Source of the DNA: Chromatiaceae bacterium
Lineage (GTDB): Bacteria > Pseudomonadota > Gammaproteobacteria > Chromatiales > Chromatiaceae
Assembly (NCBI GenBank): GCA_019356535.1
Contig: CP037918.1
Span: forward strand, 1,644,315-1,708,314
Length of the DNA stretch: 64,000 bases
Reading direction: 5' to 3'
Positions 1-64,000 of the stretch are shown piece by piece; position 1 is the first letter of the stretch; each line of letters starts with the position of its first letter. The notes beneath the pieces were generated by a model. The model searched no databases, was not told the origin of the DNA, and saw only the letters and a program-made list of their open reading frames with translations. The position numbers and the translations under genes are program-made.

Positions 1-656
1 GCCGTTTCACCGGTCGGGGCTGGCGGAGACGCCGGCTCGGTCACCGAGGCCTTTACTGGCGGCAGCGGCAACGCCAGGGAACGGGTATCGTCGGACGCCG
101 GCGCACCATTCGATGTCAGGGAGACTGCTGATTCAGTCTGGTCGCCTACGATCGTGCCCGCCGGCTGTTCGGAGAGTGCTGTCGTCTGCGTCGTCGCGGT
201 GCCTTCCTGCCACTGGGCGAGGTAACGGTCCAGGTAGCCCTGCCACCATACCAACGTCAACCCCACGACCACTATCACCACCAGCCAGGTAACCAGCCCG
301 GGCCAGCGCCGATGAGGATGCGGATCGGCCGCCAGTCGAGGGCTCTCGTCGAGGCGGACCTGGTAATCCTCTTCCGGCCACTGGCGATCGAACTGGGCCA
401 GTACCGATTCGGCCGGCAAGTTCACCGCCCGAGCGTAATTGCGCACGTAGCCACGCACGAAGACGCGTGCCGGCATTTCCGAGTAGTCGTCGCGCTCAAG
501 GGCGTCGACCATGTCGGAGGTGAGGTGAATGCGTGCTGCCAGCTTGGCCATATCAAGATTGCAGGCCATGCGGGCCGACCGGAGACGCTCGCCCAGCCCT
601 GGAACCGCCAGCTGGATCTCCCCCTTGTTGTCATGCTTTACCATAACCGCATTCAT
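1..656 (-). CDS. rodZ: RodZ-type cytoskeletal protein (partial, C-terminus outside window)
   Basis: This reads as a RodZ protein, a bitopic inner-membrane protein that links MreB to the elongation machinery in rod-shaped cells. The visible 218 residues hold an N-terminal cytoplasmic helix-turn-helix domain (about residues 18-85), a basic stretch (HPHRR, about 113-117), one membrane helix (about 121-138) and the start of a periplasmic Ser/Thr/Pro-rich linker. The frame is still open at the window edge, so the C-terminal domain is missing. The ATG at 656 overlaps the TGA of pilW as ATGA, which indicates translational coupling. The pilW-rodZ order downstream of rlmN is the usual gammaproteobacterial arrangement. 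Confidence 0.88.
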   Translation of the reverse strand, partial: MNAVMVKHDNKGEIQLAVPGLGERLRSARMACNLDMAKLAARIHLTSDMVDALERDDYSEMPARVFVRGYVRNYARAVNLPAESVLAQFDRQWPEEDYQVRLDESPRLAADPHPHRRWPGLVTWLVVIVVVGLTLVWWQGYLDRYLAQWQEGTATTQTTALSEQPAGTIVGDQTESAVSLTSNGAPASDDTRSLALPLPPVKASVTEPASPPAPTGET

Positions 657-1453
657 TGTAGTGCCTCCAGGAAGCGGACCTGCTCGGAGTCGGGGAATCG
701 CGCCCGCAACTTCATGGCATAGCTGGCCATCTGGTCCTTGTCTCCGAGCCGTCTCTCGGTGCGCACGCCGAGCCACAGCGATTCGGCGGTATGGGGTGCC
801 ACTGCGGCATAGCGTTGCAAGTAGGCGCGCGAGGACAGGAATCGTTCCTGTTCAAAGGTGATGAACGCCATGCGCAACAGCGCTGGCGCAAAACGCGGAT
901 TGGCACTCAGGGAGGCGCGATAGTCCTTCTCGGCCTGCACCACGTCCCCCCTTTTCTCGGCGCAGGACCCGGCGTTGTACGAGGCGACCCAGGGCGTAGG
1001 GTAGAGCGGGTTCTTCAACGCCCGCCGAAAATAGGGATCGGCCTCGTCGTAGCGTTGCTGCGCGCATAGCCACGATCCCAGAGCGTTCAGCGCATAGGGG
1101 TCGTGGGGAGCCAGTGTCACGGCCTTTTTGAAGGCTTCGCCGGCTGGTTCCATCTGGCCCAGGCGCTGATGCACCACCCCCAACAGGGTATAGGCTCCAG
1201 CATGCCTGGGGTCTGCCAGCACGGCCTTGCGAGCATTCTTGAGGGCCTCGCCGATCTTGCCTTCGGCCAGGTAGGCGCCACCCAGCTCCACGTAGACATC
1301 CGCCGGGCTGGGACGCCTGAGCGGAGTCCCCAGGCCTCCCGTGTTGTCTCCGCTGGAACCACTATCGAAACGTGTTCCCTGGGTCTGGCAACCCGCCAGC
1401 AGGAACATCAGAAACAGCGCCGCCGCACCGCGAATCGCTGCAACCTGCCTCAT
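653..1453 (-). CDS. pilW: Type IV pilus biogenesis TPR lipoprotein PilW/PilF
   Basis: PilW (PilF in Pseudomonas) is the outer-membrane pilotin that helps the PilQ secretin assemble. The 266-residue product starts with a lipoprotein signal ending in LLAGC (lipidated Cys22). It then has repeated tetratricopeptide helices from about residue 50 on, for example [19 protein letters not shown] and [20 protein letters not shown]. Start and stop both overlap neighbours by 4 bases (ATGA with rlmN upstream and rodZ downstream), so the three genes are probably co-translated. Position between rlmN and rodZ is diagnostic. Other pilus genes are not in the window. Confidence 0.9.
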
Positions 1454-2538
1454 GCAAGTCTCCCCGTCGCAGTGCCACTCTCGCGCAACTGCCGGCGACT
1501 GCGGTCACGCACCCTTCCTACCAGTTGCCCGCAGGCGGCGTCGATATCGTCGCCCCGGGTCTTGCGGGTGATGGTGATGATGCCGGCACGGATCAGGCGC
1601 TGGCGGAAGGCATTGATACGCTCCGGCGGTGACGTGCGGTAATCGGTGCCGGGGAAGGGATTGAACGGGATCAGGTTGACCTTGGAGGGGATGCCCTGCA
1701 ACAGGCGGATCAGCGCCTTCGCGTGGGCAATGCTGTCGTTGACCCTGTCGAGCATGACGTATTCCCAGGTGATCTTGCGCCGCTTCTCGCCGGCGATGTA
1801 GTCACGGCAGGCGGGAATGAGTTCTTCCAGGGGATACTTGCGGTTGATCGGCACCAGCTCGTCGCGCAGTGCATTGTCGGGCGCGTGCAGGGAGACCGCC
1901 AGGCTGACGTTGCTCGCCTCGCGCAGCCGGCGCAATGCCGGCACGATCCCGGAGGTGCTCAGCGTCACCCGCGTCTTGGCGATCATGTAGGCCAGGTCCT
2001 CGGTCATGAGCTGCATGGCCCGCACCACGTTGTCGAAATTGGCCAGCGGCTCGCCCATGCCCATCAACACCACGTTGCTCGGTGGCCGCCCCAGCTCGCG
2101 GGTTGCCGCCCACACCTGACCGATGATCTCGGCGGTGGTGAGGTTGCGGTTGAAGCCCTGCCGGGCGGTGGAGCAGAAGGAACAGTCGAGCGCACAGCCC
2201 ACCTGCGAGGACACGCAGATGGTGCTGCGGTCACCGTCCGGGATGTAGACCGTCTCGATACGCTGGCCGTCGTCCAGCTCCAGCACCCACTTGGTAGTGC
2301 CATCCAGCGAGGGTTGCTCGAAGACGATCTCGGGCAGGCCGATCCGGGTCTCTGCGGCGAGCCGCTCGCGCAACACCTTGGGCAAGTCGGTCATCTGCGC
2401 GAAATCGGTGACCCCATGCTTGTGGATCCATTTCAAAAGGTTGCGGCCATGGAACGGCTTGAAGCCCATGTCCGCAACCAGGGCCTCCATGCCCGGGCGG
2501 TCCAGATCCAGCAGATTGGTGCGTTCGACCTCGCCCAT
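1450..2538 (-). CDS. rlmN: Dual-specificity 23S rRNA/tRNA adenine C2-methyltransferase RlmN
   Basis: RlmN is a radical SAM enzyme that methylates C2 of A2503 in 23S rRNA and A37 in a subset of tRNAs. The 362-residue protein has the 4Fe-4S motif CxxxCxxC at Cys115, Cys119 and Cys122 ([19 protein letters not shown]), the [12 protein letters not shown] segment and a C-terminal catalytic-type cysteine (DAACGQLVG). Length matches the family. It starts 6 bases after the ndk stop codon and overlaps pilW by 4 bases, so it belongs to the ndk-rlmN-pilW-rodZ unit. Confidence 0.96.
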
Positions 2539-2544
2539 GATGGT

Positions 2545-2973
2545 TCAGCGCGTGCGCTCGCACACCCCCTCGGGGAAGAAGAAGTCGATCTCGACCGCGG
2601 CGGTCTCCGGCGCATCCGAGCCATGCACCGCGTTCTCGTCCACGGTCTGTGCGTGATCGGCACGGATGGTGCCGGGCGCCGCTTCCTGCGGGTTGGTCGC
2701 GCCCATCAGCTCGCGGTTCTTCGCGATGGCATTCTCGCCCTCGAGCACCTGAACCATCACCGGCCCGGAGGTCATGAAGGCCACCAGGTCTTTGAAGAAA
2801 GGACGCTCCTTGTGCACCGCATAGAAGGCAGCGGCCTGCTCCTCGGTGAGGTGCACCATCTTCGCAGCAACAATGCGCAGACCCGCTCGCTCGAAGCGGC
2901 TGTAGATGTCGCCGATCACGTTCTTGGCCACAGCGTCGGGTTTGATGATTGACAGGGTGCGTTCGATTGCCAT
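2545..2973 (-). CDS. ndk: Nucleoside diphosphate kinase
   Basis: Ndk transfers the gamma-phosphate between nucleoside triphosphates and diphosphates through a phosphohistidine. From the ATG at 2973 the product has 142 residues, begins [15 protein letters not shown], and carries the active-site motif NAVHGSDA with His117. A start at 2994 (TTG-type, seven residues longer) is open, but the 2973 ATG is preceded by AGGAAATC at good spacing and gives the usual family N-terminus. It is the first gene of the ndk-rlmN-pilW-rodZ unit, with a 433-bp leader region separating it from relA. Confidence 0.96.
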
Positions 2974-3406
2974 TTTGATTTCCTGATAATTCAATAAGTT
3001 GAGGATAAGTGTCGATGAGTTTCCGAGATAATCCCGGGGGCTCCTCCACCCTGCCGACTCGCGCAGGAAGCAGCGCTGGCAGGCGCTGCTTCCCTGATCG
3101 CTTGCCGATATTGTTTTTCTTGTGAAATCGACCGGTTATTGTAACTGTTCCGGACAGGACCCGCCAATTCAGGTCCCGATTCCGGCAGCGGTTCACGGAG
3201 GAACCTCCGGGCAAGTTCCTTCCCCACTTGCAGCGGAGGTCGGAAGGGGGCATCAATCCTTGCTCAAAAGCCCCTCCCCCCATTTCATGGGGGAAGAGAA
3301 TGTGCACCTTTTCGGAGTTTCCCAGAACCCCGCCACCCGGAAGAAACGAGGCCCATCGAGACCGAAATCCCGCGACGGCTCCTGCCCCAGGGTCCGTCGA
3401 TGGGCC
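2974..3406 (-). other. relA-ndk intergenic region, hairpin-rich
   Basis: No convincing gene is visible in these 433 bases. They hold several short inverted repeats: 3066-3093 (11-bp arms), 3196-3209 (CGGAGG-AA-CCTCCG), 3277-3293 (CCCCCAT-TTC-ATGGGGG) and the relA terminator candidate at 3348-3408. The AT-rich stretch around 3110-3145 is the most likely place for an ndk promoter, but I cannot assign -35 and -10 boxes with confidence. Confidence 0.5.
3066..3093 (-). other. Strong hairpin in the ndk leader
   Basis: GGAAGCAGCGC and GCGCTGCTTCC form a perfect 11-bp stem with the 6-base loop TGGCAG. It lies about 93 bases upstream of the ndk start codon. There is no T-run after it on either strand, so it looks like an RNA structure or processing site in the ndk leader rather than a simple terminator. 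Confidence 0.5.
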
Positions 3407-3408
3407 TC
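3348..3408 (-). terminator. Candidate terminator after relA
   Basis: GAGGCCCATCGA (3348-3359) and TCGATGGGCCTC (3397-3408) are perfect 12-bp inverted arms with a 37-base loop. The upstream arm overlaps the relA stop codon. On the minus strand the second arm is followed by GTTTCTT, a weak U-tract. The loop is long for an intrinsic terminator, so the call is moderate. Confidence 0.5.
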
Positions 3409-5611
3409 AGACCTGGCGACGCACCTCGATCACGTCGGGGATCTGCGCCAACTGGCCCATCACCCGGGCGAGCTGGGCCATGTCGTCCACCTCTACGGTG
3501 ATGCGCATGCTGGCCGTCTCCTCGCGGCGATCCGACTGGCTGTTTACCCCCAACACCCGGATATCGGCATTGGCGAACACCGAGGTGATGTCACGCAACA
3601 GGCCCTTGCGGTCGCCGGCATAGAGATGGATATCGGCGACGAACTGCGAACCCTGCTGACCCTCGGACCAGACCGCGGGCAGTAGCCGACGGCGATTCTC
3701 CTCGTCCATCTTCTGCACCACCCGACAGTCCTGGCGGTGGATGGTGATGCCCCGACCGCGCGTGATATAGCCGACAATGAGGTCCGGAGGCACCGGCTTG
3801 CAGCAGCCCGCCATGTGGGTCATAAGATCACCCACGCCCTGCACCACCACGGTGCCGGCAGCCACTCCCGCAGAGGGCCGACGTGCACGCACCCGCTCGA
3901 TGATCGCCTCTTCGGCCACCGCGTCCGCATCCTTCGGCTGTTCCGCGACCTGGCTGTTGGCCGCCTGGATAGCCGAGAGATCACCCCGTCCCACCGCGGC
4001 CAGCAACTCGTCCGCTTCGTGAAAATGGAAACGCCGCGCCAGCTTCTCCAGGTCGGGTCTGGGCAGGCCCAGACGCTGGAACTCGCGCTCCAGCGCCTGC
4101 CGGCCCATGCTCAGGTGCTGCTCGTGGTCCTGCTGCTTGAACCACTGGCGGATGCGCGAACGTGCCCGCGCGGTGACCACGTACCCGCCGCGCGGATCGA
4201 GCCAGTCGCGACTGGGACCGCCCTCCCGTGTGGTGAGGATCTCCACCCGATCGCCGCTCTCCAGCGGGCGGTTGAGCGGCACCATGCGGCCATTGACCTT
4301 GGCACCGCGGCAGCGGTGGCCGACGTCGGTATGGATGGCATAGGCGAAGTCCACCGGGGTGGCGCCACGCGGCAGCTCGATCACCTTGCCGTTGGGGGTG
4401 AGCACATAGATGCGTCGCGCCTCGTATTCCTCGTCCGCAGGCAGGCTGGCAGTACCATTGCCCTCCTGCTGCTCCAGCCAGGCGCGCATCCAGGCGATGC
4501 GCCGCTCCAACTCGGCATCCGCGCGATCGTTCTCCTTGTAGCGCCAGTGCGCGGCCACACCGCGCTCGGCCAGCTCGTGCATCTCCCGAGTACGCACCTG
4601 CACCTCCAGCGGGCGGCCGTCATCACCCACCACTGCGGTATGCAAGGACTGATAACCGTTGGGCTTGGGATGTGCGATGTAGTCGTCGAACTCGCCGGGA
4701 ATGGGGCGCCACTCGCCATGCACCATGCCCAGCACCTCGTAGCACTGGGGCACGGTATCGACCAACACACGCACTGCGCGGACGTCCATCACCTGCTCGA
4801 AATTGAGGTGCTTCTGGCGCATCTTGTTCCAGATGCTGTAGATATGCTTGGGCCGCCCCATCACCTCGGCATCGATACCCTGCTCGCGACACAGGCGCTG
4901 GATACGCTCGACCACCGCGCGGATGAAGGCCTCACGCTCACTGCGCTTGCCCTCCAGCCGCGCCGCCAGATCCTTGTATTCAGCGGGCTCCAGGTAACGC
5001 AGGCAAAGATCCTCGAGCTCCCACTTGAGCTGCCATACGCCCAGGCGGTTGGCCAACGGCGCATGCACCCGCCGGGTCTCCAGGGCGATCAGGCGTTGCA
5101 GCCCGGAATCGAGCCGCTTGAGCCCGCGCATCAGGCGCAGGCGCTTGGCCAGCAGCACCAGCAGGGAGCGCACGTCACCGGCCAGGTCGAGCAGCAGGCG
5201 ACGCAGTTTCTCGACATTATCGGGATCGTGATGGGCACTGGTAGCGGACAGATCGCGAATGCGACCCACCTGCTCGACCATGCGCTGCACCGGCTCGCCG
5301 AAGCGCTCGCATACCTGTGCTGGGTCGTAGCCGGGCTCGCCCGGCCACTCAGAGAGTATGGCGGCGATCAGGGTATCCGTATCGAGTTTGAGCCGGTCGA
5401 GGATATCCGCGGTGTGCAGCAGGCCGAGCAACATGTCGGTGCCATCGACAAACTGCTGGCCGGCATGCGCCCGGCGCGCTGCCTCGACGGCCTCGTGCAA
5501 GCGAGCGATCTCTTCACGCGAACGACATCCGGCCAGCGCGTCCATCCAGCGCGCGATGTCGTCGTCGCCCGGAACGCCCTCGAGGGGAAGTTGGGTGTTC
5601 AGGGAGACCAA
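3407..5611 (-). CDS. relA: GTP pyrophosphokinase RelA ((p)ppGpp synthetase I)
   Basis: RelA makes (p)ppGpp on stalled ribosomes. The 734-residue protein has, in order, a degenerate HD hydrolase domain, the synthetase domain, a TGS domain (about residues 400-465) and a C-terminal ACT domain (about 655-734). The synthetase signature EFDD (307-310) is the RelA form rather than the RxKD form of bifunctional SpoT-type enzymes, and the hydrolase HD position is ILSEW (about 85-89), so it should be synthesis-only. The frame opens with TTG at 5611, 10 bases after the iscX stop; no ATG lies nearby and the ribosome site is weak, so the start is uncertain. The close spacing suggests readthrough from the isc operon. 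Confidence 0.93.
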   Translation of the reverse strand: MVSLNTQLPLEGVPGDDDIARWMDALAGCRSREEIARLHEAVEAARRAHAGQQFVDGTDMLLGLLHTADILDRLKLDTDTLIAAILSEWPGEPGYDPAQVCERFGEPVQRMVEQVGRIRDLSATSAHHDPDNVEKLRRLLLDLAGDVRSLLVLLAKRLRLMRGLKRLDSGLQRLIALETRRVHAPLANRLGVWQLKWELEDLCLRYLEPAEYKDLAARLEGKRSEREAFIRAVVERIQRLCREQGIDAEVMGRPKHIYSIWNKMRQKHLNFEQVMDVRAVRVLVDTVPQCYEVLGMVHGEWRPIPGEFDDYIAHPKPNGYQSLHTAVVGDDGRPLEVQVRTREMHELAERGVAAHWRYKENDRADAELERRIAWMRAWLEQQEGNGTASLPADEEYEARRIYVLTPNGKVIELPRGATPVDFAYAIHTDVGHRCRGAKVNGRMVPLNRPLESGDRVEILTTREGGPSRDWLDPRGGYVVTARARSRIRQWFKQQDHEQHLSMGRQALEREFQRLGLPRPDLEKLARRFHFHEADELLAAVGRGDLSAIQAANSQVAEQPKDADAVAEEAIIERVRARRPSAGVAAGTVVVQGVGDLMTHMAGCCKPVPPDLIVGYITRGRGITIHRQDCRVVQKMDEENRRRLLPAVWSEGQQGSQFVADIHLYAGDRKGLLRDITSVFANADIRVLGVNSQSDRREETASMRITVEVDDMAQLARVMGQLAQIPDVIEVRRQV

Positions 5612-5621
5612 GGGGACGGGT

Positions 5622-5825
5622 TCAGTCTTCCCGTTCCTCGATCCAGGCCATCTGGATGGCCTCGAGGATCTTCTCGCCGCAGCGCTCCTGGCTGTCCTCG
5701 AACTCAGGCAGCGCGAGCACCCACTGCATCAAGTTGACGAAGTTGACCGTCCTGGGGTCCACGTCGGGGTGCGCCTCGTCCAGCTCGATGGCAATGTCCG
5801 AGATATCGGTCCATTTCAGGCCCAT
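5622..5825 (-). CDS. iscX: Fe-S cluster assembly protein IscX
   Basis: IscX is a small acidic protein that binds IscS and iron and modulates ISC cluster assembly. The 67-residue product (MGLKWTDISDIAIELDEAHP, ending in MAWIEERED) matches the family in length and in the conserved DP.TVNF..L..WV core. It is 13 bases downstream of fdx and 10 bases upstream of relA, so it is the last canonical gene of the isc operon here. Confidence 0.95.
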   Translation of the reverse strand: MGLKWTDISDIAIELDEAHPDVDPRTVNFVNLMQWVLALPEFEDSQERCGEKILEAIQMAWIEERED

Positions 5826-5838
5826 GGCGCTATGCTCC

Positions 5839-6174
5839 TCAGTTTTCCTTGGCGTAGTTGATGGTGTACTTGGGAATCTCGACGACCAGGTCTTCGTCGT
5901 CCACCACCGCCTGGCAGGAGAGCCGCGACTCAGCCTCCAGTCCCCAGGCCTTGTCCAGCAGGTCTTCCTCTTCCTCGCTCAGTTCGTTGAGCGAATCATA
6001 GCCCTCGCGCACGATGACATGGCAGGTGGTGCAGGCACAGGACATCTCGCAAGCGTGCTCGATCTCGATGTCGTTGGCCAGCGCCGCCTCGCAGATGGTG
6101 GTGCCGGGCTCAGCCTCGATGACGGCGCCCTCGGGGCAGATTTCCTCGTGCGGCAGAAAGATGATCTTCGGCAT
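5839..6174 (-). CDS. fdx: ISC-type 2Fe-2S ferredoxin
   Basis: This adrenodoxin-like ferredoxin supplies electrons for Fe-S cluster assembly. The 111-residue product carries the cluster ligands in CEMSCACTTC (CxxxxxCxxC spacing) and a distal cysteine in SRLSCQAV. It also has the ISC-ferredoxin C-terminal segment. It lies between hscA and iscX as expected. Confidence 0.96.
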   Translation of the reverse strand: MPKIIFLPHEEICPEGAVIEAEPGTTICEAALANDIEIEHACEMSCACTTCHVIVREGYDSLNELSEEEEDLLDKAWGLEAESRLSCQAVVDDEDLVVEIPKYTINYAKEN

Positions 6175-6204
6175 GGTTGGATTTCCTGTCGGCCGTCTCG
6201 CGGC

Positions 6205-8079
6205 TCATTCGAATTCGTCGACCTTGTGGCCGGCCATGACCTTGCGAATATTACTGTTCATCCGTCTCTCGACATAGAACTCGCAAGTCTTCTCCAGCTC
6301 CTCGATGGCCCGTTTGATCGCGTCGGCGTCCGTGGCCGTCTCCGCGGAACGCCGCAGCGACGCCAGCACCTGCTCTATCCTTTGACGTTCCGCGTCGTCG
6401 AGCAGCTCATCGCCGTCGGCCGCCAACGCGGCCTGCAGGGCCTCGATCACGCGCGCGGCCTCGACCCGTTGCTCGGCCAGCGCACGGGCAACCATGTCCT
6501 CGCCGGCGTGTTCGATGGACTCCTTGAGCATGCCGGCGATTTCCTCGTCGGTCAGGCCGTAGGAGGGCTTGACCTCGACACTGGCCTTCACGCCCTGGCT
6601 GAGCTCCTCCGCCTCGACGTGCAGCAGGCCGTCGGCATCTACCGAGAAGGTGACGCGGATACGCGCCGCGCCGGCCACCATGGGCGGGATGCCGCGCAAC
6701 TCGAAGCGCGCCAGGGAGCGGTTATCGGCAACCAGTTCGCGCTCGCCCTGCACCACGTGGATGGCCATCGCAGTCTGACCGTCCTTGAAGGTGGTGAATT
6801 CCTGGGCACGCGCCACCGGGATGGTGGTATTGCGCGGGATGATCTTCTCCACCAGGCCACCCATGGTCTCGATGCCCAGCGACAGCGGGATCACATCCAG
6901 CAGCAACATCTCGTCTTCGGGCTTGTTGCCCGCCAGCACGTCAGCCTGCAGGGCTGCGCCGATGGCCACCACCTTGTCGGGGTCGATGTCCACCAGCGGC
7001 TCGGTGCCGAAGAACTCGCCGACCTTCTCACGCACGCGCAGCGCGCGGGTGGAGCCGCCGACCATGACGACGTCTTCGATGTCCTCGGGGCGCACCCCGG
7101 CGTCACGCAGGGCGCGGCGGCAGGCGGTGATGGTCTTGCGGATCAGAGGATCGACCAGCTGGTTGAAGGTGTCGCGGTCGAGCTGACCTGCCCAGCGGCT
7201 ACCGTCGGGCCGAGCCACCTCGATCTCGACCGATTCCTGCTCGGACAGCGCCTCCTTGGCCGCGCGCGCCTTGTCCATCAGTCCGCGCAGCAGACCCGGA
7301 GAAGCCTCGCGCCCGATGCCGGCCTGTTCGAGCATCCACTCGGCAATGGCGCGGTCGAAATCGTCGCCGCCCAGGGCGGAGTCGCCGCCGGTAGCCAGCA
7401 CCTCGAACACGCCCTTGTTGAGCCGCAGGATGGAGATATCAAAGGTACCGCCGCCCAAGTCGTAGATGGCGTGCACCCCTTCGGCGCCACGGTCCAGGCC
7501 GTAGGCCACGGCTGCGGCAGTCGGCTCGTTGAGCAGACGGAAGACGTGCAATCCCGCCAGCTTCGCCGCATCCTTGGTAGCCTGGCGCTGAGCGTCATCG
7601 AAATAGGCCGGCACCGTAATCACCACCCCGCTCAGCGGACCACCCAAGGTTGCCTCGGCGCGCCTCGCCAGCACCTTGAGGATCTCTGCCGAGACCTCCA
7701 CCGGGCTCACGTCGCCAGCCACGGTGCGGATGCGCGGCACCGCGCTGTCAGTATCGACAAACTCGTAGGGCAAGCGGTCAGCCAGGGTCTTGACGTCTTC
7801 TATGCCGCGACCGATCAGGCGCTTCACCGAGGCGATAATATTGTGCGGGTCTTCGGCCGCCGCGGCGCGCGCCGCCTCGCCGACGATCACCCCTTGCGGG
7901 GTGTAGCGCACCACCGAGGGCAACAGGTGACGCCCCTGCTCATCGGGCAGGGTCTCGGCCACGCCGCTGCGCACCGTGGCAACCAGCGAATTGGTGGTGC
8001 CCAGATCGATGCCCGCCGCCAGCCTGTGTTCGTGCGGGGCAGTCGACTGGCCGGGTTCGGCGATTTGCAGAAATGCCAT
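6205..8079 (-). CDS. hscA: Fe-S protein assembly chaperone HscA
   Basis: HscA is the DnaK-like ATPase that releases the cluster from IscU after recognising its LPPVK motif. The 624-residue protein has the Hsp70 ATPase signatures ([12 protein letters not shown] near residue 25, [29 protein letters not shown]) followed by the substrate-binding domain ([14 protein letters not shown] onward). It is shorter than DnaK, as HscA usually is. Its ATG overlaps the hscB stop codon by one base (TGATG). Confidence 0.96.
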
Positions 8080-8624
8080 CAGTAGGATTCTTCCATTTCG
8101 GCCTCGAGCGCCTCGGCCTCGTTGTACAACTTGTTCAGAAACTGCATGCGCGAGACGGTCTCGCGCGCCTCGTTCAGCGAGTCGGGCGTGGCCGCCTCGA
8201 ACTGTACCGCCAGCTGCGCCACCTCCTGGTCGATCATCTGCCGGATCTCACGCATCAGCGCGTCGAGTTCGGCCTCGGGGTCTGCCGCGTCCCGCACCCC
8301 GGCCAGCGCCTCGCGCAGCTCCATCTGCTGCATCAGGAAGCTGGCATCGCGCGTGGTGGCTGTCTCACCGTCGCTGTCGATACCGTGCAACTGCAACAGG
8401 TATTGGGCGCGACGCAGCGGATCGCGCAGGGTTTCGTAGGCCTCGTTGACCCGGGTCGCCTGTTGCAACGCCAGGCGCTGCTCCTGATCGGAGGCGCTGG
8501 CGAAGCGATCGGGGTGCACCGCCCGCTGCAGCTCGCGGTAGCGCTCGGCCAGTGCCTGGCTGTCGAGCACAAAGCCCACCGGCAGACCGAACAGTTCGAA
8601 ATGGTTGCTGGACAGATTGATCAT
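8079..8624 (-). CDS. hscB: Co-chaperone HscB (J-domain protein)
   Basis: HscB is the J-domain partner that brings IscU to HscA and stimulates its ATPase. From the ATG at 8624 the product has 181 residues, starting [15 protein letters not shown], with the J-domain HPD motif in RAVHPDRF (about residues 37-42) and a C-terminal helical domain. The open frame extends upstream to 8783, but that extension overlaps iscA, has low-complexity composition and no family match. The ATG at 8624 has AGAGAGG in front of it. Confidence 0.94.
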
Positions 8625-8644
8625 GGGTCCTCTCTCTACCGACG

Positions 8645-8664
8645 ACGCCCGCGGGAGCGGGCGT
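8645..8664 (-). other. Hairpin between iscA and hscB
   Basis: ACGCCCGC and GCGGGCGT form a perfect 8-bp GC-rich stem around the tetraloop GGGA, inside the 64-base gap between iscA and hscB. No T-run follows. It could stabilise the upstream iscRSUA message or mark an RNase cleavage point; the function is inferred only from position. Confidence 0.45.
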
Positions 8665-8688
8665 GCGGAGGACGGGCCGGGCTGTCGT

Positions 8689-9012
8689 TCAGACGGTGAA
8701 ACTCTCCCCGCAACCGCACTGGTCCTTGACGTTGGGATTGTTGAACACGAAGCCCTCGTTGAGCCCTTCCTTGGCGTAGTCAAGCTCGGTGCCGTCCAGG
8801 TAGACCAGACTCTTCTGGTCGACGATGACCTTGACGCCCTTGTCCTCGAAGACCACGTCGTCCTCGTTGAGCTCGTCGACGAACTCCATTACATAGGCCA
8901 TGCCGGAACAGCCGGAGGTCTTGACGCCCAGACGCACCCCGATCCCGGAGCCCCGGTTATCGAGGAAACGCCGGACCCGTTCGGCCGCCGTATCGCTCAG
9001 GGTGATCGCCAT
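8689..9012 (-). CDS. iscA: A-type Fe-S carrier protein IscA
   Basis: IscA takes up and delivers clusters or iron. The 107-residue product has the three conserved cysteines, in [10 protein letters not shown] and in the C-terminal CGCG (DQCGCGESF). Position between iscU and hscB is canonical. The protein starts MAITLSD after a GGAGG-like sequence. Confidence 0.95.
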
Positions 9013-9033
9013 GTCCGAACCTCCGTGAAAAAC

Positions 9034-9417
9034 TCAGTTACCCTGCTTCTTCTGCAGGTCCTCGATAGCCGCCTTGATGGCATCCTCGGCCAGCACCGAG
9101 CAATGCACCTTCACCGGCGGCAACGCCAGCTCTTCGGCAATATCGGTGTTCTTGATCTGCCGCGCCTCTTCCAGCGTCTTGCCCTTCACCCACTCGGTGA
9201 GCAGCGAGCTCGAGGCAATCGCCGAACCACAACCGTAGGTCTTGAACTTGGCGTCCTCGATCACGCCTTCCTCGTTCACCTGGATCTGCAGGCGCATCAC
9301 GTCGCCGCACGCCGGTGCACCGACCATGCCGGTCCCCACGTTAGGCGCATCCTTGTCCAGGGTGCCCACATTGCGCGGATTCTCATAGTGGTCGATCACC
9401 TTGTCACTGTACGCCAT
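9034..9417 (-). CDS. iscU: Fe-S cluster scaffold protein IscU
   Basis: IscU is the scaffold on which new 2Fe-2S clusters are built. The 127-residue product has all three cluster cysteines (GAPACGD, TYGCGSA, VKVHCSV), the ligand aspartate, and the LPPVK motif recognised by HscA (in ELALPPVKVHC). Unlike the usual arrangement it does not follow iscS directly; an RRM protein gene lies between them, 78 bases upstream of iscU. Confidence 0.97.
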   Translation of the reverse strand: MAYSDKVIDHYENPRNVGTLDKDAPNVGTGMVGAPACGDVMRLQIQVNEEGVIEDAKFKTYGCGSAIASSSLLTEWVKGKTLEEARQIKNTDIAEELALPPVKVHCSVLAEDAIKAAIEDLQKKQGN

Positions 9418-9495
9418 GAATGCTGTCTCCCAAATCCAGGCTGTATTTCGAATCGTTTCGACATGCCGGGCACAGAGCCCGGCATGTGCGAAGGA

Positions 9496-9744
9496 TCAGT
9501 TGCGCGGACGCGCCTCGTTGACCCGCACGCTGCGGCCGTTGATCGGCTGCTCGTTCAGGCCGTCGATCGCGGCCTGGGCCTCGCTGTCGTTGGGCATCTC
9601 CACGAAACCGAAACCCTTGGAGCGACCGGTATCGCGGTCCATGATCACCTTGGCGCGTGCCACCTCGCCATAAGCCGCGAATGCCTCGCGGAGCTCGTCG
9701 TCGGAGACGCTGTATGCCAGGTTGCCTACATAGATATTCTTCAT
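9496..9744 (-). CDS. Small RRM RNA-binding protein inside the isc operon
   Basis: This 82-residue protein is almost entirely one RNA recognition motif: RNP2 IYVGNL (residues 4-9) and RNP1 KGFGFVEM (43-50), ending in the short basic tail RPRN. Such single-RRM proteins are common in cyanobacteria and proteobacteria and are often cold- or stress-induced; the RNA target is unknown. The ATG at 9744 gives the usual family N-terminus; the frame extends to 9789 without support. It sits between iscS and iscU, which is unusual, and its 257-bp upstream gap holds two strong hairpins. It could be an independent insertion or a built-in post-transcriptional regulator. Confidence 0.9.
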   Translation of the reverse strand: MKNIYVGNLAYSVSDDELREAFAAYGEVARAKVIMDRDTGRSKGFGFVEMPNDSEAQAAIDGLNEQPINGRSVRVNEARPRN

Positions 9745-9784
9745 CGGACTTTTCTCAATTAACCGTGCCTTGTCATTCTCCAGC

Positions 9785-9843
9785 TCCACGATCCGACCAA
9801 GTCACCCATCGGATCGTGGATCGCCCCGCCCTGACGGCGGGGC
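9785..9843 (-). promoter_or_regulatory. Double hairpin in the leader of the RRM gene
   Basis: Two adjacent inverted repeats lie in the iscS-RRM gap. TCCACGATCCGA (9785-9796) pairs perfectly with TCGGATCGTGGA (9809-9820), 12 bp with a 12-base loop. GCCCCGCC (9823-9830) pairs with GGCGGGGC (9836-9843), 8 bp with a 5-base loop. Neither is followed by a clear T-run on the minus strand. They separate iscRS from the RRM-iscUA part and could act as a partial terminator, RNA stabiliser or binding site for the RRM protein. Confidence 0.5.
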
Positions 9844-10001
9844 CGATTCTGTCGTCAGCGAAATGACAGGCTCGTTTCAGTCCGGCACCCGGGGTGCCCG
9901 AAGAACGTCTGTGACCACGCTGGCAGGCCAGCGCCTGCAATTTCCCGGACCGGGGATAATACCCCAATCCGGAGGATGTCACTGGCCTTTCGGCGCCAGG
10001 C

Positions 10002-11216
10002 TCAGTGCGCGGCCCACTGCACCGAGTTCAGGTCGATACCTTCCTTGTACATGTCCCACAGGGGGCTGAGTTCGCGCAGGCGCTCGACCTGACGGCGCAC
10101 CTGCTCAATCACGTAGTCGACTTCTTCCTCGGTGGTGAAACGACCGAGGGTGAAACGCAACGAGCTGTGCGCCAGCTCGTCGCTGCGCCCCAGGGCACGC
10201 AGCACATAGCTGGGCTCCAGGCTAGCCGAGGTGCAGGCACTGCCCGAGGACACGGCGATATCCTTGAGCGCCATCATCAGGCTCTCGCCCTCGACAAAAT
10301 TGAAACTGATGTTCAGATTGCCGGCCACACGGCGCTCGAGGTCGCCATTGACATAGACCTCTTCCATGTCCCTGAAGCCCTCGTAGAGCTTGTTGCGCAG
10401 ACGCAGCAGGCGGGCATTCTCCTCGGCCATCTCCTCTTTCGCGATGCGGAAGGCCTCGCCCATGCCCACGATCTGATGGATGGCCAAGGTACCCGAGCGC
10501 ATACCGCGCTCATGACCGCCGCCGTGCATCTGCGCCTCGATGCGCACCCGCGGTTTGCGGCGAACATACAGCGCACCGATACCCTTGGGGCCGTAGATCT
10601 TGTGCGCCGAAAAGCTCATCAGGTCGACTGGCAGGCTAGCCAGGTCGATGGGCACCTTCCCGGCACTCTGCGCGGCATCGACATGGAAGATCACCTTGTG
10701 CTCGCGGCAGATATTGCCGATCGCCTCGATGTCCTGGATCACGCCGATCTCGTTGTTCACGTGCATCACCGAAGCCAGAATGGTGTCTTCGCGAATAGCC
10801 TCGCGGAAGACATCGAGATCGAGCAGGCCATTCTCCTGCACGTCCAGATAGGTGACCTCGAAACCCTCACGTTCGAGCTGGCGGCAGGTGTCCAGCACCG
10901 CCTTGTGCTCGGTCTTGACGGTGATGATGTGCTTGCCCTTTTTCTGGTAGAAATGTGCCGCCCCCTTGATCGCCAGGTTGTCCGACTCGGTAGCACCGGA
11001 GGTCCAGACGATCTCCTTGGGATTGGCGTTCACCAGATCGGCCACCTGTTCGCGGGCTTCTTCGACCAGCTTCTCGGCCGCCCAGCCATAGGCATGCGAG
11101 CGCGAGGCCGGGTTCCCGAACACGCCGTCGGGCGTCAGGCATCCACACATCTTTTCGGCCACCCGCGGATCACAGGGCGTGGTGGCGGAATAATCGAGAT
11201 AGATCGGCTTTTTCAT
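10002..11216 (-). CDS. iscS: Cysteine desulfurase IscS
   Basis: IscS is the PLP enzyme that takes sulfur from cysteine and passes it as persulfide to IscU and to tRNA thiolation. The 404-residue protein starts [17 protein letters not shown], has the PLP lysine in [12 protein letters not shown] and the active-site cysteine loop [17 protein letters not shown]. Length equals the housekeeping IscS group. It begins 30 bases after the iscR stop codon. Confidence 0.97.
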
Positions 11217-11246
11217 TTTGTAATGACCTCTAGGATGCTACTGGGC

Positions 11247-11726
11247 TCACGCGCTGCCCATCTTGATGGTTTCCGGCGACACTGTGGGAGCCTCGTCTTC
11301 CTGGCGACGCGCCACTTCCTGAACGCCACGCCGCCGCATCAGGTCGTCCAGGCTGATCTGACTGAGATAGTCGTGAATACGGTCGCTCAGGTCGTGCCAC
11401 AGCTCATGGGTGAGGCACTTCTGATTGTCCTGGCAATTGTGCGCACCGCCGCAGCGGGTGGTATCGACGTTCTCGTCGACCGCGGTAATCACCTCGGCCA
11501 CCGAGATCTCGGCCGCGCCACGCCCCAGGGTGTAGCCGCCGCCCGGCCCGCGCACGCTGCTCACAAGCTGACGCTTGCGCAGGCGCGAAAACAGCTGCTC
11601 AAGATAGGAGAGCGAGATACCTTGACGCTGAGCGATGTCGGCCAACGTGATGGGCCCCTCGCCATGGTGCAGCGCCAGATCCAGCATGGCAGTCACCGCA
11701 TAACGGCCCTTGGTGGTCAGTCTCAC
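11247..11726 (-). CDS. iscR: Fe-S cluster-sensing transcriptional regulator IscR
   Basis: IscR is a Rrf2-family regulator that represses the isc operon when it holds a 2Fe-2S cluster. I place the start at GTG 11726 ([15 protein letters not shown], 159 residues) rather than the in-frame ATG at 11741. The GTG has ATGGAG nine bases upstream, leaves a normal leader after the promoter at 11758-11785, and puts the cluster ligands at Cys92, Cys98, Cys104 and His107, the numbering known from E. coli. The winged-helix domain covers about residues 1-75. It leads the isc operon. Confidence 0.95.
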
Positions 11727-11757
11727 AGCCTGGTACTCCATAATTCAACTGCGGTGA

Positions 11758-11785
11758 ACTATACATTACCGAGTAAATTAGTCAA
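11758..11785 (-). promoter_or_regulatory. isc operon promoter with overlapping IscR-type site
   Basis: On the minus strand TTGACT (11780-11785) and TATAGT (11758-11763) are separated by 16 bases, a near-consensus sigma-70 promoter. The sequence between them, TTGACTAATTTACTCGG, matches the type 1 IscR operator as I remember it, so cluster-loaded IscR would block the promoter directly. Expected transcription start is near 11751, about 25 bases before the iscR GTG. Confidence 0.75.
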
Positions 11786-11814
11786 GAATTCCAGACACAC
11801 GGACTGCCGGGTTT

Positions 11815-12648
11815 TCAGGGCCGTGAATCCCCCTCTTCCGAAGCCTGTTCCACTCCACTCTCGTCGAGGTGCATGCGGCGCAATTCCTCGGCAGTGGAGA
11901 TGATCTCGCAGGCGGGCAGTTCGGGGATGTCCTCGGCCCCTTCGGGCGGCTCGAAACCGGCGGCACGCAGAGCCTCGCACATCTGTTTCATGCGCGTCTC
12001 CATCACGTGCAGATGATCGAGCATGCAATTGATCGCATGCGCCACTGGATCGGGGGCATCACGGGTGGCCCCGTAGGCGTCAAAGCCCATCTTGCTGGCC
12101 AACTTCTGGCGATGGCTGGTATCGATGTCCTCGGGTTTGCGCTCGATCAGCCTGCCTGGCACCCCGACCACGGTAGCACCCGCCGGTACCGCCTTGACCA
12201 CCACTGCGTTGGAGCCGATGCGCGCGCCGTCACCGATCTGGATCGGCCCCAGCACCTTGGCCCCGGCGCCCACCACCACGCCATTGCCCAGTGTCGGGTG
12301 ACGCTTGCCCTTCTCCCAGCTCGTCCCACCCAGGGTAACCCCGTGATACAGGGTGCAGTCGTCGCCGATCACCGCGGTCTCGCCAATCACCACGCCCATG
12401 CCGTGATCGATGAAAAAGCGCCTGCCGATGCGCGCAGCGGGATGGATCTCAATGCCGGTGAGCCAGCGTGCCAGGTAAGAAACCAGGCGTGCCAGCCACT
12501 TGGCACCCAGGTTCCAGAGCGCGTGCGCCAGGCGGTGGAACAACAGGGCATGCACCCCCGGGTAGGTCGTGAGGATTTCGAAGGTGTTGCGCGCCGCAGG
12601 GTCACGGTCGAACACGACACTCAGGTCTTCTTTCAGGTTCTCGAACAT
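11815..12648 (-). CDS. cysE: Serine O-acetyltransferase CysE
   Basis: CysE acetylates serine to O-acetylserine, the precursor of cysteine. The 277-residue protein has an N-terminal helical region and a left-handed beta-helix of hexapeptide repeats ([21 protein letters not shown], then [22 protein letters not shown]), with the active-site histidine in IDHGMG. The C-terminal tail of about 100 residues is longer than in E. coli CysE. It lies upstream of iscR in the same direction, as in Pseudomonas, coupling cysteine supply with IscS. Confidence 0.93.
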
Positions 12649-12669
12649 CGATGAAGATTCCAGGATCGA

Positions 12670-13467
12670 CTACCGAGAAGCATGCGACTCGCCAGCGCCG
12701 CTGGCAACCCCGGAGTGATCGGAAGAATCGGCGTCCGGGGCACGCATGGACTTGCCACCCTGCGCCGCGCTGAGGATACCGCGCAGAATGTTGACCTCGC
12801 GCTGGTCGGGCCGCGCACGATGAAACAGCCGCCGCAGGCGCTGCATGATGCGTCCTTCGCGCCCGGGCTGAAGAAAGCCGATATCGTGCAGGGCCTGCTC
12901 GAGGTGGGCAAACAGACCCTCCATCTGCGCCGCGGTGGCCGGCGGGTCGGACTCGGGGACGGCCGCGGACGCCGGCCGCTCCGCGAGCGCGGCCATGCGC
13001 AGTTCATAGCTGAGTACCTGCACCGCCATGGCGATATTGAGCGAGGAATAATCGGGATTGGCCGGGATGTGCACCAGGTGGCTGCAACGGTCGAGCTCGG
13101 CAGAGGTCAGGCCGGTGCGCTCGCGCCCGAACACCAGCGCCACCGTACCGTGCATGGCCTGTCCGAGGGCTAGCGCCGCCATCTCACGCGGATCCATGGC
13201 GGTCCACAGGGTGGAGCGCTTGCGCGCACTGGCGCCGATCACCACCGGGCAGTCGCCCACCGCAGCCTCCAGGTCATCTACTACGCGAGCCGCGGCCAGC
13301 AGATCCTGGGCGCCGGAGGCGCGAGCATCCGCCTCAGGCGAAGGAAAGATTTTGGGGCGCACTAGCACCAGCTGCGACAGCCCCATGTTCTTCATGGCAC
13401 GCGCCACCGCCCCGATGTTGCCCGGGTGTGAGGTCTCGACCAGCACAATGCGAATCTGCTCCAGCAT
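12670..13467 (-). CDS. trmJ: tRNA (Cm32/Um32) 2-prime-O-methyltransferase TrmJ
   Basis: TrmJ is a SPOUT-class enzyme that methylates the ribose of nucleotide 32 in tRNA anticodon loops. From the ATG at 13467 the product has 265 residues (MLEQIRIVLVETSHPGNIG), with the SpoU motifs NIGAVARAMKNMG, ALVFGRERTGLT and IPANPDYSSLNIAMAVQVLSYE. The frame is open to 13608, but the extra 47 residues have no family match and overlap the neighbour. In relatives trmJ is adjacent to and divergent from suhB; here an exopolysaccharide locus separates them. Confidence 0.93.
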   Translation of the reverse strand: MLEQIRIVLVETSHPGNIGAVARAMKNMGLSQLVLVRPKIFPSPEADARASGAQDLLAAARVVDDLEAAVGDCPVVIGASARKRSTLWTAMDPREMAALALGQAMHGTVALVFGRERTGLTSAELDRCSHLVHIPANPDYSSLNIAMAVQVLSYELRMAALAERPASAAVPESDPPATAAQMEGLFAHLEQALHDIGFLQPGREGRIMQRLRRLFHRARPDQREVNILRGILSAAQGGKSMRAPDADSSDHSGVASGAGESHASR

Positions 13468-13501
13468 GCCGGCGATTCTAACAGCCGGACCGCCGCGGAC
13501 C

Positions 13502-14425
13502 CTACTTTCGGCGCAACCGCGGGTCTTGTTCCGGAGCGATAGGGCTAGACACTGCCATGTCGTCAGGGTCGGAAAATTCGCCGGTGAGCAACGATGATCC
13601 TCTGCCAACCGGGTCGAACACCCCGTATTCTGCCTTGTCCCTCAACATTTCCAGCACGATGCATACGGAAATACGTTCTGCTTCCTGGGAAAAGCCGTAG
13701 ACCAGCGCGGTGTCGCAGAGGACATTGATCCGCCGGGGCACCCCACCCGAGGCCTTGAAGATGGCGAGCTCGGCATTCTCCTCGAACAAGGGGGCCTCGC
13801 GCCCGGCCACCCTCAGGCGATAACGGATGTACTCGGGAACCTCGTCCCATTCCAGCGGGGTGATGTGAAAATCGGACGAGACCCGCTGCACGAACTGCTC
13901 GAACTCGGGTTGGCGCAACAGGGCCTTCAGCTGAGGCTGCCCCACCAGCACCAGATGCAGCAGCTGGTCCTTACCGGAATTGATATTGGAGAGCATCCGC
14001 AGCTCTTCGAGTGTCCCGCCATCCAGGTTTTGCGCCTCATCGATGATCAGCACCGTGCGCTGCCCCCGGGCGTACTGGTCGATGAGGAAACGCTGCAGGC
14101 GATCGAACAGGGCCACCTTGTCATCCACGTCGTAGGGCTGACCGAAGGAAAGCAGCACCCACTTGAGCAGGTCACCGATCTCCTTGTAGGTATTGGAAAT
14201 CAGGCCGACGGTGACCTCCTCGCCCAGGTTGACCAGGAGGTGCTGGACCAAGGTGGTCTTGCCACAACCGATCCCCCCCGTGATCACCGTGAACCCGGCT
14301 CCATGGGCGATCCCATACTCGAGCATGGTATAGGCCAGGGCATGACGCTTGCCCAAGTACAGAAAGGCCGGGTCGGGCTGGATCGAGAAAGGCCGCTCGG
14401 TCAGCCCGTAGAATGCTTCATACAT
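13502..14425 (-). CDS. AAA+ ATPase of the exosortase/PEP-CTERM EPS-locus type
   Basis: The 307-residue protein starts MYEAFYGLTERPFSIQPDP, the hallmark of the ExeA/GspA-like secretion ATPase subfamily found in exosortase (PEP-CTERM) exopolysaccharide loci. It has a Walker A motif at 50-58 (GGIGCGKTT), Walker B LIIDEAQ (126-132), a sensor region (LVLVGQPQLK) and an AAA lid (SGGVPRRINVLCD). The C-terminal 40 residues look disordered. The frame runs to 14524, but the ATG at 14425 has GGGGAG nine bases upstream. It transcribes away from the EPS genes on the other side of the 14.4-14.95 kb gap. Its precise role in EPS export is not established. Confidence 0.82.
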   Translation of the reverse strand: MYEAFYGLTERPFSIQPDPAFLYLGKRHALAYTMLEYGIAHGAGFTVITGGIGCGKTTLVQHLLVNLGEEVTVGLISNTYKEIGDLLKWVLLSFGQPYDVDDKVALFDRLQRFLIDQYARGQRTVLIIDEAQNLDGGTLEELRMLSNINSGKDQLLHLVLVGQPQLKALLRQPEFEQFVQRVSSDFHITPLEWDEVPEYIRYRLRVAGREAPLFEENAELAIFKASGGVPRRINVLCDTALVYGFSQEAERISVCIVLEMLRDKAEYGVFDPVGRGSSLLTGEFSDPDDMAVSSPIAPEQDPRLRRK

Positions 14426-14767
14426 GGCGCACACTCCCCTTCTCCGCGCCAGGATCTCGGGAACAACCACCGCCGGCTTGCACGCCCGGCATCCGCTGTT
14501 TCCTTCTTGCACCACCCACAGCATCGCTCATGCGTCCAGCTCCCAGCACCGAAGCCCCCTGACCGGCGACCCACTGCACCACACCAGTGGTAGATTTCCG
14601 AGCCTATTTAGCGCAGCAAGATCGTGTTTCACAATCCCCCCGGGAGTTATTTAATATTTCTCCCCATGTTAACCCACACCCTCCATCCTGTGTGAACAAA
14701 TACACTACCGAGAACGAAGACCATTCTCCGGAATTTCATTGTCTTCTACACCCGCCGCGACACCTCA

Positions 14768-14801
14768 ATTGTAAAATTCACCACATATGATTGTAAAAGT
14801 C
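14768..14801 (+). repeat. 22-bp-spaced direct repeat upstream of EPS genes
   Basis: ATTGTAAAATTC (14768-14779) and ATTGTAAAAGTC (14790-14801) differ at one base and begin exactly 22 bp apart, two turns of the helix. The second copy overlaps the -35 box of the promoter candidate. This is the layout expected for a regulator binding side by side on one face of the DNA. Confidence 0.45.
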
Positions 14802-14819
14802 GCCGAATACGCTTAGTCT
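14791..14819 (+). promoter_or_regulatory. Candidate promoter of the glycosyltransferase operon
   Basis: TTGTAA (14791-14796), a 17-base spacer and TAGTCT (14814-14819) match the key positions of a sigma-70 promoter only partly. Transcription would start near 14826, leaving a leader of about 128 bases before the GTG at 14955. No U-rich terminator or RfaH ops element was seen in the leader. Confidence 0.35.
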
Positions 14820-14954
14820 GCCCCACATGCCGCAGAATTCTCCCCACAGCCGCAACACCCTCGCGGCGCTAGCAAGATATGGACCGACAGGAATATTCAG
14901 CGCCGTCTCGTTCATCTGCCAACGGCAGTCGGCTTCTGGGAAAGGAAGTGCACC

Positions 14955-16190
14955 GTGAACCTGTTATTCATCAACAAGTTCTTCTGGCGCAAGGGAGGCA
15001 GCGAGTCCGTCTATTTCGACGAAATGTCTTTACTGAAGTCACGCGGGCACCGGATTCTCCCCTTTTCCATGCAAGACCCGCGCAACCTGCCCACTGAATA
15101 TTCCCGGTATTTCGTGAGTCACATCGACTACGAACGAGCTGGCGCCATTCAAAAATTGCGCGCGGCAGGACGAATCATCTATTCGCTGGAAGCGCGCCGG
15201 CGCATGGCCCGACTGCTGCGTGAACAGGCCATCGACATCGCCCACTTCCATATCTTTCAGCACCAGATCTCGCCTTCGGTGTTCGGACCGCTGCGCCAGG
15301 CCGGCATCCCACTGGTGCTGACACTGCACGACCTGAAGCCCCTGTGCCCGAATTATCTGATGTACACCCAGGGACGGGTGTGCGAAGCCTGCAAGGGTCG
15401 ACGTTTCTACAATTGCGTGCGTTACCGCTGCACCAAGGGGTCGCGCGCCGCCAGCCTGGTCAACATGGTGGAGATGTATCTTCACCATGCACTCGGTTAC
15501 TACCGGCAGGTGGACCGCTATATTGCGGTCAGCCGTTTCTACCGGGACAAGATGATCGAATACGGTTTCCCGGAGTCGCAGATTACCTATATTCCCAATT
15601 TCGTGGACACGCAGCGTTTCGCCTTTTCCGGCAAGGACGCAGGTTACGGCATCTACATTGGCCGCCTCTCTGCCGAAAAGGGCCTGAAGACCCTGCTCGA
15701 CGCTTGTGAAAAGGTGCCAGAGATCCCCATGAAGATCGTGGGAACCGGGCCGATGGAACAAGAGCTGAAAGCGGAGGCCGAACGACGCCGATTGGCACAG
15801 ATCACGTTCTGCGGCTATAAGACAGGCAAGGAGCTAACGGAATTGTTGTCCGCGGCGAGTTTTTCGGTATTGCCGTCGGAATGGTACGAGAACTGCCCGA
15901 TGTCGGCACTGGAATCACTGTCGACAGGTACGCCAGTCATCGGTGCGGAATCAGGCGGCATCCCGGAACTCATCGCACACGGCAAAGACGGCTTTCACTT
16001 CCCCCCGGGTGACGCCGAAGCCCTGGCCGACCGCATGCGCCGCCTGTGGACCTCGCAGGAAAAGCGCGTGGCAATGGGGCGTGCCGGGTCCGAAAAGATC
16101 CGCGCCGACTTCACGGCGGAGCGGCACTATGAACAACTCCAGGCGCTGTATGCCTCGCTGGCGCCGGAACACAGACAACAAGGGACCTGA
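14955..16190 (+). CDS. GT4-family glycosyltransferase
   Basis: This 411-residue GT-B enzyme probably adds a sugar to the lipid-linked repeat unit of the exopolysaccharide. The N-terminal domain starts MNLLFINKFFWRKGGSESVYF with the glycine-rich acceptor-side loop. The middle holds a cysteine cluster (LCPNYLMYTQGRVCEACKG) often seen in this GT4 subgroup. The C-terminal donor domain has YIGRLSAEKGLKTLL and the E-x7-E region SEWYENCPMSALESLSTGTP. The start is GTG with AAAGGAAG upstream. The next gene begins directly after its TGA. Confidence 0.88.
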   Translation: MNLLFINKFFWRKGGSESVYFDEMSLLKSRGHRILPFSMQDPRNLPTEYSRYFVSHIDYERAGAIQKLRAAGRIIYSLEARRRMARLLREQAIDIAHFHIFQHQISPSVFGPLRQAGIPLVLTLHDLKPLCPNYLMYTQGRVCEACKGRRFYNCVRYRCTKGSRAASLVNMVEMYLHHALGYYRQVDRYIAVSRFYRDKMIEYGFPESQITYIPNFVDTQRFAFSGKDAGYGIYIGRLSAEKGLKTLLDACEKVPEIPMKIVGTGPMEQELKAEAERRRLAQITFCGYKTGKELTELLSAASFSVLPSEWYENCPMSALESLSTGTPVIGAESGGIPELIAHGKDGFHFPPGDAEALADRMRRLWTSQEKRVAMGRAGSEKIRADFTAERHYEQLQALYASLAPEHRQQGT

Positions 16191-16493
16191 ATGGCAATGG
16201 AAAGCCCGATAACAAAGATCCTTTTTCCACCGACAGAAACAGAGAACCCGGACAGGGAGACGATCGAATTCGAGGCCGTGGTGGATGGCCGTAACATCTC
16301 CTGCGCCGTTCCCTACCAGATCCTGTACGACCATTTCGAGGCAGAACATAGCGACCCGCTGTTCGCCTTCATGACCTATCGCAAGCTGGTCGAACAGATC
16401 GTCGAACGACGCATCCGCGAGCAACGGCTGGACGCCGATGGCGGCATCCGACTGTCGGAAACCGATTTTGCACCGGGCGACTCCCACCCCTAG
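16191..16493 (+). CDS. Small protein, DUF1488-like
   Basis: The 100-residue product is short and charged, with no signal peptide or membrane segment. Its pattern (KILFPPTE, then EFEAVVDGRNISCAVPYQ, a DHF segment, DPLFAFMTYR and a final LDADGGIRLSETDF) resembles DUF1488 proteins from memory, whose function is unknown. Its ATG follows the glycosyltransferase TGA without a gap, and the radical SAM gene starts 27 bases later, so it is co-expressed with them. It may be an accessory protein for the radical SAM enzyme, by position only. Confidence 0.6.
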   Translation: MAMESPITKILFPPTETENPDRETIEFEAVVDGRNISCAVPYQILYDHFEAEHSDPLFAFMTYRKLVEQIVERRIREQRLDADGGIRLSETDFAPGDSHP

Positions 16494-16520
16494 AAGCGCT
16501 TCAATGCGCAGGCACCCAAC

Positions 16521-17636
16521 ATGGAACACCACGACCCCTCATTGATGCCGACCGACGTGTCGATCATCACCACCTACCGTTGCCAGATGCGCTGCAAGAT
16601 GTGCGACATCTGGGAAAACCCGAGCGACCGCCAGCGTGAAATCACGGCACGCGATCTGGAGATCCTGCCGAAACTCAAGTTCGTGAACGTCACTGGCGGC
16701 GAGCCGTTCCTGCGGCGCGACCTGCCCGAGATCGTCGAGGTCGCCTTCTCCAAGGCACCACGCGTCGTCATCTCCACCTCCGGCTGGCATGTCGAGCGCA
16801 TCGCAGAGATGGCCGAACGCTTCCCGAACATCGGCATCCGTGTGAGCATCGAGGGACTTTCCCAGAAGAACGACGAGCTGCGTGGACGCCCCGGGGGGTT
16901 CGACCGTGGCCTCAAGAGCCTGCTCACCCTGCAGAACATGGGGATCAAGGACATCGGCTTTGGCATCACCGTGTCGAACCGCAACTCCGCCGACATGTTG
17001 CAGCTCTACGAGCTGTCCAAGCGCCTGAAGATGGAATTTGCCACCGCAGCCTTCCACAACTCCTATTACTTCCACAAGGATGACAACGAGATCACCAACA
17101 AGGACGAAGTGATCGGCAACTTCCACGAGCTGATCGAACGGTTGTTGAAGGAGAACACCCCCAAGAGCTGGTTCCGCGCCTTTTTCAACCTCGGACTGAT
17201 CAACTACATCCGCGGTGGGCGGCGCATGCTGCCCTGCGAGGCCGGCACGGCCAACTTCTTCATCGAGCCCTATGGGGATGTGTACCCATGCAACGGCCTG
17301 GAGGAACAATACTGGAAGGAGAGCATGGGCAACATCCATGAGGTCTCCCGCTTCGAGGAGCTCTGGTTCAGCGAACAGGCCCAGCACGTGCGCGAAAAGG
17401 TGCGGACCTGCCCCAAGAACTGCTGGATGGTCGGCACCGCCGCGCCAGTCATGAAGAAATACCTGCGACACCCCGCCGGCTGGGTACTCAGGAACAAGCT
17501 CAAGAGCTTGCTGGGCCGCCCCATCTGTATTGATGACATACCGCAATACGACGTCGGCCAGGACCCGCGCCAGGGCGACCTGCGCGCGCCGCGCGGCGTT
17601 CCGGTGACACTCGAAATCAACCGCAAGTCCTTCTGA
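16521..17636 (+). CDS. Radical SAM/SPASM protein in the EPS operon
   Basis: The 371-residue protein has the radical SAM 4Fe-4S motif CQMRCKMC (CxxxCxxC, about residues 23-30), the NVTGGEPFLRRD glycine-rich motif and a C-terminal SPASM-type cysteine set (LPCEAGTANFFIEPYGDVYPCNG, then CPKNCWM). SPASM proteins bind further Fe-S clusters and modify peptides or small molecules; some act in sugar or lipid pathways. No precursor peptide gene is visible nearby. It lies between a DUF1488-like gene and a glycosyltransferase, so its substrate is probably linked to the polysaccharide or its anchor. The substrate is unknown. Confidence 0.82.
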   Translation: MEHHDPSLMPTDVSIITTYRCQMRCKMCDIWENPSDRQREITARDLEILPKLKFVNVTGGEPFLRRDLPEIVEVAFSKAPRVVISTSGWHVERIAEMAERFPNIGIRVSIEGLSQKNDELRGRPGGFDRGLKSLLTLQNMGIKDIGFGITVSNRNSADMLQLYELSKRLKMEFATAAFHNSYYFHKDDNEITNKDEVIGNFHELIERLLKENTPKSWFRAFFNLGLINYIRGGRRMLPCEAGTANFFIEPYGDVYPCNGLEEQYWKESMGNIHEVSRFEELWFSEQAQHVREKVRTCPKNCWMVGTAAPVMKKYLRHPAGWVLRNKLKSLLGRPICIDDIPQYDVGQDPRQGDLRAPRGVPVTLEINRKSF

Positions 17637-17643
17637 TGCACGC

Positions 17644-18750
17644 ATGAAGATCGTGGTCGTCGGGACCCGGGGCATCCCGGATGTGCCAGGAGGCGTGGAG
17701 ACGCATTGCGAGCATCTCTACCCTCGCCTGGCAGCCCTGGGTCATGACATCACGCTGATGACCCGATCACCCTATATCGCACCGGAAGACCGGCGCGACC
17801 AGTACCGTGGCGTCCGACTGCAACACCTCTACGCTCCCCGGAGCCAGTCGTTGGAAACCAGCGTGCATACCACGCTGGCCATCCTGCAGGCTCGCCAGCA
17901 GGACGCCGATATCGTGCACATCCATGCGATCGGCCCTGCCCTGCTCACCCCCCTTGCCCGCCTGCTGGGCATGCGTACCGTGGTCACCCATCACGGCCCG
18001 GACTACGAACGGCAGAAATGGGGACGCCCGGCCCGCGCCATGCTGCGCCTCGGCGAGCGCGCAGCGGCACGTTATGCCGACGCACTGATCGTCATCTCTC
18101 GCCACATCGCCGAACAGGTGGCCAAACACCACGGGAGAACGGACACGCACCTCATTCCCAACGGGGTGACCTTGCCGGTGCGGCGTATCGAAACCGACCG
18201 GATCGAGGCACTCGGGCTGAGTCCCGGGCGTTATGTGATTGCCGTTGGCCGCTTTGTCGAGGAGAAGGGCTTTCACGACCTGATCACGGCCTGGCAACGA
18301 CTGCAGCACCCCGATTACCGCTTGGTACTGGTAGGCGATGCCGATCACGAAACCCGCTACAGTCGACGCCTGAAACAATCGGCACGGGACGCGGGCGTGA
18401 TGCTCACCGGCTTCATCAAGGGCGAGACGCTGGCCCAGGTGTACTCGCACGCACGACTGTTCGTGATGCCGTCCTACCACGAGGGCCTTCCCATCGCTCT
18501 GCTCGAGGCGATGAGCTATGGCCTGCCGGCACTGGTCAGCGACATCCCGGCCAATCTCGAGGTACCGCTGGGAAACGACTGCTATTTTCCCGTGGGCGAC
18601 GTTCGGGAGCTGATCGACGCCCTCTACGCCAACCTTGCGCACGACACGCACGTTGATCACACTGCCCTGCTGAAGACCCATTACGACTGGGACAAGGTGG
18701 CGGAGGCCACCAGCCAGGTCTATGTGGCAGCGGGAGCTCGACAGCCGTGA
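17644..18750 (+). CDS. GT4-family glycosyltransferase (second)
   Basis: This 368-residue GT-B protein begins MKIVVVGTRGIPDVPGGVET, the N-terminal signature of a common EPS glycosyltransferase group. It has HHGPDYERQKWG in the acceptor domain and the donor-site motifs AVGRFVEEKGFHDLI and SYHEGLPIALLEAMSYGLP. It starts 7 bases after the radical SAM gene and overlaps the flippase gene by 4 bases (GTGA), so both are in one operon. Sugar specificity cannot be read from the sequence. Confidence 0.88.
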   Translation: MKIVVVGTRGIPDVPGGVETHCEHLYPRLAALGHDITLMTRSPYIAPEDRRDQYRGVRLQHLYAPRSQSLETSVHTTLAILQARQQDADIVHIHAIGPALLTPLARLLGMRTVVTHHGPDYERQKWGRPARAMLRLGERAAARYADALIVISRHIAEQVAKHHGRTDTHLIPNGVTLPVRRIETDRIEALGLSPGRYVIAVGRFVEEKGFHDLITAWQRLQHPDYRLVLVGDADHETRYSRRLKQSARDAGVMLTGFIKGETLAQVYSHARLFVMPSYHEGLPIALLEAMSYGLPALVSDIPANLEVPLGNDCYFPVGDVRELIDALYANLAHDTHVDHTALLKTHYDWDKVAEATSQVYVAAGARQP

Positions 18751-20105
18751 GTGAGGGTAGTGCCCCCGTCGCGGCAGGGCTAAGCCAACGCCTGCGCCGG
18801 GGCGGCATCTGGGCATTGACGGGAAAAGCCGCTTTCGTAGTGGCAACCCTTGCCTGGAACGCCCTGCTTACCCGCCTGCTCACCGAGCAGGAAGTGGGCG
18901 CCTTCTATCTGATCACCAGTATCGTGCTGGTCGGTGAACTGCTGGTCCTGGGCGGACTGAACCAGGCGGCGATGCGCCTGATCGCAGCACGCAAGGCCAC
19001 AGAAGACACCCTAGCCCCCCTGATTCGCGGCAGCATCCTTCTGCTCGGCGGCTTCGGTCTGGCCTTTGGGGTGGGCTATGCCCTGTGGATCGGCCCCTGG
19101 CTGGGCGAGCGCGTGTTTCACTCGCCGCTGATCGGCGAGCTCGCCGACCTTACGGCGCTCTGGTTTGGCCTGCGCGCTGCACAGACCTTCGCAGCCTTTC
19201 TGCTGCGCGGCTTTCACCGGGTGGGCCTGGCAGCCTTTTTCGACGGCACAACTACGGCCCTGCTGATGGCGCTGGTGCTGCTTTCGCTGTATCTGCGCTC
19301 GACCCCCGTCGAGGTGCGCGAGGTATTGCTGCTGCTCTCCGGCGCCCTGGTCTGCAGTATCCTGCTGGCACTCGCAATACTACGCCGGCAGGGAGACAGC
19401 ACAGCCAGAACACCGGGTGTGAGGATTTTGGAACCCCTGCGCATCGGCCTGCCGTTGGCGGCCCTGGCGCTCACTAGCGTCGGCGCCAACGAGGCGCACA
19501 TCTGGATTGCCGGCATTTTCCTGGCACATGCCGACATCGCGATCTATGGGGCAGCCAGCCGGCTCGGCAAGTTCATCCAGATGCCGCAGCTCGTTCTCAC
19601 CGGTGTCATCCCATCATCGATTGCCGAACTCTACGCCTTGCAACGAAAACGACAGATCCAGGAGGTGCTGCAGGTCGCCGCAACCCTCTCTTTCATCCCT
19701 ACCCTGTTCGGTGCGATCGTGCTCTGCCTGGCCGCCCGCGGCATCCTCGGATTCGTCTTCGGCGAAAGCTACGCCGATGGCTGGTTCGTCCTGATAAGCC
19801 TGGTTGGGGGCCACCTCTTTTCCAGCGCCATGGGATTCCCTGGCGTGTTGCTGGCGATGACCGACCATCAAAACCTGTTGTTCAAAACGGGGGTGATCTC
19901 CAGCGTGACCGGCATCTCGGTGAGCCTGGCGCTGGTAAAGGCAATGGGCATCGACGGTGTTGCTCTGGGTGCCGCAAGTGGCAAGATCTGCCAGAATTTC
20001 CTGATGTGGCACTACTGCCGAACCCGGGTCGGCATCGACACCAGGGCCTCGCTCACCTCGCTCGGCAAAGCCGGTCGCTTCCTTGGTTTACGGGCCACGG
20101 ATTAA
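18747..20105 (+). CDS. Polysaccharide flippase (Wzx/MATE-like)
   Basis: The 452-residue protein is strongly hydrophobic with about 12-14 predicted membrane helices, starting after a cytoplasmic N-terminus (RLRRGGIWALTGKAAFVVATLAWN). The layout is that of the polysaccharide transport/MurJ-like superfamily that flips undecaprenyl-linked oligosaccharides across the inner membrane. It is the last gene of the plus-strand EPS operon, converging on the multicopper oxidase gene. The start is GTG inside the preceding stop. Confidence 0.85.
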   Translation: MSEGSAPVAAGLSQRLRRGGIWALTGKAAFVVATLAWNALLTRLLTEQEVGAFYLITSIVLVGELLVLGGLNQAAMRLIAARKATEDTLAPLIRGSILLLGGFGLAFGVGYALWIGPWLGERVFHSPLIGELADLTALWFGLRAAQTFAAFLLRGFHRVGLAAFFDGTTTALLMALVLLSLYLRSTPVEVREVLLLLSGALVCSILLALAILRRQGDSTARTPGVRILEPLRIGLPLAALALTSVGANEAHIWIAGIFLAHADIAIYGAASRLGKFIQMPQLVLTGVIPSSIAELYALQRKRQIQEVLQVAATLSFIPTLFGAIVLCLAARGILGFVFGESYADGWFVLISLVGGHLFSSAMGFPGVLLAMTDHQNLLFKTGVISSVTGISVSLALVKAMGIDGVALGAASGKICQNFLMWHYCRTRVGIDTRASLTSLGKAGRFLGLRATD

Positions 20106-20150
20106 GTGAGTGACAAAGACGCCCCAAGGCGAAGCGACCCTCGTGATCAA

Positions 20151-22151
20151 TTACCTTCGCCACCCGCTGGAGGAAACCGGCCCTACATGGAAGGGCCGCA
20201 TCATCTCACTGTCTTCATGTGATCGGATATAACAGTGCCAGACATAACGGCCAGGCTTGCCAAAGGTCATCTTTATGCGTGTCACCTGGCCAGGCAAGGA
20301 CATGACCATGTCACGCCGTGACTGCTCGGTCACACCGGGCCCGCTGACCACGCCGTCGGTGACAATGTTCTCCAGGCGGAAACCGAGCCCCTGTGAACCA
20401 TTGTGTTGCAGAACCGGCTGCGGAAACGCGTCAGCAGAAAAGCCCTCGCGATCCAACACCTCGAAGTGCACCAAGTGGACGTGCACAGGGTGGGCCTCCC
20501 CTGTGGTGTTGTAGATCTCCCATACCTCGGTATCTCCGACACACGGGTTCTCGGTGATCGGCGCATGCCACGGCAAGGCACCGTTGACCACGTTTCCGGC
20601 AACGTCAGTCACTGGCTCGGCTGTACCGAGCAGCGGTCGCGGGCGACCTTTCTCGTCAACCCCCTTGAACAATGCCAGGCGCCGAATCCTGACAGGCGGT
20701 GCAGCCGTCACATTCGGCCCGCCACCGAGCTCGTAACCCTCCATGACGACCGCATCCGTGATCGTGGTATCGAACGGCAATTCCGTATCGAAGGCCATGA
20801 TCCGGTCAGTGCGCCGATTGGGGAACAGGTCATCCACGGCCGGCAGGCCACCACGGTAGGGGGCATCACCGAAGAGGTTCTCGACAATCACTCGGTAACC
20901 CACCGGGACCATCTTGAAGTCGATTACGAGATCCAGCCGTTCGCCTGGCAGAAAATCGGCCTCTTCGACCAGTGCGGCGCGGGCATTCAGACTCTGGTCC
21001 GAGCCGATGACGTAAAACGGCAATATCGCACCGACCGCCGGGTCGGTCTCTCCTGCCGGCACCATCTTCAACCGAAGGCGCATGAACCGGCTGTCGGAGC
21101 CATTGAGCAGACGCACCCGGTACTGGCGGCATTCGACGCTGTATTTTGGCCAGATGACACCATTGACCACCATGTGATCGCCAAAGAACGCCGCCAGTGC
21201 GCTCGGTCCGCCAGCGGGCAAGACATCCGGCGGCAAAGCAGCCCCCTCTCCGTCGATGAAATCGGCATGGAGAGGATCACCGGGATAGGTGGGGAAAAAC
21301 AGCTCCCCGTTATGCCGGAACATGCGGTCCTGGATGGCGAAGCCCAGCTCGTAGGGGCCGCCCGGCAGGCCCAGGGGGTTGTCGGGGCGTCCCGTGTCCA
21401 GGTCATCCCTGAGCACGAAGAGCCCGGCCAACCCAGCGTAGACATTCAACCGGGTAATCCCCGGTGCGTGATCGTGGTACCACATCATGCCCGCCTTGTC
21501 GTTCCAGTCCGCTCCCCCGTAGGTATAGCTCTTGGTAGCCCACCGCGGACCTTTGATCTCGTTGCTGGGAGAAAAGAAGAACCCGGGGTTGCCGTCTGAA
21601 GACCAGTCGTTGCGCCCGCCATGCACGTGAGGCACCAGGGGGACACCATCGATCTCCATGCTGTACTGCTCATAGCCGGGAAGAGAGTAGGTGCGGTGCA
21701 GACTGGCTTCGACCGGCAGCAGATGCGGCAAGGGAGCTTCATGGACAGGACCGTAGAGGTGATTCTTCCAGACAACCTTGAGCGGAGCATCCGCAACATG
21801 GCGCTCGATGGTCATCCCGGGCCAGCTCACACGGGCATCCTTCGGGCCATAGCCCCACACGGTGGTCGCCACAGGTGTGACACCGTCCCCCCCCACCAAC
21901 CCCGTGAACTGCCGGATCTGTGCGGCGATGATCTTCAGCCGGTCTCTGCGCGGGACATACTTGAAGCTGTCTGCCAACGCATTTGGGGTGTGATGAACGA
22001 ACAGGAGCTGCATGGCCGGATCAGAAAGACCTGCCGCCAGGGTCGCAGCCCTCGTGTTGTACGGGTACAGCAAGGAAGCGGGTATGGCACTGGTGAGACC
22101 GGCTGCCATCGCCGACTTGACGCTGAGCGTGAGAAATTCCCTTATATCCAT
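20151..22151 (-). CDS. Multicopper oxidase (CotA/bilirubin oxidase-like)
   Basis: The 666-residue protein has three cupredoxin domains and the four copper-ligand segments: PHVHGG, WYHDHAPG, HPVHVHLVHFE and WHCYIRSHEDSEMM. The last provides the type 1 Cys-His-Met set and the bridge to the trinuclear centre. It should oxidise an organic or metal substrate with reduction of oxygen to water. The N-terminus (MDIREFLTLSVKSAMAAG) resembles an export signal but has no twin arginines. The frame extends to 22301, but the ATG at 22151 has AGGGA six bases upstream. It lies between the EPS operons on the opposite strand from the flippase gene; its role there is unclear. Confidence 0.87.
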   Translation of the reverse strand: MDIREFLTLSVKSAMAAGLTSAIPASLLYPYNTRAATLAAGLSDPAMQLLFVHHTPNALADSFKYVPRRDRLKIIAAQIRQFTGLVGGDGVTPVATTVWGYGPKDARVSWPGMTIERHVADAPLKVVWKNHLYGPVHEAPLPHLLPVEASLHRTYSLPGYEQYSMEIDGVPLVPHVHGGRNDWSSDGNPGFFFSPSNEIKGPRWATKSYTYGGADWNDKAGMMWYHDHAPGITRLNVYAGLAGLFVLRDDLDTGRPDNPLGLPGGPYELGFAIQDRMFRHNGELFFPTYPGDPLHADFIDGEGAALPPDVLPAGGPSALAAFFGDHMVVNGVIWPKYSVECRQYRVRLLNGSDSRFMRLRLKMVPAGETDPAVGAILPFYVIGSDQSLNARAALVEEADFLPGERLDLVIDFKMVPVGYRVIVENLFGDAPYRGGLPAVDDLFPNRRTDRIMAFDTELPFDTTITDAVVMEGYELGGGPNVTAAPPVRIRRLALFKGVDEKGRPRPLLGTAEPVTDVAGNVVNGALPWHAPITENPCVGDTEVWEIYNTTGEAHPVHVHLVHFEVLDREGFSADAFPQPVLQHNGSQGLGFRLENIVTDGVVSGPGVTEQSRRDMVMSLPGQVTRIKMTFGKPGRYVWHCYIRSHEDSEMMRPFHVGPVSSSGWRR

Positions 22152-22485
22152 GTTTTCCCTACTTGGGCGCTTATTATTGGCGCAACTGGTTTGCTGGGCA
22201 TCCCCGAACACATCGTGCCCACACGGCCTTCGCATCGCCCCGAGCATCGTCAACGCGCCATGGCGATCCGAACGACAGGTACCCGGAACGCACCCGCTCA
22301 TCCGGACTCGCGAAGGTTAGAGACAGCCTAGACGGGTCCCGCCCCCTATCCCATCAGGCAGGGACCCCATTTTGCTGACGAAAAGACGTAGACATGGGGT
22401 GAACACCCCAGAGGGAACGCGTTACCTGGGCGGATTGCCTGCATGCCGTTGCAAAAGGCCGAAGCTCACCGCATCACCCGACGTC
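22152..22485. other. Gap between multicopper oxidase and sulfotransferase genes
   Basis: These 334 bases hold no supported gene. The only structure noticed is the inverted repeat at 22334-22367, downstream of the minus-strand sulfotransferase genes. The multicopper oxidase promoter should lie between it and 22151, but no good -35/-10 pair stands out. Confidence 0.45.
22334..22367 (-). terminator. Possible terminator after the sulfotransferase genes
   Basis: GGGTCCC (22334-22340) and GGGACCC (22361-22367) are 7-bp inverted arms with a 20-base loop that holds a further CCCT/AGG pairing. It lies about 120 bases past the stop codon of the last sulfotransferase gene. There is no clear T-run, so the call is weak. 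Confidence 0.3.
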
Positions 22486-23343
22486 TCACCAGTCGAAACC
22501 TTTCCCGATCAGGCGATAAAGCGCCTGATTGTGCGGCTCGAAATAGTCGTCCAGATACCTGGAAACCTCGTGGCCCACCTTGGCCTTGTTGCGTCCCACG
22601 TTACGAGGCTTCAGATCACTGGCTTTGAACTCCGGATCAACCCCCACGAACTCGAGCACTCGGCGAAGCGTCTGCCCCGGCTCGCTGAAGAATTCTTCAC
22701 TGCTCAGGACCAGGATCTGCGACCAAGGGAAGTAAGCGGCGAAACGCTCCAGCTGCTCCCTGTAGAGGCCCCGCTTCTTGTATGAGAAGTTCATGAAGGC
22801 CTCACTCTTGTAGTCCCCGCTGTCTATCACGGGCGCCAGCCGCTGTTCTTCTGCCAGGAGAGCCTCCATCACAGGCAATGTCTCGTGCCCTGCCCGTCTT
22901 TCGTGAAAATAGTGGGATATGGCCCGCTCCGTCGGGTTCCTGAGCAGGGCAATGAGCTTCACTGTGGGAACAAGGTCGTGGATGCGCTCCGGAACGAGAG
23001 GGTTGAACAGGTAAAGCGGCGATGCCTCGAATGTCTGACGGCGCTCGCCCAGCGCGCTTTTCGGCGGGAAATGGGCGCGGTACCAGGCCGGCCCCTTCTC
23101 GAAATTGTCGATCCCCGGATGCAGTCCCCCGTCAAAGAAATGCACTTCTTTCGTGAAAGACGGAACGAGCTGGGGATGCTGACGCAAATAGTGGAACAGG
23201 CTCGATGTGCCGGCCTTCTGCGCGCCCACGATAATGAAATCCGGCAGGGCGCGATCACGCGATGTCCCCCACCTGTATGCCAGGGCCAGGCCTTTCGCTG
23301 ATTTTCTGATCCACCTTGGCGTCAAGAATCGCTGGGAAAACAT
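22486..23343 (-). CDS. Sulfotransferase 1 (PAPS-dependent)
   Basis: This 285-residue cytosolic-fold protein should move a sulfo group from PAPS to a hydroxyl or amino group of a carbohydrate. It has the 5-prime phosphosulfate loop FIIVGAQKAGTSSLFHYL (about residues 36-53) and the 3-prime phosphate motif LLRNPTERAISHYFHERR. It resembles the heparan N-deacetylase/N-sulfotransferase-like group of bacterial sulfotransferases, as judged from these motifs. It is one of three consecutive but clearly different sulfotransferase genes downstream of the EPS polymerase. Confidence 0.88.
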   Translation of the reverse strand: MFSQRFLTPRWIRKSAKGLALAYRWGTSRDRALPDFIIVGAQKAGTSSLFHYLRQHPQLVPSFTKEVHFFDGGLHPGIDNFEKGPAWYRAHFPPKSALGERRQTFEASPLYLFNPLVPERIHDLVPTVKLIALLRNPTERAISHYFHERRAGHETLPVMEALLAEEQRLAPVIDSGDYKSEAFMNFSYKKRGLYREQLERFAAYFPWSQILVLSSEEFFSEPGQTLRRVLEFVGVDPEFKASDLKPRNVGRNKAKVGHEVSRYLDDYFEPHNQALYRLIGKGFDW

Positions 23344-23379
23344 GCTCCCCCCATCATGCTGGGGCCCCGGGCCATGGCG

Positions 23380-24315
23380 TCATGCACCATACCCCCACTG
23401 CGCCGCCTCTCTCCTGACCACGGCATACAGTACCTTCCTGTGCCAGGGAGAAAACGCGGCTTCATGGCCAGTGTCCAGCCGGATATCCTGGAATCCCGTG
23501 TACTTCGACGGACTGCCGCCCAGGTGATGCAGATTGCTGCGCTCACCCGAGATCATGCGTTCTTCGTATGGCAGATCGAGAAAGCGGCAAATACGCTGCA
23601 TCTCGGAGATCGTATCCCGACAGATGTCCTCGTAGCGCACGCGCAGCACCTGTTCAGCGGGCAACATCCGGCTGAAACGCTCCATCTGGCGCACCGTCCA
23701 CTTCCACTGTAGAGCCGCCTTGAGCATGGGGATACCACGTTTCACCTTGGAGTAAACCGTGCCCTTGAAGTCGCGACAGAGCAGAATCAAGCGGGTATCT
23801 TCGGGAATACGCTGTGCAATCGCGTACATGCGATGAGGCACCTTGGACGAGTCGAGCACGTATTCCGCACCGCTGGCCCTGGCGACCGCCTCGTACAGCC
23901 GGATACTGTCGCGACCAACCTGTTCACCCCCGGTGGCGCGAAACAGGGGGCCGTACTCGTACAGGGACGGCATGGCATTCAGGCTCAGCCACAACAGCTT
24001 GCGCCACCAGTGCCTCATCCCCCGCAATTCGGTTCGATTGATGAGCAGCTTGAGCTCCAACGAGTCCAGGGGCACATCCAGTGCCGCCTGCACCTCCTGC
24101 CAGAATTCGCAGGCATCCAGCGTGCTGCCGCAGTAACACTGCATCTCGTGCGCCGGATCTCCCGGCGTCTGCCGGTAATAGCGCGTGTCCCTGCGCACAT
24201 AGGCCCTCAGCTGGTGTGCCTCGCCAAGTGTAACCACCCGCGAATGACCGGCGATCAGCATGTCCAGAAGGGTAGAACCCGACCGATTGTCACCCGCGAT
24301 ATAGAGCAGTTTCAT
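23380..24315 (-). CDS. Sulfotransferase 2
   Basis: The 311-residue product starts MKLLYIAGDNRSGSTLLDML, with the PAPS-binding loop GDNRSGSTLLD at the very N-terminus and the 3-prime motif LLCRDFKGTVYSKVKRG in the middle. The C-terminal half holds the usual MERFSRMLPAEQVLRVRYEDICRD segment. Start chosen at the ATG with GAGGAACAGG upstream; the frame continues to 24372 without support. It diverges strongly from the flanking sulfotransferases, so the three probably act at different positions or sugars. Confidence 0.85.
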   Translation of the reverse strand: MKLLYIAGDNRSGSTLLDMLIAGHSRVVTLGEAHQLRAYVRRDTRYYRQTPGDPAHEMQCYCGSTLDACEFWQEVQAALDVPLDSLELKLLINRTELRGMRHWWRKLLWLSLNAMPSLYEYGPLFRATGGEQVGRDSIRLYEAVARASGAEYVLDSSKVPHRMYAIAQRIPEDTRLILLCRDFKGTVYSKVKRGIPMLKAALQWKWTVRQMERFSRMLPAEQVLRVRYEDICRDTISEMQRICRFLDLPYEERMISGERSNLHHLGGSPSKYTGFQDIRLDTGHEAAFSPWHRKVLYAVVRREAAQWGYGA

Positions 24316-24450
24316 CCTGTTCCTCAGCCTGTGAACCGCGCCGGCACGCACCACCCACGAAGCGGCGCGCAAGCCATGGGGGGCATGTCATGCGCCAGGC
24401 CACGGTTTCGGCTGTCGTAGCCTCTTTCCCTGCATCGGAAAGGCACGATA

Positions 24451-25476
24451 TCAAAAAGCACCTCGCAGCACGCCCTTCAACTGGATGAGGAAACGCCGTG
24501 GATCGACCAGCAGAGTCGCCACCACGTGAAAGGGGAAACGCAAACCATGCCATACCAGCGAGAACATGGCCGAGTACACCGACTGCCCTTCCGGCCGGTA
24601 ACCCAGCTCGACCATCGAGCTACCCAATATCTTCTCGACCAGAAACACCTCGCCAGGATCGAGCACGGCTTTCCACTCACCGGCAGCGCGTGCCTGCACG
24701 CCACGGGCACCTTCATCCGCCGCACGCAGGGAAGAATCCACCTGTTCCACCTCCAGCATGGTGGCGTGAAAGCCGACACCGAGAAACGCACATATCGCTT
24801 CCACGCCCGCTACCGGACGATCCAGGAGGTCTTCGAAGCGTAACCGCAGGTATCTGGGATGCCCCGCAAGCGCCTCCCCCTCTGCATACGCCTTCCGCCA
24901 CAACAGGCACATGGTGACAGGGTGATAGGCCACCCATTCACGCAGGGCTTCGTGCCAGGGTATGTTGCGTGCCTTGAGACGCCAGCGCCGGGTCCAACGC
25001 TTCTTCTGTGAGGCCAGCACCGCACGTGGATCTCGCACCATGTGCACAATGCGCGCCTCGGGATAGGCCTCCAGCAGCCTTTGCGCATAGTAGATATTGC
25101 GAGGCGTCTGCTCGACGACGATGTTGGCGACCTGGTCCAGCGCGAGTTGCCGCATGAAGGCTTCGAACAATACCCTGCCGTCGAGCGCAGAGCCGATACT
25201 CGCGACCAGGGCGCGGGCATCCCCACGGTCCCGTTCGTCGGGCATGTCCTGCCACACCCCGCGCCGGAACCGCGCGTAGAGAGTGGCCGCCACCGCGACC
25301 GCCTGTTCCCAGGGCAAGGGATGCTCCAGTTCGGACGGGTCGCACAGGTCACCGAAATAGTGCAGCTCGTTGGTCGCCAGCAGCAGGGGGTGCCGACCAA
25401 GGATCCGGCTCATCAGGGTCGTGCCTGACCTCGATGCCCCCACCACGAAGACGATCCCCCTCGGCGCACTGTCCAT
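24451..25476 (-). CDS. Sulfotransferase 3
   Basis: The 341-residue product starts MDSAPRGIVFVVGASRSGTT with the PAPS-binding loop GASRSGTTLMSRIL (13-26) and the 3-prime motif IVHMVRDPRAVLASQKKRW. The C-terminal part contains LRLRFEDLLDRPVAGVEAICAFLG. This is the P-loop sulfotransferase family 3 pattern. It begins 17 bases after the Asp-box protein gene, in the same direction. Confidence 0.86.
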   Translation of the reverse strand: MDSAPRGIVFVVGASRSGTTLMSRILGRHPLLLATNELHYFGDLCDPSELEHPLPWEQAVAVAATLYARFRRGVWQDMPDERDRGDARALVASIGSALDGRVLFEAFMRQLALDQVANIVVEQTPRNIYYAQRLLEAYPEARIVHMVRDPRAVLASQKKRWTRRWRLKARNIPWHEALREWVAYHPVTMCLLWRKAYAEGEALAGHPRYLRLRFEDLLDRPVAGVEAICAFLGVGFHATMLEVEQVDSSLRAADEGARGVQARAAGEWKAVLDPGEVFLVEKILGSSMVELGYRPEGQSVYSAMFSLVWHGLRFPFHVVATLLVDPRRFLIQLKGVLRGAF

Positions 25477-25493
25477 GCCGTATCGTCAGCCGT

Positions 25494-27542
25494 TCACAGG
25501 GCGAGCGATTGCAGGCCGAACGTCGACCCGATGAAAAGTCGGCTTCCATCCCGGTCGGGATGAATCGACCAGACATCGAACAGGCCACTCATGCCGGAAT
25601 TGAAGGGCTGCCAGTGGACGCCACCATCGGTGGAACGGTACAGGCCAGTCGATGCGCCACGCCCCGGTGCCCAACGCCCGGCATAGACAGTCGACGGTTC
25701 GGCAGGGTCGACCGCAATGGATCTGACCGCGTAACTCCCATGGCTGTCCTTCTCGAAGCCCTTGCCCATTCCCAGCCTGCGGCAGTGGCCATTTTCCACT
25801 TTGAATACGCCCTGGTTGCTGGCCAGGTAAATCACACCGACATGCTTTGGATCGGCGACCATGCCATTGAGCCGGCCGCTCAGGTCAGCACAACGCGCAA
25901 TGGAGCTCCAATTGTCTCCCCTGTCGAACGAGGCCAGCACCCGGCGTCCCGCCCTGTCGAATCCATAGACGAGATCGCCATTCCCCGGGAACACGGCACG
26001 CACTGCATGCCCCAGTCGCACCCAGTTCCTGCCGCCATCATTGCTTCGGAAACCGCCTGCATAGATGACCCTGGGGTCATCCGGATGATGCCGGATCAGG
26101 TTCAGTGAACCGTTCACACTACGCACATGGCGCCAACGCGCACCGCCATCATCGGAGGTGACCAGGTGTTTTTTGTCCCAGCCTCCTATCGACATCACGA
26201 TCTGTCGCCCAGACACGGAAACACCGCCGATGGACGTGGGGTGCGCACCGGGAACCTTGCGCTGCTCGAACGACTTGCCGCCATCGACCGTATGCCAGAG
26301 GCCGTGATCCGTGAGTCCGATATACCACTCCCTGTCGGAGATCACCGCCATATCCATGACCCGACCACCGGTATAGCCGCTGCCACTGTAGACCCAGCTG
26401 CTACCCCCATCAGCGGTGCGCAGGACCACGGTTTTACCGTTCGACGCAGTTAGCGCCCTGTCCGCCCGCGAAGGATGAGGCGCGATCGGGCTGGGAAACC
26501 AGAACCCCTTGCCAGCCGTCAGTCCAAAGGTACGGATCGAAGTCCAACGGGACCAGTGGCGTCCACCGTCACGCGAGAAGAAGGGTCCCTTGTCCTTGCT
26601 CTTCCAGGTGGTGGCATAGAGTCGGTCCGCATCGAGCGGACTGGCGTAGACATCGGCGACATGGGATCTTGCTACCGGGGGCAGACCCGAGGAAGCCAAC
26701 CGGAAATGGCTTCCACCATCATCGGAGACCATCACCCGACCGCCGACCGCCGCCACGATGCGGTCGGGTGCTGCTGGCGTGACCGCCAGGTTGCTTGGCG
26801 CCCCTGGCAAGCGTGTCCCCAGTCGGGTCGCCTTTCCGTCCTGGTAACTGTAAAGCCCCTTGGCCGTCGCCAGCAGCAAGTTGTCAGGATCGGCCGGCGA
26901 GACTTCCAGGTCCCGGATCGGCCCCGGGTTGAAACCCGTCCGGCTCCACTGCCTTCCCCCGTCACGACTCACCAACAGGCCCTCGCTGTAGCTGCCGGCG
27001 TACACAGTGAAACGCTTGTCCTTCAAGGAACGGGGAGCGATGGCAAACAGCGAACCCATGGAACGCTGCTTGTGGAACTCTGTCGGCCGCACCAGCGACC
27101 ACTTCTTTCCACCATCTGTGGAAAGAAACACCCCCTCCCGACGTTTCAAGCTTTTGCGGGCCCGCGCCGCCTCTGGTCCGAGACAGGCCGCGGCGAATAC
27201 CACCTTGGGATTCTCAGGATGCACCAGCAAGGAACAGACCCCATTGGAATCCAATCCATTGGACACGGAACGCCAGTGACTGCCACCGTCCTTGGACCTC
27301 CAGACCCTGGTCGTATCAGAGGCGAGATAGACAATATCCGGCGCTGAAGGTGCATAAGCGATGGCCATCACCTGCTGGAACCCCTCGCCACCGGCGATAC
27401 CGTGTTCTTCCTGTTCAACCGTCGTCAAGGGAACCGATTGCCAGGACTCCGCACACGTTACCCCGGTGCTCACCAGCATCGCTGCGTACACCCCTCCTTT
27501 CAGGAAACGACACCAGCCGACCCCGTTCTTGTTATCTGTCAT
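25494..27542 (-). CDS. Exported Asp-box (BNR) repeat beta-propeller protein
   Basis: The 682-residue protein has a signal peptide (hydrophobic stretch GGVYAAMLVSTGVTC near residues 17-31). It carries at least ten Asp-box motifs of the S-x-D-x-G-x-x-W type (SKDGGSHW, STDGGKKW, SRDGGRQW, SRDGGRHW, STDGGVHW and others), which form beta-propellers of sialidase, sortilin or YCF48 type. Sialidase catalytic residues are not evident, so a binding or assembly role is as likely as hydrolysis. It lies between the ligase and three sulfotransferase genes. The ATG overlaps the ligase stop (TGATG) and has GGAG eight bases upstream; a GTG one codon earlier is possible. Confidence 0.83.
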   Translation of the reverse strand: MTDNKNGVGWCRFLKGGVYAAMLVSTGVTCAESWQSVPLTTVEQEEHGIAGGEGFQQVMAIAYAPSAPDIVYLASDTTRVWRSKDGGSHWRSVSNGLDSNGVCSLLVHPENPKVVFAAACLGPEAARARKSLKRREGVFLSTDGGKKWSLVRPTEFHKQRSMGSLFAIAPRSLKDKRFTVYAGSYSEGLLVSRDGGRQWSRTGFNPGPIRDLEVSPADPDNLLLATAKGLYSYQDGKATRLGTRLPGAPSNLAVTPAAPDRIVAAVGGRVMVSDDGGSHFRLASSGLPPVARSHVADVYASPLDADRLYATTWKSKDKGPFFSRDGGRHWSRWTSIRTFGLTAGKGFWFPSPIAPHPSRADRALTASNGKTVVLRTADGGSSWVYSGSGYTGGRVMDMAVISDREWYIGLTDHGLWHTVDGGKSFEQRKVPGAHPTSIGGVSVSGRQIVMSIGGWDKKHLVTSDDGGARWRHVRSVNGSLNLIRHHPDDPRVIYAGGFRSNDGGRNWVRLGHAVRAVFPGNGDLVYGFDRAGRRVLASFDRGDNWSSIARCADLSGRLNGMVADPKHVGVIYLASNQGVFKVENGHCRRLGMGKGFEKDSHGSYAVRSIAVDPAEPSTVYAGRWAPGRGASTGLYRSTDGGVHWQPFNSGMSGLFDVWSIHPDRDGSRLFIGSTFGLQSLAL

Positions 27543-28855
27543 CACTTATTCTCCATGTGTTCGTTATGTGGAACCGGATCGCCGAAGCTGTTGTGCTGCA
27601 TCTCCTCCTCTGCCGGCGCCAGCAGGGCCAGCTTGGAGGCGGTCGCCACCAGGACCAGGAAGAGCGGGAAATTGAGGATGCTCTGAACGATGTTCTGAAC
27701 CCCCGATATCACCACGAAGTACACCGTGAGCATCAACATGGAAAACCCCCAGGGCCATAACCTGGAAGGCATGCCAGCGAACAGAAAGGCGACCAGCAGG
27801 CGCCAGAGAAACGCCGCGTAGGCGATCAGACCCAGTGCACCAGTCTCGAGAAAAACCAGCAGATAGTCGTTGTGCGGCTTGTGCTGCTTGCCCAGGCGCT
27901 CCTCGCTGATCAGCGTATTGGTGCCTATGCCATGCCCGATCACAGGGCGCTCGAGAACCACCGGCAGCAGTGCACGCCAATATTCGAGCCGACCCTCCAG
28001 CGTATTGGTGGCAGCATAATGGACCTCCGACGGATGGTTCAGTTCCGCAAAACGTTCCATGATCCGTCCAGAGAAGGCCGCCACGAACACCATGCCTCCC
28101 AGTAACAGCCACTTGAGGTTCAGATGTCGCCGATACCTCAACGAGGCTACGGCCAGGCCCAGTGTCAGCGCGACCCAGGTCCCGCGGTTCAGGGCCAATA
28201 CCTGGGATACCAGAACGGCGACCAGAAGCAGCAGTAACAGCATCCGGTATGCGCGAGAGTTCGTCACCAGCAGCCGTATGGCCAGCGCACCGGTGACCAG
28301 CGAAAGAAAGATGCCGTAGTCGTTGCCGGTGGCGAAAACGCTGCTCACCCGGTCTACCTCGGCGTCGTGGATCATGTCGTAGTTGCCCGTGATCTCCTGG
28401 AAGAACCCGAAAGCGATCGGGATCACCGAGGAAAGGATCACCGCATCGAGAATCCGCCTGGCATCCGTTTCATCCTGCACACTGTTGAAGGCGATGACAT
28501 ACAGGAACCAGACGGTCGCCAGTTTCACCAGTGCAGCGACCGACAGGGTGAAGTCTGCCGAGAGACCGGCAGAAACCATGGCAATGAACAGGAACAGCAA
28601 CAGAAAGCCACCGCGCTCAGGCAACAGGACCCAGTGCGGGCGGACCAGGGGAAGCAACATCCCCGAGGCGATGACGATAGCGCTCAGCGGCAAGGCCACC
28701 GGTAGCCCGAACAGCTTGTACTGGAGCCAGGCGAACGGCTGGATCATGGGGCGAACGACCAGGTAAGCCTGCACCATCAGCAACGGCCTGAACACGCCAA
28801 GTAGCAGGAGCGCCGAGCCGGAGAACACGATGAGCTTGGGCAGCAGCGCTAGCAC
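27542..28855 (-). CDS. O-antigen ligase/polymerase-like protein (Wzy_C)
   Basis: This 437-residue inner-membrane protein has about 10-12 hydrophobic helices and the Wzy_C/ligase motifs LNRGTWVAL, GHGIGTNT and HNDYLLVFLETG in the large periplasmic loop region. In an EPS locus with a Wzx-like flippase it is probably the repeat-unit polymerase or a ligase. The start is GTG at 28855, but the strong AAGGAGG lies only two bases from it, so the true start may be slightly downstream. It follows the tyrosine kinase gene by about 48 bases. Confidence 0.84.
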   Translation of the reverse strand: MLALLPKLIVFSGSALLLLGVFRPLLMVQAYLVVRPMIQPFAWLQYKLFGLPVALPLSAIVIASGMLLPLVRPHWVLLPERGGFLLLFLFIAMVSAGLSADFTLSVAALVKLATVWFLYVIAFNSVQDETDARRILDAVILSSVIPIAFGFFQEITGNYDMIHDAEVDRVSSVFATGNDYGIFLSLVTGALAIRLLVTNSRAYRMLLLLLLVAVLVSQVLALNRGTWVALTLGLAVASLRYRRHLNLKWLLLGGMVFVAAFSGRIMERFAELNHPSEVHYAATNTLEGRLEYWRALLPVVLERPVIGHGIGTNTLISEERLGKQHKPHNDYLLVFLETGALGLIAYAAFLWRLLVAFLFAGMPSRLWPWGFSMLMLTVYFVVISGVQNIVQSILNFPLFLVLVATASKLALLAPAEEEMQHNSFGDPVPHNEHMENK

Positions 28856-28903
28856 GGCCTCCTTCCCTGGCAGGGCCTGCCCACCAGCCTCTCGCGCCCC
28901 CGC

Positions 28904-29719
28904 TCAGTAACTGCGGACACCGTCCGACGCCTTGTTGAACACCACGCCCATGAAGCCCTGCTCCGGCAACAACTGCATGGCCTGGCGTATCTCCTCCTGC
29001 GTGTTGCCATTCTCGGGGACGACCAGGACACAGGCATGGATCTCCGGCGACAGCACCAGGACATCATCCAGGCCCAGCAGCGGTGGCATGTCGAAGATCA
29101 CGATGCGATCGGCATACCGATGGGTAATCTCTTCCATCAATTGCGCCATGCGACGCGTGGAAAGCAGCTCCGAGGACTGGGCGACCGGTCGTCCCGCAGG
29201 CAGGATCACCAGGCGCTCGACACCGGGATTGATGAACAGTTCCTGCAAGGCCGCCCGTCCCTGCAGGAAGTCCGACAGGCCGTTCTCCGGTGACAGGTCG
29301 AAACAGGTATGCACGCTCGGCTGGCGCAAGTCCATGTCCACCAGCAACACGGTGCGCGACTCTTCCGCGGCCAGGGAGATGGCCAGATTGGCCGCCACCA
29401 CCGACTTGCCCGCCCCCGGGGTCGCGCTGGTGATCGCCAGCGAACGCAGACCGTCTATCTCCATCCTGTGCAGCAGCTTGGTACGCAACACCCGGAAGAC
29501 ATCTGCCAGGGGATGATCGGGGATCGCCGCGACCAGGCGATTGCGCTCCAGCACCTCCTTTTCCACCGGCACCACGCGCGTCTGCGTATAGTCGACAGGA
29601 GCGGACGGCGTCTGTGCCAGCCGACGCGCCACCGTCTTCAGAGCGACCGCCTCATTCGGCAGCCGGTCCTGCTCCCGCATCCGCCGGGCCTTCTCCAGTG
29701 CTTGCTTTATTCGTTCCAT
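28904..29719 (-). CDS. EPS tyrosine autokinase (CpsD/CapB/Wzc C-domain type)
   Basis: This 271-residue ATPase is the cytoplasmic kinase half of a split Wzc system and controls polymer length by phosphorylation cycles. It has Walker A (ATPGAGKSVVAANLA), Walker A-prime (LLVDMDLRQPS) and Walker B (IVIFDMPPLL) motifs. The expected C-terminal tyrosine cluster is reduced to a single terminal tyrosine (GVRSY), so autophosphorylation may be limited. It starts 8 bases after the chain-length protein gene. The start MERIKQALEKARRMREQ resembles the PEP-CTERM-locus autokinases. Confidence 0.88.
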   Translation of the reverse strand: MERIKQALEKARRMREQDRLPNEAVALKTVARRLAQTPSAPVDYTQTRVVPVEKEVLERNRLVAAIPDHPLADVFRVLRTKLLHRMEIDGLRSLAITSATPGAGKSVVAANLAISLAAEESRTVLLVDMDLRQPSVHTCFDLSPENGLSDFLQGRAALQELFINPGVERLVILPAGRPVAQSSELLSTRRMAQLMEEITHRYADRIVIFDMPPLLGLDDVLVLSPEIHACVLVVPENGNTQEEIRQAMQLLPEQGFMGVVFNKASDGVRSY

Positions 29720-29727
29720 CGCTCCGC

Positions 29728-31470
29728 CTACCGCCCTAATTCCAGCCGATGTTCGAGCGCATACCAGAATGTGTCGATCGGCATCACGAAATGGTGAAAC
29801 GCGACGACCGCGATCACCCCCAGTAACAACAGCGAGATCGCCAGGCTGCGGCGCAACATCATCTGCCGCTGCAGTTCTCGCGCGGTGACGATGTACGGAA
29901 CCACGACCAGCGGTGGCATGCCGGTCAATGCCACCAGCTCCCGGGCAGAACGGACAGTACGATTGACCCCCTCGGCAATCGCCACGCTGCCCAGCCCGCT
30001 CCCCAGCGACAGCACCACTCCAAGGAACAGCAAGGCCAGCCGATTGGGGCGGACAGGTCGTTCGGGGACCAGCGGTGGCTCGAGCAAGGAGAAACGCTCA
30101 CCCTTGCTCTGTTTCTCCAGCGAGGCGGACAGGTCCGCCTCGAGCTGCTTGGCCTTCACCTCCCGGTATTTCTCCAGGGCATGTGCATAATCGCGATCGA
30201 GTTCGCGATATTCCCGCTCCACCTGAGGCGCACTCGCAAGGCGCCGTTCCAGCTCATCCAGCCGCTGGAGCAGACGCTCGCGTTCCTGCTTGCGCGAGCG
30301 CAGGTCGAGCCCGGCTGCCTGCAACTGCGCCTGCAACTGGACATAGGCCGGGTTATCCAAACCCGGCACAACGGGGAGACTCTCCTTGGCTACTCGCTGC
30401 GCCTGCGCCAACTGTTGACGCGTGGCCTCGAGGGCTCGTCGCTGTTGCTTCACGTCCGGGTGTTCGGCAGCATAACGCTGCTCCAGACGGGCCAGCTCGG
30501 CTGCCGTGTCGTCTACCTGGCGCTGAAGCTGTGCCCAGTCCCCACCCCCTCCAACTTCTTGCCGCAAGGCGGCAATCTCCCGGGACAGGCGTACCACGTC
30601 GGGATGGCTCGCGGAATAGCGGGCCGACAGTTGGCTGTACTCGGCCTCCAGCGCGGTCAGCCTTTCACTGGCGCTACCCGCAGGGTTCCCACTCCCCAGC
30701 AGGTGAATCGGTATGCGTGCCATCTGCGAACGCAGGTAGGCGATACGTTCCTGCAGGGAGCGCATCGCCGCATCGGTCTTTTCAATGTCGCGTTCCACGC
30801 GCTCGATCGATTGGAGGTTGAACTGCTGCATGTCGGGAAGGCTGCCGATGTGTCGCTCCTTGAAGGCCGCAAGACGGCCCTCCAGCCGGGAGACTTCTAC
30901 CTTCAGGCGCTCGGCCTCCTGCTCGAGGAAACGGGAAGCCTCGGTGGCTGAGCGGGTACGCTGCCGGACGTTTTCATCCAGAAACAAAGACACTAGCTCC
31001 GCCGTCACCTGCTGGGCCACGACGGGATCGGGATAGGAAAATCCGAGCTGAAACGCGATGGTCGCCTTGCTGGGACGACCGCTGCGGGGATCAACCACGT
31101 CTGCACTGATCAATTCCAGCGCCGTATTCTCCCGTACACGCTCGATACGGGAGGCCACGCTGGCCTCAGCCGGGTAGAGCCCGTAGCGTTCGATGACACG
31201 CCGCAGGTTGGCAGAACTCATCACCCGCTTGCTGAGTATCTGTATCCGTTCCCCCGCATAAGAGCTGACCGCAGAGCGCACCAGGTCCGCAGGCACCTCC
31301 TGCTGTTCCACGAGAATGGTCGCCCGCGACTCGTAGACCGCCGGGATTCCCAGTGCGACCGCCACGCCGATGACCAGGACCAATAAGGCTGGAATGAGAA
31401 AGACCCTCTTTCTACGATGCAGGATCGTCACATAATCACTGAATTCCAGCATCCGTTTTCGATAAATCAT
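29728..31470 (-). CDS. EPS chain-length determinant (Wzz/GumC family)
   Basis: This inner-membrane copolymerase controls the length and export of the polysaccharide. It has two membrane helices, one near residues 20-40 (FLIPALLVLVIGVAVALGI) and one near the C-terminus (ISLLLLGVIAVVAFHH), with an additional hydrophobic segment (LALLFLGVVLSLGSG) and long periplasmic coiled coils between. The PxxP-like region EPPLVPERPVRPNR precedes the inner segment. The kinase domain is a separate gene. The start is ambiguous: MIYRKRM at 31470, MLEFSDYV at 31452, or an upstream start at 31491; I use 31470 (580 residues). Confidence 0.88.
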   Translation of the reverse strand: MIYRKRMLEFSDYVTILHRRKRVFLIPALLVLVIGVAVALGIPAVYESRATILVEQQEVPADLVRSAVSSYAGERIQILSKRVMSSANLRRVIERYGLYPAEASVASRIERVRENTALELISADVVDPRSGRPSKATIAFQLGFSYPDPVVAQQVTAELVSLFLDENVRQRTRSATEASRFLEQEAERLKVEVSRLEGRLAAFKERHIGSLPDMQQFNLQSIERVERDIEKTDAAMRSLQERIAYLRSQMARIPIHLLGSGNPAGSASERLTALEAEYSQLSARYSASHPDVVRLSREIAALRQEVGGGGDWAQLQRQVDDTAAELARLEQRYAAEHPDVKQQRRALEATRQQLAQAQRVAKESLPVVPGLDNPAYVQLQAQLQAAGLDLRSRKQERERLLQRLDELERRLASAPQVEREYRELDRDYAHALEKYREVKAKQLEADLSASLEKQSKGERFSLLEPPLVPERPVRPNRLALLFLGVVLSLGSGLGSVAIAEGVNRTVRSARELVALTGMPPLVVVPYIVTARELQRQMMLRRSLAISLLLLGVIAVVAFHHFVMPIDTFWYALEHRLELGR

Positions 31471-31967
31471 TCTATTGTCCAATCTGCCCACCCCGACGTG
31501 GGGAATAACTCGACGGGGGTGTGCAAACCCCTGGCCATGATCCCGTGTCGCGCACTCGGGTTATACGAGTCCGGATATTCGGTTTTCCCAGGAGTCTAGC
31601 AGCCGACTGGAGACCAGCCCCTTGCAGCAGGGCTGCTGGCAACGCAAGCACCTCACGCGCCCGAGCCAGTCAACTACTTGCCGCCCCAGACAATAGATCT
31701 GAAAATCGACGTGTCATCCCATCACTTCCCTGGTAACCCAATATAGAGACCCTGTCCCCCACAGTCCATGAAGGCAACACCTACCATTGGGTCTCCTGGA
31801 CTCCAGTGAAACCCCACCTTCCTCCCTGCTGGCCTACCCGAAATGGGGTACCGGACTACCTGTTTTCATGACCCTACTACCCGATACTCCCCCTAACAGA
31901 TCAGACAACGGGAGAGACGACTCAGGATGGATTTCCCCCGCTGACCGAAACGAACCTGACAGGGAAA
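31471..31967. other. Divergent region between chain-length and small secreted protein genes
   Basis: About 500 bases without a supported gene. It must carry the promoter of the minus-strand EPS operon (chain length to sulfotransferases) and of the plus-strand small protein. A near-perfect hairpin TTGCAGCAG-GG-CTGCTGGCAA (31622-31642) is visible. No clean sigma-70 or sigma-54 promoter could be assigned. Confidence 0.45.
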
Positions 31968-32339
31968 ATGATGATGGACAGGAAGAGCTTCAAAACCGGA
32001 TATGCCAGGTACGTGATCGGCGTGCTGCTGCTGTCGGGAACGGCCAGCGCCGGCACAGTATATGCCTCGCTCGACACCGTCCCGGTGACGCTCGACACAT
32101 CGATGAAGACGGCATCGTATAACAGCAGCCTCGGAAACTATGTTTTTGATACAAAACCGACAAACTCCAAGGCCCGCCATCCATCGCTCACGCCCACATC
32201 CGAACCGCAGGTGACAAGCGAAAAAGCCATGGGTCCAGCAGTGAACAACAATTCGCTGTCCCACAGCCTCTGGGTGTTCGCCACCGCGATCCTGGGCTTT
32301 GCCCTGTTCAGCACCGGGCGCCGCGGCGGCATGGCTTGA
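31968..32339 (+). CDS. Small secreted protein with exosortase-target-like C-terminus
   Basis: The 123-residue product has a signal peptide (RYVIGVLLLSGTASA, cleavage near residue 28), a Ser/Thr/Asn-rich polar middle and a C-terminal membrane helix (about 100-115, LWVFATAILGFALFS) followed by a basic turn GRRGG. This tripartite end resembles exosortase sorting signals, although no PEP motif is present. Three in-frame ATGs begin the gene; AGGGA fits best with the second or third. It is the only plus-strand gene between two minus-strand EPS operons and ends 5 bases from the barrel gene. No homologue comes to mind. Confidence 0.68.
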   Translation: MMMDRKSFKTGYARYVIGVLLLSGTASAGTVYASLDTVPVTLDTSMKTASYNSSLGNYVFDTKPTNSKARHPSLTPTSEPQVTSEKAMGPAVNNNSLSHSLWVFATAILGFALFSTGRRGGMA

Positions 32340-32344
32340 GCCGA

Positions 32345-33535
32345 TCAAGGCAGGGGAAGCTCGTCATAAATGACGTTGAAAAACAGCATGCCAGCCCGCG
32401 CACTGTCGGTGGCATCCGCGTAGCGCTGATAGCGGAACCGGTAGCCGCCGACCAACCGCCATTCAGGGGCCAGCTGGTAGCTCAGACGCGGTGTGAGACG
32501 CAGAAAGCGTCGCTCGCGTGCCGTGCCCAGGGCCGATAGCCGCCGATTGCGATAGAGATCGGCATCGGCTTGTAACCGCCAACGCGGCGTCAAACGCCGC
32601 CCCCAGCGCAACGCCAGATGCTCCGTCCCCAGCATCTCACCGGTGCCAGCCGGGCGCGCGTCGCGCTCCAGCACCAGTTCCAGCTTGTCCGTGGGCCCCG
32701 CATGCTCGAGTGTCAGGCCGTAGATCAGGCTGTTACCACTTTTCGACCCGGTTGCCGTCTCGTGTTGGTCCTTTCTCACCCCGACCCGCACGCTGAGATC
32801 CCAATCGCCGTAGGACCTCCGCGTGCCACCGATGAAGATAGCCGGCATACGTGCGCGGTAATCTCGCTGGCTGCCAGCGTAGGTCGAGTATGAAACCCCG
32901 CCGAACAGGCTGCTGCGTTCGTCCACCCCATAGCGAACCTCCGTAGCCAGGCTCCCGTACCGATAATCCGAGAACCCGAACAAGACCGCCTTTTCATAGG
33001 CAGCCGATTCATACCCCGGGGAAAAGGTCAGGGTGAGGCGCTCATCCACCCGATGAACCCAGCTCCCTTCCAGCGAACGCCGCTCCCGACGCACCCGCTG
33101 TTGCACCAGGCCAGAAGTGCCCTCCTCGCTACTGAGCGAGGAATCCCGCCGGTAGGCCGCATCCAGGACAAAATGGCCACGCTCCAGGTCGCGGGTGATC
33201 CCGGCTGCCAGATCGATATTCGTGGTGTCGAGCCCGGGAGCCGCGACATAGTGCCGGCGCTGCGCGCCAACCCCGATTTCCCAGCGACTGAGCTCGTCAC
33301 GCAAGGCCAGCGCGAGACGGCCGCCCAGTCCCACACCGGCGGATCCCTTGCCCCCGTTCGCCTGCAGGCGCACGTTGTCCTCGACGAAGCTGTTCACCTG
33401 AACATGTGCCTGTGAAAACCACTGCGCCGCCGGCAAGCGCGCAGAACAAAGCGCCAGAGCAGCCATAACCCCCTTCAACAGGATAGGACCGGCTCGACCA
33501 CCGGTCGGACTTCCTGCCCCTTGCAACACCCGCAT
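32345..33535 (-). CDS. EPS-locus outer-membrane beta-barrel protein (EpsL/TIGR03016-like)
   Basis: The 396-residue protein has a signal peptide (GVMAALALCSARLPAAQ) and then many alternating amphipathic strands rich in Tyr, Arg and aromatic girdles (SLFGGVSYSTYAGSQRDYRAR, WRLVGGYRFRYQRY), ending in an aromatic C-terminal strand (FFNVIYDEL). Such barrels accompany exosortase-linked EPS loci and probably form the outer-membrane exit. The ATG at 33535 overlaps the export protein stop as TGATG; a TTG one codon earlier is also open. It converges on the small secreted protein gene. Confidence 0.82.
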   Translation of the reverse strand: MRVLQGAGSPTGGRAGPILLKGVMAALALCSARLPAAQWFSQAHVQVNSFVEDNVRLQANGGKGSAGVGLGGRLALALRDELSRWEIGVGAQRRHYVAAPGLDTTNIDLAAGITRDLERGHFVLDAAYRRDSSLSSEEGTSGLVQQRVRRERRSLEGSWVHRVDERLTLTFSPGYESAAYEKAVLFGFSDYRYGSLATEVRYGVDERSSLFGGVSYSTYAGSQRDYRARMPAIFIGGTRRSYGDWDLSVRVGVRKDQHETATGSKSGNSLIYGLTLEHAGPTDKLELVLERDARPAGTGEMLGTEHLALRWGRRLTPRWRLQADADLYRNRRLSALGTARERRFLRLTPRLSYQLAPEWRLVGGYRFRYQRYADATDSARAGMLFFNVIYDELPLP

Positions 33536-34116
33536 CAAGGAACCAGCACCACATCACCAGGCTGCAGCACGATGTTCTGCTCCAGGTTCTGGCCCTGCTC
33601 CACTTCCCTGTAGTTGAAAGGCAGCGACCACTGGTGGGTGCCGGCGCCGCGCAACACCTTTATCGCCTTGGCATCGGCATAGGGCGTCAGCCCACCCGCC
33701 ATCGCCAGCGCCTGCATGACCGACAAGGGACGGTTGGCCATAAATTCCCCCGAGTGATGTACACGGCCGAGCACGTAGATGCGGTTGCCCGTCATCTTGC
33801 GAATGCTCACCGTCACCACCGGGTCGGGGATATATTTCTGCAGTCGTTGCGAGATCATGTCGCTCAACTGCGATACCGTCTTGCTTCCGGCCTGAATATC
33901 ACCGACCAGGGGGAAGGATATGCCGCCGTCTGGACGGACCACCACGTTGTCCTGTTGCAGGTCAGGCTCCTTCCACACCGAGATCGCCAGAACGTCGCCA
34001 GGCTGAATCGTATAGACTGGCTCCTCATCGGCCTGTACCAACGACCCGACACCCAACCACAACGGCAACACGATCCAGAAGACCCCAGACACAAACGACA
34101 CGCCCGCACTTTTCAT
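33535..34116 (-). CDS. Polysaccharide export protein (Wza/GumB/EpsE family)
   Basis: The 193-residue protein has a signal peptide (VFWIVLPLWLGVGSLVQA) without a lipobox cysteine, the poly_export domain (YTIQPGDVLAISVWKEPDL, VRPDGGISFPLVGDI) and one SLBB domain (IYVLGRVHHSGEF onward). It is short compared with E. coli Wza, as in many exosortase-linked loci, and would cooperate with the adjacent barrel protein to pass the polymer through the outer membrane. Two ATGs in a row (34119, 34116) are possible; spacing from GGAG favours 34116. Confidence 0.9.
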   Translation of the reverse strand: MKSAGVSFVSGVFWIVLPLWLGVGSLVQADEEPVYTIQPGDVLAISVWKEPDLQQDNVVVRPDGGISFPLVGDIQAGSKTVSQLSDMISQRLQKYIPDPVVTVSIRKMTGNRIYVLGRVHHSGEFMANRPLSVMQALAMAGGLTPYADAKAIKVLRGAGTHQWSLPFNYREVEQGQNLEQNIVLQPGDVVLVP

Positions 34117-34158
34117 CATCCACTCCGCCGCCTCGACTCTGTCTTATATTCCGCCATT

Positions 34159-34168
34159 GACTATAGTC
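34159..34168. promoter_or_regulatory. Palindrome between divergent EPS genes
   Basis: GACTATAGTC is a perfect 10-bp palindrome in the gap between the export protein gene (minus) and the initiating transferase gene (plus). It is close to AT-rich sequence that could be a minus-strand -10 region (GGAATATAAGAC). It may be an operator, on position only. Confidence 0.3.
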
Positions 34169-34217
34169 CGCATTTCCATCGAGCACGAGGCAACAGACCG
34201 CCGGAGAAACAGCATCA

Positions 34218-34259
34218 ATGAACTACAATGAACCCCACGAAATATTCGACGCACGGTGA
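34218..34259 (+). CDS. Possible 13-residue leader peptide
   Basis: ATG at 34218 follows GGAG by ten bases and opens the short frame MNYNEPHEIFDAR before TGA. It is followed by a GC-rich segment with arms ACCCAGG (34277-34283) and CCTGGGT (34328-34334) and an inner GCCGCC/GGCGGC pairing, then the initiating transferase gene at 34380. The layout is reminiscent of a leader peptide with attenuation, but there is no U-run. Very tentative. Confidence 0.22.
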   Translation: MNYNEPHEIFDAR

Positions 34260-34379
34260 TCTGATGTCATTTGGCACCCAGGGGCCGCCGCGGCGGCAAC
34301 CCGCCCTCCCCCAGGGAACGGGAGTACCTGGGTACGCCTCCCCTGCCAACGGCCATCGCCCCGGCGCCACCGAGCCGCC

Positions 34380-35783
34380 ATGCTGAACATTCCGCAGACT
34401 CACCGGGCATCGAGCAAGCTGAACCACCTGACTCTGGCAATCGCCGATGGCATGGCGGTCACGGCCATCTACTACGTCACCGTCAACTCGATCCACAACG
34501 GCCATTTCCCCGAGCCCTATGTCGTGCTCCTGCTGCTGTTGCTGGGCACCATGGCCTTCTTCTACGACCACTTCGGCGTCTACTATTCCCACACCAGCTT
34601 TACCCGGCACATCTTTTCGCTGAGCAAGGCCTGGTCGTCGAGTTTCCTCTTTCTGCTGCTGCTGGGCTTCCTCACCAGGGAAACAGAGACCTTCTCAAGA
34701 ATCGCTCTGGGCATCATCTTCGTCACCGGGCTGGCCGCCCAGGGACTGATCCACATGATCTTCCATCTTGTGCTCGACTGGTCCAAACGGCCGGAGCGCA
34801 CCACGCGCGCGCTGATCGTGGGCGACGACGAGCTGGCCCGGCAGATCTATCACCGGATCCACGACGACCCCTGGATCCGCCAGTCCATCGTCGGCGCCGT
34901 ATCTCTGGACACCGGGCCACGCGATGTCGTCTCCGACAGTGAACCGCGGGTCCTCGGCAGCATCGAGGACACCGCCGACTTGATCGACCGGCATGGCATC
35001 CGCATCGTCTACATCGCGGTACCATTGAACGCCTCGCCGGCCATCGAACCACTGTACTTCCAGCTGCTCGACCGCAACGTCAGCGTGCACTGGGTGCCCG
35101 ACATCTTTTCCCTGCCGCTGATCAACCACGGAATCGGCGAGCTCAACGGCCTGCCGATCCTCACCCTGTCGGAGACACCGCTGACCGGCCTGAACCGGCT
35201 GCTCAAGGCAGTAGAGGACTACGTGCTGGCCAGCCTGATCCTGGTACTTATCAGCCCGCTCATGCTGCTTACCGCCATCGCCATCAAGATCGACTCTCCC
35301 GGCCCGGTGTTCTATCGCCAGCCACGCACCGGCTGGGACGGCAAGGTGTTCCGCATCTGGAAGTTCCGCAGCATGTACATCCAGCCACCGGAGGTGGATG
35401 CCGAGGTCCAACAGGCCACGCGCGACGACCCGCGAGTGACCCGGGTCGGGCGTTTCATCCGCCGCACCAGCATCGACGAGCTGCCGCAACTGTTCAATGT
35501 GCTGTCCGGCAACATGTCGTTGGTTGGTCCTCGGCCCCACGCGGTACAGCACAACCAGGAATACGCCGGCCGGATCACCGCCTACCTGGCACGCCACCGC
35601 ATCAAGCCCGGCATCACCGGCCTGGCCCAGGTCAAAGGCTTCCGCGGCGAGACCCGGGACCTGGAACTGATGACCAAGCGGGTGGAATACGACATCGAGT
35701 ACATCAACAGCTGGTCGCTCAGCCTGGACCTGGCGATCATCGCCCAGACCGCCTTCACCCTGTTCAGCAAGCACGCCTACTGA
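34380..35783 (+). CDS. Undecaprenyl-phosphate sugar-1-phosphate transferase (WcaJ/EpsB type)
   Basis: This 467-residue enzyme should start repeat-unit synthesis by placing a hexose-1-phosphate on undecaprenyl phosphate. It has four N-terminal membrane helices, a central NAD-like CoA_binding_3 domain (ALIVGDDELARQIYHRI), one more helix (ASLILVLISPLMLLTAIAIKI) and the catalytic C-terminal domain with KFRSMY, RVGRFIRRTSIDELPQLFNVL and LVGPRPHAV. This matches the glucose-specific WcaJ subgroup in length. It is divergent from the export genes and lies 72 bases upstream of suhB. Confidence 0.92.
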   Translation: MLNIPQTHRASSKLNHLTLAIADGMAVTAIYYVTVNSIHNGHFPEPYVVLLLLLLGTMAFFYDHFGVYYSHTSFTRHIFSLSKAWSSSFLFLLLLGFLTRETETFSRIALGIIFVTGLAAQGLIHMIFHLVLDWSKRPERTTRALIVGDDELARQIYHRIHDDPWIRQSIVGAVSLDTGPRDVVSDSEPRVLGSIEDTADLIDRHGIRIVYIAVPLNASPAIEPLYFQLLDRNVSVHWVPDIFSLPLINHGIGELNGLPILTLSETPLTGLNRLLKAVEDYVLASLILVLISPLMLLTAIAIKIDSPGPVFYRQPRTGWDGKVFRIWKFRSMYIQPPEVDAEVQQATRDDPRVTRVGRFIRRTSIDELPQLFNVLSGNMSLVGPRPHAVQHNQEYAGRITAYLARHRIKPGITGLAQVKGFRGETRDLELMTKRVEYDIEYINSWSLSLDLAIIAQTAFTLFSKHAY

Positions 35784-35855
35784 ACCCGGTCCTCAGCCCG
35801 GACTCAGACCAACGATACTGGCCCGACGGCCACTTTTGCCGTATCCTCGCGCGCC

Positions 35856-36653
35856 ATGAATCCCACGACCAACATCGCCGTACGCGCCGCCCGCAAGGCG
35901 GGCAGCATCCTGATGCGGTACTACAACCGCATCGACACACTGACCATCAGCGAGAAGCAGGCCAACGACTACGTCTCGGAGGTCGATCGCGCCGCCGAGG
36001 CCGCAATCATCGAGGTGATCCGCCGTGCCTATCCCAACCACGCCATACTCGCCGAAGAGAGCGGGGAGCACGCGGGCAACGACTACCAGTGGATCATCGA
36101 CCCGCTGGATGGCACCACGAACTACCTGCACGGCTTCCCGCAGTTCTCCATCTCCGTTGCCCTGCAACACCGTGGCGAGCTGATCAGCGCGGCGGTGTAC
36201 GATCCGCTTCGCGACGAGATGTTTACCGCCAGCCGCGGCCAGGGCGCCCAGCTCAATGACCGGCGCCTGCGCGTCAGTGACCAGCGCTCGCTCAAGGGGG
36301 CACTGATCGGCACCGGCATCCCCTTCCGAGACCAGCGCTATCTGGCCGACTACCTCGCCATGCTCGGCGCCATGGTGGAAGATACCGCTGGCATCCGCCG
36401 TCCCGGCTCGGCGGCGCTCGACTTCGCCTACGTGGCGGCCGGCCGCCTCGACGGTTTCTGGGAGCTGGGACTGTCGGTGTGGGACTTCGCCGCCGGCGTG
36501 CTGCTGGTGCGCGAGGCTGGCGGTGCGGTCAGCGACATCCGTGGCGGCAACCGCCACCTGGAGAGCGGCAACGTGATCGCCGGCAACCTCAAGGTCCATC
36601 AAGCAATCGTGAAGCGGCTCGCTCCCCACGTGCCCGAGACCCTGCGCGCCTGA
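35856..36653 (+). CDS. suhB: Inositol-1-monophosphatase SuhB
   Basis: SuhB dephosphorylates inositol monophosphate and also acts in rRNA antitermination. The 265-residue protein has the Mg-binding motifs AEESGEH, DPLDGTTNYLHGFPQF and WDFAAGVLLVREAGG. In Pseudomonas and many others suhB is next to and divergent from trmJ; here about 22 kb of EPS genes lie between them, with the two genes still pointing away from each other. Confidence 0.95.
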   Translation: MNPTTNIAVRAARKAGSILMRYYNRIDTLTISEKQANDYVSEVDRAAEAAIIEVIRRAYPNHAILAEESGEHAGNDYQWIIDPLDGTTNYLHGFPQFSISVALQHRGELISAAVYDPLRDEMFTASRGQGAQLNDRRLRVSDQRSLKGALIGTGIPFRDQRYLADYLAMLGAMVEDTAGIRRPGSAALDFAYVAAGRLDGFWELGLSVWDFAAGVLLVREAGGAVSDIRGGNRHLESGNVIAGNLKVHQAIVKRLAPHVPETLRA

Positions 36654-36757
36654 TCGGCTTAAACGCGCGGTGTGACAAAGGGTTTTCCCCCGTTGCCGCC
36701 CACGGGGGGACTGTGCTTACATCGACTCCGACAACCATAGCCAAGGAACCCGGAGAG

Positions 36758-37096
36758 ATGAAAAGCCATATCACCGCTACCCTGATCCCGCCCGTCGGCG
36801 CCTGCCGCTATGGTTGCGGCACCAACTGTGCCGCCCCCATCACCGTATTCTGGCTGTTTGGTGTCATCAGCGTGATCTACGGCCTGATGGGCGGCCCGAC
36901 CAACGAACCCGGGATCAGCTGGTACACCGTTGGCCTCGGCCTGCTCATGTGGGGCATCGCGGCGGTATGGACGCTGGCCACCCTGCAAGGCGTGGAGGCC
37001 GATCGCTGCCACGACCTGTGGAGCCCAAAGAAGCACCAGGCCCAGCCCGGCGACGACGAAACCGATCCCTTCGAGGAGGTCAAAAAGGCGCACTGA
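36758..37096 (+). CDS. Small membrane protein of unknown function
   Basis: The 112-residue product starts MKSHITATLIPPVGACRYGCG with GGAG just upstream. It contains two membrane helices (ITVFWLFGVISVIYGLM and WYTVGLGLLMWGIAAVWTLATL) and an acidic C-terminal tail (DDETDPFEEVKKAH). An N-terminal cysteine trio (C-x3-C-x3-C in ACRYGCGTNCAAP) could bind metal or sit at the membrane surface. No family is recognised. It converges on metA with only 12 bases between stops. Confidence 0.7.
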   Translation: MKSHITATLIPPVGACRYGCGTNCAAPITVFWLFGVISVIYGLMGGPTNEPGISWYTVGLGLLMWGIAAVWTLATLQGVEADRCHDLWSPKKHQAQPGDDETDPFEEVKKAH

Positions 37097-37108
37097 GCGC
37101 CACCCGTC

Positions 37109-38173
37109 TCACAACCCCAGCGGGTTGTCGGGATCGACTCCTTCCATGAACGGGACCCGCCTGCTGCGGTGGGTCACCTGGTACATCAAGCCCATCCAGT
37201 TTCCCACCACCGCCTCAGCGGTGTCGTGCCAGGTATTGTCCAGTCTCGGCACCAACAGGGACTCGGGAAACTCCGGCAATGGTCTGCCGGCCTCCAGCGC
37301 CTGGTCCAGGCGCCAGCGGTACTCGCGCACCAGCGCCTGCTCGCGCTCGCCCAGGTAGTTCTCGGGGAATGGCGGGAACTCCGTGATCTCGCCAGCCGCG
37401 TAACGCAGGGCTTCGCGCTTCAGCTCCTTGAGCAGCGAAATGGTGTCGTACTCTGGATGCCCCTGGAAGAATACGAAACGCAGACCATCGGCGCTGGTCG
37501 CCAGATGCACCCCCACCTGTTCGCTCTCGACCAGCACACGCAAGCCGGCGGCATCGAACTGGTCACGCTCCACCGCGTTCCAGCGTGAATGCGGGACGTC
37601 GAAGCGGGTGTTCACATCAGCCACCAGGGGGTGCGCCTGGTCCACCACCCGATGCGGGAACACTCCCCAGATCTTGCGCGGCTGCCGACGCCGCTTCTGC
37701 CCGTAGCGGAACTCCAGCACCGCGTGGGTCGCCAGGCAGGAACACAGGGTGGTGGTGACGTTCTCCCAGGCCCAGTCGATGACCCGGATCAACGGCTCCC
37801 AGAACGGTTGGGTAGACAGCTCGGGACCGACCACATTGGCACCGGTGATGATCAACGCATCCAGCCCCTCTTCACGAATCTTGTCGAAGGGCTCGTACCA
37901 GGTATCGATATAGGCCTGCGCCTTCTCGCTGCGAGGCAGTTCGGACAGGGTGAAGGGGTGCACGTAGAACTGGGCAATGGGGTTGCTCTCGCCCACCAGG
38001 CGAAAGAACTGCCGCTCGGTTGCCGCCAGCGCTGCATCCGGCATCATGTTGAGCAGGCCAATGTGCAGCTCGCGGATGTCCTGGTTCCTCGCCCGCTCGG
38101 GCGAAAGTACGGTCACTCCCTCATTGCGCAGGCGCTCGAAGGACGGCAGATCATTGTGAGCGACAATCGGCAT
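37109..38173 (-). CDS. metA: Homoserine O-succinyltransferase/acetyltransferase MetA
   Basis: MetA acylates homoserine, the first dedicated step of methionine synthesis. The 354-residue protein has the class I glutamine amidotransferase-like fold with ELHIGLLNMMPDAA near the start, the catalytic-cysteine region TTLCSCLATHAVLEF, and RFVFFQGHPEYD with the catalytic histidine and glutamate. It is about 45 residues longer than E. coli MetA. Whether the donor is succinyl- or acetyl-CoA cannot be told here. Its upstream neighbour is a P-loop protein gene ending 4 bases away. Confidence 0.92.
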   Translation of the reverse strand: MPIVAHNDLPSFERLRNEGVTVLSPERARNQDIRELHIGLLNMMPDAALAATERQFFRLVGESNPIAQFYVHPFTLSELPRSEKAQAYIDTWYEPFDKIREEGLDALIITGANVVGPELSTQPFWEPLIRVIDWAWENVTTTLCSCLATHAVLEFRYGQKRRRQPRKIWGVFPHRVVDQAHPLVADVNTRFDVPHSRWNAVERDQFDAAGLRVLVESEQVGVHLATSADGLRFVFFQGHPEYDTISLLKELKREALRYAAGEITEFPPFPENYLGEREQALVREYRWRLDQALEAGRPLPEFPESLLVPRLDNTWHDTAEAVVGNWMGLMYQVTHRSRRVPFMEGVDPDNPLGL

Positions 38174-38177
38174 GGTC

Positions 38178-39026
38178 TCACCCCACTTCGCGCGCGATGG
38201 CCTGTTCGATCAAGGCCAGGAAGTCCTGCTCGTCACGTACCGTCGACACCTCCTGCGAGGTGACGGTGTAGCCACGTTTCGCAATGGCCTCGTAGCGTGG
38301 AATGCGCGAGTGGAACAGGCGCGGAAACACCCATCGGGTGAAATCGTCGGGGTCCATCTCGGCGGCGTAATCCAAACCATGCTCGCGCAGGTAGATAGCC
38401 AGTTGCTCGTCCAGGAATTCGGGGCGGTAATACAGTGGTTTGGGATCGCTCTGCGCACGCCGGATCAGCTTCTGTTCTTCCTCGGCATCGGTCACCTTGA
38501 TGTAGAGGATGAGCGTGTGCGCCTCGAGCAGCTCGATGATGCCCGGCTCGTCCAGCTCGCACAGCGAACCGCCGACATCGTTGACGAAATGCCGGTAACC
38601 GTAGATCTCCTGCGCCTTGCGAATGAAATCGGGCACGTCGCGCATGGCCGCGATCTCCGCCTCGCGGTACATCGCCTGATGGCGGCGAAAGGTCTCGAGC
38701 TCCAGTCCACCCCGCTCGGGATCCCCCAGCTTGCCGACAAACGAGAGCACCGGCCCCAGGTCGGAGACCTTGATGTTGTTACGGATGTAGATCCAGTCGC
38801 GGCGCAGCAGTTCGCGCAGGAAGGGTACCTCCATCGCCCGCGCCTTGATCATGTCGAGGATCGGCTCATCCAGGTAGCGGGTGCCGATGCGGTAGTCACC
38901 CGAGTAGTGGAACCAGTCATGCGTACGCAGCATGCTCGAGATGTGGGTCTTGCCCACCCCCGACATGCCCAGCAGGGTGACCTTCTTGCGATCCCAGCGG
39001 CGGAATGTCTCGACGTCGAACTTCAC
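38178..39026 (-). CDS. P-loop ATPase/kinase-like protein paired with metA
   Basis: The 282-residue protein starts MKFDVETFRRWDRKKVTLLG (GTG start) with Walker A GMSGVGKTHISSML near residue 20. It otherwise resembles no family I can name; the small size and lid-like charged helices suggest a nucleotide or metabolite kinase fold. The frame is open to 39455, overlapping the pseudouridine synthase gene, and an ATG at 39062 is an alternative start. It ends 4 bases before metA, so the two are probably co-transcribed and functionally related. The function is unknown. Confidence 0.72.
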   Translation of the reverse strand: MKFDVETFRRWDRKKVTLLGMSGVGKTHISSMLRTHDWFHYSGDYRIGTRYLDEPILDMIKARAMEVPFLRELLRRDWIYIRNNIKVSDLGPVLSFVGKLGDPERGGLELETFRRHQAMYREAEIAAMRDVPDFIRKAQEIYGYRHFVNDVGGSLCELDEPGIIELLEAHTLILYIKVTDAEEEQKLIRRAQSDPKPLYYRPEFLDEQLAIYLREHGLDYAAEMDPDDFTRWVFPRLFHSRIPRYEAIAKRGYTVTSQEVSTVRDEQDFLALIEQAIAREVG

Positions 39027-39174
39027 TGTGCCCCCCGGCGGACCTTGTGGAGAAGCCGGCATTATCCGGCACCTGTGCGCAGGCGCCAAGCCATCCCCGG
39101 TTCGGCCCGAGGACGGACCTCCTACATCATCTGTGGGAGCGGCCTCCCCGCCGCGAACGATCCGCACAGCCCAA

Positions 39175-39828
39175 TCAAAAAGGCACCGGGCTCTCGACCT
39201 GCACCGCCTCGCCACTCGCGGGGTGCTCGAAGGCCAGTGCCTGGGCATGCAGCAGCAAGCGCTCTGCGGCCAGCCGTGCCGCGGCATCGCCATACAGCTC
39301 GTCACCCAGTATGGGATGGCCCAGCGCCAGCATGTGTACGCGCAACTGGTGGCTGCGGCCGGTGAGTGGCAGCAACTCGACCCGAGTAAACCGGTGTTCG
39401 GCATCGCGCGCCAGCACACGCCAGTGCGTGAGCGCCGGCCGACCCAGCCGGGCATCCACCTTCTGGCGCGGCCGGTTGGGCCAGTCGGTGATCAGCGGCA
39501 AGTCGACCTCGCCCTCATCCTGCATCACCCGACCCGCCACCACCGCCAGATAACGCTTGTGCACTCGACGCTCGCCGAACAGGCGTCCCATGCGCGCCTG
39601 GGTCTCGCGATCCAGCGCGAACAGCACCAGCCCCGAGGTCGCCATGTCCAGCCGGTGCACCACCAGGGCCTGGGGGAAGTGTCGCTGCACGCGCTTCCAG
39701 AGACAGTCCTGCTTGTCCTCGCCACGCCCGGGCACGCTGAGCAGCCCGGCCGGCTTGTCCACGATCAGCAGGTGCTCGTCCTGGTAGCGAATCGCCAACC
39801 CTTCGTCGGGCGGAGGCTCATAGTGCAT
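39175..39828 (-). CDS. rluA: RluA-family pseudouridine synthase
   Basis: The 217-residue protein has the RluA signature HRLDMATSGLVLFA with the catalytic aspartate, plus the motif I region LLIVDKPAGLLSVPGRG and the KRYLAVV and LTGRSHQLRVHMLALGHPILGD segments. There is no S4 domain, which fits the short RluA group that modifies 23S rRNA U746 and tRNA U32 in E. coli. The ATG at 39828 lies inside the end of the antiporter gene (11-base overlap), indicating coupling. Confidence 0.87.
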   Translation of the reverse strand: MHYEPPPDEGLAIRYQDEHLLIVDKPAGLLSVPGRGEDKQDCLWKRVQRHFPQALVVHRLDMATSGLVLFALDRETQARMGRLFGERRVHKRYLAVVAGRVMQDEGEVDLPLITDWPNRPRQKVDARLGRPALTHWRVLARDAEHRFTRVELLPLTGRSHQLRVHMLALGHPILGDELYGDAAARLAAERLLLHAQALAFEHPASGEAVQVESPVPF

Positions 39829-41536
39829 GCTCGTCTCCCGGCTCGGCCTGGCGCAACACGGAATAGTCGCTGGCCCGCACCTCGGCCACCGCACGCTCGC
39901 TGCTCTGATCGTCCACGCCCGCCAGCAGCAACAGGGCGCGGGCATACATCAGGCTGCTCTCGAGCACCGAATCGAAGATGGTCACGTTCGGCGGCAAGTA
40001 TTCCTCGTCGCCTACCCAGCCGTGCTCGGTATGCACCAGTACCGGCAGCTCGGGCCGCAGGCGCCGCGCCTGGGCGATGATGCGCCGCGCCGCCGGCGGA
40101 TCGTGGAAGGTGATCGCCAACGCCCGCGCCTGTGGCAGTCTCGCCAGCTCGAGCAGAACCGCATTGCCGGCATCTCCGAACAGCACCGTGTGCCCGTTGG
40201 CGCGGCATTCGCGCACCAGCCGGGCATCGCGGTCGATCGCCAGCACCGGCACGTTGCGCTCCTCGAGCACCGCGGTCACGCCCTGCCCCAGCGCACCATA
40301 GCCGCAGATCACCACGTGATCGTGCAGTTCGCCCACCGTCTCCGGCAGGTTCTCGGGCTCGCCCGGGACAGAGGCGCCATCGCCGTGCCGCCTGACCAGG
40401 CGGCCGTTGAAACGGATCAGCAAGGGCGCGAGCAACATGCTGAGGATCAGTCCCGCCAGCACCGGTTGCAGCAGCACGCTGTCCACCAGCGCCAGCAGCA
40501 TCACCTGGGAGACCAGCAACAGGCCGAACTCGCCACCATGCGCCAGCACCGCCGCGACCCGCAGCGCATCGCCAGGCGTATGCCCGAACAGCCGGACCGG
40601 CCCCCAGATCAACAGCCCCTTGAGCAGCACCAACCCGGCCACCACCGCCAGCACCCACAGCGGCTGGCGCAGCAGGACGCCCGGATCGAGCTGCATGCCG
40701 ATACTGATGAAGAACACCCCCAGCATGAGGTCGCGGAAAGGCCGGATATCGGCCTCCACCTGGTGCCGGAAATGCGTCTCGCCCAGCAGCATACCGGCCA
40801 TGAAGGCACCCAGAGTGGCCGACAGACCGGCGGCCATGGACAGGCCCGCCGCCGCCAGTGCCAGCGACAGCACCGTCAGCATGAACAGCTCGAGCGAGTG
40901 GGTATCAGCCACCCAGTGCAGGACACGCGGCAACAGCTTGCGCCCCAGTACCGCCAGCGTGATGAACACCAGCAGGGCCTTGAGCAGGGTGATGCCCAGC
41001 AGGCCGCCGAAAGAGCCGCCGTCACTCCCCAGCAGCGGCAGCAGCACCAGAAAGGGCACTGCGGCGATGTCCTGGAACAGCAGCACTGCCGTGGCGGCCT
41101 GGCCGTGCACGGTACGCAACTCCCCCTGCTCACCGAGCTGCTTGAGCGCGATGGCGGTCGAGGACATGGCGAAGGCACCGCCCAGGATCACCGCGAAGGC
41201 CGGCGATACCCCTGCAAGGATGAAGCCGCCGGCGAACACCGCGGTGGTGAGCACCACCTGGCTCCCTCCCAGCCCCAGCACCAGGCGCCGTGAAGCGAGC
41301 AGGCGCGGCAGGGAGAACTCCAGGCCGATGGTAAACATCAGCAGCACCACGCCGACCTCGGCCAGTACGCGGATCGCTCCGGTATCGCCCAGCAGACCCA
41401 GACCCCAGGGGCCGAACACCAGCCCGGCCAGCAGGTATCCGACGATGGACGACAGACCCAGGCGATGGCACAGGGCCACCAGGCCGGCACTGCCGAGCAG
41501 CAGCAACATCAGGTGAAACAGCAGCTCATGTGTCAT
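39818..41536 (-). CDS. CPA2 cation:proton antiporter with TrkA-N domain (KefB/YbaL-like)
   Basis: The 572-residue protein has about 12-13 membrane helices of the CPA2 fold (SSIVGYLLAGLVFGPWGLGLL, then LTTAVFAGGFILAG, MSSTAIALKQLGEQGEL, HGGEFGLLL) followed by a cytoplasmic Rossmann NAD-binding TrkA-N domain (HDHVVICGYGALGQGVTAVLEE, about residue 415 on). It probably moves K+ or Na+ against protons under nucleotide control. No TrkA-C domain follows. Its 3-prime end overlaps the pseudouridine synthase gene. Confidence 0.9.
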   Translation of the reverse strand: MTHELLFHLMLLLLGSAGLVALCHRLGLSSIVGYLLAGLVFGPWGLGLLGDTGAIRVLAEVGVVLLMFTIGLEFSLPRLLASRRLVLGLGGSQVVLTTAVFAGGFILAGVSPAFAVILGGAFAMSSTAIALKQLGEQGELRTVHGQAATAVLLFQDIAAVPFLVLLPLLGSDGGSFGGLLGITLLKALLVFITLAVLGRKLLPRVLHWVADTHSLELFMLTVLSLALAAAGLSMAAGLSATLGAFMAGMLLGETHFRHQVEADIRPFRDLMLGVFFISIGMQLDPGVLLRQPLWVLAVVAGLVLLKGLLIWGPVRLFGHTPGDALRVAAVLAHGGEFGLLLVSQVMLLALVDSVLLQPVLAGLILSMLLAPLLIRFNGRLVRRHGDGASVPGEPENLPETVGELHDHVVICGYGALGQGVTAVLEERNVPVLAIDRDARLVRECRANGHTVLFGDAGNAVLLELARLPQARALAITFHDPPAARRIIAQARRLRPELPVLVHTEHGWVGDEEYLPPNVTIFDSVLESSLMYARALLLLAGVDDQSSERAVAEVRASDYSVLRQAEPGDEHAL

Positions 41537-41727
41537 CTGACTAGGATAGATCGTGCCAACACCAGGGACGAAGCGTTCTTACTGGCGTCGCCCCAGAGGC
41601 TTTTCCAAGGTACACCGCGAGAAAACGACAATACCACGCGGTCACCGTCACTCTGCATTGAAAAGCCGCCGGCCGCCCTCACTGTGAAGATCGGGCCAAG
41701 AAAATCGGAACACACGGAGGATCCGAC

Positions 41728-42258
41728 ATGAACACCGGTGACGAAAGACTCGAAAGCATCCTCGCGCGACTCGCTCCGGTGGTGCTGCCCCCGGCGGATT
41801 TCCCGCCGGCACAGATCGTGCGCGACACCCCACGCGAGGAGCTGCGCGATCGCATCCGCAAGAATGCCGAGGAGGTCGACATCGAGCTGACCGAGGCGCA
41901 CTGGGAGGTCATCGACTTTCTGCTCGACTTCTATACTCACTGTTGTGAGACCCATGCCCCACGCTATACCGACATGCGGACCTACTGGCGCTACATCGAC
42001 TGCCTGAAAGATCCGCAGTGCGAATCGGAAATGGAAGGCAGCAAGACCAAAACCTGCCAGTACGGCCAGCTCAGCGCCACCGAGGCCACCAGTGCCTACA
42101 GGGTGTATCGCGTGCTGCTCAAGGCCTTTGCCGACAAGGGCGGAAAGAAACACCTCTACGAACTGTTCCCCTACGGACCGGTATTCACCATTCACCTGCT
42201 CGCCGGCCTGCCCCGCCTGCGGCACGACGTGGACCCGCATTTCGGCACGGCCTACTGA
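41728..42258 (+). CDS. Divergent DsrC/TusE-family protein lacking C-terminal cysteines
   Basis: DsrC proteins are sulfur carriers that use one or two C-terminal cysteines. This 176-residue product keeps the family core, ELTEAHWEVIDFLLDFY (about 53-69) and KHLYELFPYGPVFTIHLLAGLPR (141-163), but ends DVDPHFGTAY without either cysteine, so normal persulfide transfer seems impossible. Instead it has cysteines at 72, 73, 92, 98 and 110 in a middle insertion. Proteins like this have been viewed as regulatory relatives of DsrC. GGAGG precedes the ATG. The HPF/sigma-like gene begins 40 bases downstream. Confidence 0.8.
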   Translation: MNTGDERLESILARLAPVVLPPADFPPAQIVRDTPREELRDRIRKNAEEVDIELTEAHWEVIDFLLDFYTHCCETHAPRYTDMRTYWRYIDCLKDPQCESEMEGSKTKTCQYGQLSATEATSAYRVYRVLLKAFADKGGKKHLYELFPYGPVFTIHLLAGLPRLRHDVDPHFGTAY

Positions 42259-42298
42259 TGCGCCCACAACGACAACAACACGACGGAGGCATTCAGTC

Positions 42299-43348
42299 AT
42301 GAAGATCGACATTACCTGGCGCAACCTGCCCAAGGACAGCCACGAAACCATCCGCCACACGGTGGAAACCCTGGCCGCGCGCCACCTGAAACCCGCACTG
42401 GAGGCCTTCGAGCACGCCTTGCCGCGCCTGCGCCTGACGCTGGAGAAACGCAAGCTGGATTACCGCGTGACCACGCGCATCCAGTTGCCCCCGCGCAAGG
42501 TGCTGGTCGCCCAGTCCAGCGATCCTTCGCTGGACAAGGCAATGCACAACGCGCTGGAGGAGCTGGCGCGGCAGGCCGCACGCCATCGCGCCCACATCAG
42601 CCACCAGGACGACTGGAAACGCAAGGCGCGCCGACGCCGCCTGCGCGAGCTCAAGGCCCGCCTGGGTGCGCTGACGCCCGAGGCACAGCAGCAGGTCGAG
42701 GTCTCGCTGGCCAGCCTGCTGCCCCGCCTCGAATCCTGGCTGCGCCACGAGCTGACCTACCTTCGCGCCAGCGGCCTGCTGGCCGAGGACTATCCCACGC
42801 TGGCCGACGTGCGCGACGAGATGTACGTGCGCATCCAGCGCCACTGGGACGAGGTGCCGCACGACGAAGACGGCCTGTACCGGGTGGCGATCCGCGTGAC
42901 CACCGAGATCCTCGAGGAAGAGACGCGGCGCCTGCGCACGGACGACGAACAACTGGTCTCGCTGGATGACGAGGTGCCCGAAGACGCCATGGACCAGGCC
43001 GAGGACATGGTCGGGGAGGAAGTCGGCGAGTTCTACCAGCCCGACGAGGATCTGCACGTCGAGGACCTGATCGCCGACACCGAGATCCCCGGCCCGGAAG
43101 AAGCCGCCCGGATCGAGGCCGTCGACGCCTGCTACGAACTGCTGGGCACCCTGCCCTCGCTGTGGCGGCGCGCGCTCACCCTGGTCCACCGGGAGGGCCT
43201 GGCACCCGAGGTGGTCGCAGGCCAGATCCTGGATATCGGTGAAGAGGAACTGCACCAGGTGCTGACCCTGGGCGAGCGCTTCCTGCGCGACCACCTCGCC
43301 GAGCGGGGCCTGGGGATCCAGGACGTGCCGACGCTGCTCGCACGTTAA
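42299..43348 (+). CDS. HPF/RaiA-like domain fused to sigma-70-like domain
   Basis: The 349-residue protein starts MKIDITWRNLPKDSHETIRH (GGAGG upstream). Residues 1-105 resemble a hibernation-promoting factor/RaiA domain (beta start, then PPRKVLVAQSSDPSLDKAMHNALEELARQ). After a basic linker, 143-212 resembles sigma region 2 (WLRHELTYLRASG, then TLADVRDEMYVRIQRHW). An acidic linker (213-270) leads to a segment like sigma region 4 (LLGTLPSLWRRALTLVHREGLAPEVVAGQIL, 281-311). The frame is open upstream to 42092, overlapping the DsrC-like gene. The role is unknown; a link between ribosome state and transcription is an inference. Confidence 0.72.
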   Translation: MKIDITWRNLPKDSHETIRHTVETLAARHLKPALEAFEHALPRLRLTLEKRKLDYRVTTRIQLPPRKVLVAQSSDPSLDKAMHNALEELARQAARHRAHISHQDDWKRKARRRRLRELKARLGALTPEAQQQVEVSLASLLPRLESWLRHELTYLRASGLLAEDYPTLADVRDEMYVRIQRHWDEVPHDEDGLYRVAIRVTTEILEEETRRLRTDDEQLVSLDDEVPEDAMDQAEDMVGEEVGEFYQPDEDLHVEDLIADTEIPGPEEAARIEAVDACYELLGTLPSLWRRALTLVHREGLAPEVVAGQILDIGEEELHQVLTLGERFLRDHLAERGLGIQDVPTLLAR

Positions 43349-43353
43349 ACGTT

Positions 43354-43372
43354 GTCGGGCTTGAAGCCCGAC
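43354..43372 (+). terminator. Hairpin after the HPF/sigma gene
   Basis: GTCGGGCT and AGCCCGAC form a perfect 8-bp stem with loop TGA, six bases after the stop codon. No T-run follows, so it may act as a Rho-independent terminator only weakly or protect the 3-prime end. Confidence 0.4.
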
Positions 43373-43436
43373 CTGCACACCCCAAACGCCCTCCCCCACA
43401 GCTCGGAATTCATTCCGACACTTCCCAACCGATTCC

Positions 43437-43464
43437 CCCTGACAGGGTCGCCCCCCTGTCAGGG
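43437..43464. terminator. Bidirectional hairpin between convergent genes
   Basis: CCCTGACAGGG (43437-43447) and CCCTGTCAGGG (43454-43464) are perfect 11-bp arms with a 6-base loop, between the convergent HPF/sigma and SLC13 permease genes. It is placed to end transcription from both sides but lacks flanking T-runs. Confidence 0.45.
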
Positions 43465-43493
43465 AGGCTTGCGCTCGAGCGGCCGCACCGGTT

Positions 43494-45581
43494 TCAGAAC
43501 ACCAGGTTTATCATCACCATCATCACTATCAGGAACAGCAGTGTCATGATGCCGCCGGCACGCATGAAGTCGGGTACGCGGTAACCGCCCGGCCCCATGA
43601 TGAGGGCATTGACCTGGTGGGTGGGGATGAGGAAGGAATTGGAGGTGGCAATCGCCACGGTGAGCGCGTAGACCGCCGGGTCGGCACCTACCTGGATGGC
43701 GATATTCACCGCCAACGGCACCAGCAGCACGGTGGCGCCGACGTTGGACATTACCAGGGTGAAGAAGGTGGCTAGCGCGGCGATGGCCGTGTGGATCACC
43801 CAGGGTTCGGCGTCGCCGACCAGGCCAACGACCTCCTGAGCGATCCAGCGCGCGGTGCCCGAGGTCTCCACCGCCAGACCCAGGGGGATCAGCGAGGCAA
43901 GCAGGAACACGGTCTTCCAGCTCACCGCCTGGTAGGCCTCGTCGATCTTGAGTACGCCCGAAAGTACCATGCCCACCGCCCCGGTGAGCAGCGCCACCGA
44001 CAGGCGGATATCGGTGAACAGCACCATGCTCAGCGCCACGAAGAAGAACAGCGCCGCCCAGCGCACCTTGTGCGGGCGCAGCTTCTCCTCGCGCGGGTAC
44101 TCGGTGGTCACCACCAGGAAATTGCGGTCCTTCTCGATACGCTCGAGTACGTTCCAGGGCGTGTGTACCACCAGGGTGTCGCCGGCCTGCAAGGGCATGT
44201 TGCGGATATCATCGCCCTCGCGCAGGGTCTTGCCGTTGCGATGCAGGCCGACCATGGCCAGACCGTAGGTCTTGCGCATCCAGACATCACGCGCACTCTT
44301 GCCAATCAGCTCCGAGCCCGGCGGGATGACCACCTCGGCAACACCCGATTTGCGCGGTGACAGAGCCTCGGCGAAGGTACGCAGGCGCTCGCGCTTGTGC
44401 AGACCGTATTTCTCGATGAACCGGTCCAGGTCCCCGGGATCGGCGACGATGCCCAGCACCATGCCGGCATCGATCTCGGTATCGCGTGCCAGGGTGCCGG
44501 GACCGAAGTTCACCTCGCCGCCTGGCCGCTTGTGCGCGATGATCCGCACCCGGTAGTCGGTCTCGATATCGTCCAGCTGCTTGCCCACCAGCGGGCTATC
44601 GTCCGGCACCACCACCTCGGAGAGGCTGTAGTCCACGCCATAGACATCGTGAAAATAGCTCAGGGTATCCGAGCCGGTGGTGCTCGACTCGCTCTCGGTC
44701 ACCGGCAACACGAAGCGTCCAGCGATCACGAAGTACACGATGCCCGTCAGCACCAGGGCCACGCCGACCGGGGTCACCGAGAACAGCCCCCAGGTCTGCA
44801 TCTGCTGGTCCGGCGGCAGGGCCTGGTTGGAGGTGAGGATCAGGTCGTTGAGCAGGATCAGCGGGCTGGAGCCGACCATGCTCACGGTACCGCCGAGGAT
44901 GGCGCAGAAGCCCATGGGCATCAGCAGGCGCGACATGGGCAGGCCGGAACGCGCCGAGATACGCGAGACCACGGGCAGGAACAGCGCCGCCGCCCCCACG
45001 TTCTGCATGAACGAAGAGATGAAGGCCACGGTGCCCGAGATGATGGGGATGATGCGTGCCTCGGTCCTGCCGCCGATGCGCAGGATCAGGGCCGCGACCT
45101 TGGTCATCACCCCGGTCTTGTCCAGACCCGCGCCGATGATCATCACCGCGATGATGGAAATCACCGCGTTCGAGGCGAACCCGTCGAACAGGTGCTGATT
45201 GTCCACCAGCCCCTGCTCCAGCCCCATGATGGGCGCGGCCAGCGAGGTCAGCCCCAGCAGCACCATCACCAGCATCGCGGCCACGTCCACACTCACCACC
45301 TCGAAGGCGAACAGGTAGATGGTAAACAACAGGATGGCGCTCACCCAGGCGATTTCCACGCTGGGCACGACCTGTCCCAGGCCCAGGGCGGCCAGCAGGA
45401 ACACGGGGGCGGCGATCGCCTGCTTGCGATCGATACCTGGCCAACGGCCTCCCCGGCTATCGGAACGACTGGCAGACTGCTCGGACACCTTGGATCCCAC
45501 CTCCGACGACAGGCCTCTGGAATCGAGCGACCGGTATGGCGGGCCGCGATCCCCCGCATTGTCCAACGGGGTGGCGGACAA
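43494..45581 (-). CDS. SLC13/DASS-family anion permease with two TrkA-C domains
   Basis: The 695-residue protein has about 12 membrane helices in two halves separated by a cytoplasmic insert of about 200 residues holding two RCK_C/TrkA-C modules (SEVVVPDDSPLVGKQLDDIE and AEVVIPPGSELIGKSARDVW). Such large SLC13 proteins transport sulfate or dicarboxylates, and some act in sulfate acclimation, so sulfate is a plausible substrate in a sulfur oxidiser. The transporter motif SSPLILLND and a C-terminal TTVLLVPLA-like segment (GATVLLVPLAVNIA) are present. The polar N-terminus of about 50 residues suggests the true start could be downstream. Confidence 0.85.
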   Translation of the reverse strand: MSATPLDNAGDRGPPYRSLDSRGLSSEVGSKVSEQSASRSDSRGGRWPGIDRKQAIAAPVFLLAALGLGQVVPSVEIAWVSAILLFTIYLFAFEVVSVDVAAMLVMVLLGLTSLAAPIMGLEQGLVDNQHLFDGFASNAVISIIAVMIIGAGLDKTGVMTKVAALILRIGGRTEARIIPIISGTVAFISSFMQNVGAAALFLPVVSRISARSGLPMSRLLMPMGFCAILGGTVSMVGSSPLILLNDLILTSNQALPPDQQMQTWGLFSVTPVGVALVLTGIVYFVIAGRFVLPVTESESSTTGSDTLSYFHDVYGVDYSLSEVVVPDDSPLVGKQLDDIETDYRVRIIAHKRPGGEVNFGPGTLARDTEIDAGMVLGIVADPGDLDRFIEKYGLHKRERLRTFAEALSPRKSGVAEVVIPPGSELIGKSARDVWMRKTYGLAMVGLHRNGKTLREGDDIRNMPLQAGDTLVVHTPWNVLERIEKDRNFLVVTTEYPREEKLRPHKVRWAALFFFVALSMVLFTDIRLSVALLTGAVGMVLSGVLKIDEAYQAVSWKTVFLLASLIPLGLAVETSGTARWIAQEVVGLVGDAEPWVIHTAIAALATFFTLVMSNVGATVLLVPLAVNIAIQVGADPAVYALTVAIATSNSFLIPTHQVNALIMGPGGYRVPDFMRAGGIMTLLFLIVMMVMINLVF

Positions 45582-45584
45582 TGC
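45556..45584. promoter_or_regulatory. Inverted repeat at the SLC13/thrC divergent start
   Basis: GCATTGTCC (45556-45564) and GGACAATGC (45576-45584) are perfect 9-bp arms with an 11-base spacer. The repeat covers the annotated start codon of the SLC13 gene and lies just upstream of the thrC -10 box, where it could serve as an operator for either gene. Confidence 0.4.
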
Positions 45585-45602
45585 AAAGACTGGGGGGAAG
45601 GG

Positions 45603-45608
45603 TATAAT
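45603..45608 (+). promoter_or_regulatory. thrC -10 box
   Basis: A perfect TATAAT lies 30 bases upstream of the thrC ATG. No good -35 hexamer is 16-18 bases upstream (the sequence there is part of the inverted repeat), so activator control or a weak -35 is likely. Confidence 0.55.
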
Positions 45609-45637
45609 CTGCCGCCATTTGCATTACAGGGGGCCCC

Positions 45638-47110
45638 ATGCAGTTCATCGAAACCCGAGGCAACGACGGCCGCCGACCCACATCGGTAAGCTTTTCGCAG
45701 GCCATCCTGGAGCCCATGGCCTCCTTCGGCGGGCTCTACGTGCCCGAACGCCTGCCCGAGCTGGGCACGACCTTTCTCGAGGATCACCGCGACAGCGACT
45801 ACAAGACCTTGGCACGCGCCGTGCTCGAGGCCTATGCCATCGACATCGAGCCGGCGGTGATTGACGAGGCACTGGCCCGCTACGATGGCTTCGACGACCC
45901 GGCGCAACCGGTGCCGGTGGTGCAGGTGGACGACGATCTGTTCGTCGCCGAGCTGTATCACGGCCCCACCCGGGCCTTCAAGGACATGGCCCTGCAACCC
46001 TTCGGCGTGGTGCTGTCGCGGCTGGCGCAGGCACGCGGCGAACACTACCTGATCCTCGCCGCCACCAGCGGCGACACCGGCCCGGCGACGCTCGAGACCT
46101 TCAAGAACCAGCCCAATGTCAAGGTCGCCTGCCTCTACCCCGACGGCGGCACCTCGGACGTGCAGCGCCTGCAGATGGTCACCGAGGATGCCGCCAACCT
46201 GAAGGTCATCGGCATCCATGGCGACTTCGACGATGCACAGACGGCCCTCAAGTCATTGCTCTCCTCGACGCGCTTCCAGCAGGCCCTGGCCGAGCGCGAA
46301 ACCCGCCTGTCGGCGGCCAACTCGGTCAACTTCGGTCGCATCGTCTTCCAGCAGATCTACCATCTCCACAGCTACCTGGAACTGGTGCGCCAGGGACGTA
46401 TCGCCATCGGTGACAAGGTCTACCTGAACGTGCCCAGCGGCAACTTCGGCAACGCCCTGGGCGGCTACTACGCCATGAAGATGGGCCTGCCGGTGGAGAA
46501 GATCCTGATCTCCTCGAACGCCAACAATGTGCTCACCGAATGGATCAACACCGGCCGCTACGACCTGCGCGGTCGTGACGTGATCGCCACCAGCTCGCCG
46601 GCCATGGACATCCTCAAGTCCTCCAATGTCGAGCGCGTGCTGTTCGACCTGTTCGGGGCACAACGCACCCGCGAGCTGATGCAGGCGCTGGACGCAGACG
46701 GTTTCTACCAGTTGAGCGAGGAGGAGACCGCGCGCCTGCAAGCCATCTTCGCTGCCGACCATGCCAGCGACGAAGAAGTAGCATCGGCGATCCGCGACAC
46801 CTTCGAGAGCCGCGGCTACCTGATGGACCCGCACACCGCCACCTGCCTCAAGGCGCACCACAGCTGCCGCAACCAGGCTTTGCCCGACATCGTCTACTCC
46901 ACCGCGGAATGGACCAAGTTCTCGCCCACCATCGCCCAGGCCCTCACCGGCGAGACTGGCGCACACGACATCGACGCCCTGAAGGCCATCTCGGAAAAGG
47001 CCGGACTGCCTATTCCGCCGATGATCGCCGCGCTGTTCGAGCGCCCCATCGCCCAGTCGACGGTCATCGACAAGGCGAACATCGAGAGCGAAATCCTCGC
47101 TTTCTTGTAA
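45638..47110 (+). CDS. thrC: Threonine synthase
   Basis: ThrC converts O-phosphohomoserine to threonine with PLP. The 490-residue protein starts MQFIETRGNDGRRPTSVSFS, has the PLP lysine in HGPTRAFKDMALQ, the phosphate-binding AATSGDTGPATLE and the NSVNFGRIVFQQIYHL segment typical of the long (class II, fungal/enterobacterial-like) form. AGGGGG precedes the ATG. With metA it covers two branches from homoserine in this window. Confidence 0.95.
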   Translation: MQFIETRGNDGRRPTSVSFSQAILEPMASFGGLYVPERLPELGTTFLEDHRDSDYKTLARAVLEAYAIDIEPAVIDEALARYDGFDDPAQPVPVVQVDDDLFVAELYHGPTRAFKDMALQPFGVVLSRLAQARGEHYLILAATSGDTGPATLETFKNQPNVKVACLYPDGGTSDVQRLQMVTEDAANLKVIGIHGDFDDAQTALKSLLSSTRFQQALAERETRLSAANSVNFGRIVFQQIYHLHSYLELVRQGRIAIGDKVYLNVPSGNFGNALGGYYAMKMGLPVEKILISSNANNVLTEWINTGRYDLRGRDVIATSSPAMDILKSSNVERVLFDLFGAQRTRELMQALDADGFYQLSEEETARLQAIFAADHASDEEVASAIRDTFESRGYLMDPHTATCLKAHHSCRNQALPDIVYSTAEWTKFSPTIAQALTGETGAHDIDALKAISEKAGLPIPPMIAALFERPIAQSTVIDKANIESEILAFL

Positions 47111-47119
47111 CCTTACAGG

Positions 47120-47160
47120 GAGCCGAGGGGAAAAGATTCCCGGCCTCTGCCGGTCGGCTC
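47120..47160 (+). terminator. Weak hairpin between thrC and MFS gene
   Basis: GAGCCGA (47120-47126) and TCGGCTC (47154-47160) are 7-bp inverted arms enclosing a CCGG/CCGG-containing loop in the 62-base gap. It may attenuate readthrough from thrC. Confidence 0.3.
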
Positions 47161-47172
47161 GGAAGAGAACGC

Positions 47173-48378
47173 ATGAGCCCTTTCCGCCGCAATATTCCGC
47201 TGCTCGCCTTTGCACAGGCCATGATGATGAGCAGTACCTCGCTGATGGTCACCGCGGCGGCGCTGGTCGGGCGCAACCTGGCAAACGACCCCGCGCTGGC
47301 CACCGCACCGCTCGCCGCCGCCTTCGTATCCACCATGCTGGCCAGCGTACCCGCGGCCTGGCTGATGCACCGTATCGGGCGGAAGGCGGGCTTCGTGCTG
47401 GCCAGCTTCATCGGCGCCACCGGGGCCATCCTGGCGGCCTGGTCCATCGTGCAGGGGGCATTCTGGGGCTTCGTGGGCGCCGCGGCACTGATCGGCACCC
47501 ACAACGCCTTCGGCAACTACTACCGTTTCGCGGCCGCGGACAGCACCCCACAGGAACAGAAGGGGCGTGCCATCTCCTGGATTCTCGCAGGCGGGGTGCT
47601 GGCGGCCTTCATCGGCCCCAACCTGGCCAACCTCAGCCACGACTGGATCGGCAACGCCCCGTTCGCCGGCGGCTTCCTTGCCGTCATGCTGCTCTACCTG
47701 GCCGCCGCAGCCGCACTCTCGCTGCTGCGCCTGCCACCGCAGGCCGAGGACCGGCCGGATGACACGGAAGCCGTGCGCCCCCTGCGCGAGATCGCGCGCC
47801 AGCCCGCCTACCGGGTAGCCCTGATCTGTGCCACCCTGGGCTATGGCGTCATGTCGCTGGTGATGACCGCCACACCGCTGGCCATGTCACACCACCATCA
47901 TGGCCTGCCGGATACCGCCTTCGTGATCCAGTGGCATGTGCTGGCGATGTTCGCGCCGTCGTTCTTCACCGGGCGCCTGATTGACCGCTGGGGCATCCCA
48001 CGTATCCTGATACTCGGCGCCCTGGCCGGCCTGGCCTGCGTGATCGTCAACCTGAACGGCACCAGCGTCGGCCATTTCTGGGCCGCACTGGTGCTGCTGG
48101 GGCTGAGCTGGAACTTCCTGTTCATCGGTGCCACTACCCTGCTGACACGCTGCTACCGGCCGAGCGAGAAGGCCCGGGTACAGGCGAGCAACGATTTCGC
48201 CGTGTTCACCACAGTCACGCTCAGTTCACTGTCGGCCGGCGCGCTGCAACATCTGTTCGGCTGGCAACTGGTCAACCTGGGCGTGGTGCCAATGCTGCTG
48301 GTGGCGCTGGGTGCGGCCCTGTGGTTTGCGCGTCACGAGCGCGACAACACGATACAGACCGCCCCCCTCGCCGGTTAA
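47173..48378 (+). CDS. MFS transporter
   Basis: The 401-residue protein has 12 predicted membrane helices and an MFS loop (AWLMHRIGRKAGFVLAS) between helices 2 and 3. It has a central cytoplasmic linker (PPQAEDRPDDTEAV) and a histidine run (MSHHHHGLP) after helix 7. It resembles YcaD/Spns-like small MFS proteins; substrate is unknown. The stop codon TAA lies within the left terminal repeat of the 48.4-48.6 kb element. The start is the ATG at 47173; the open frame reaches further upstream into thrC. Confidence 0.87.
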   Translation: MSPFRRNIPLLAFAQAMMMSSTSLMVTAAALVGRNLANDPALATAPLAAAFVSTMLASVPAAWLMHRIGRKAGFVLASFIGATGAILAAWSIVQGAFWGFVGAAALIGTHNAFGNYYRFAAADSTPQEQKGRAISWILAGGVLAAFIGPNLANLSHDWIGNAPFAGGFLAVMLLYLAAAAALSLLRLPPQAEDRPDDTEAVRPLREIARQPAYRVALICATLGYGVMSLVMTATPLAMSHHHHGLPDTAFVIQWHVLAMFAPSFFTGRLIDRWGIPRILILGALAGLACVIVNLNGTSVGHFWAALVLLGLSWNFLFIGATTLLTRCYRPSEKARVQASNDFAVFTTVTLSSLSAGALQHLFGWQLVNLGVVPMLLVALGAALWFARHERDNTIQTAPLAG

Positions 48379-48632
48379 CCCGGATGTTTCACCGGCATCC
48401 CGAGAGCCGGCGGAATTCGCAGCCGCTGTGGCGCCGGTTTGGCGCTCAAGCGATAGCCTGCGCTATCGCTTGAGTGAAAACCAAGCCGCTGCGAGCGAGA
48501 AACCGTCGGAATCGGGATAGAACAACGCGGGGGACAAATTGTAACCGGCGACTGGCCTCCCCTTTTGTCATTTTTGCTCGATCATTCAGCCCCTTAGGGC
48601 TAGAGCGTTGTTCGACCGGTGAAATATTCGGG

Positions 48633-48639
<7 letters not shown>
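48372..48639. mobile_element. MITE-like element with 24-bp terminal inverted repeats
   Basis: The left end 48372-48395 (CGGTTAACCCG then GATGTTTCACCGG) matches the reverse complement of the right end 48616-48639 (CGGTTAACCCG then AATATTTCACCGG) at 22 of 24 bases. Inside are an imperfect long hairpin (48397-48518), a perfect 13-bp hairpin at its tip, and a 9-bp inverted pair GAACAACGC/GCGTTGTTC (48520-48528 and 48605-48613). There is no open frame. The stop codons of the MFS gene (TAA, 48376-48378) and of rhlE (TAA, 48635-48633) both lie in the terminal repeats. No target duplication was seen. Confidence 0.6.
48445..48474. repeat. Perfect 13-bp hairpin at the centre of the element
   Basis: CTCAAGCGATAGC (48445-48457) and GCTATCGCTTGAG (48462-48474) pair perfectly around loop CTGC. 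Together with outer pairings ATCCCGA/TCGGGAT (48397-48403 and 48512-48518) and GCAGC/GCTGC it folds into one long stem. It could act as a terminator for both convergent genes. Confidence 0.6.
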
Positions 48640-50090
<1,451 letters not shown>

Positions 50091-50260
50091 GGGGATTTTT
50101 CCGTTGCCGTTCCCGCATGGCGCAGGGCCAGGCTACGGTCGGGGAGCAAGCAATAGCAGTTGAAAGATCGGCCGGATGGCCAAGACGAGGCAGACCGAAT
50201 GGCTCCGTCCGGGACACTATAACACGGCCTGCTGTCGAAATGCGCCCGGCCTTGCCGGTT

Positions 50261-51019
50261 TCATTCCCGTGGGCGGTATCCCAGGCGGCCGGACAGCTCG
50301 CGCGCCGCTTCACACAGCACCGGTATCCACTCTTCGCGACGCCGTTCCATGGGAGCGGACACCGAGAGCCCGGCCACCACCTCGCCGCGCGCGTCATGGA
50401 CCAGAGCGCCGATGCAACCCACACCCAGTTCTGCTTCCTCGTTGTCGAGGGCGTAGCCTTGTTCCGCGATGCGCCGCAGTTCCTCCTTGAGGCGCCTGGG
50501 GTCGGTGAAGGTATTGGGGGTCAGGCCCGGTAGACCGGTGTTGCGGATATAGGCATCCACCGCTGCCTCGTCGTCTCGTGCCAGCATCAGCTTGCCCACC
50601 GCGGTCACATGCAGGGGCGCGCGACTGCCAATAACCTGCTCCACCCGCATCATGCGATTGGGGATGGCCCTCTCCACGTAGACCACCTGGTCCCCCTCAC
50701 GGACCGTGAGATTGACCGACTCCCCGAAACGATCCCGCAGCCTTTCCATGATGTCCCGCGCCGCCTCCCGCAGGTCCAGGCCAGAGGCGACACGGCTACC
50801 CAGCTCCGCCAGCTTGCGCCCCAGTCGGTATTCACCGGCCTCGGTGCGCTCCACGAAGCCTTCCGCCACCAGCGAGGCCAGTATCCGGTGGGCCGTGGAG
50901 GGGTGAAGGCCGGTGTCGGCACACAGGTACTTGAGGCTGGCGTCTCCCTCGCAATTGCCCAGGGCGTCCAGGAGTCGCGCCATGCGTTGAATAACTTGGA
51001 TGGGTTGGCTCGCCTTCAT
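50261..51019 (-). CDS. IclR-family transcriptional regulator
   Basis: The 252-residue protein has an N-terminal winged helix-turn-helix (VIQRMARLLDALGN, then TGLHPSTAHRILASLVAEGFVER) and a C-terminal effector-binding IclR domain (about residues 75-250, including RAPLHVTAVGKLMLA and EAELGVGCIGALVHDARG). It is divergent from the phosphoketolase-like gene with 106 bases between starts, so it very likely controls the catabolic cassette to its right and itself. Related repeats at 51020-51035 and 51095-51110 are candidate operators. Confidence 0.92.
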   Translation of the reverse strand: MKASQPIQVIQRMARLLDALGNCEGDASLKYLCADTGLHPSTAHRILASLVAEGFVERTEAGEYRLGRKLAELGSRVASGLDLREAARDIMERLRDRFGESVNLTVREGDQVVYVERAIPNRMMRVEQVIGSRAPLHVTAVGKLMLARDDEAAVDAYIRNTGLPGLTPNTFTDPRRLKEELRRIAEQGYALDNEEAELGVGCIGALVHDARGEVVAGLSVSAPMERRREEWIPVLCEAARELSGRLGYRPRE

Positions 51020-51035
51020 TTTTCACCATACAAAA
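51020..51035. promoter_or_regulatory. Candidate IclR operator 1
   Basis: TTTTCACCATACAAAA lies immediately upstream of the iclR-type start codon and matches the second copy (51095-51110) at 13 of 16 positions in the same orientation. Binding here would block expression of the regulator itself. Confidence 0.45.
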
Positions 51036-51045
51036 ACAATTCTGC

Positions 51046-51074
51046 TTTACGGAACTTTATGTACGACCTATGCT
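51046..51074 (+). promoter_or_regulatory. Candidate promoter of the catabolic cassette
   Basis: TTTACG (51046-51051), a 17-base spacer and TATGCT (51069-51074) form a reasonable sigma-70 promoter for the phosphoketolase-like gene, with a start near 51081 and a leader of about 45 bases. The second repeat copy lies just downstream. Confidence 0.45.
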
Positions 51075-51094
51075 TTTTTTGCAATACAGTTGAC

Positions 51095-51110
51095 TTTTCA
51101 CAATACGGAA
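51095..51110. promoter_or_regulatory. Candidate IclR operator 2
   Basis: TTTTCACAATACGGAA lies between the candidate transcription start and the ATG of the phosphoketolase-like gene, a position suited to repression. A third partial match (TTACGGAA, 51047-51054) overlaps the -35 box. Confidence 0.45.
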
Positions 51111-51125
51111 TATCGAGGGCGCCTC

Positions 51126-53345
51126 ATGACCACCGAAAGGGCCGATCACCCAACCGCTGACATCCCGTCTTTCTGCAATGGCATCCAGTACTTTAGCGAA
51201 TACCCGTCAGGCATGGCCCGGCTCGCTGCCTCTCCGGTGATCGGAGAAGGACAGACCGCCATCGCCGATCCCGAGGCGCCGGATGCGGTCTACCAGACCC
51301 TGCTGGGCGCGGATGCCTTGCGCTATCTGACCCTGCACATGACCGGCGCCAAAGGGTCGGGCCACCCCGGAGGATTCGCCAGCAGCGCCGACGCCTATGC
51401 GGCACTGGTGATGCTCGGCCATACCAACATCATCACCGAGGTGGGGCATCATGCCCCCGGCTTCTACAGCGCCATGTTCCTCGACACCTCGCTGGAGACC
51501 ATGGGCATCCGCACGGTACAGGATCTGTGCGCCCGTTTCCGCGAGCGCGAGGGGCTGCTCGGCCATCTGTCCGGGGCCATCCCCGGCCTGCTGGCCCCCG
51601 CGGGTCCTCTGGGGCAGGGGCAGCATTTCGCCATGGCCGGCGCGCTGCTCCACCCCGGCACCCTGTTCCCGGTCACCATCGGCGACGGGGGCATGGGCGA
51701 GCCCTATGTGCTCAACTCGATGATGCACTTCCACACTGCCTACCCGCAGGCGACCAACTTCCTCCCGGTTCTGGTGTGGAACGGCTACAGCCAGGAACAC
51801 CACGCCATGGTCTCTCGCCTGAGCAACGAGGAGATGATCGCCTACTGGCGGGGCCACGGCTTCCAGGAGGTCGTCCTGGTGGACGCCAAGGACTTCGACG
51901 ACAGCGGCCAGGAAGGACCCTACGTGGACAGTACCCGCTTCTCCCTGGAGCAACGGCTGGCCTTCACCCGCGCGGTGCTGCAGGGCATGGACCGGGCCGC
52001 CCGTTCTGCCCTGGGCGGCACCCTGACGGCCTTCATCGTCAAGCAGCTCAAGGGTGCGGGCGTGCACACCGTCGGCGCCAAGGCCCACAACCTGTATCCC
52101 GCGGACACCCTGGACAAGCCGCACATCGCCGAGGGACTGAAACGACGCGCCCTGCCGCCGTCCGCCTGGCAGATCGTGCGCGACAACTTCCGTCGCGCCG
52201 GCGGTGGCCCCGCGGTGGAGACGGTGGTGACCGAGACCCCGCTGGAGCTGTCCCCCCTGCCGGCACTGCCACGCCAGGACTTCGCAGTGGGCGACAAGCA
52301 GGTACCTTCCACCGCCATGGGGGCCCTGGTGGCCGCCGTAGGCCAGGCGGATCGCCGCTTCGTGGTGACCAACGCCGACGGCAACGAGGCCTCGGCCATG
52401 AAGAACATCAACGACGCCCTCAAGATCCGCCACCCTACTCCGGACCCGCTGTACAACCAGGATCCTGGTGGGCAGGTGTATGAGCCCCTCAACGAGGACG
52501 CTTGTGCGGGCCTTGCCGCCGGCCTGGCCCTGTTCGGCTCGCGCGCCCTGTGGCTCTCCTACGAAAGTTTCGCCATCAACGGCTGGCCCATCGTGCAGAC
52601 GGTCTCCCAGGCCATGGCGGAACTACGGCGCAAGACCCCGTCCATCGTGTGCATGTTCACCGCGGGGGCGCTGGAGCAGGGGCGCAACGGCTGGACCCAC
52701 CAGCGTCCGGAGATCGAGAACTACTTCTCCGCCATGATGCGCAATGGTAACGTCTACCCGCTGTTCCCCTGTGACGCCAACGTCATCCAGGCAGCCTACG
52801 AGTACGCCACCAACAGCTTCAACAAGGCAATGATCATCATGGCCTCCAAGAGCCCGCTGCCGGTCTATCTCGATCAGGCCGGGGCGACGCGCGCCGTGGA
52901 GGAAGGCGCGGCCGTACTCTACGAGAGCGCCGCCGGCGACAAGGGCACGGTGGTGTTCGCGGTCACCGGCGACATGGTACTGCTGCCGGTGTTCGAGGCC
53001 CGCGAGCGGCTGGAGGCGGCCGGCTACCGGGTACGTATCGTGACGGTGGTCAACCCGCGCCGCCTGTACCGCCCCGGCGATGTCTCCTGGAACACGGTCA
53101 GCGAACCGGACGACAACTTCATGGACGACGATCGTTTCAACGCCCTGTTCGACGGCGACGTCCTGCTGGGCGTCAGCGGCGGCCCCAGCGGCAGCCTGGA
53201 GCCGGTGCTGCTGCGCAGTCGCGCGCCGGCGCGCGACGTGCTTGCCTGGCAGCGCGGTGAGACCACCGCCTCGCCGGCCGAGATCATGGCGTTCAACGGG
53301 CTCACCGCCGAGGCGATGTGCCAACGGGTGGAGGCGCTGGCCTGA
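51126..53345 (+). CDS. Phosphoketolase-family (XFP-like) TPP enzyme, divergent
   Basis: The 739-residue protein resembles the phosphoketolase fold: KGSGHPGGFASSADAY (76-91), the TPP motif GDGGMGEPYVLN (186-197), WNGYSQEHHAMVSRLSNEEM (218-237, like LNGYKIANPTVLAR), LNEDACAGLAAG (455-466, like LSEH) with YESF, and QGRNGWTHQRPE (518-529, like QDHNGFSHQDPG). Phosphoketolases cleave ketose phosphates to acetyl phosphate; this one is shorter (usual length about 790-830) and lacks the classic N-terminus, so the substrate probably differs. The ATG has GAGGG upstream. It leads an operon with a DUF1537 kinase (3 bases apart), TRAP genes and glcDEF. Confidence 0.78.
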   Translation: MTTERADHPTADIPSFCNGIQYFSEYPSGMARLAASPVIGEGQTAIADPEAPDAVYQTLLGADALRYLTLHMTGAKGSGHPGGFASSADAYAALVMLGHTNIITEVGHHAPGFYSAMFLDTSLETMGIRTVQDLCARFREREGLLGHLSGAIPGLLAPAGPLGQGQHFAMAGALLHPGTLFPVTIGDGGMGEPYVLNSMMHFHTAYPQATNFLPVLVWNGYSQEHHAMVSRLSNEEMIAYWRGHGFQEVVLVDAKDFDDSGQEGPYVDSTRFSLEQRLAFTRAVLQGMDRAARSALGGTLTAFIVKQLKGAGVHTVGAKAHNLYPADTLDKPHIAEGLKRRALPPSAWQIVRDNFRRAGGGPAVETVVTETPLELSPLPALPRQDFAVGDKQVPSTAMGALVAAVGQADRRFVVTNADGNEASAMKNINDALKIRHPTPDPLYNQDPGGQVYEPLNEDACAGLAAGLALFGSRALWLSYESFAINGWPIVQTVSQAMAELRRKTPSIVCMFTAGALEQGRNGWTHQRPEIENYFSAMMRNGNVYPLFPCDANVIQAAYEYATNSFNKAMIIMASKSPLPVYLDQAGATRAVEEGAAVLYESAAGDKGTVVFAVTGDMVLLPVFEARERLEAAGYRVRIVTVVNPRRLYRPGDVSWNTVSEPDDNFMDDDRFNALFDGDVLLGVSGGPSGSLEPVLLRSRAPARDVLAWQRGETTASPAEIMAFNGLTAEAMCQRVEALA

Positions 53346-53348
53346 GCC

Positions 53349-54686
53349 ATGACAGAAACCAAGATCATTGCTCTGGACGATGACCCCACCGGCTCGCAGA
53401 CGGTCCATTCCTGCCTGCTGCTGACCCGCTGGGACGTCCCCACGCTGCTCGAAGGACTGCGCGACACCGCGCCGCTGTTCTTCGTGCTGACCAACACCCG
53501 CAGCATGGGTTCGGAACAGGCGGCAGCGGTGACCCGGGAGGTCTGTCGCAACCTGAAACAGGCCCTGGACACACTGGCGCGGGAGGGACGCGAGATCAAC
53601 CCCATCCTGGTCAGCCGTTCCGATTCCACCCTGCGCGGCCACTACCCGGTGGAAACCGACGTGATCGCCGAGGAACTGGGGCCCTTCGATGCCCACTTCC
53701 TGGTACCGGCCTTCTTTGAGGGTGGGCGCATCACCCGCGACAGCACCCACTATCTGATCGTGGACGGTCGTGAGGTTCCGGTGGACCAGACCGAATTCGC
53801 CCGCGACTCGGTGTTCGGTTTCAGTACTGCCTACTTGCCCGACTACGTCGAAGAAAAGACCCGGGGCAGGATAAAGGCCGAACAGGTGGAGCGATTTCTG
53901 CTCAAGGACGTGCGGGGCGACAGCCTAGCCCGCTTGATGACCCTTCAGGGCAATGTCTGCTGCGTAGTCGATGCCGAGACACAAAACGACCTGAACCACT
54001 TCGCCAACCAGCTCAATCTGGCCGCCGGCCGGGGCAAACGTTTCCTGTTCCGCAGCGCCGCCAGCCTGCTCACTGCGCTGGCCAAGTTGCCGCCCCAGCC
54101 CGTACCTCCGGAGGAGATGTCCCGTTACGTCCGCGACGGGCGTGCCGGCGCGGTCATCGTGGGCTCCCACGTGAAGAAGACCACGGCCCAGCTGGAGCAA
54201 CTCCTGACGCTCCCCTCGGTGGTCCCCATCGAGGTGGACGTGGAGCGCATCGGCGAGCAGTGGGAGTCCCTGCTTGACGAAGTCACGAAACAAGCAGCCA
54301 AGGCACATGCCGCGGATCGGCATGCCGTAATCTTCACCAGCCGCGTGGAGAAGACCTTCCCCGACCAGCAGCAGCGGCTCGCCTTCGGGGAAAAAGTCTC
54401 CCGTTTCCTGATGGCGGTGGTGCAGGATCTACCTCCATCGCTCGGTTTTCTCATCAGCAAGGGTGGCATCACTTCCAATGACGTGCTAAGTACGGGCCTG
54501 GCGTTGCGAACCGCCCGGGTGCTCGGCCAGATCCTGCCAGGCTGCTCGGTCGTACGTTGCCCCGGCGAGCATCCACGCTACCCGGACATGCCGGTGGTGA
54601 TCTTCCCCGGCAACGTGGGGGACGACCAGGCGCTGGCCACTGCCCTGCAACGCCTGGCCGCTCCTCCCCGGACGGTCTCGGCATGA
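53349..54686 (+). CDS. Four-carbon acid sugar kinase family protein (DUF1537)
   Basis: The 445-residue protein has the N-terminal DUF1537 start IIALDDDPTGSQTVHSC, SRSDSTLRGHYPVE, and the C-terminal nucleotide-binding segment GFLISKGGITSNDVLSTGLAL. Known members phosphorylate D-erythronate, L-threonate, 3-oxo-tetronate and related acids, so a C4 (or similar) sugar acid or oxo-acid is the likely substrate. It starts 3 bases after the phosphoketolase-like gene. The usual partner aldolase and isomerase genes (OtnC, OtnI) are absent, which suggests a different downstream route. Confidence 0.88.
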   Translation: MTETKIIALDDDPTGSQTVHSCLLLTRWDVPTLLEGLRDTAPLFFVLTNTRSMGSEQAAAVTREVCRNLKQALDTLAREGREINPILVSRSDSTLRGHYPVETDVIAEELGPFDAHFLVPAFFEGGRITRDSTHYLIVDGREVPVDQTEFARDSVFGFSTAYLPDYVEEKTRGRIKAEQVERFLLKDVRGDSLARLMTLQGNVCCVVDAETQNDLNHFANQLNLAAGRGKRFLFRSAASLLTALAKLPPQPVPPEEMSRYVRDGRAGAVIVGSHVKKTTAQLEQLLTLPSVVPIEVDVERIGEQWESLLDEVTKQAAKAHAADRHAVIFTSRVEKTFPDQQQRLAFGEKVSRFLMAVVQDLPPSLGFLISKGGITSNDVLSTGLALRTARVLGQILPGCSVVRCPGEHPRYPDMPVVIFPGNVGDDQALATALQRLAAPPRTVSA

Positions 54687-54730
54687 ACGGCATGGGCACC
54701 CGGAGGAGACACCGCCAACAACAATGATTC

Positions 54731-54750
54731 CCAGCCGACCGAACGGCTGG
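54731..54750 (+). other. Hairpin upstream of dctP
   Basis: CCAGCCG and CGGCTGG form a perfect 7-bp stem with loop ACCGAA in the 103-base gap between the kinase and dctP genes. Together with the hairpin after dctP it could stabilise a dctP-only RNA segment. Confidence 0.4.
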
Positions 54751-54789
54751 CGCCGCTCGGTCAATCCAACCCAAAGGAGGACAGCCTCG

Positions 54790-55944
54790 ATGAAAGACGA
54801 CAAGACGAAGGCAAACCAGGGGGATGACGCGGCTACCGACCAGGGCCGCCGTGGCTTCCTCAAGAAGACGCTGCAGGGAACCGCCGCGGCTGGCGCAGCC
54901 GTGATCACCGGCGCTCCCTTCATCCGCAACGCAGAAGCGGCACAGACCACCACCTGGAAGGTCCAGACCTCCTGGCCGGGCGGCATCGGCCTGCAGATCT
55001 TCAAGGAATGGTGCGACAGCATCATCGAGAAGACCGGCGGTGAGCTGGCCTTCAAGCCCTTCGGGGCCAAGGACGTGGTGGGCGAGTTCCAGCTGTTCGA
55101 CGCAGTCAAGAACGGCGTGCTGGACGCCATGAACCCCTTCACCCTCTACTGGGCGGGACGCATGCCATCGGCAGTGTTCTTCAGCTCTTATCCGCTTGGG
55201 CTGCGCAACCCCCACGAGTGGGACGTGTTCTACTACGGTCTGGGCGGCCTGGAACTGGCGCGTGAGGCCTTCAGCAAGCTGGGCCTGCACTATGTCGGCC
55301 CCATCCAGCACGGCCCCAACATCATCCACTCCAAGGTGCCGATCCGTTCCATCGACGACTTCCGCGGGCGCAAGATGCGCCTGCCCGGCGGCATGGTGGC
55401 TGAACTCTTCCAGGCGGCCGGCGCCAAGACCACCCTGCTGCCCGGTTCCGAGATCTTCCCCGCGTTGGAGAAGGGCACCATCGATGTGGCCGACTACGTG
55501 GGCCCGGCGATCAACTACGCCCTGGGCTTCCACCAGGTGACCAAGTACATCTCCATGGGACCGCCCGGCTTCATGTCCATCTACCAGCCGGTGGACCTGA
55601 TGGACCTGACCGTGGGGCAGAGGTCCTGGAACAAGCTGTCCGACAAGATGAAGCAGTTCGTGGAGTCGGAGGTGCAGTCCTACTCCATTCACCACCATGC
55701 CAGGATCCAGGCTGCCGACCAAGAGGCCTGGAAGAAGTTCGAGGAGGCCGGCACCGAGATCACGCGCCTCAGCCCGGACGACGTGGAGGCCTTCACGGAA
55801 CTGGCGATCCCCCTGTGGTTCAAGTGGGCCAACAAGGACCCCTATGCCGCCAGGGCCTTCAAGATCCAGCTCGACTACATGATGTCGGGCTCCCTAGGCT
55901 ACGTCACGCCCGACATGATCAAGGGCTATAGCCTGAAGGTCTGA
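54790..55944 (+). CDS. dctP: TRAP transporter substrate-binding protein DctP (Tat-exported)
   Basis: The 384-residue protein starts MKDDKTKANQG after AAAGGAGG and has a twin-arginine signal (RRGFLKK, residues 20-26, hydrophobic stretch to about 45, cleavage near AEA-A at 50). The mature part is a DctP-type periplasmic binding protein: TTTWKVQTSWPGG, RSIDDFRGRKMRLPGG with the conserved arginine that binds the carboxylate, and ALEKGTIDVADYVGPA. The upstream frame (to 54724) is not needed. It resembles the FcbT/SiaP-like family binding organic acids. Confidence 0.92.
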   Translation: MKDDKTKANQGDDAATDQGRRGFLKKTLQGTAAAGAAVITGAPFIRNAEAAQTTTWKVQTSWPGGIGLQIFKEWCDSIIEKTGGELAFKPFGAKDVVGEFQLFDAVKNGVLDAMNPFTLYWAGRMPSAVFFSSYPLGLRNPHEWDVFYYGLGGLELAREAFSKLGLHYVGPIQHGPNIIHSKVPIRSIDDFRGRKMRLPGGMVAELFQAAGAKTTLLPGSEIFPALEKGTIDVADYVGPAINYALGFHQVTKYISMGPPGFMSIYQPVDLMDLTVGQRSWNKLSDKMKQFVESEVQSYSIHHHARIQAADQEAWKKFEEAGTEITRLSPDDVEAFTELAIPLWFKWANKDPYAARAFKIQLDYMMSGSLGYVTPDMIKGYSLKV

Positions 55945-55951
55945 CCGCGGA

Positions 55952-55975
55952 GCGGCCCGGCGCTGCCCGGGCCGC
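55952..55975 (+). terminator. Attenuator-like hairpin after dctP
   Basis: GCGGCCCGG (55952-55960) and CCGGGCCGC (55967-55975) form a perfect 9-bp GC stem with loop CGCTGC, followed by CTTCTCCT. It lies 8 bases after the dctP stop and could lower expression of dctQM relative to dctP, as expected for a binding protein made in excess. Confidence 0.55.
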
Positions 55976-56006
55976 CTTCTCCTGACAACCAAACCCGGGG
56001 GGAGTC

Positions 56007-57149
56007 ATGCCCGAGTTGAATTTCGTACTGCCGCACTGGCTGTACTGGGGAGGCCTTGTGGTTTTTCCTCTGGTCGCCTGGTGGCTCTATCACGCGCGCG
56101 CAAAGCACGCCGACGAAACCGCCCCGGTTTCGCTGGCGGTAGCCTACTTCCTGCTGCTGGTGGGCGGCTTCATGGGCGTCCACCGTCTCTACCTGAAGAG
56201 CCGCTGGGCAGTGGTCTTCATGCTGCTGTTCCTGGGCATACTGGTGACCAACGTGGAGGTGCGCCAGGCCCGCAACGAGATCTCCGATGCCCACAATCAG
56301 GTACGCCTGGCCGAAGGCAAGATCCGCCGCGCCGAGAGGGCCATCGCCAAGGGCCGCCGCAACGCCGAGCAGAAGATGGCGAAGGCGCAAGCGGCCATGG
56401 CGGAGGCGCGCCAGGCGGAGACAGTCGCCAACGCCAAGGGCGCACGCATCGAAATGGTCTCCAGTACCTTGGGCGGCCTGGTGCTGCTGCTTCTGGCTGT
56501 CGACGCCCTGCTGTTGCCGCGTCTGGTGCGCGAGGCCCGGGCCCGCGAACCGGCCCCGCCTCCACCGTCCTTCCACTGCCCCGAGGTGGAATGCGGCGAA
56601 CACGACCCTGCGCGGGAGCCCTTCCTGTTCAACCGGGTGGTGTCGAGGATCAACGGCTTCGCGGGTGAACTGGTGGCCTGGTGGTCGGTGCTGGCGGTGT
56701 TCGTCTACTACTACGAGGTAATCGCCCGCTACGTCTTCAACTCCCCCACCAACTGGGCACACGAGGCCATGTTCCTGATGTTCGGCATGCAGTACCTGCT
56801 CGCCGGCGGCTACGTGCTGCGCGAAGGCTCCCATGTGCGCGTGGACGTGTTCTACATGCGCCTGTCCAAGCGCGGCAAGGCGCTGGTGGACATCCTCACC
56901 TCGGTGTTCTTTCTCATCTTCACCCTGACCCTGATCTGGACCGGTTGGACCTTCTTCATGGACTCCTACCAGGTGAACGAGGTTTCCTTCACCGAGTGGG
57001 CGGTGCAGTACTGGCCCATCAAGTTCGCCCTGCCTCTGGGCGGGCTGCTGTTGCTCCTGCAGGGTCTGGCCCAACTGCTGAAAGACATTGCCGTGCTGAA
57101 AAATCCAGATGCCATAGAACTGGACGCCGAAGTGCGTCCCGGGAGCTAA
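56007..57149 (+). CDS. dctQ: TRAP small permease DctQ with N-terminal TM2 and coiled-coil extension
   Basis: The 380-residue protein is about twice the usual DctQ length. Residues 12-28 are a membrane helix; 43-82 resemble a TM2 domain (YFLLLVGGFMGVHRLYLKSR with the G-x-H-R-x-Y motif); 84-150 form a charged, Ala-rich coiled coil; 154-172 a further helix; 205-375 the DctQ domain (WWSVLAVFVYYYEVIARYVFN, then WAHEAMFLMFGMQYLLAGG). Cys191 and Cys196 (HCPEVEC) sit between the parts. The DctQ half pairs with DctM; the role of the extension is unknown. GGGGGGAG precedes the ATG; dctM follows after 3 bases. Confidence 0.85.
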   Translation: MPELNFVLPHWLYWGGLVVFPLVAWWLYHARAKHADETAPVSLAVAYFLLLVGGFMGVHRLYLKSRWAVVFMLLFLGILVTNVEVRQARNEISDAHNQVRLAEGKIRRAERAIAKGRRNAEQKMAKAQAAMAEARQAETVANAKGARIEMVSSTLGGLVLLLLAVDALLLPRLVREARAREPAPPPPSFHCPEVECGEHDPAREPFLFNRVVSRINGFAGELVAWWSVLAVFVYYYEVIARYVFNSPTNWAHEAMFLMFGMQYLLAGGYVLREGSHVRVDVFYMRLSKRGKALVDILTSVFFLIFTLTLIWTGWTFFMDSYQVNEVSFTEWAVQYWPIKFALPLGGLLLLLQGLAQLLKDIAVLKNPDAIELDAEVRPGS

Positions 57150-57152
57150 GCC

Positions 57153-58517
57153 ATGGGCTGGGAAATCGACATCTTCTGGCTCACCATCCTGATGTTCGGC
57201 TCGCTGCTGGTACTGCTGATGGCCGGTCTTCCCCTGGCCTTCGTTACCGGCGGTCTGGCCTGCGTCTTCCTGTTCCTGTTTGGCGACGCGCAGATGCTCA
57301 ACATCCTGCCCTCGCGCATCTTCCCGCTGATGACCAACTACCAGCTCTCGGCCATACCCATGTTCATCCTCATGGCCTCGATCCTGGAACGGGCTGGCAT
57401 CATCGAGGAACTGTACGACATGGTGTACAAGATCCTGGGCGGACTGAAGGGCGGCCTGGCCATCTCCACCATCATCGCCTCCACCCTGCTGGCGGCCATG
57501 TGCGGCGTGATCGGGGCCACCGAGGTGACCATGGGAATGATCGCCCTGCCGGCCATGATACGGCGCCACTATCACCCCACCATCGCCTGCGGTTCCATCC
57601 TGGCAGGAGGCACCCTGGGCATCCTGATCCCGCCTTCTATCCTGGCCATCCTGTTCGCGGTCATCGCCCAGCAGTCGGTGGGCGAGCTGTTCATCGGCGC
57701 GGTGGTACCAGGCCTGATCCTGTCCGGGATGTACATCCTGTACGTATCCATTGCCACCACCCTGAAGCCAGAACTGGGTCCGCCCCTGCCGCCGGAAGAC
57801 CGGGTGGACTTCCGCGAGAAGGTGCGCCTGCTGAGCAAGATGGGCGCCCCCCTGGCGCTAGTGTCGCTGGTGCTGGGCATCATCTTTGCCGGTATCGCCA
57901 CCCCGGTGGAGGCGGCCGGTGTGGGCACCTTCGGAGCCCTGGTGGTGGCCGCCATGCACCGCCGCCTCACCCTGAAGAACATCCGCGAGGCGGCCATCTC
58001 CACCCTGCGGGTGACGGGCATGGTGCTGTGGATCATCTTCGGCGCCACCCTGTTCGTGGGCTTCTACGTGGTCAACGGCGGCCAGGAATTCGTCAACGAC
58101 GCCATCGTGGGCACTGGCCTGGGGCCCTACGGCATCCTCACCCTGATGATGGTGATCCTGGTGATCCTGGGCATGTTCCTGGACTGGGTGGGCATCCTGC
58201 TGCTGGCGGTGCCGATCTTCATCCCGCTGCTGAGCACCATGCGCTTCGACGGGGTGTTTGGCCTACCCGGCGTGGCCCCGGATGAGATGGCGCTGTGGTT
58301 CGGGGTGGTCTACATGGTGAACATGCAGATGTCCTTCATCAGCCCGCCCTTCGGCTATGCCTTGTTCTACCTCAAGAGCGTGGCCCCGCCGGAGGTGACC
58401 ATGGGGCAGATCTACCGCTCCTCCCTGCCCTTCCTGGTGCTGCAGGCCATCGGCCTGGCGATCTGCATCATCTTCCCCGAGGTGGTGCTGTGGCTCCCGA
58501 GGCAGGTCTATGGCTGA
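57153..58517 (+). CDS. dctM: TRAP transporter large permease DctM
   Basis: The 454-residue protein has 12 or so membrane helices and the DctM signatures VLLMAGLPLAFVTGG, STLLAAMCGVIGATEVTMG, GGTLGILIPPSI and FLDWVGILLLAVPIFIP. It is the ion-coupled transport channel. Its 3-prime end overlaps glcD by 8 bases, which couples the transporter translationally to the oxidase genes and argues that the transported compound is the GlcDEF substrate. Confidence 0.93.
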   Translation: MGWEIDIFWLTILMFGSLLVLLMAGLPLAFVTGGLACVFLFLFGDAQMLNILPSRIFPLMTNYQLSAIPMFILMASILERAGIIEELYDMVYKILGGLKGGLAISTIIASTLLAAMCGVIGATEVTMGMIALPAMIRRHYHPTIACGSILAGGTLGILIPPSILAILFAVIAQQSVGELFIGAVVPGLILSGMYILYVSIATTLKPELGPPLPPEDRVDFREKVRLLSKMGAPLALVSLVLGIIFAGIATPVEAAGVGTFGALVVAAMHRRLTLKNIREAAISTLRVTGMVLWIIFGATLFVGFYVVNGGQEFVNDAIVGTGLGPYGILTLMMVILVILGMFLDWVGILLLAVPIFIPLLSTMRFDGVFGLPGVAPDEMALWFGVVYMVNMQMSFISPPFGYALFYLKSVAPPEVTMGQIYRSSLPFLVLQAIGLAICIIFPEVVLWLPRQVYG

Positions 58518-59964
58518 TCGGCCGGCAACCGGCAAGGCGGCGCTGGTCGCCGAACTGGAACGGGCACTGCCACCGGGCACGGTAATCCATGAAGAAGAGG
58601 CGCTGCGGCCCTACGAGTGCGACGGCCTCCCGGCCTATCGCCAGCTGCCGCTCCTGGCGGTGCTGCCGGCAGATGTGGAACAAGTGCAACAGGTCGTGCA
58701 GATCTGCAGGAGGCACGGCGTGCCCGTGGTGGCGCGCGGTGCCGCCACCGGGCTCTCCGGCGGGGCGCTGCCTCTGGCCGACGGGGTGCTGCTGGGGCTC
58801 AGTCGCCTGAACCGTATCCTGGAGATCGACCCGCTGGCGCGCACAGCACGGGTCCAGCCGGGAGTGCGCAATCTGGCGATCTCCGAGGCGGCCGCGCCCT
58901 ATGGCCTCTACTACGCGCCCGACCCCTCCTCGCAGATCGCCTGCACCATAGGCGGCAACGTGGCCGAGAACTCCGGCGGGGTACACTGCCTGAAGTACGG
59001 CCTCACTGTGAACAACCTGCTGGAACTCAAGGTGATTACGGCAGAGGGCGAACTGCTCACCATCGGTTCCGCCGCCCTGGACAGCCCGGGTTACGACCTG
59101 CTCTCCCTGATCACCGGGTCCGAAGGTATGCTCGGCATCGTGGTGGAGGCGCTGGTCCGGCTGCTGCCCCGGCCAGCACGCGCTCAGGTGGTGCTCGCCG
59201 CCTTCGACGACGTGGAGAAGGCGGCCGACGCGGTCGGCGCCATCATCGCCGCCGGCATCATTCCAGCCGGGCTGGAGATGATGGATGGCCCGGCCATCGC
59301 CGCTGCAGAGGACTTCGTGCATGCCGGTTACCCGCGCGATGCTGCAGCCATCCTGCTGTGCGAGATCGACGGCACCAACGAGGAGGTCTCAGAGCACGTG
59401 ATGCGGGTCAACGCGCTGTTGCACGAGATGGGCGCCACCGAAGTACGCACCGCCCGCGACGAGCAGGAACGCCTGCGGTTCTGGCAGGGGCGGAAGGCCG
59501 CCTTTCCCGCCGTCGGCCGGATCTCGCCCGACTACTACTGCATGGACGGCACTGTGCCACGCAGGCGGCTGGGAGAGGTACTGAAGGGCATCGCGCGCCT
59601 GTCGCAGGAATACGGGCTACCGGTGGCCAATGTCTTCCATGCGGGGGACGGCAACCTGCATCCCCTGATCCTGTTCGACAGCAACGTGCCGGGCGAACTA
59701 CAGCGGGCAGAGGATTTCGGTGCGGAGATCCTCGAACTGAGCGTGCGTGTCGGCGGCACCATCACCGGCGAACACGGTGTCGGGCACGAAAAGATCCACC
59801 AGATGTGCGTGCAGTTCAGCGCCGCCGAGCTGGAACAGTTCCGTGCCGTGAAGTCCGCCTTCGATCCTCAGGCGCTGCTCAACCCCGGCAAGGCCATCCC
59901 GCAACCACGCCGCTGCGCCGAGTACCGTACCATCGGCGAGCGTCGCGCCCAGAGAAAGGCATGA
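58510..59964 (+). CDS. glcD: FAD-linked 2-hydroxyacid oxidase subunit GlcD
   Basis: GlcD is the catalytic flavoprotein that oxidises glycolate or related D-2-hydroxy acids. The 484-residue protein has the FAD-binding segments PVVARGAATGLSGG (about residues 75-88) and GGNVAENSGGVHCLKYG, and the C-terminal VFHAGDGNLHPLILFD with the metal/substrate histidines and GTITGEHGVGHEK. Overlaps with dctM and glcE place it in the operon. In this context the true substrate may be a larger sugar acid. Confidence 0.9.
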   Translation: MADRPATGKAALVAELERALPPGTVIHEEEALRPYECDGLPAYRQLPLLAVLPADVEQVQQVVQICRRHGVPVVARGAATGLSGGALPLADGVLLGLSRLNRILEIDPLARTARVQPGVRNLAISEAAAPYGLYYAPDPSSQIACTIGGNVAENSGGVHCLKYGLTVNNLLELKVITAEGELLTIGSAALDSPGYDLLSLITGSEGMLGIVVEALVRLLPRPARAQVVLAAFDDVEKAADAVGAIIAAGIIPAGLEMMDGPAIAAAEDFVHAGYPRDAAAILLCEIDGTNEEVSEHVMRVNALLHEMGATEVRTARDEQERLRFWQGRKAAFPAVGRISPDYYCMDGTVPRRRLGEVLKGIARLSQEYGLPVANVFHAGDGNLHPLILFDSNVPGELQRAEDFGAEILELSVRVGGTITGEHGVGHEKIHQMCVQFSAAELEQFRAVKSAFDPQALLNPGKAIPQPRRCAEYRTIGERRAQRKA

Positions 59965-61022
59965 ACGACTTGGCAGAAGCATTGCAGGCGCAGGTCCGTG
60001 AGGCCTGCGCGAAGAGCGAGCCACTGGCACTGCGCGGCTCGGGGAGCAAATCCTTTCTCGGCCGCCGGGTGCAGGGCCGGGTCCTTGAGTTGAGCGGACA
60101 CCGGGGCATCGTCAATTACGAACCCCGGGAGCTGGTGCTCACCGCCCGCGCCGGCACGCCCCTGGCAGAGATCGAACAGGTCCTGGAAGCGCAGGGTCAG
60201 ATGCTCCCCTTCGAGCCACCGCACTTCGGTCCCGGTGCCACCTTGGGCGGGACCATTGCCTGCGCCCTGTCGGGCCCCCGCCGGCCCTATGCCGGAGCCG
60301 TGCGGGACGTCGTGCTGGGTTGCCGGATCATCAACGGTCGCGGAGAGATCCTGCGCTTCGGCGGCGAAGTGATGAAGAACGTGGCGGGCTACGACGTCTC
60401 GCGCCTGATGGCCGGCGCCTTCGGCACGCTCGGCATCCTCCTGGAGGTGAGCCTCAAGGTGCTGCCGAAACCGGAAACGGAACTCACCCTGGTGCAGGAA
60501 TGCGATGCGACCGAAGCGCTCGAAAAGATGAACCGGCTGGCCGGCACGCCGGTGCCGTTGTCCGCCTCAAGTCACGATGGCATCCAGCTGCACCTGCGTC
60601 TCTCCGGCACCAACGGTGCCGTGGAGGGAGCGCGCAAGCGCATCGGCGGCGAGATCCTGGCCGACGGTGCGGGTTACTGGGAAAAACTGCGGGAACACCG
60701 ACACGCCTTCTTCACCGGGAAAGCCCCCCTGTGGCGACTCTCGGTCCCATCGACGACGCCCTTCCAGGCGAACTTGCCGGGCAAGCAGCTGATCGAATGG
60801 GGCGGTGCCCAGCGTTGGCTGATCTCCGAAGCGCCCGGGGAGACGATCCGGCGCGCCGCGGCCGAGGCTGGCGGCCATGCCACGCGCTTCCGTGGCGAGG
60901 CGCCGGAAGGCGAGGCATTCCACCCCCTGCCCGGCCCGCTGATGGCGCTGCACCGAAACCTGAAACGCGCTTTCGACCCAGCGGGCATTCTGAACCCCGG
61001 CCGGCTCTACGGAGAATTCTGA
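59961..61022 (+). CDS. glcE: Glycolate oxidase FAD-binding subunit GlcE
   Basis: The 353-residue protein is the second, shorter flavin-binding subunit. It has the FAD domain features LALRGSGSKSFLGRR, FGPGATLGGTIACALSGPRRPYAGAVRD and EVMKNVAGYDVSRLMAGAFGTLG, and the final RAFDPAGILNPGRL. The ATG is inside the glcD stop (ATGA overlap). The same frame is open far upstream through glcD, but that part is not coding. It overlaps glcF as TGATG. Confidence 0.92.
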   Translation: MNDLAEALQAQVREACAKSEPLALRGSGSKSFLGRRVQGRVLELSGHRGIVNYEPRELVLTARAGTPLAEIEQVLEAQGQMLPFEPPHFGPGATLGGTIACALSGPRRPYAGAVRDVVLGCRIINGRGEILRFGGEVMKNVAGYDVSRLMAGAFGTLGILLEVSLKVLPKPETELTLVQECDATEALEKMNRLAGTPVPLSASSHDGIQLHLRLSGTNGAVEGARKRIGGEILADGAGYWEKLREHRHAFFTGKAPLWRLSVPSTTPFQANLPGKQLIEWGGAQRWLISEAPGETIRRAAAEAGGHATRFRGEAPEGEAFHPLPGPLMALHRNLKRAFDPAGILNPGRLYGEF

Positions 61023-62236
61023 TGCAGACCTCGCTCCTCCCGTCACTGCTGGAGACCCGTGCAGGCAAGGAGGCTGACCGAATCCTGCGCGCCTGCGTGC
61101 ATTGCGGCTTCTGCACCGCCACCTGCCCCACATACCAGCTCCTGGGCGATGAACGGGACGGGCCGCGGGGCCGCATCTACCTGATCAAGCAGGTTCTGGA
61201 AGGCACACCTGCCACCCGGCTGACCCAGCAACACCTGGACCGCTGCCTCACCTGCCGCGCTTGCGAGACCACTTGTCCTTCCGGGGTCCACTACAGCCGG
61301 CTGCTGGACATCGGCCGCGAGGTCGTCGAGGCGCAAGTGGGGCGCTCCTTCTCGCAGGGAGTGCAACGGTACCTGCTGCGGAAGCTGCTGCCCCATCCCA
61401 AGCGTTTCAGGATACCGCTGCGCCTGGGCCAGTGGCTCTCACCCGTACTGCCCGCCCGGCTGCGCCGCAAGATCCCCCGGCCGCAGAAGACCGGAGCGGT
61501 CCCGCCACAGCGACACGCGCGCCGCATGCTGCTGCTCGACGGCTGTGCCCAGTCGGTGGCTACCCCGAACACCAACGCGGCCGCCAGGCGCCTGTTGGAC
61601 CGCCTGGGGATCAGTCTGGTCAGCGCGCACAGACAAGGTTGTTGCGGCGCGGTCAGCCAGCACCTGTCTGCATCGGAGGAAGCACGCCATTTCGTGCGGC
61701 GCAACATCGACGCCTGGTGGCCGCACATCGAGCAGGGTGTCGAGGCGATCCTGGTCACCGCCAGCGGCTGCGCGGTGCAGGTCAAGGACTATGGCCATCT
61801 GATGCAGGACGATGCCGAGTACGCGGAAAAGGCAACCCGGGTGGCGGCGATGGCCCGCGACCTCGCGGAAGTGCTGAGCGGGGAAGACCTGTCCCCACTC
61901 GCCTTCGACACGTCGCCACGCGTGGCCTTCCATGCACCATGCACCCTGCAACACGGCCAGAAACTGAACGGCGTGGTCGAGCGTATCCTGCGGGATGCCG
62001 GCTTCACCCTGACGGCGGTGCCCGATGCCCACCTCTGCTGCGGATCGGCAGGGACCTATTCGATCCTCCAGCCCGGGCTGTCACAGCAGCTACTGGAGAA
62101 CAAGCTGCGGCACCTGCAATCGCAGGGGCCGGACGTGATCGCCACCGCCAACGTGGGGTGCCAGCTGCACCTGCAGAGCGGCACGTCGGTGCCGGTAAAG
62201 CACTGGATCGAACTGCTGGACGAGAGGCTTCGATGA
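61022..62236 (+). CDS. glcF: Glycolate oxidase iron-sulfur subunit GlcF
   Basis: The 404-residue protein carries electrons from the flavin subunits to the quinone pool. It has two 4Fe-4S ferredoxin motifs near the N-terminus (CVHCGFCTATCP and CLTCRACETTCP) and two CCG-type domains (QGCCGAVS and LCCGSAGTY). Length matches GlcF. It is the last gene of the cassette and converges on soxB with 46 bases between stops. Confidence 0.94.
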   Translation: MQTSLLPSLLETRAGKEADRILRACVHCGFCTATCPTYQLLGDERDGPRGRIYLIKQVLEGTPATRLTQQHLDRCLTCRACETTCPSGVHYSRLLDIGREVVEAQVGRSFSQGVQRYLLRKLLPHPKRFRIPLRLGQWLSPVLPARLRRKIPRPQKTGAVPPQRHARRMLLLDGCAQSVATPNTNAAARRLLDRLGISLVSAHRQGCCGAVSQHLSASEEARHFVRRNIDAWWPHIEQGVEAILVTASGCAVQVKDYGHLMQDDAEYAEKATRVAAMARDLAEVLSGEDLSPLAFDTSPRVAFHAPCTLQHGQKLNGVVERILRDAGFTLTAVPDAHLCCGSAGTYSILQPGLSQQLLENKLRHLQSQGPDVIATANVGCQLHLQSGTSVPVKHWIELLDERLR

Positions 62237-62282
62237 GCCAGGCCTCCCTGCCCGGGACAGGACCGGACAGGGAGGCACCGGA

Positions 62283-64000
62283 TCAGATCACCTTGCCGGC
62301 ATAGTCGGCGATGCCCGGGTTGTCGGCCACGCCCTTGAGCGTCGGCACGTTGATCTTGGGCAGGCGCAGCACATTGTCCTCGCCCTTGTTGGCCAGGATG
62401 TAGTCACGCACCACATCCCACATCAGGCGGCCTTCCGGGGTACGGTTGACGGTGGCCCAGCCGGCCACGGTGTAGGTCTCGTTGGGATCCAGCTTGCGGC
62501 CGTCGTCCAGCACCATGTTGGTGATGCGCTTGCCCAGCTTCTGGGCCGGCTCGATGGTGTAGTCCATGCCGCCGACGCGCACCATGTCGCCGCCGGACTG
62601 CAGGTAGGGATCGGGGTCGAACAGGTTGTCAGCCACGCCTTCCAGCATGTCGTGGATCTGCTGGCCGGTCATCTCGGTGACATAGGTCTCGCCGTAGGTC
62701 ATGGCACACTGGGTCATCAGATCTTCCATGGTGATCCACTCCCCTGCCAGGGTGGTGGTGCCCCAGCGCACGCCGGCCGACAGCGCGATGTCCGCCTTGA
62801 ACTCCCAGCGCAAGGCGTTGCACAACACCTGGTCCCAGGTGCCCATGAAGTTGCCGCGGCGGTAGAGGGTGCGGTCGGCGATCGCCAGCTTCTCGGAGAG
62901 GATCTCGTCGAAGGTCTTGCCCACCCGGTCCTTGTTGTAGAACAGGTCGCTGCGGCGCGATTCCACGATGTTCTCGTCGTAGACCTTCTGGCGCAGCTGC
63001 TTGAGGTAGGCGGTCATCTCCGGGTCGGGCTCCAGCCAGTCGGTGATCACCGGCAGCTGCTTGTAGTGCATGCCGCGCAGCTTGCCGTCGGCGATATCCA
63101 GGTCCAGCACGCCCACAAACTTGCCGTTGGAGCCGGCGTTGGTCACCCAGCACTCGTGGCCCTCGACGTTCCTGACCTTGATGGGCTTGGGCATGCCGTC
63201 GTGGGTGTGGCCGCCCAGCACCGCGTTCAGCCCCGGCACCCGCTGCGCCATCTTGATGTCCACGTCCATGCCGTTGTGGGACAGCAGGATGATGGCATCA
63301 GGCTTCTCCTCCTCGCGGATCGCCTTGACCATCTCGATCATGTCGTCCTCGCGCAGGCCGAAGGACCAGTCGGGGAAGAACTCCTGCGGGTTGGCGTTGG
63401 CGGTGCGCGGGAAGGCCTGGCCCACGATACAGACCCTGGCGCCGTCGATCTCCTTGATGACATAGGGCTGGAAGGCGTAGCCCGCCTCCTCGTCGTACAG
63501 GCCGCGGCCATCATACTTCTCCACCAGGGTCATGTACTCGTCGCTCATCAACGCGTCCGGCTTGACCCGCACGTTCTGGCCGATGAAGTCGCCCTTGAAC
63601 AGGGCCACGTTGTTGAGCACCTCGTCTTCCTTGTAAGTGAACTCCCAGTGGCCGACCATCACGTCCAGGCCGAGGATGTTGGAGGCCTCCACCATGTCCA
63701 CGCCGCGGGTCCACAGGGCAGTGGCCGAGCCCTGCCACAGGTCGCCCGAATCGAGGGTGATGGTCTTCTCACGGCCGCCGGCCTGCTCACGCAGGCGGTC
63801 CAGCAAAGTCTTGATCTGAGGGAAGCCGCCGGTGCGTCCATACTTGTGGGCGGCCTCGGTGAAGTTCAGATAGGTATAGGCATAGGCCTCGGGAGTATTC
63901 GGTTTCATGTCCATGGCAGCGAGCAGCTTCTTGCCGACCAGGTGCGGCGGCCGGCCGAAGGCCTCACCCACGCCCAGATTGACATTGGGCTCGCGAAAAT
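62283..64000 (-). CDS. soxB: Thiosulfohydrolase SoxB (partial, N-terminus outside window)
   Basis: SoxB hydrolyses the sulfate group from the SoxYZ-bound thiosulfonate in periplasmic thiosulfate oxidation. About 571 residues are visible, starting in FREPNVNLGVGEAFGRPPHL. Metallophosphatase motifs are DSGDLWQGSATALWTRG (first metal segment after the missing D-x-H), GHWEFT (the SoxB form of GNHE), LLSHNGMDVD and GGHTHDGMP; the C-terminal 5-nucleotidase domain follows. The signal peptide and first metal ligands are beyond the edge. No other sox gene is in the window. Confidence 0.95.
   Translation of the reverse strand, partial: FREPNVNLGVGEAFGRPPHLVGKKLLAAMDMKPNTPEAYAYTYLNFTEAAHKYGRTGGFPQIKTLLDRLREQAGGREKTITLDSGDLWQGSATALWTRGVDMVEASNILGLDVMVGHWEFTYKEDEVLNNVALFKGDFIGQNVRVKPDALMSDEYMTLVEKYDGRGLYDEEAGYAFQPYVIKEIDGARVCIVGQAFPRTANANPQEFFPDWSFGLREDDMIEMVKAIREEEKPDAIILLSHNGMDVDIKMAQRVPGLNAVLGGHTHDGMPKPIKVRNVEGHECWVTNAGSNGKFVGVLDLDIADGKLRGMHYKQLPVITDWLEPDPEMTAYLKQLRQKVYDENIVESRRSDLFYNKDRVGKTFDEILSEKLAIADRTLYRRGNFMGTWDQVLCNALRWEFKADIALSAGVRWGTTTLAGEWITMEDLMTQCAMTYGETYVTEMTGQQIHDMLEGVADNLFDPDPYLQSGGDMVRVGGMDYTIEPAQKLGKRITNMVLDDGRKLDPNETYTVAGWATVNRTPEGRLMWDVVRDYILANKGEDNVLRLPKINVPTLKGVADNPGIADYAGKVI

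Follow-up and report, generated by a model that had tools for sequence, protein, structure and literature searches.

A chromosomal homologue of tLST Orf11 that joins an HPF/RaiA domain to a degenerate sigma-like module

The stretch of DNA analysed here (the window) comprises 64,000 nucleotides from a Chromatiaceae bacterium. On its forward strand, an uninterrupted open reading frame (ORF) runs from an ATG at 42299 to a stop codon at 43346-43348, with a good ribosome-binding site, GGAGG, whose end lies 9 bases upstream of the start codon. The ORF is a real protein-coding gene, present as a single copy in its own genome. An earlier note had proposed that its product fuses a ribosome-hibernation-like domain to sigma-70-like regions. 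A DsrC-like gene precedes the fusion gene on the same strand, with 40 bases between the two; it is kept upstream of the fusion in the family loci L008 and L009, and in L017 it lies about 3 kb off. A heat-shock-like promoter candidate sits upstream of the DsrC-like/fusion pair, and the aligned position in L008 and L009 reads CTTGAAT-14-CCCCACCA. In a simple scan for heat-shock-like sites, the L008 and L009 copies scored above the threshold and those of the window and L002 below it, and the whole window holds six such sites on its two strands. The candidate is a lead only. Scans for sigma-70 promoters and terminators near the fusion gene were uninformative. The features of the locus and of the encoded protein are collected in Table 1.

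Table 1. Genes and protein features at the fusion locus, in window coordinates
Feature	Coordinates	Strand	Basis or remark
KefB-like cation/proton antiporter, divergent neighbour, similar to tLST KefB	39818..41536	-	similarity
Weak heat-shock-like promoter candidate, ATTGAAA-12-CCCTCACT	41657..41683	+	motif scan
DsrC/TusE-like gene	41728..42258	+	partial profile match (~28 residues)
HPF-sigma-like fusion gene (tLST Orf11 homologue)	42299..43348	+	349 aa
HPF/RaiA (S30AE) domain, residues 1-101, strand-helix-strand-strand-strand-helix	42299..42601	+	profile, fold, residues
Very basic connector helix, residues 102-123, (W/Y)KRKARRxRLRxLK	42602..42667	+	charge, residue counts
ECF-like sigma region 2, residues 127-219, DxxDE replacing DxxQE in region 2.2	42677..42955	+	hhalign, fold
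Conserved acidic linker, residues 219-262, EFYQPDE...EDLI motif	42953..43084	+	charge, alignment
Sigma region 4-like helices, residues 266-337, recognition helix without the usual Arg	43094..43309	+	profile, fold, residues
CitMHS/TrkA_C transporter, convergent neighbour, kept in L008 and L009	43494..45581	-	similarity

The N-terminal part belongs to HPF/RaiA by profile as well as by fold. With hmmscan, Pfam S30AE matched the window protein at E 2.4e-4 and 22.2 bits, just missing the cut-off of 23.7, and in the search of the genome the same protein reached 24.2 bits (E 1.1e-4), above that cut-off. A genome scan recovered 29 further fusion loci; together with the window protein they form a family of 30 sequences, whose alignment (A2) was used for profiles and residue counts. 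S30AE matched 26 of these 30 at E<=0.1 (best 1.4e-11). Searched against the PDB, the 30-sequence profile found HPF/YfiA (best 6.5e-5) over a stretch separate from its sigma match. Profile-profile comparison (hhalign) of the N-terminal half with 28 canonical HPFs gave P=3.3e-6, as against 0.2-0.5 for the sigma parts in the same test. The AlphaFold2 model of the whole protein has a mean pLDDT of 83.4 and a pTM of 0.58. All 13 Foldseek rows at E<=0.001 were of the HPF type (HPF match 6.6e-5), and VIA-align on the Foldseek matches superposed residues 1-100 on HPF with Z 15.0 (92 residues, rmsd 1.4). Lys or Arg at HPF positions 66, 67, 91 and 95 is kept in 28-30 of the 30 members. The proposal that residues 1-105 are HPF/RaiA is supported by these data, with the boundary drawn at 101 in the model. 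The same genome also encodes a separate canonical HPF (S30AE 7.4e-31 vs 1.1e-4 for the fusion protein), and eight sigma-type matches in it lie above the Sigma70_r2 cut-off.

The sigma-like half emerged through the family profile. Alone, the window protein had no sigma match in Pfam and only chance matches in the PDB; the hits to TFAM and S7 in this single-sequence search were taken as such. The 30-sequence profile matched ECF sigma-H/RpoE structures (8.9e-7 to 3e-6) over region 4, and single family members matched Sigma70_r4_2 (13 of 30) and PhyR_sigma-like (11 of 30, best 2.2e-7) at E<=0.1. When aligned by hhalign with five ECF sigmas, the C-terminal half scored P=3.7e-9, region 4 alone likewise 3.7e-9 and region 2 alone 0.042; the N-terminal half used as control gave 0.31. 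Sigma rows in Foldseek start at E 0.006, and the best VIA-align match of the C-terminal half is the ECF RpoE/NepR complex 5uxx (Z 14.2 over 149 residues, 128-341). Region 2 is the weakest-supported part of the protein. Folded separately, it reached a pLDDT of 87.8, and its 16 best structural matches, led by 5uxx, are sigma factor entries or complexes with Z 9.3 to 6.0, followed by a first unrelated row at Z 5.5, in a range (Z below about 13) that according to the tool's own warning can mean little for helical bundles. Two of the matched chains, 9n9q_C and 6dxo_A, are presumably the sigma chains of their entries. Independent support for the identity of region 2 comes from stand-alone sigma-like proteins that have the same region 2 and linker: in single comparisons, L086 matched the window protein over this part at E 4e-5, and L083 matched the fusion protein L026 at 2e-9. 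These stand-alone proteins themselves hit Sigma70_r2 at 1.9e-4 and 0.0014, both below the cut-off.

One member, from Paraburkholderia (L084), passes both Pfam cut-offs on its own (S30AE 24.7 vs 23.7 bits, Sigma70_r4_2 28.8 vs 25.7) and matches TIGR02937 over residues 169-332 at 7.6e-8, below that model's cut-off. Taken together, the family profile, the profile-profile comparisons with swapped halves as controls, the fold and the double Pfam match of L084 rule out chance similarity of the halves. Two genes joined by a frame or assembly artefact can likewise be rejected, since the homologues at the 29 further loci have the same domain order and are open through both halves. The segments 143-212 and 275-335, proposed earlier as sigma regions 2 and 4 joined by an acidic linker, correspond closely to our boundaries. 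It is near certain that the 349-residue protein consists of an HPF/RaiA domain followed by a degenerate sigma-like module.

Its degeneracy is seen at the residues through which ECF sigmas work. The four Arg positions of the RpoE recognition helix are basic in 9, 0, 3 and 4 of the 30 members, and this helix has a mean charge of -1.9 (range -4 to +2), where five ECF sigmas encoded by the same genome have +1 to +4. In region 2.2 all 30 members have Asp in place of the Gln of the DxxQE core-contact motif; the Asp and Glu close by persist in 28 and 29 members, respectively. Regions 2.3/2.4 carry a mean charge of -0.4 (-4 to +4) against 0 to +4 in the five ECF sigmas, whose segments were picked by eye. 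Regions 2 and 4 of an ECF sigma are both present; its basic -35 recognition helix and its DxxQE core-contact motif are not. The name sigma factor used in the earlier note is therefore too strong, although the two-domain reading and the sigma fold stand, and the polymerase-contact helix asked for there is present in the fold, yet altered in its residues. Recognition of a -35 element looks to be lost in the window protein, to judge by these residues. DNA contact is not plainly gone everywhere: residue 199 in region 2.4, an Asn in RpoE, is Lys or Arg in 28 of 30 members, and L084 retains two Arg in its recognition helix. The Paraburkholderia copies retain more of the sigma signature than other members, so the extent to which DNA contact has been lost varies within the family.

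Other segments are strongly conserved. The connector helix has a family mean charge of +6.7, with Arg108 present in all 30 members and Lys or Arg at positions 107, 108, 109, 111, 112 and 114 in 25-30 of 30. The linker is acidic in every member (mean charge -13.5, range -9 to -19), which bears out the acidic linker between the sigma regions described before, and many of the invariant positions of the family fall in the region 2.2 helix and in this linker.

The strongest new point concerns the identity of a known gene: a member of the fusion family turns out to be orf11, an unassigned gene of the tLST, a mobile heat-resistance island. The plasmids examined from E. coli and K. pneumoniae have the fusion annotated as a hypothetical protein between hdeD-GI and trx-GI, and this position is that of orf11 in the published tLST gene order (PMC8290217). 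Orf11 aligns with the window protein over about 350 residues, has the same domain order and is 37% identical to it (E 3e-53, from a search of a small local database). The window itself is not a tLST. Its fusion gene is chromosomal, adjoins a DsrC-like gene and does not lie between hdeD and trx, and the tLST references found only the KefB-type gene in the 64 kb. Automatic annotation has already noticed the sigma half, as 1 of 60 E. coli rows listed in RefSeq bears the name RNA polymerase sigma factor, the remaining ones being called hypothetical; a label for the HPF half was absent among the records listed. Text searches of open-licence literature listed no paper that mentions a fusion of HPF and sigma or assigns one of these domains to orf11, and no characterised protein of this type came up in them; the earlier note, too, was aware of none.

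By title, most of the loci are gammaproteobacterial metagenome-assembled genomes (MAGs). Alphaproteobacterial carriers are Oceanicella, Paracoccus, Pseudotabrizicola and two MAGs, and further ones are Thiomonas and Thermomonas, together with a Chloroflexota MAG and a Kocuria contig, both of which may be misbinned or foreign. In the 4.8-kb contig NZ_BJNW01000035.1 of Kocuria varians (L023), YfdX2, HdeD and Orf11 homologues lie together, Orf11 with 47% identity to that of E. coli; these copies represent transfer or contamination. Among sampled genomes, the profile matched 17 of the 369 from the class (in one of these, G193, over region 4 only) and 5 of the 398 from the phylum, both counts including the window's own genome. 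Of 72,556 plasmid records, 300 encode a protein relative, which in 271 of them spans 80% or more of the query. The gene was matched by DNA in 152 of 5426 E. coli genomes, in 144 with at least 80% of it; the laboratory strain E. coli C is among the carriers. In some E. coli records the match is confined to the first 580 bases or to the last 429, which fits the published split of orf11 in LHR2 (PMC5383660); the tLST2 copies are split. A tLST-type gene was found within 1.5 kb at 14 of the 29 family loci (15 of 29 when all DNA of each locus was counted) and at none of 39 control loci, the surroundings of canonical HPF and sigma genes. The 29 loci are not all independent, as they include near-relatives of the window, three of which match through KefB, and short contigs. 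When the window was divided into tiles, 2 of 16 had a tLST-type match, both from its own KefB. Two Paraburkholderia copies lie near three Hsp20 genes, one of them followed by groES-groL-dnaK; on plasmid pSYMBR3459 (L084:7706-17394), three Hsp20 genes, GroES, GroEL and DnaK surround the fusion gene.

Relatives without an HPF half were also found. L083 (1372-2088, +; a genome of the same phylum) and L086 (5971-6642, +; an Azospirillum plasmid) are HPF-less sigma-like proteins with the linker motif in the form E(F/W)YQPD, and a third such protein with the same motif, on a Phenylobacterium plasmid (L087, ~7955-8600, +), carries an in-frame stop. The L086 and L087 loci lie among CbpA/CbpM, DUF5335, thioredoxin, Hsp20, Lon and DegQ-type genes. 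The three proteins make up a wider family of stress-island sigma-like proteins, two of them (L086 and L087) on alphaproteobacterial plasmids. Another sigma-like relative with the linker motif (L082:1375-2112, -) stands beside an ORF that looks HdeD-like by eye; its frame runs into the contig end, so that it may or may not have carried an HPF. In a tree, 31 of 32 fused rows group together at 90/86, a support under the tool's mark, while L084, the stand-alone rows (among them L082, with its 5' end off the contig) and RpoE form long branches. With 29 further loci, the fusion constitutes an old family, which may or may not have arisen only once.

The gene is under purifying selection in most pairs compared. 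Whole-gene dN/dS was 0.08-0.34 in eight of nine pairs, the window lineage included. The exception is the orf11 pair of E. coli and Klebsiella (L037/L038), with 0.76-0.77 from 11 synonymous and 27 other differences, compared with 0.09-0.43 for eight other tLST genes in the same pair. Region 4 alone gave 0.72 and 0.53 in the two pairs of the window and 0.05 in L008/L009; in the window lineage it evolves faster than the rest of the fusion gene. With respect to phenotype, single deletions in E. coli MG1655 lacZ::LHR showed 7 of 13 genes to be needed for heat or chlorine resistance; orf11 is not among the deletions reported to reduce either resistance, and its loss left lipid oxidation unchanged (PMC8407380). 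The abstract of a proteomics study gives 11 expressed LHR proteins, one of them a hypothetical protein without a name (PMC7010813), which we infer to be Orf11. These results are easier to reconcile with a part in recovery or dormancy than with one in resistance to killing, or else with a gene decaying in that host group.

Among known systems, HPF/RaiA (YfiA) has the N-terminal fold and a basic surface in common with the window protein, which instead of ending there goes on into sigma-like regions. The ECF sigmas RpoE, EcfG and SigW have like folds of regions 2 and 4; the family differs from them in its altered contact residues and its long conserved acidic linker. PhyR resembles the window protein in its degenerate ECF sigma domain and differs in its receiver domain, in place of which HPF is found; no response-regulator match was obtained for the window protein at E<=10. 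A literal PhyR-NepR system is ruled out in this genome. NepR was absent from all 28 genomes searched, a set that took in this genome but none of the alphaproteobacterial members, with Caulobacter as a positive control, so that the partner must be another.

How such a protein might act can be put forward with graded confidence. The reading we lean to, tentatively and at somewhat short of even confidence, is that of a stress-linked, HPF/RaiA-type ribosome-binding factor whose degenerate ECF-sigma module is a PhyR-like sigma mimic and not a promoter-reading sigma. It builds on the two folds, the largely lost recognition-helix Arg, the kept basic residues of HPF and connector, the conserved acidic linker, the purifying selection in most pairs and the chaperone, protease and antiporter genes that often adjoin. 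The HPF part and the basic helix would bind ribosomes that are idle or damaged. On the transcription side, the sigma-like part would hold a partner, be it an anti-sigma factor or RNA polymerase through its beta' clamp; ribosome occupancy might thereby alter sigma availability or keep polymerase from working. Packed against the basic parts or into the polymerase cleft, the acidic linker would probably switch the state. That the C-terminal half best matches, in structure, an ECF sigma in complex with its anti-sigma (5uxx) counts for the mimic. So do the PhyR_sigma-like matches within the family, the HPF-less relatives with the same linker in stress clusters and the parallel between the lost Arg and PhyR, whose promoter- and core-contact regions "appear degenerated" in the words of a review (PMC8103513). 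Against it stand the missing resistance phenotype of the deletion, the split in tLST2, the weak constraint in enterobacteria, the weakly constrained region 4 of the window lineage, the absence of NepR from the genomes searched and the weak profile score of region 2 alone, along with the basic residue 199 and the Arg kept in L084.

Several of these observations can be read otherwise. A genuine ECF-type sigma, held on or released from ribosomes by HPF and transcribing the stress locus, would account for the two sigma regions standing in order, the retained acidic residues of region 2.2, the basic residue 199, the Arg and the sub-threshold TIGR02937 match of L084 and the sigma annotation of some relatives; we consider it unlikely, given the loss of recognition-helix Arg in most members, the acidic charge of that helix, the exchange of Gln for Asp throughout and the place of orf11 outside the seven genes reported as needed for resistance (PMC8407380). 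In another reading the protein is a hibernation factor only. Its sigma-like half would be a scaffold that pairs ribosomes or contacts chaperones and would take no part in transcription, much as long HPF uses its C-terminal domain to pair ribosomes. The loss of Arg, the conserved HPF half and basic connector and the neighbouring chaperones and proteases suit this reading. It is improbable in our judgement: many invariant positions lie in the linker and the region 2.2 helix, and L083 and L086 keep sigma parts and linker without HPF, which gives the sigma half a life of its own.

In a further reading, HPF would silence the ribosome and the sigma-like module with its linker would occupy core RNA polymerase and block initiation. 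The sigma finger sits between regions 2 and 4, where the strongly acidic linker is found here, and the acid residues of region 2.2 are kept; since the presumed core-contact Gln is altered, such a dual hibernation factor is rather remote. We hold it very improbable that the gene is a passenger decaying in mobile islands. The split of orf11 in tLST2, the weakly constrained enterobacterial pair, the similarly lax region 4 in the window's lineage, the Phenylobacterium relative with its in-frame stop and the lack of a reported resistance phenotype (PMC8407380) would agree with decay, but low whole-gene dN/dS in all pairs except one and full-length open homologues in several classes speak against it.

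The tie between ribosome state and transcription that the earlier note suggested is a plausible hypothesis. We regard it as possible, with only limited confidence, that the protein is a stress regulator which physically couples hibernating ribosomes to the transcription machinery in one chain, found on chromosomes and in a heat-resistance island spreading among enterobacteria. The occurrence of homologues in stress islands, one of them being tLST orf11, is a context that was not visible to the earlier note. The assignment provides orf11 of a much-studied heat- and chlorine-resistance island with a concrete, testable identity, and it points toward assays of recovery, dormancy and translation instead of kill curves. 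If the coupling is real, a single protein would link ribosome hibernation directly to sigma-based control of transcription.
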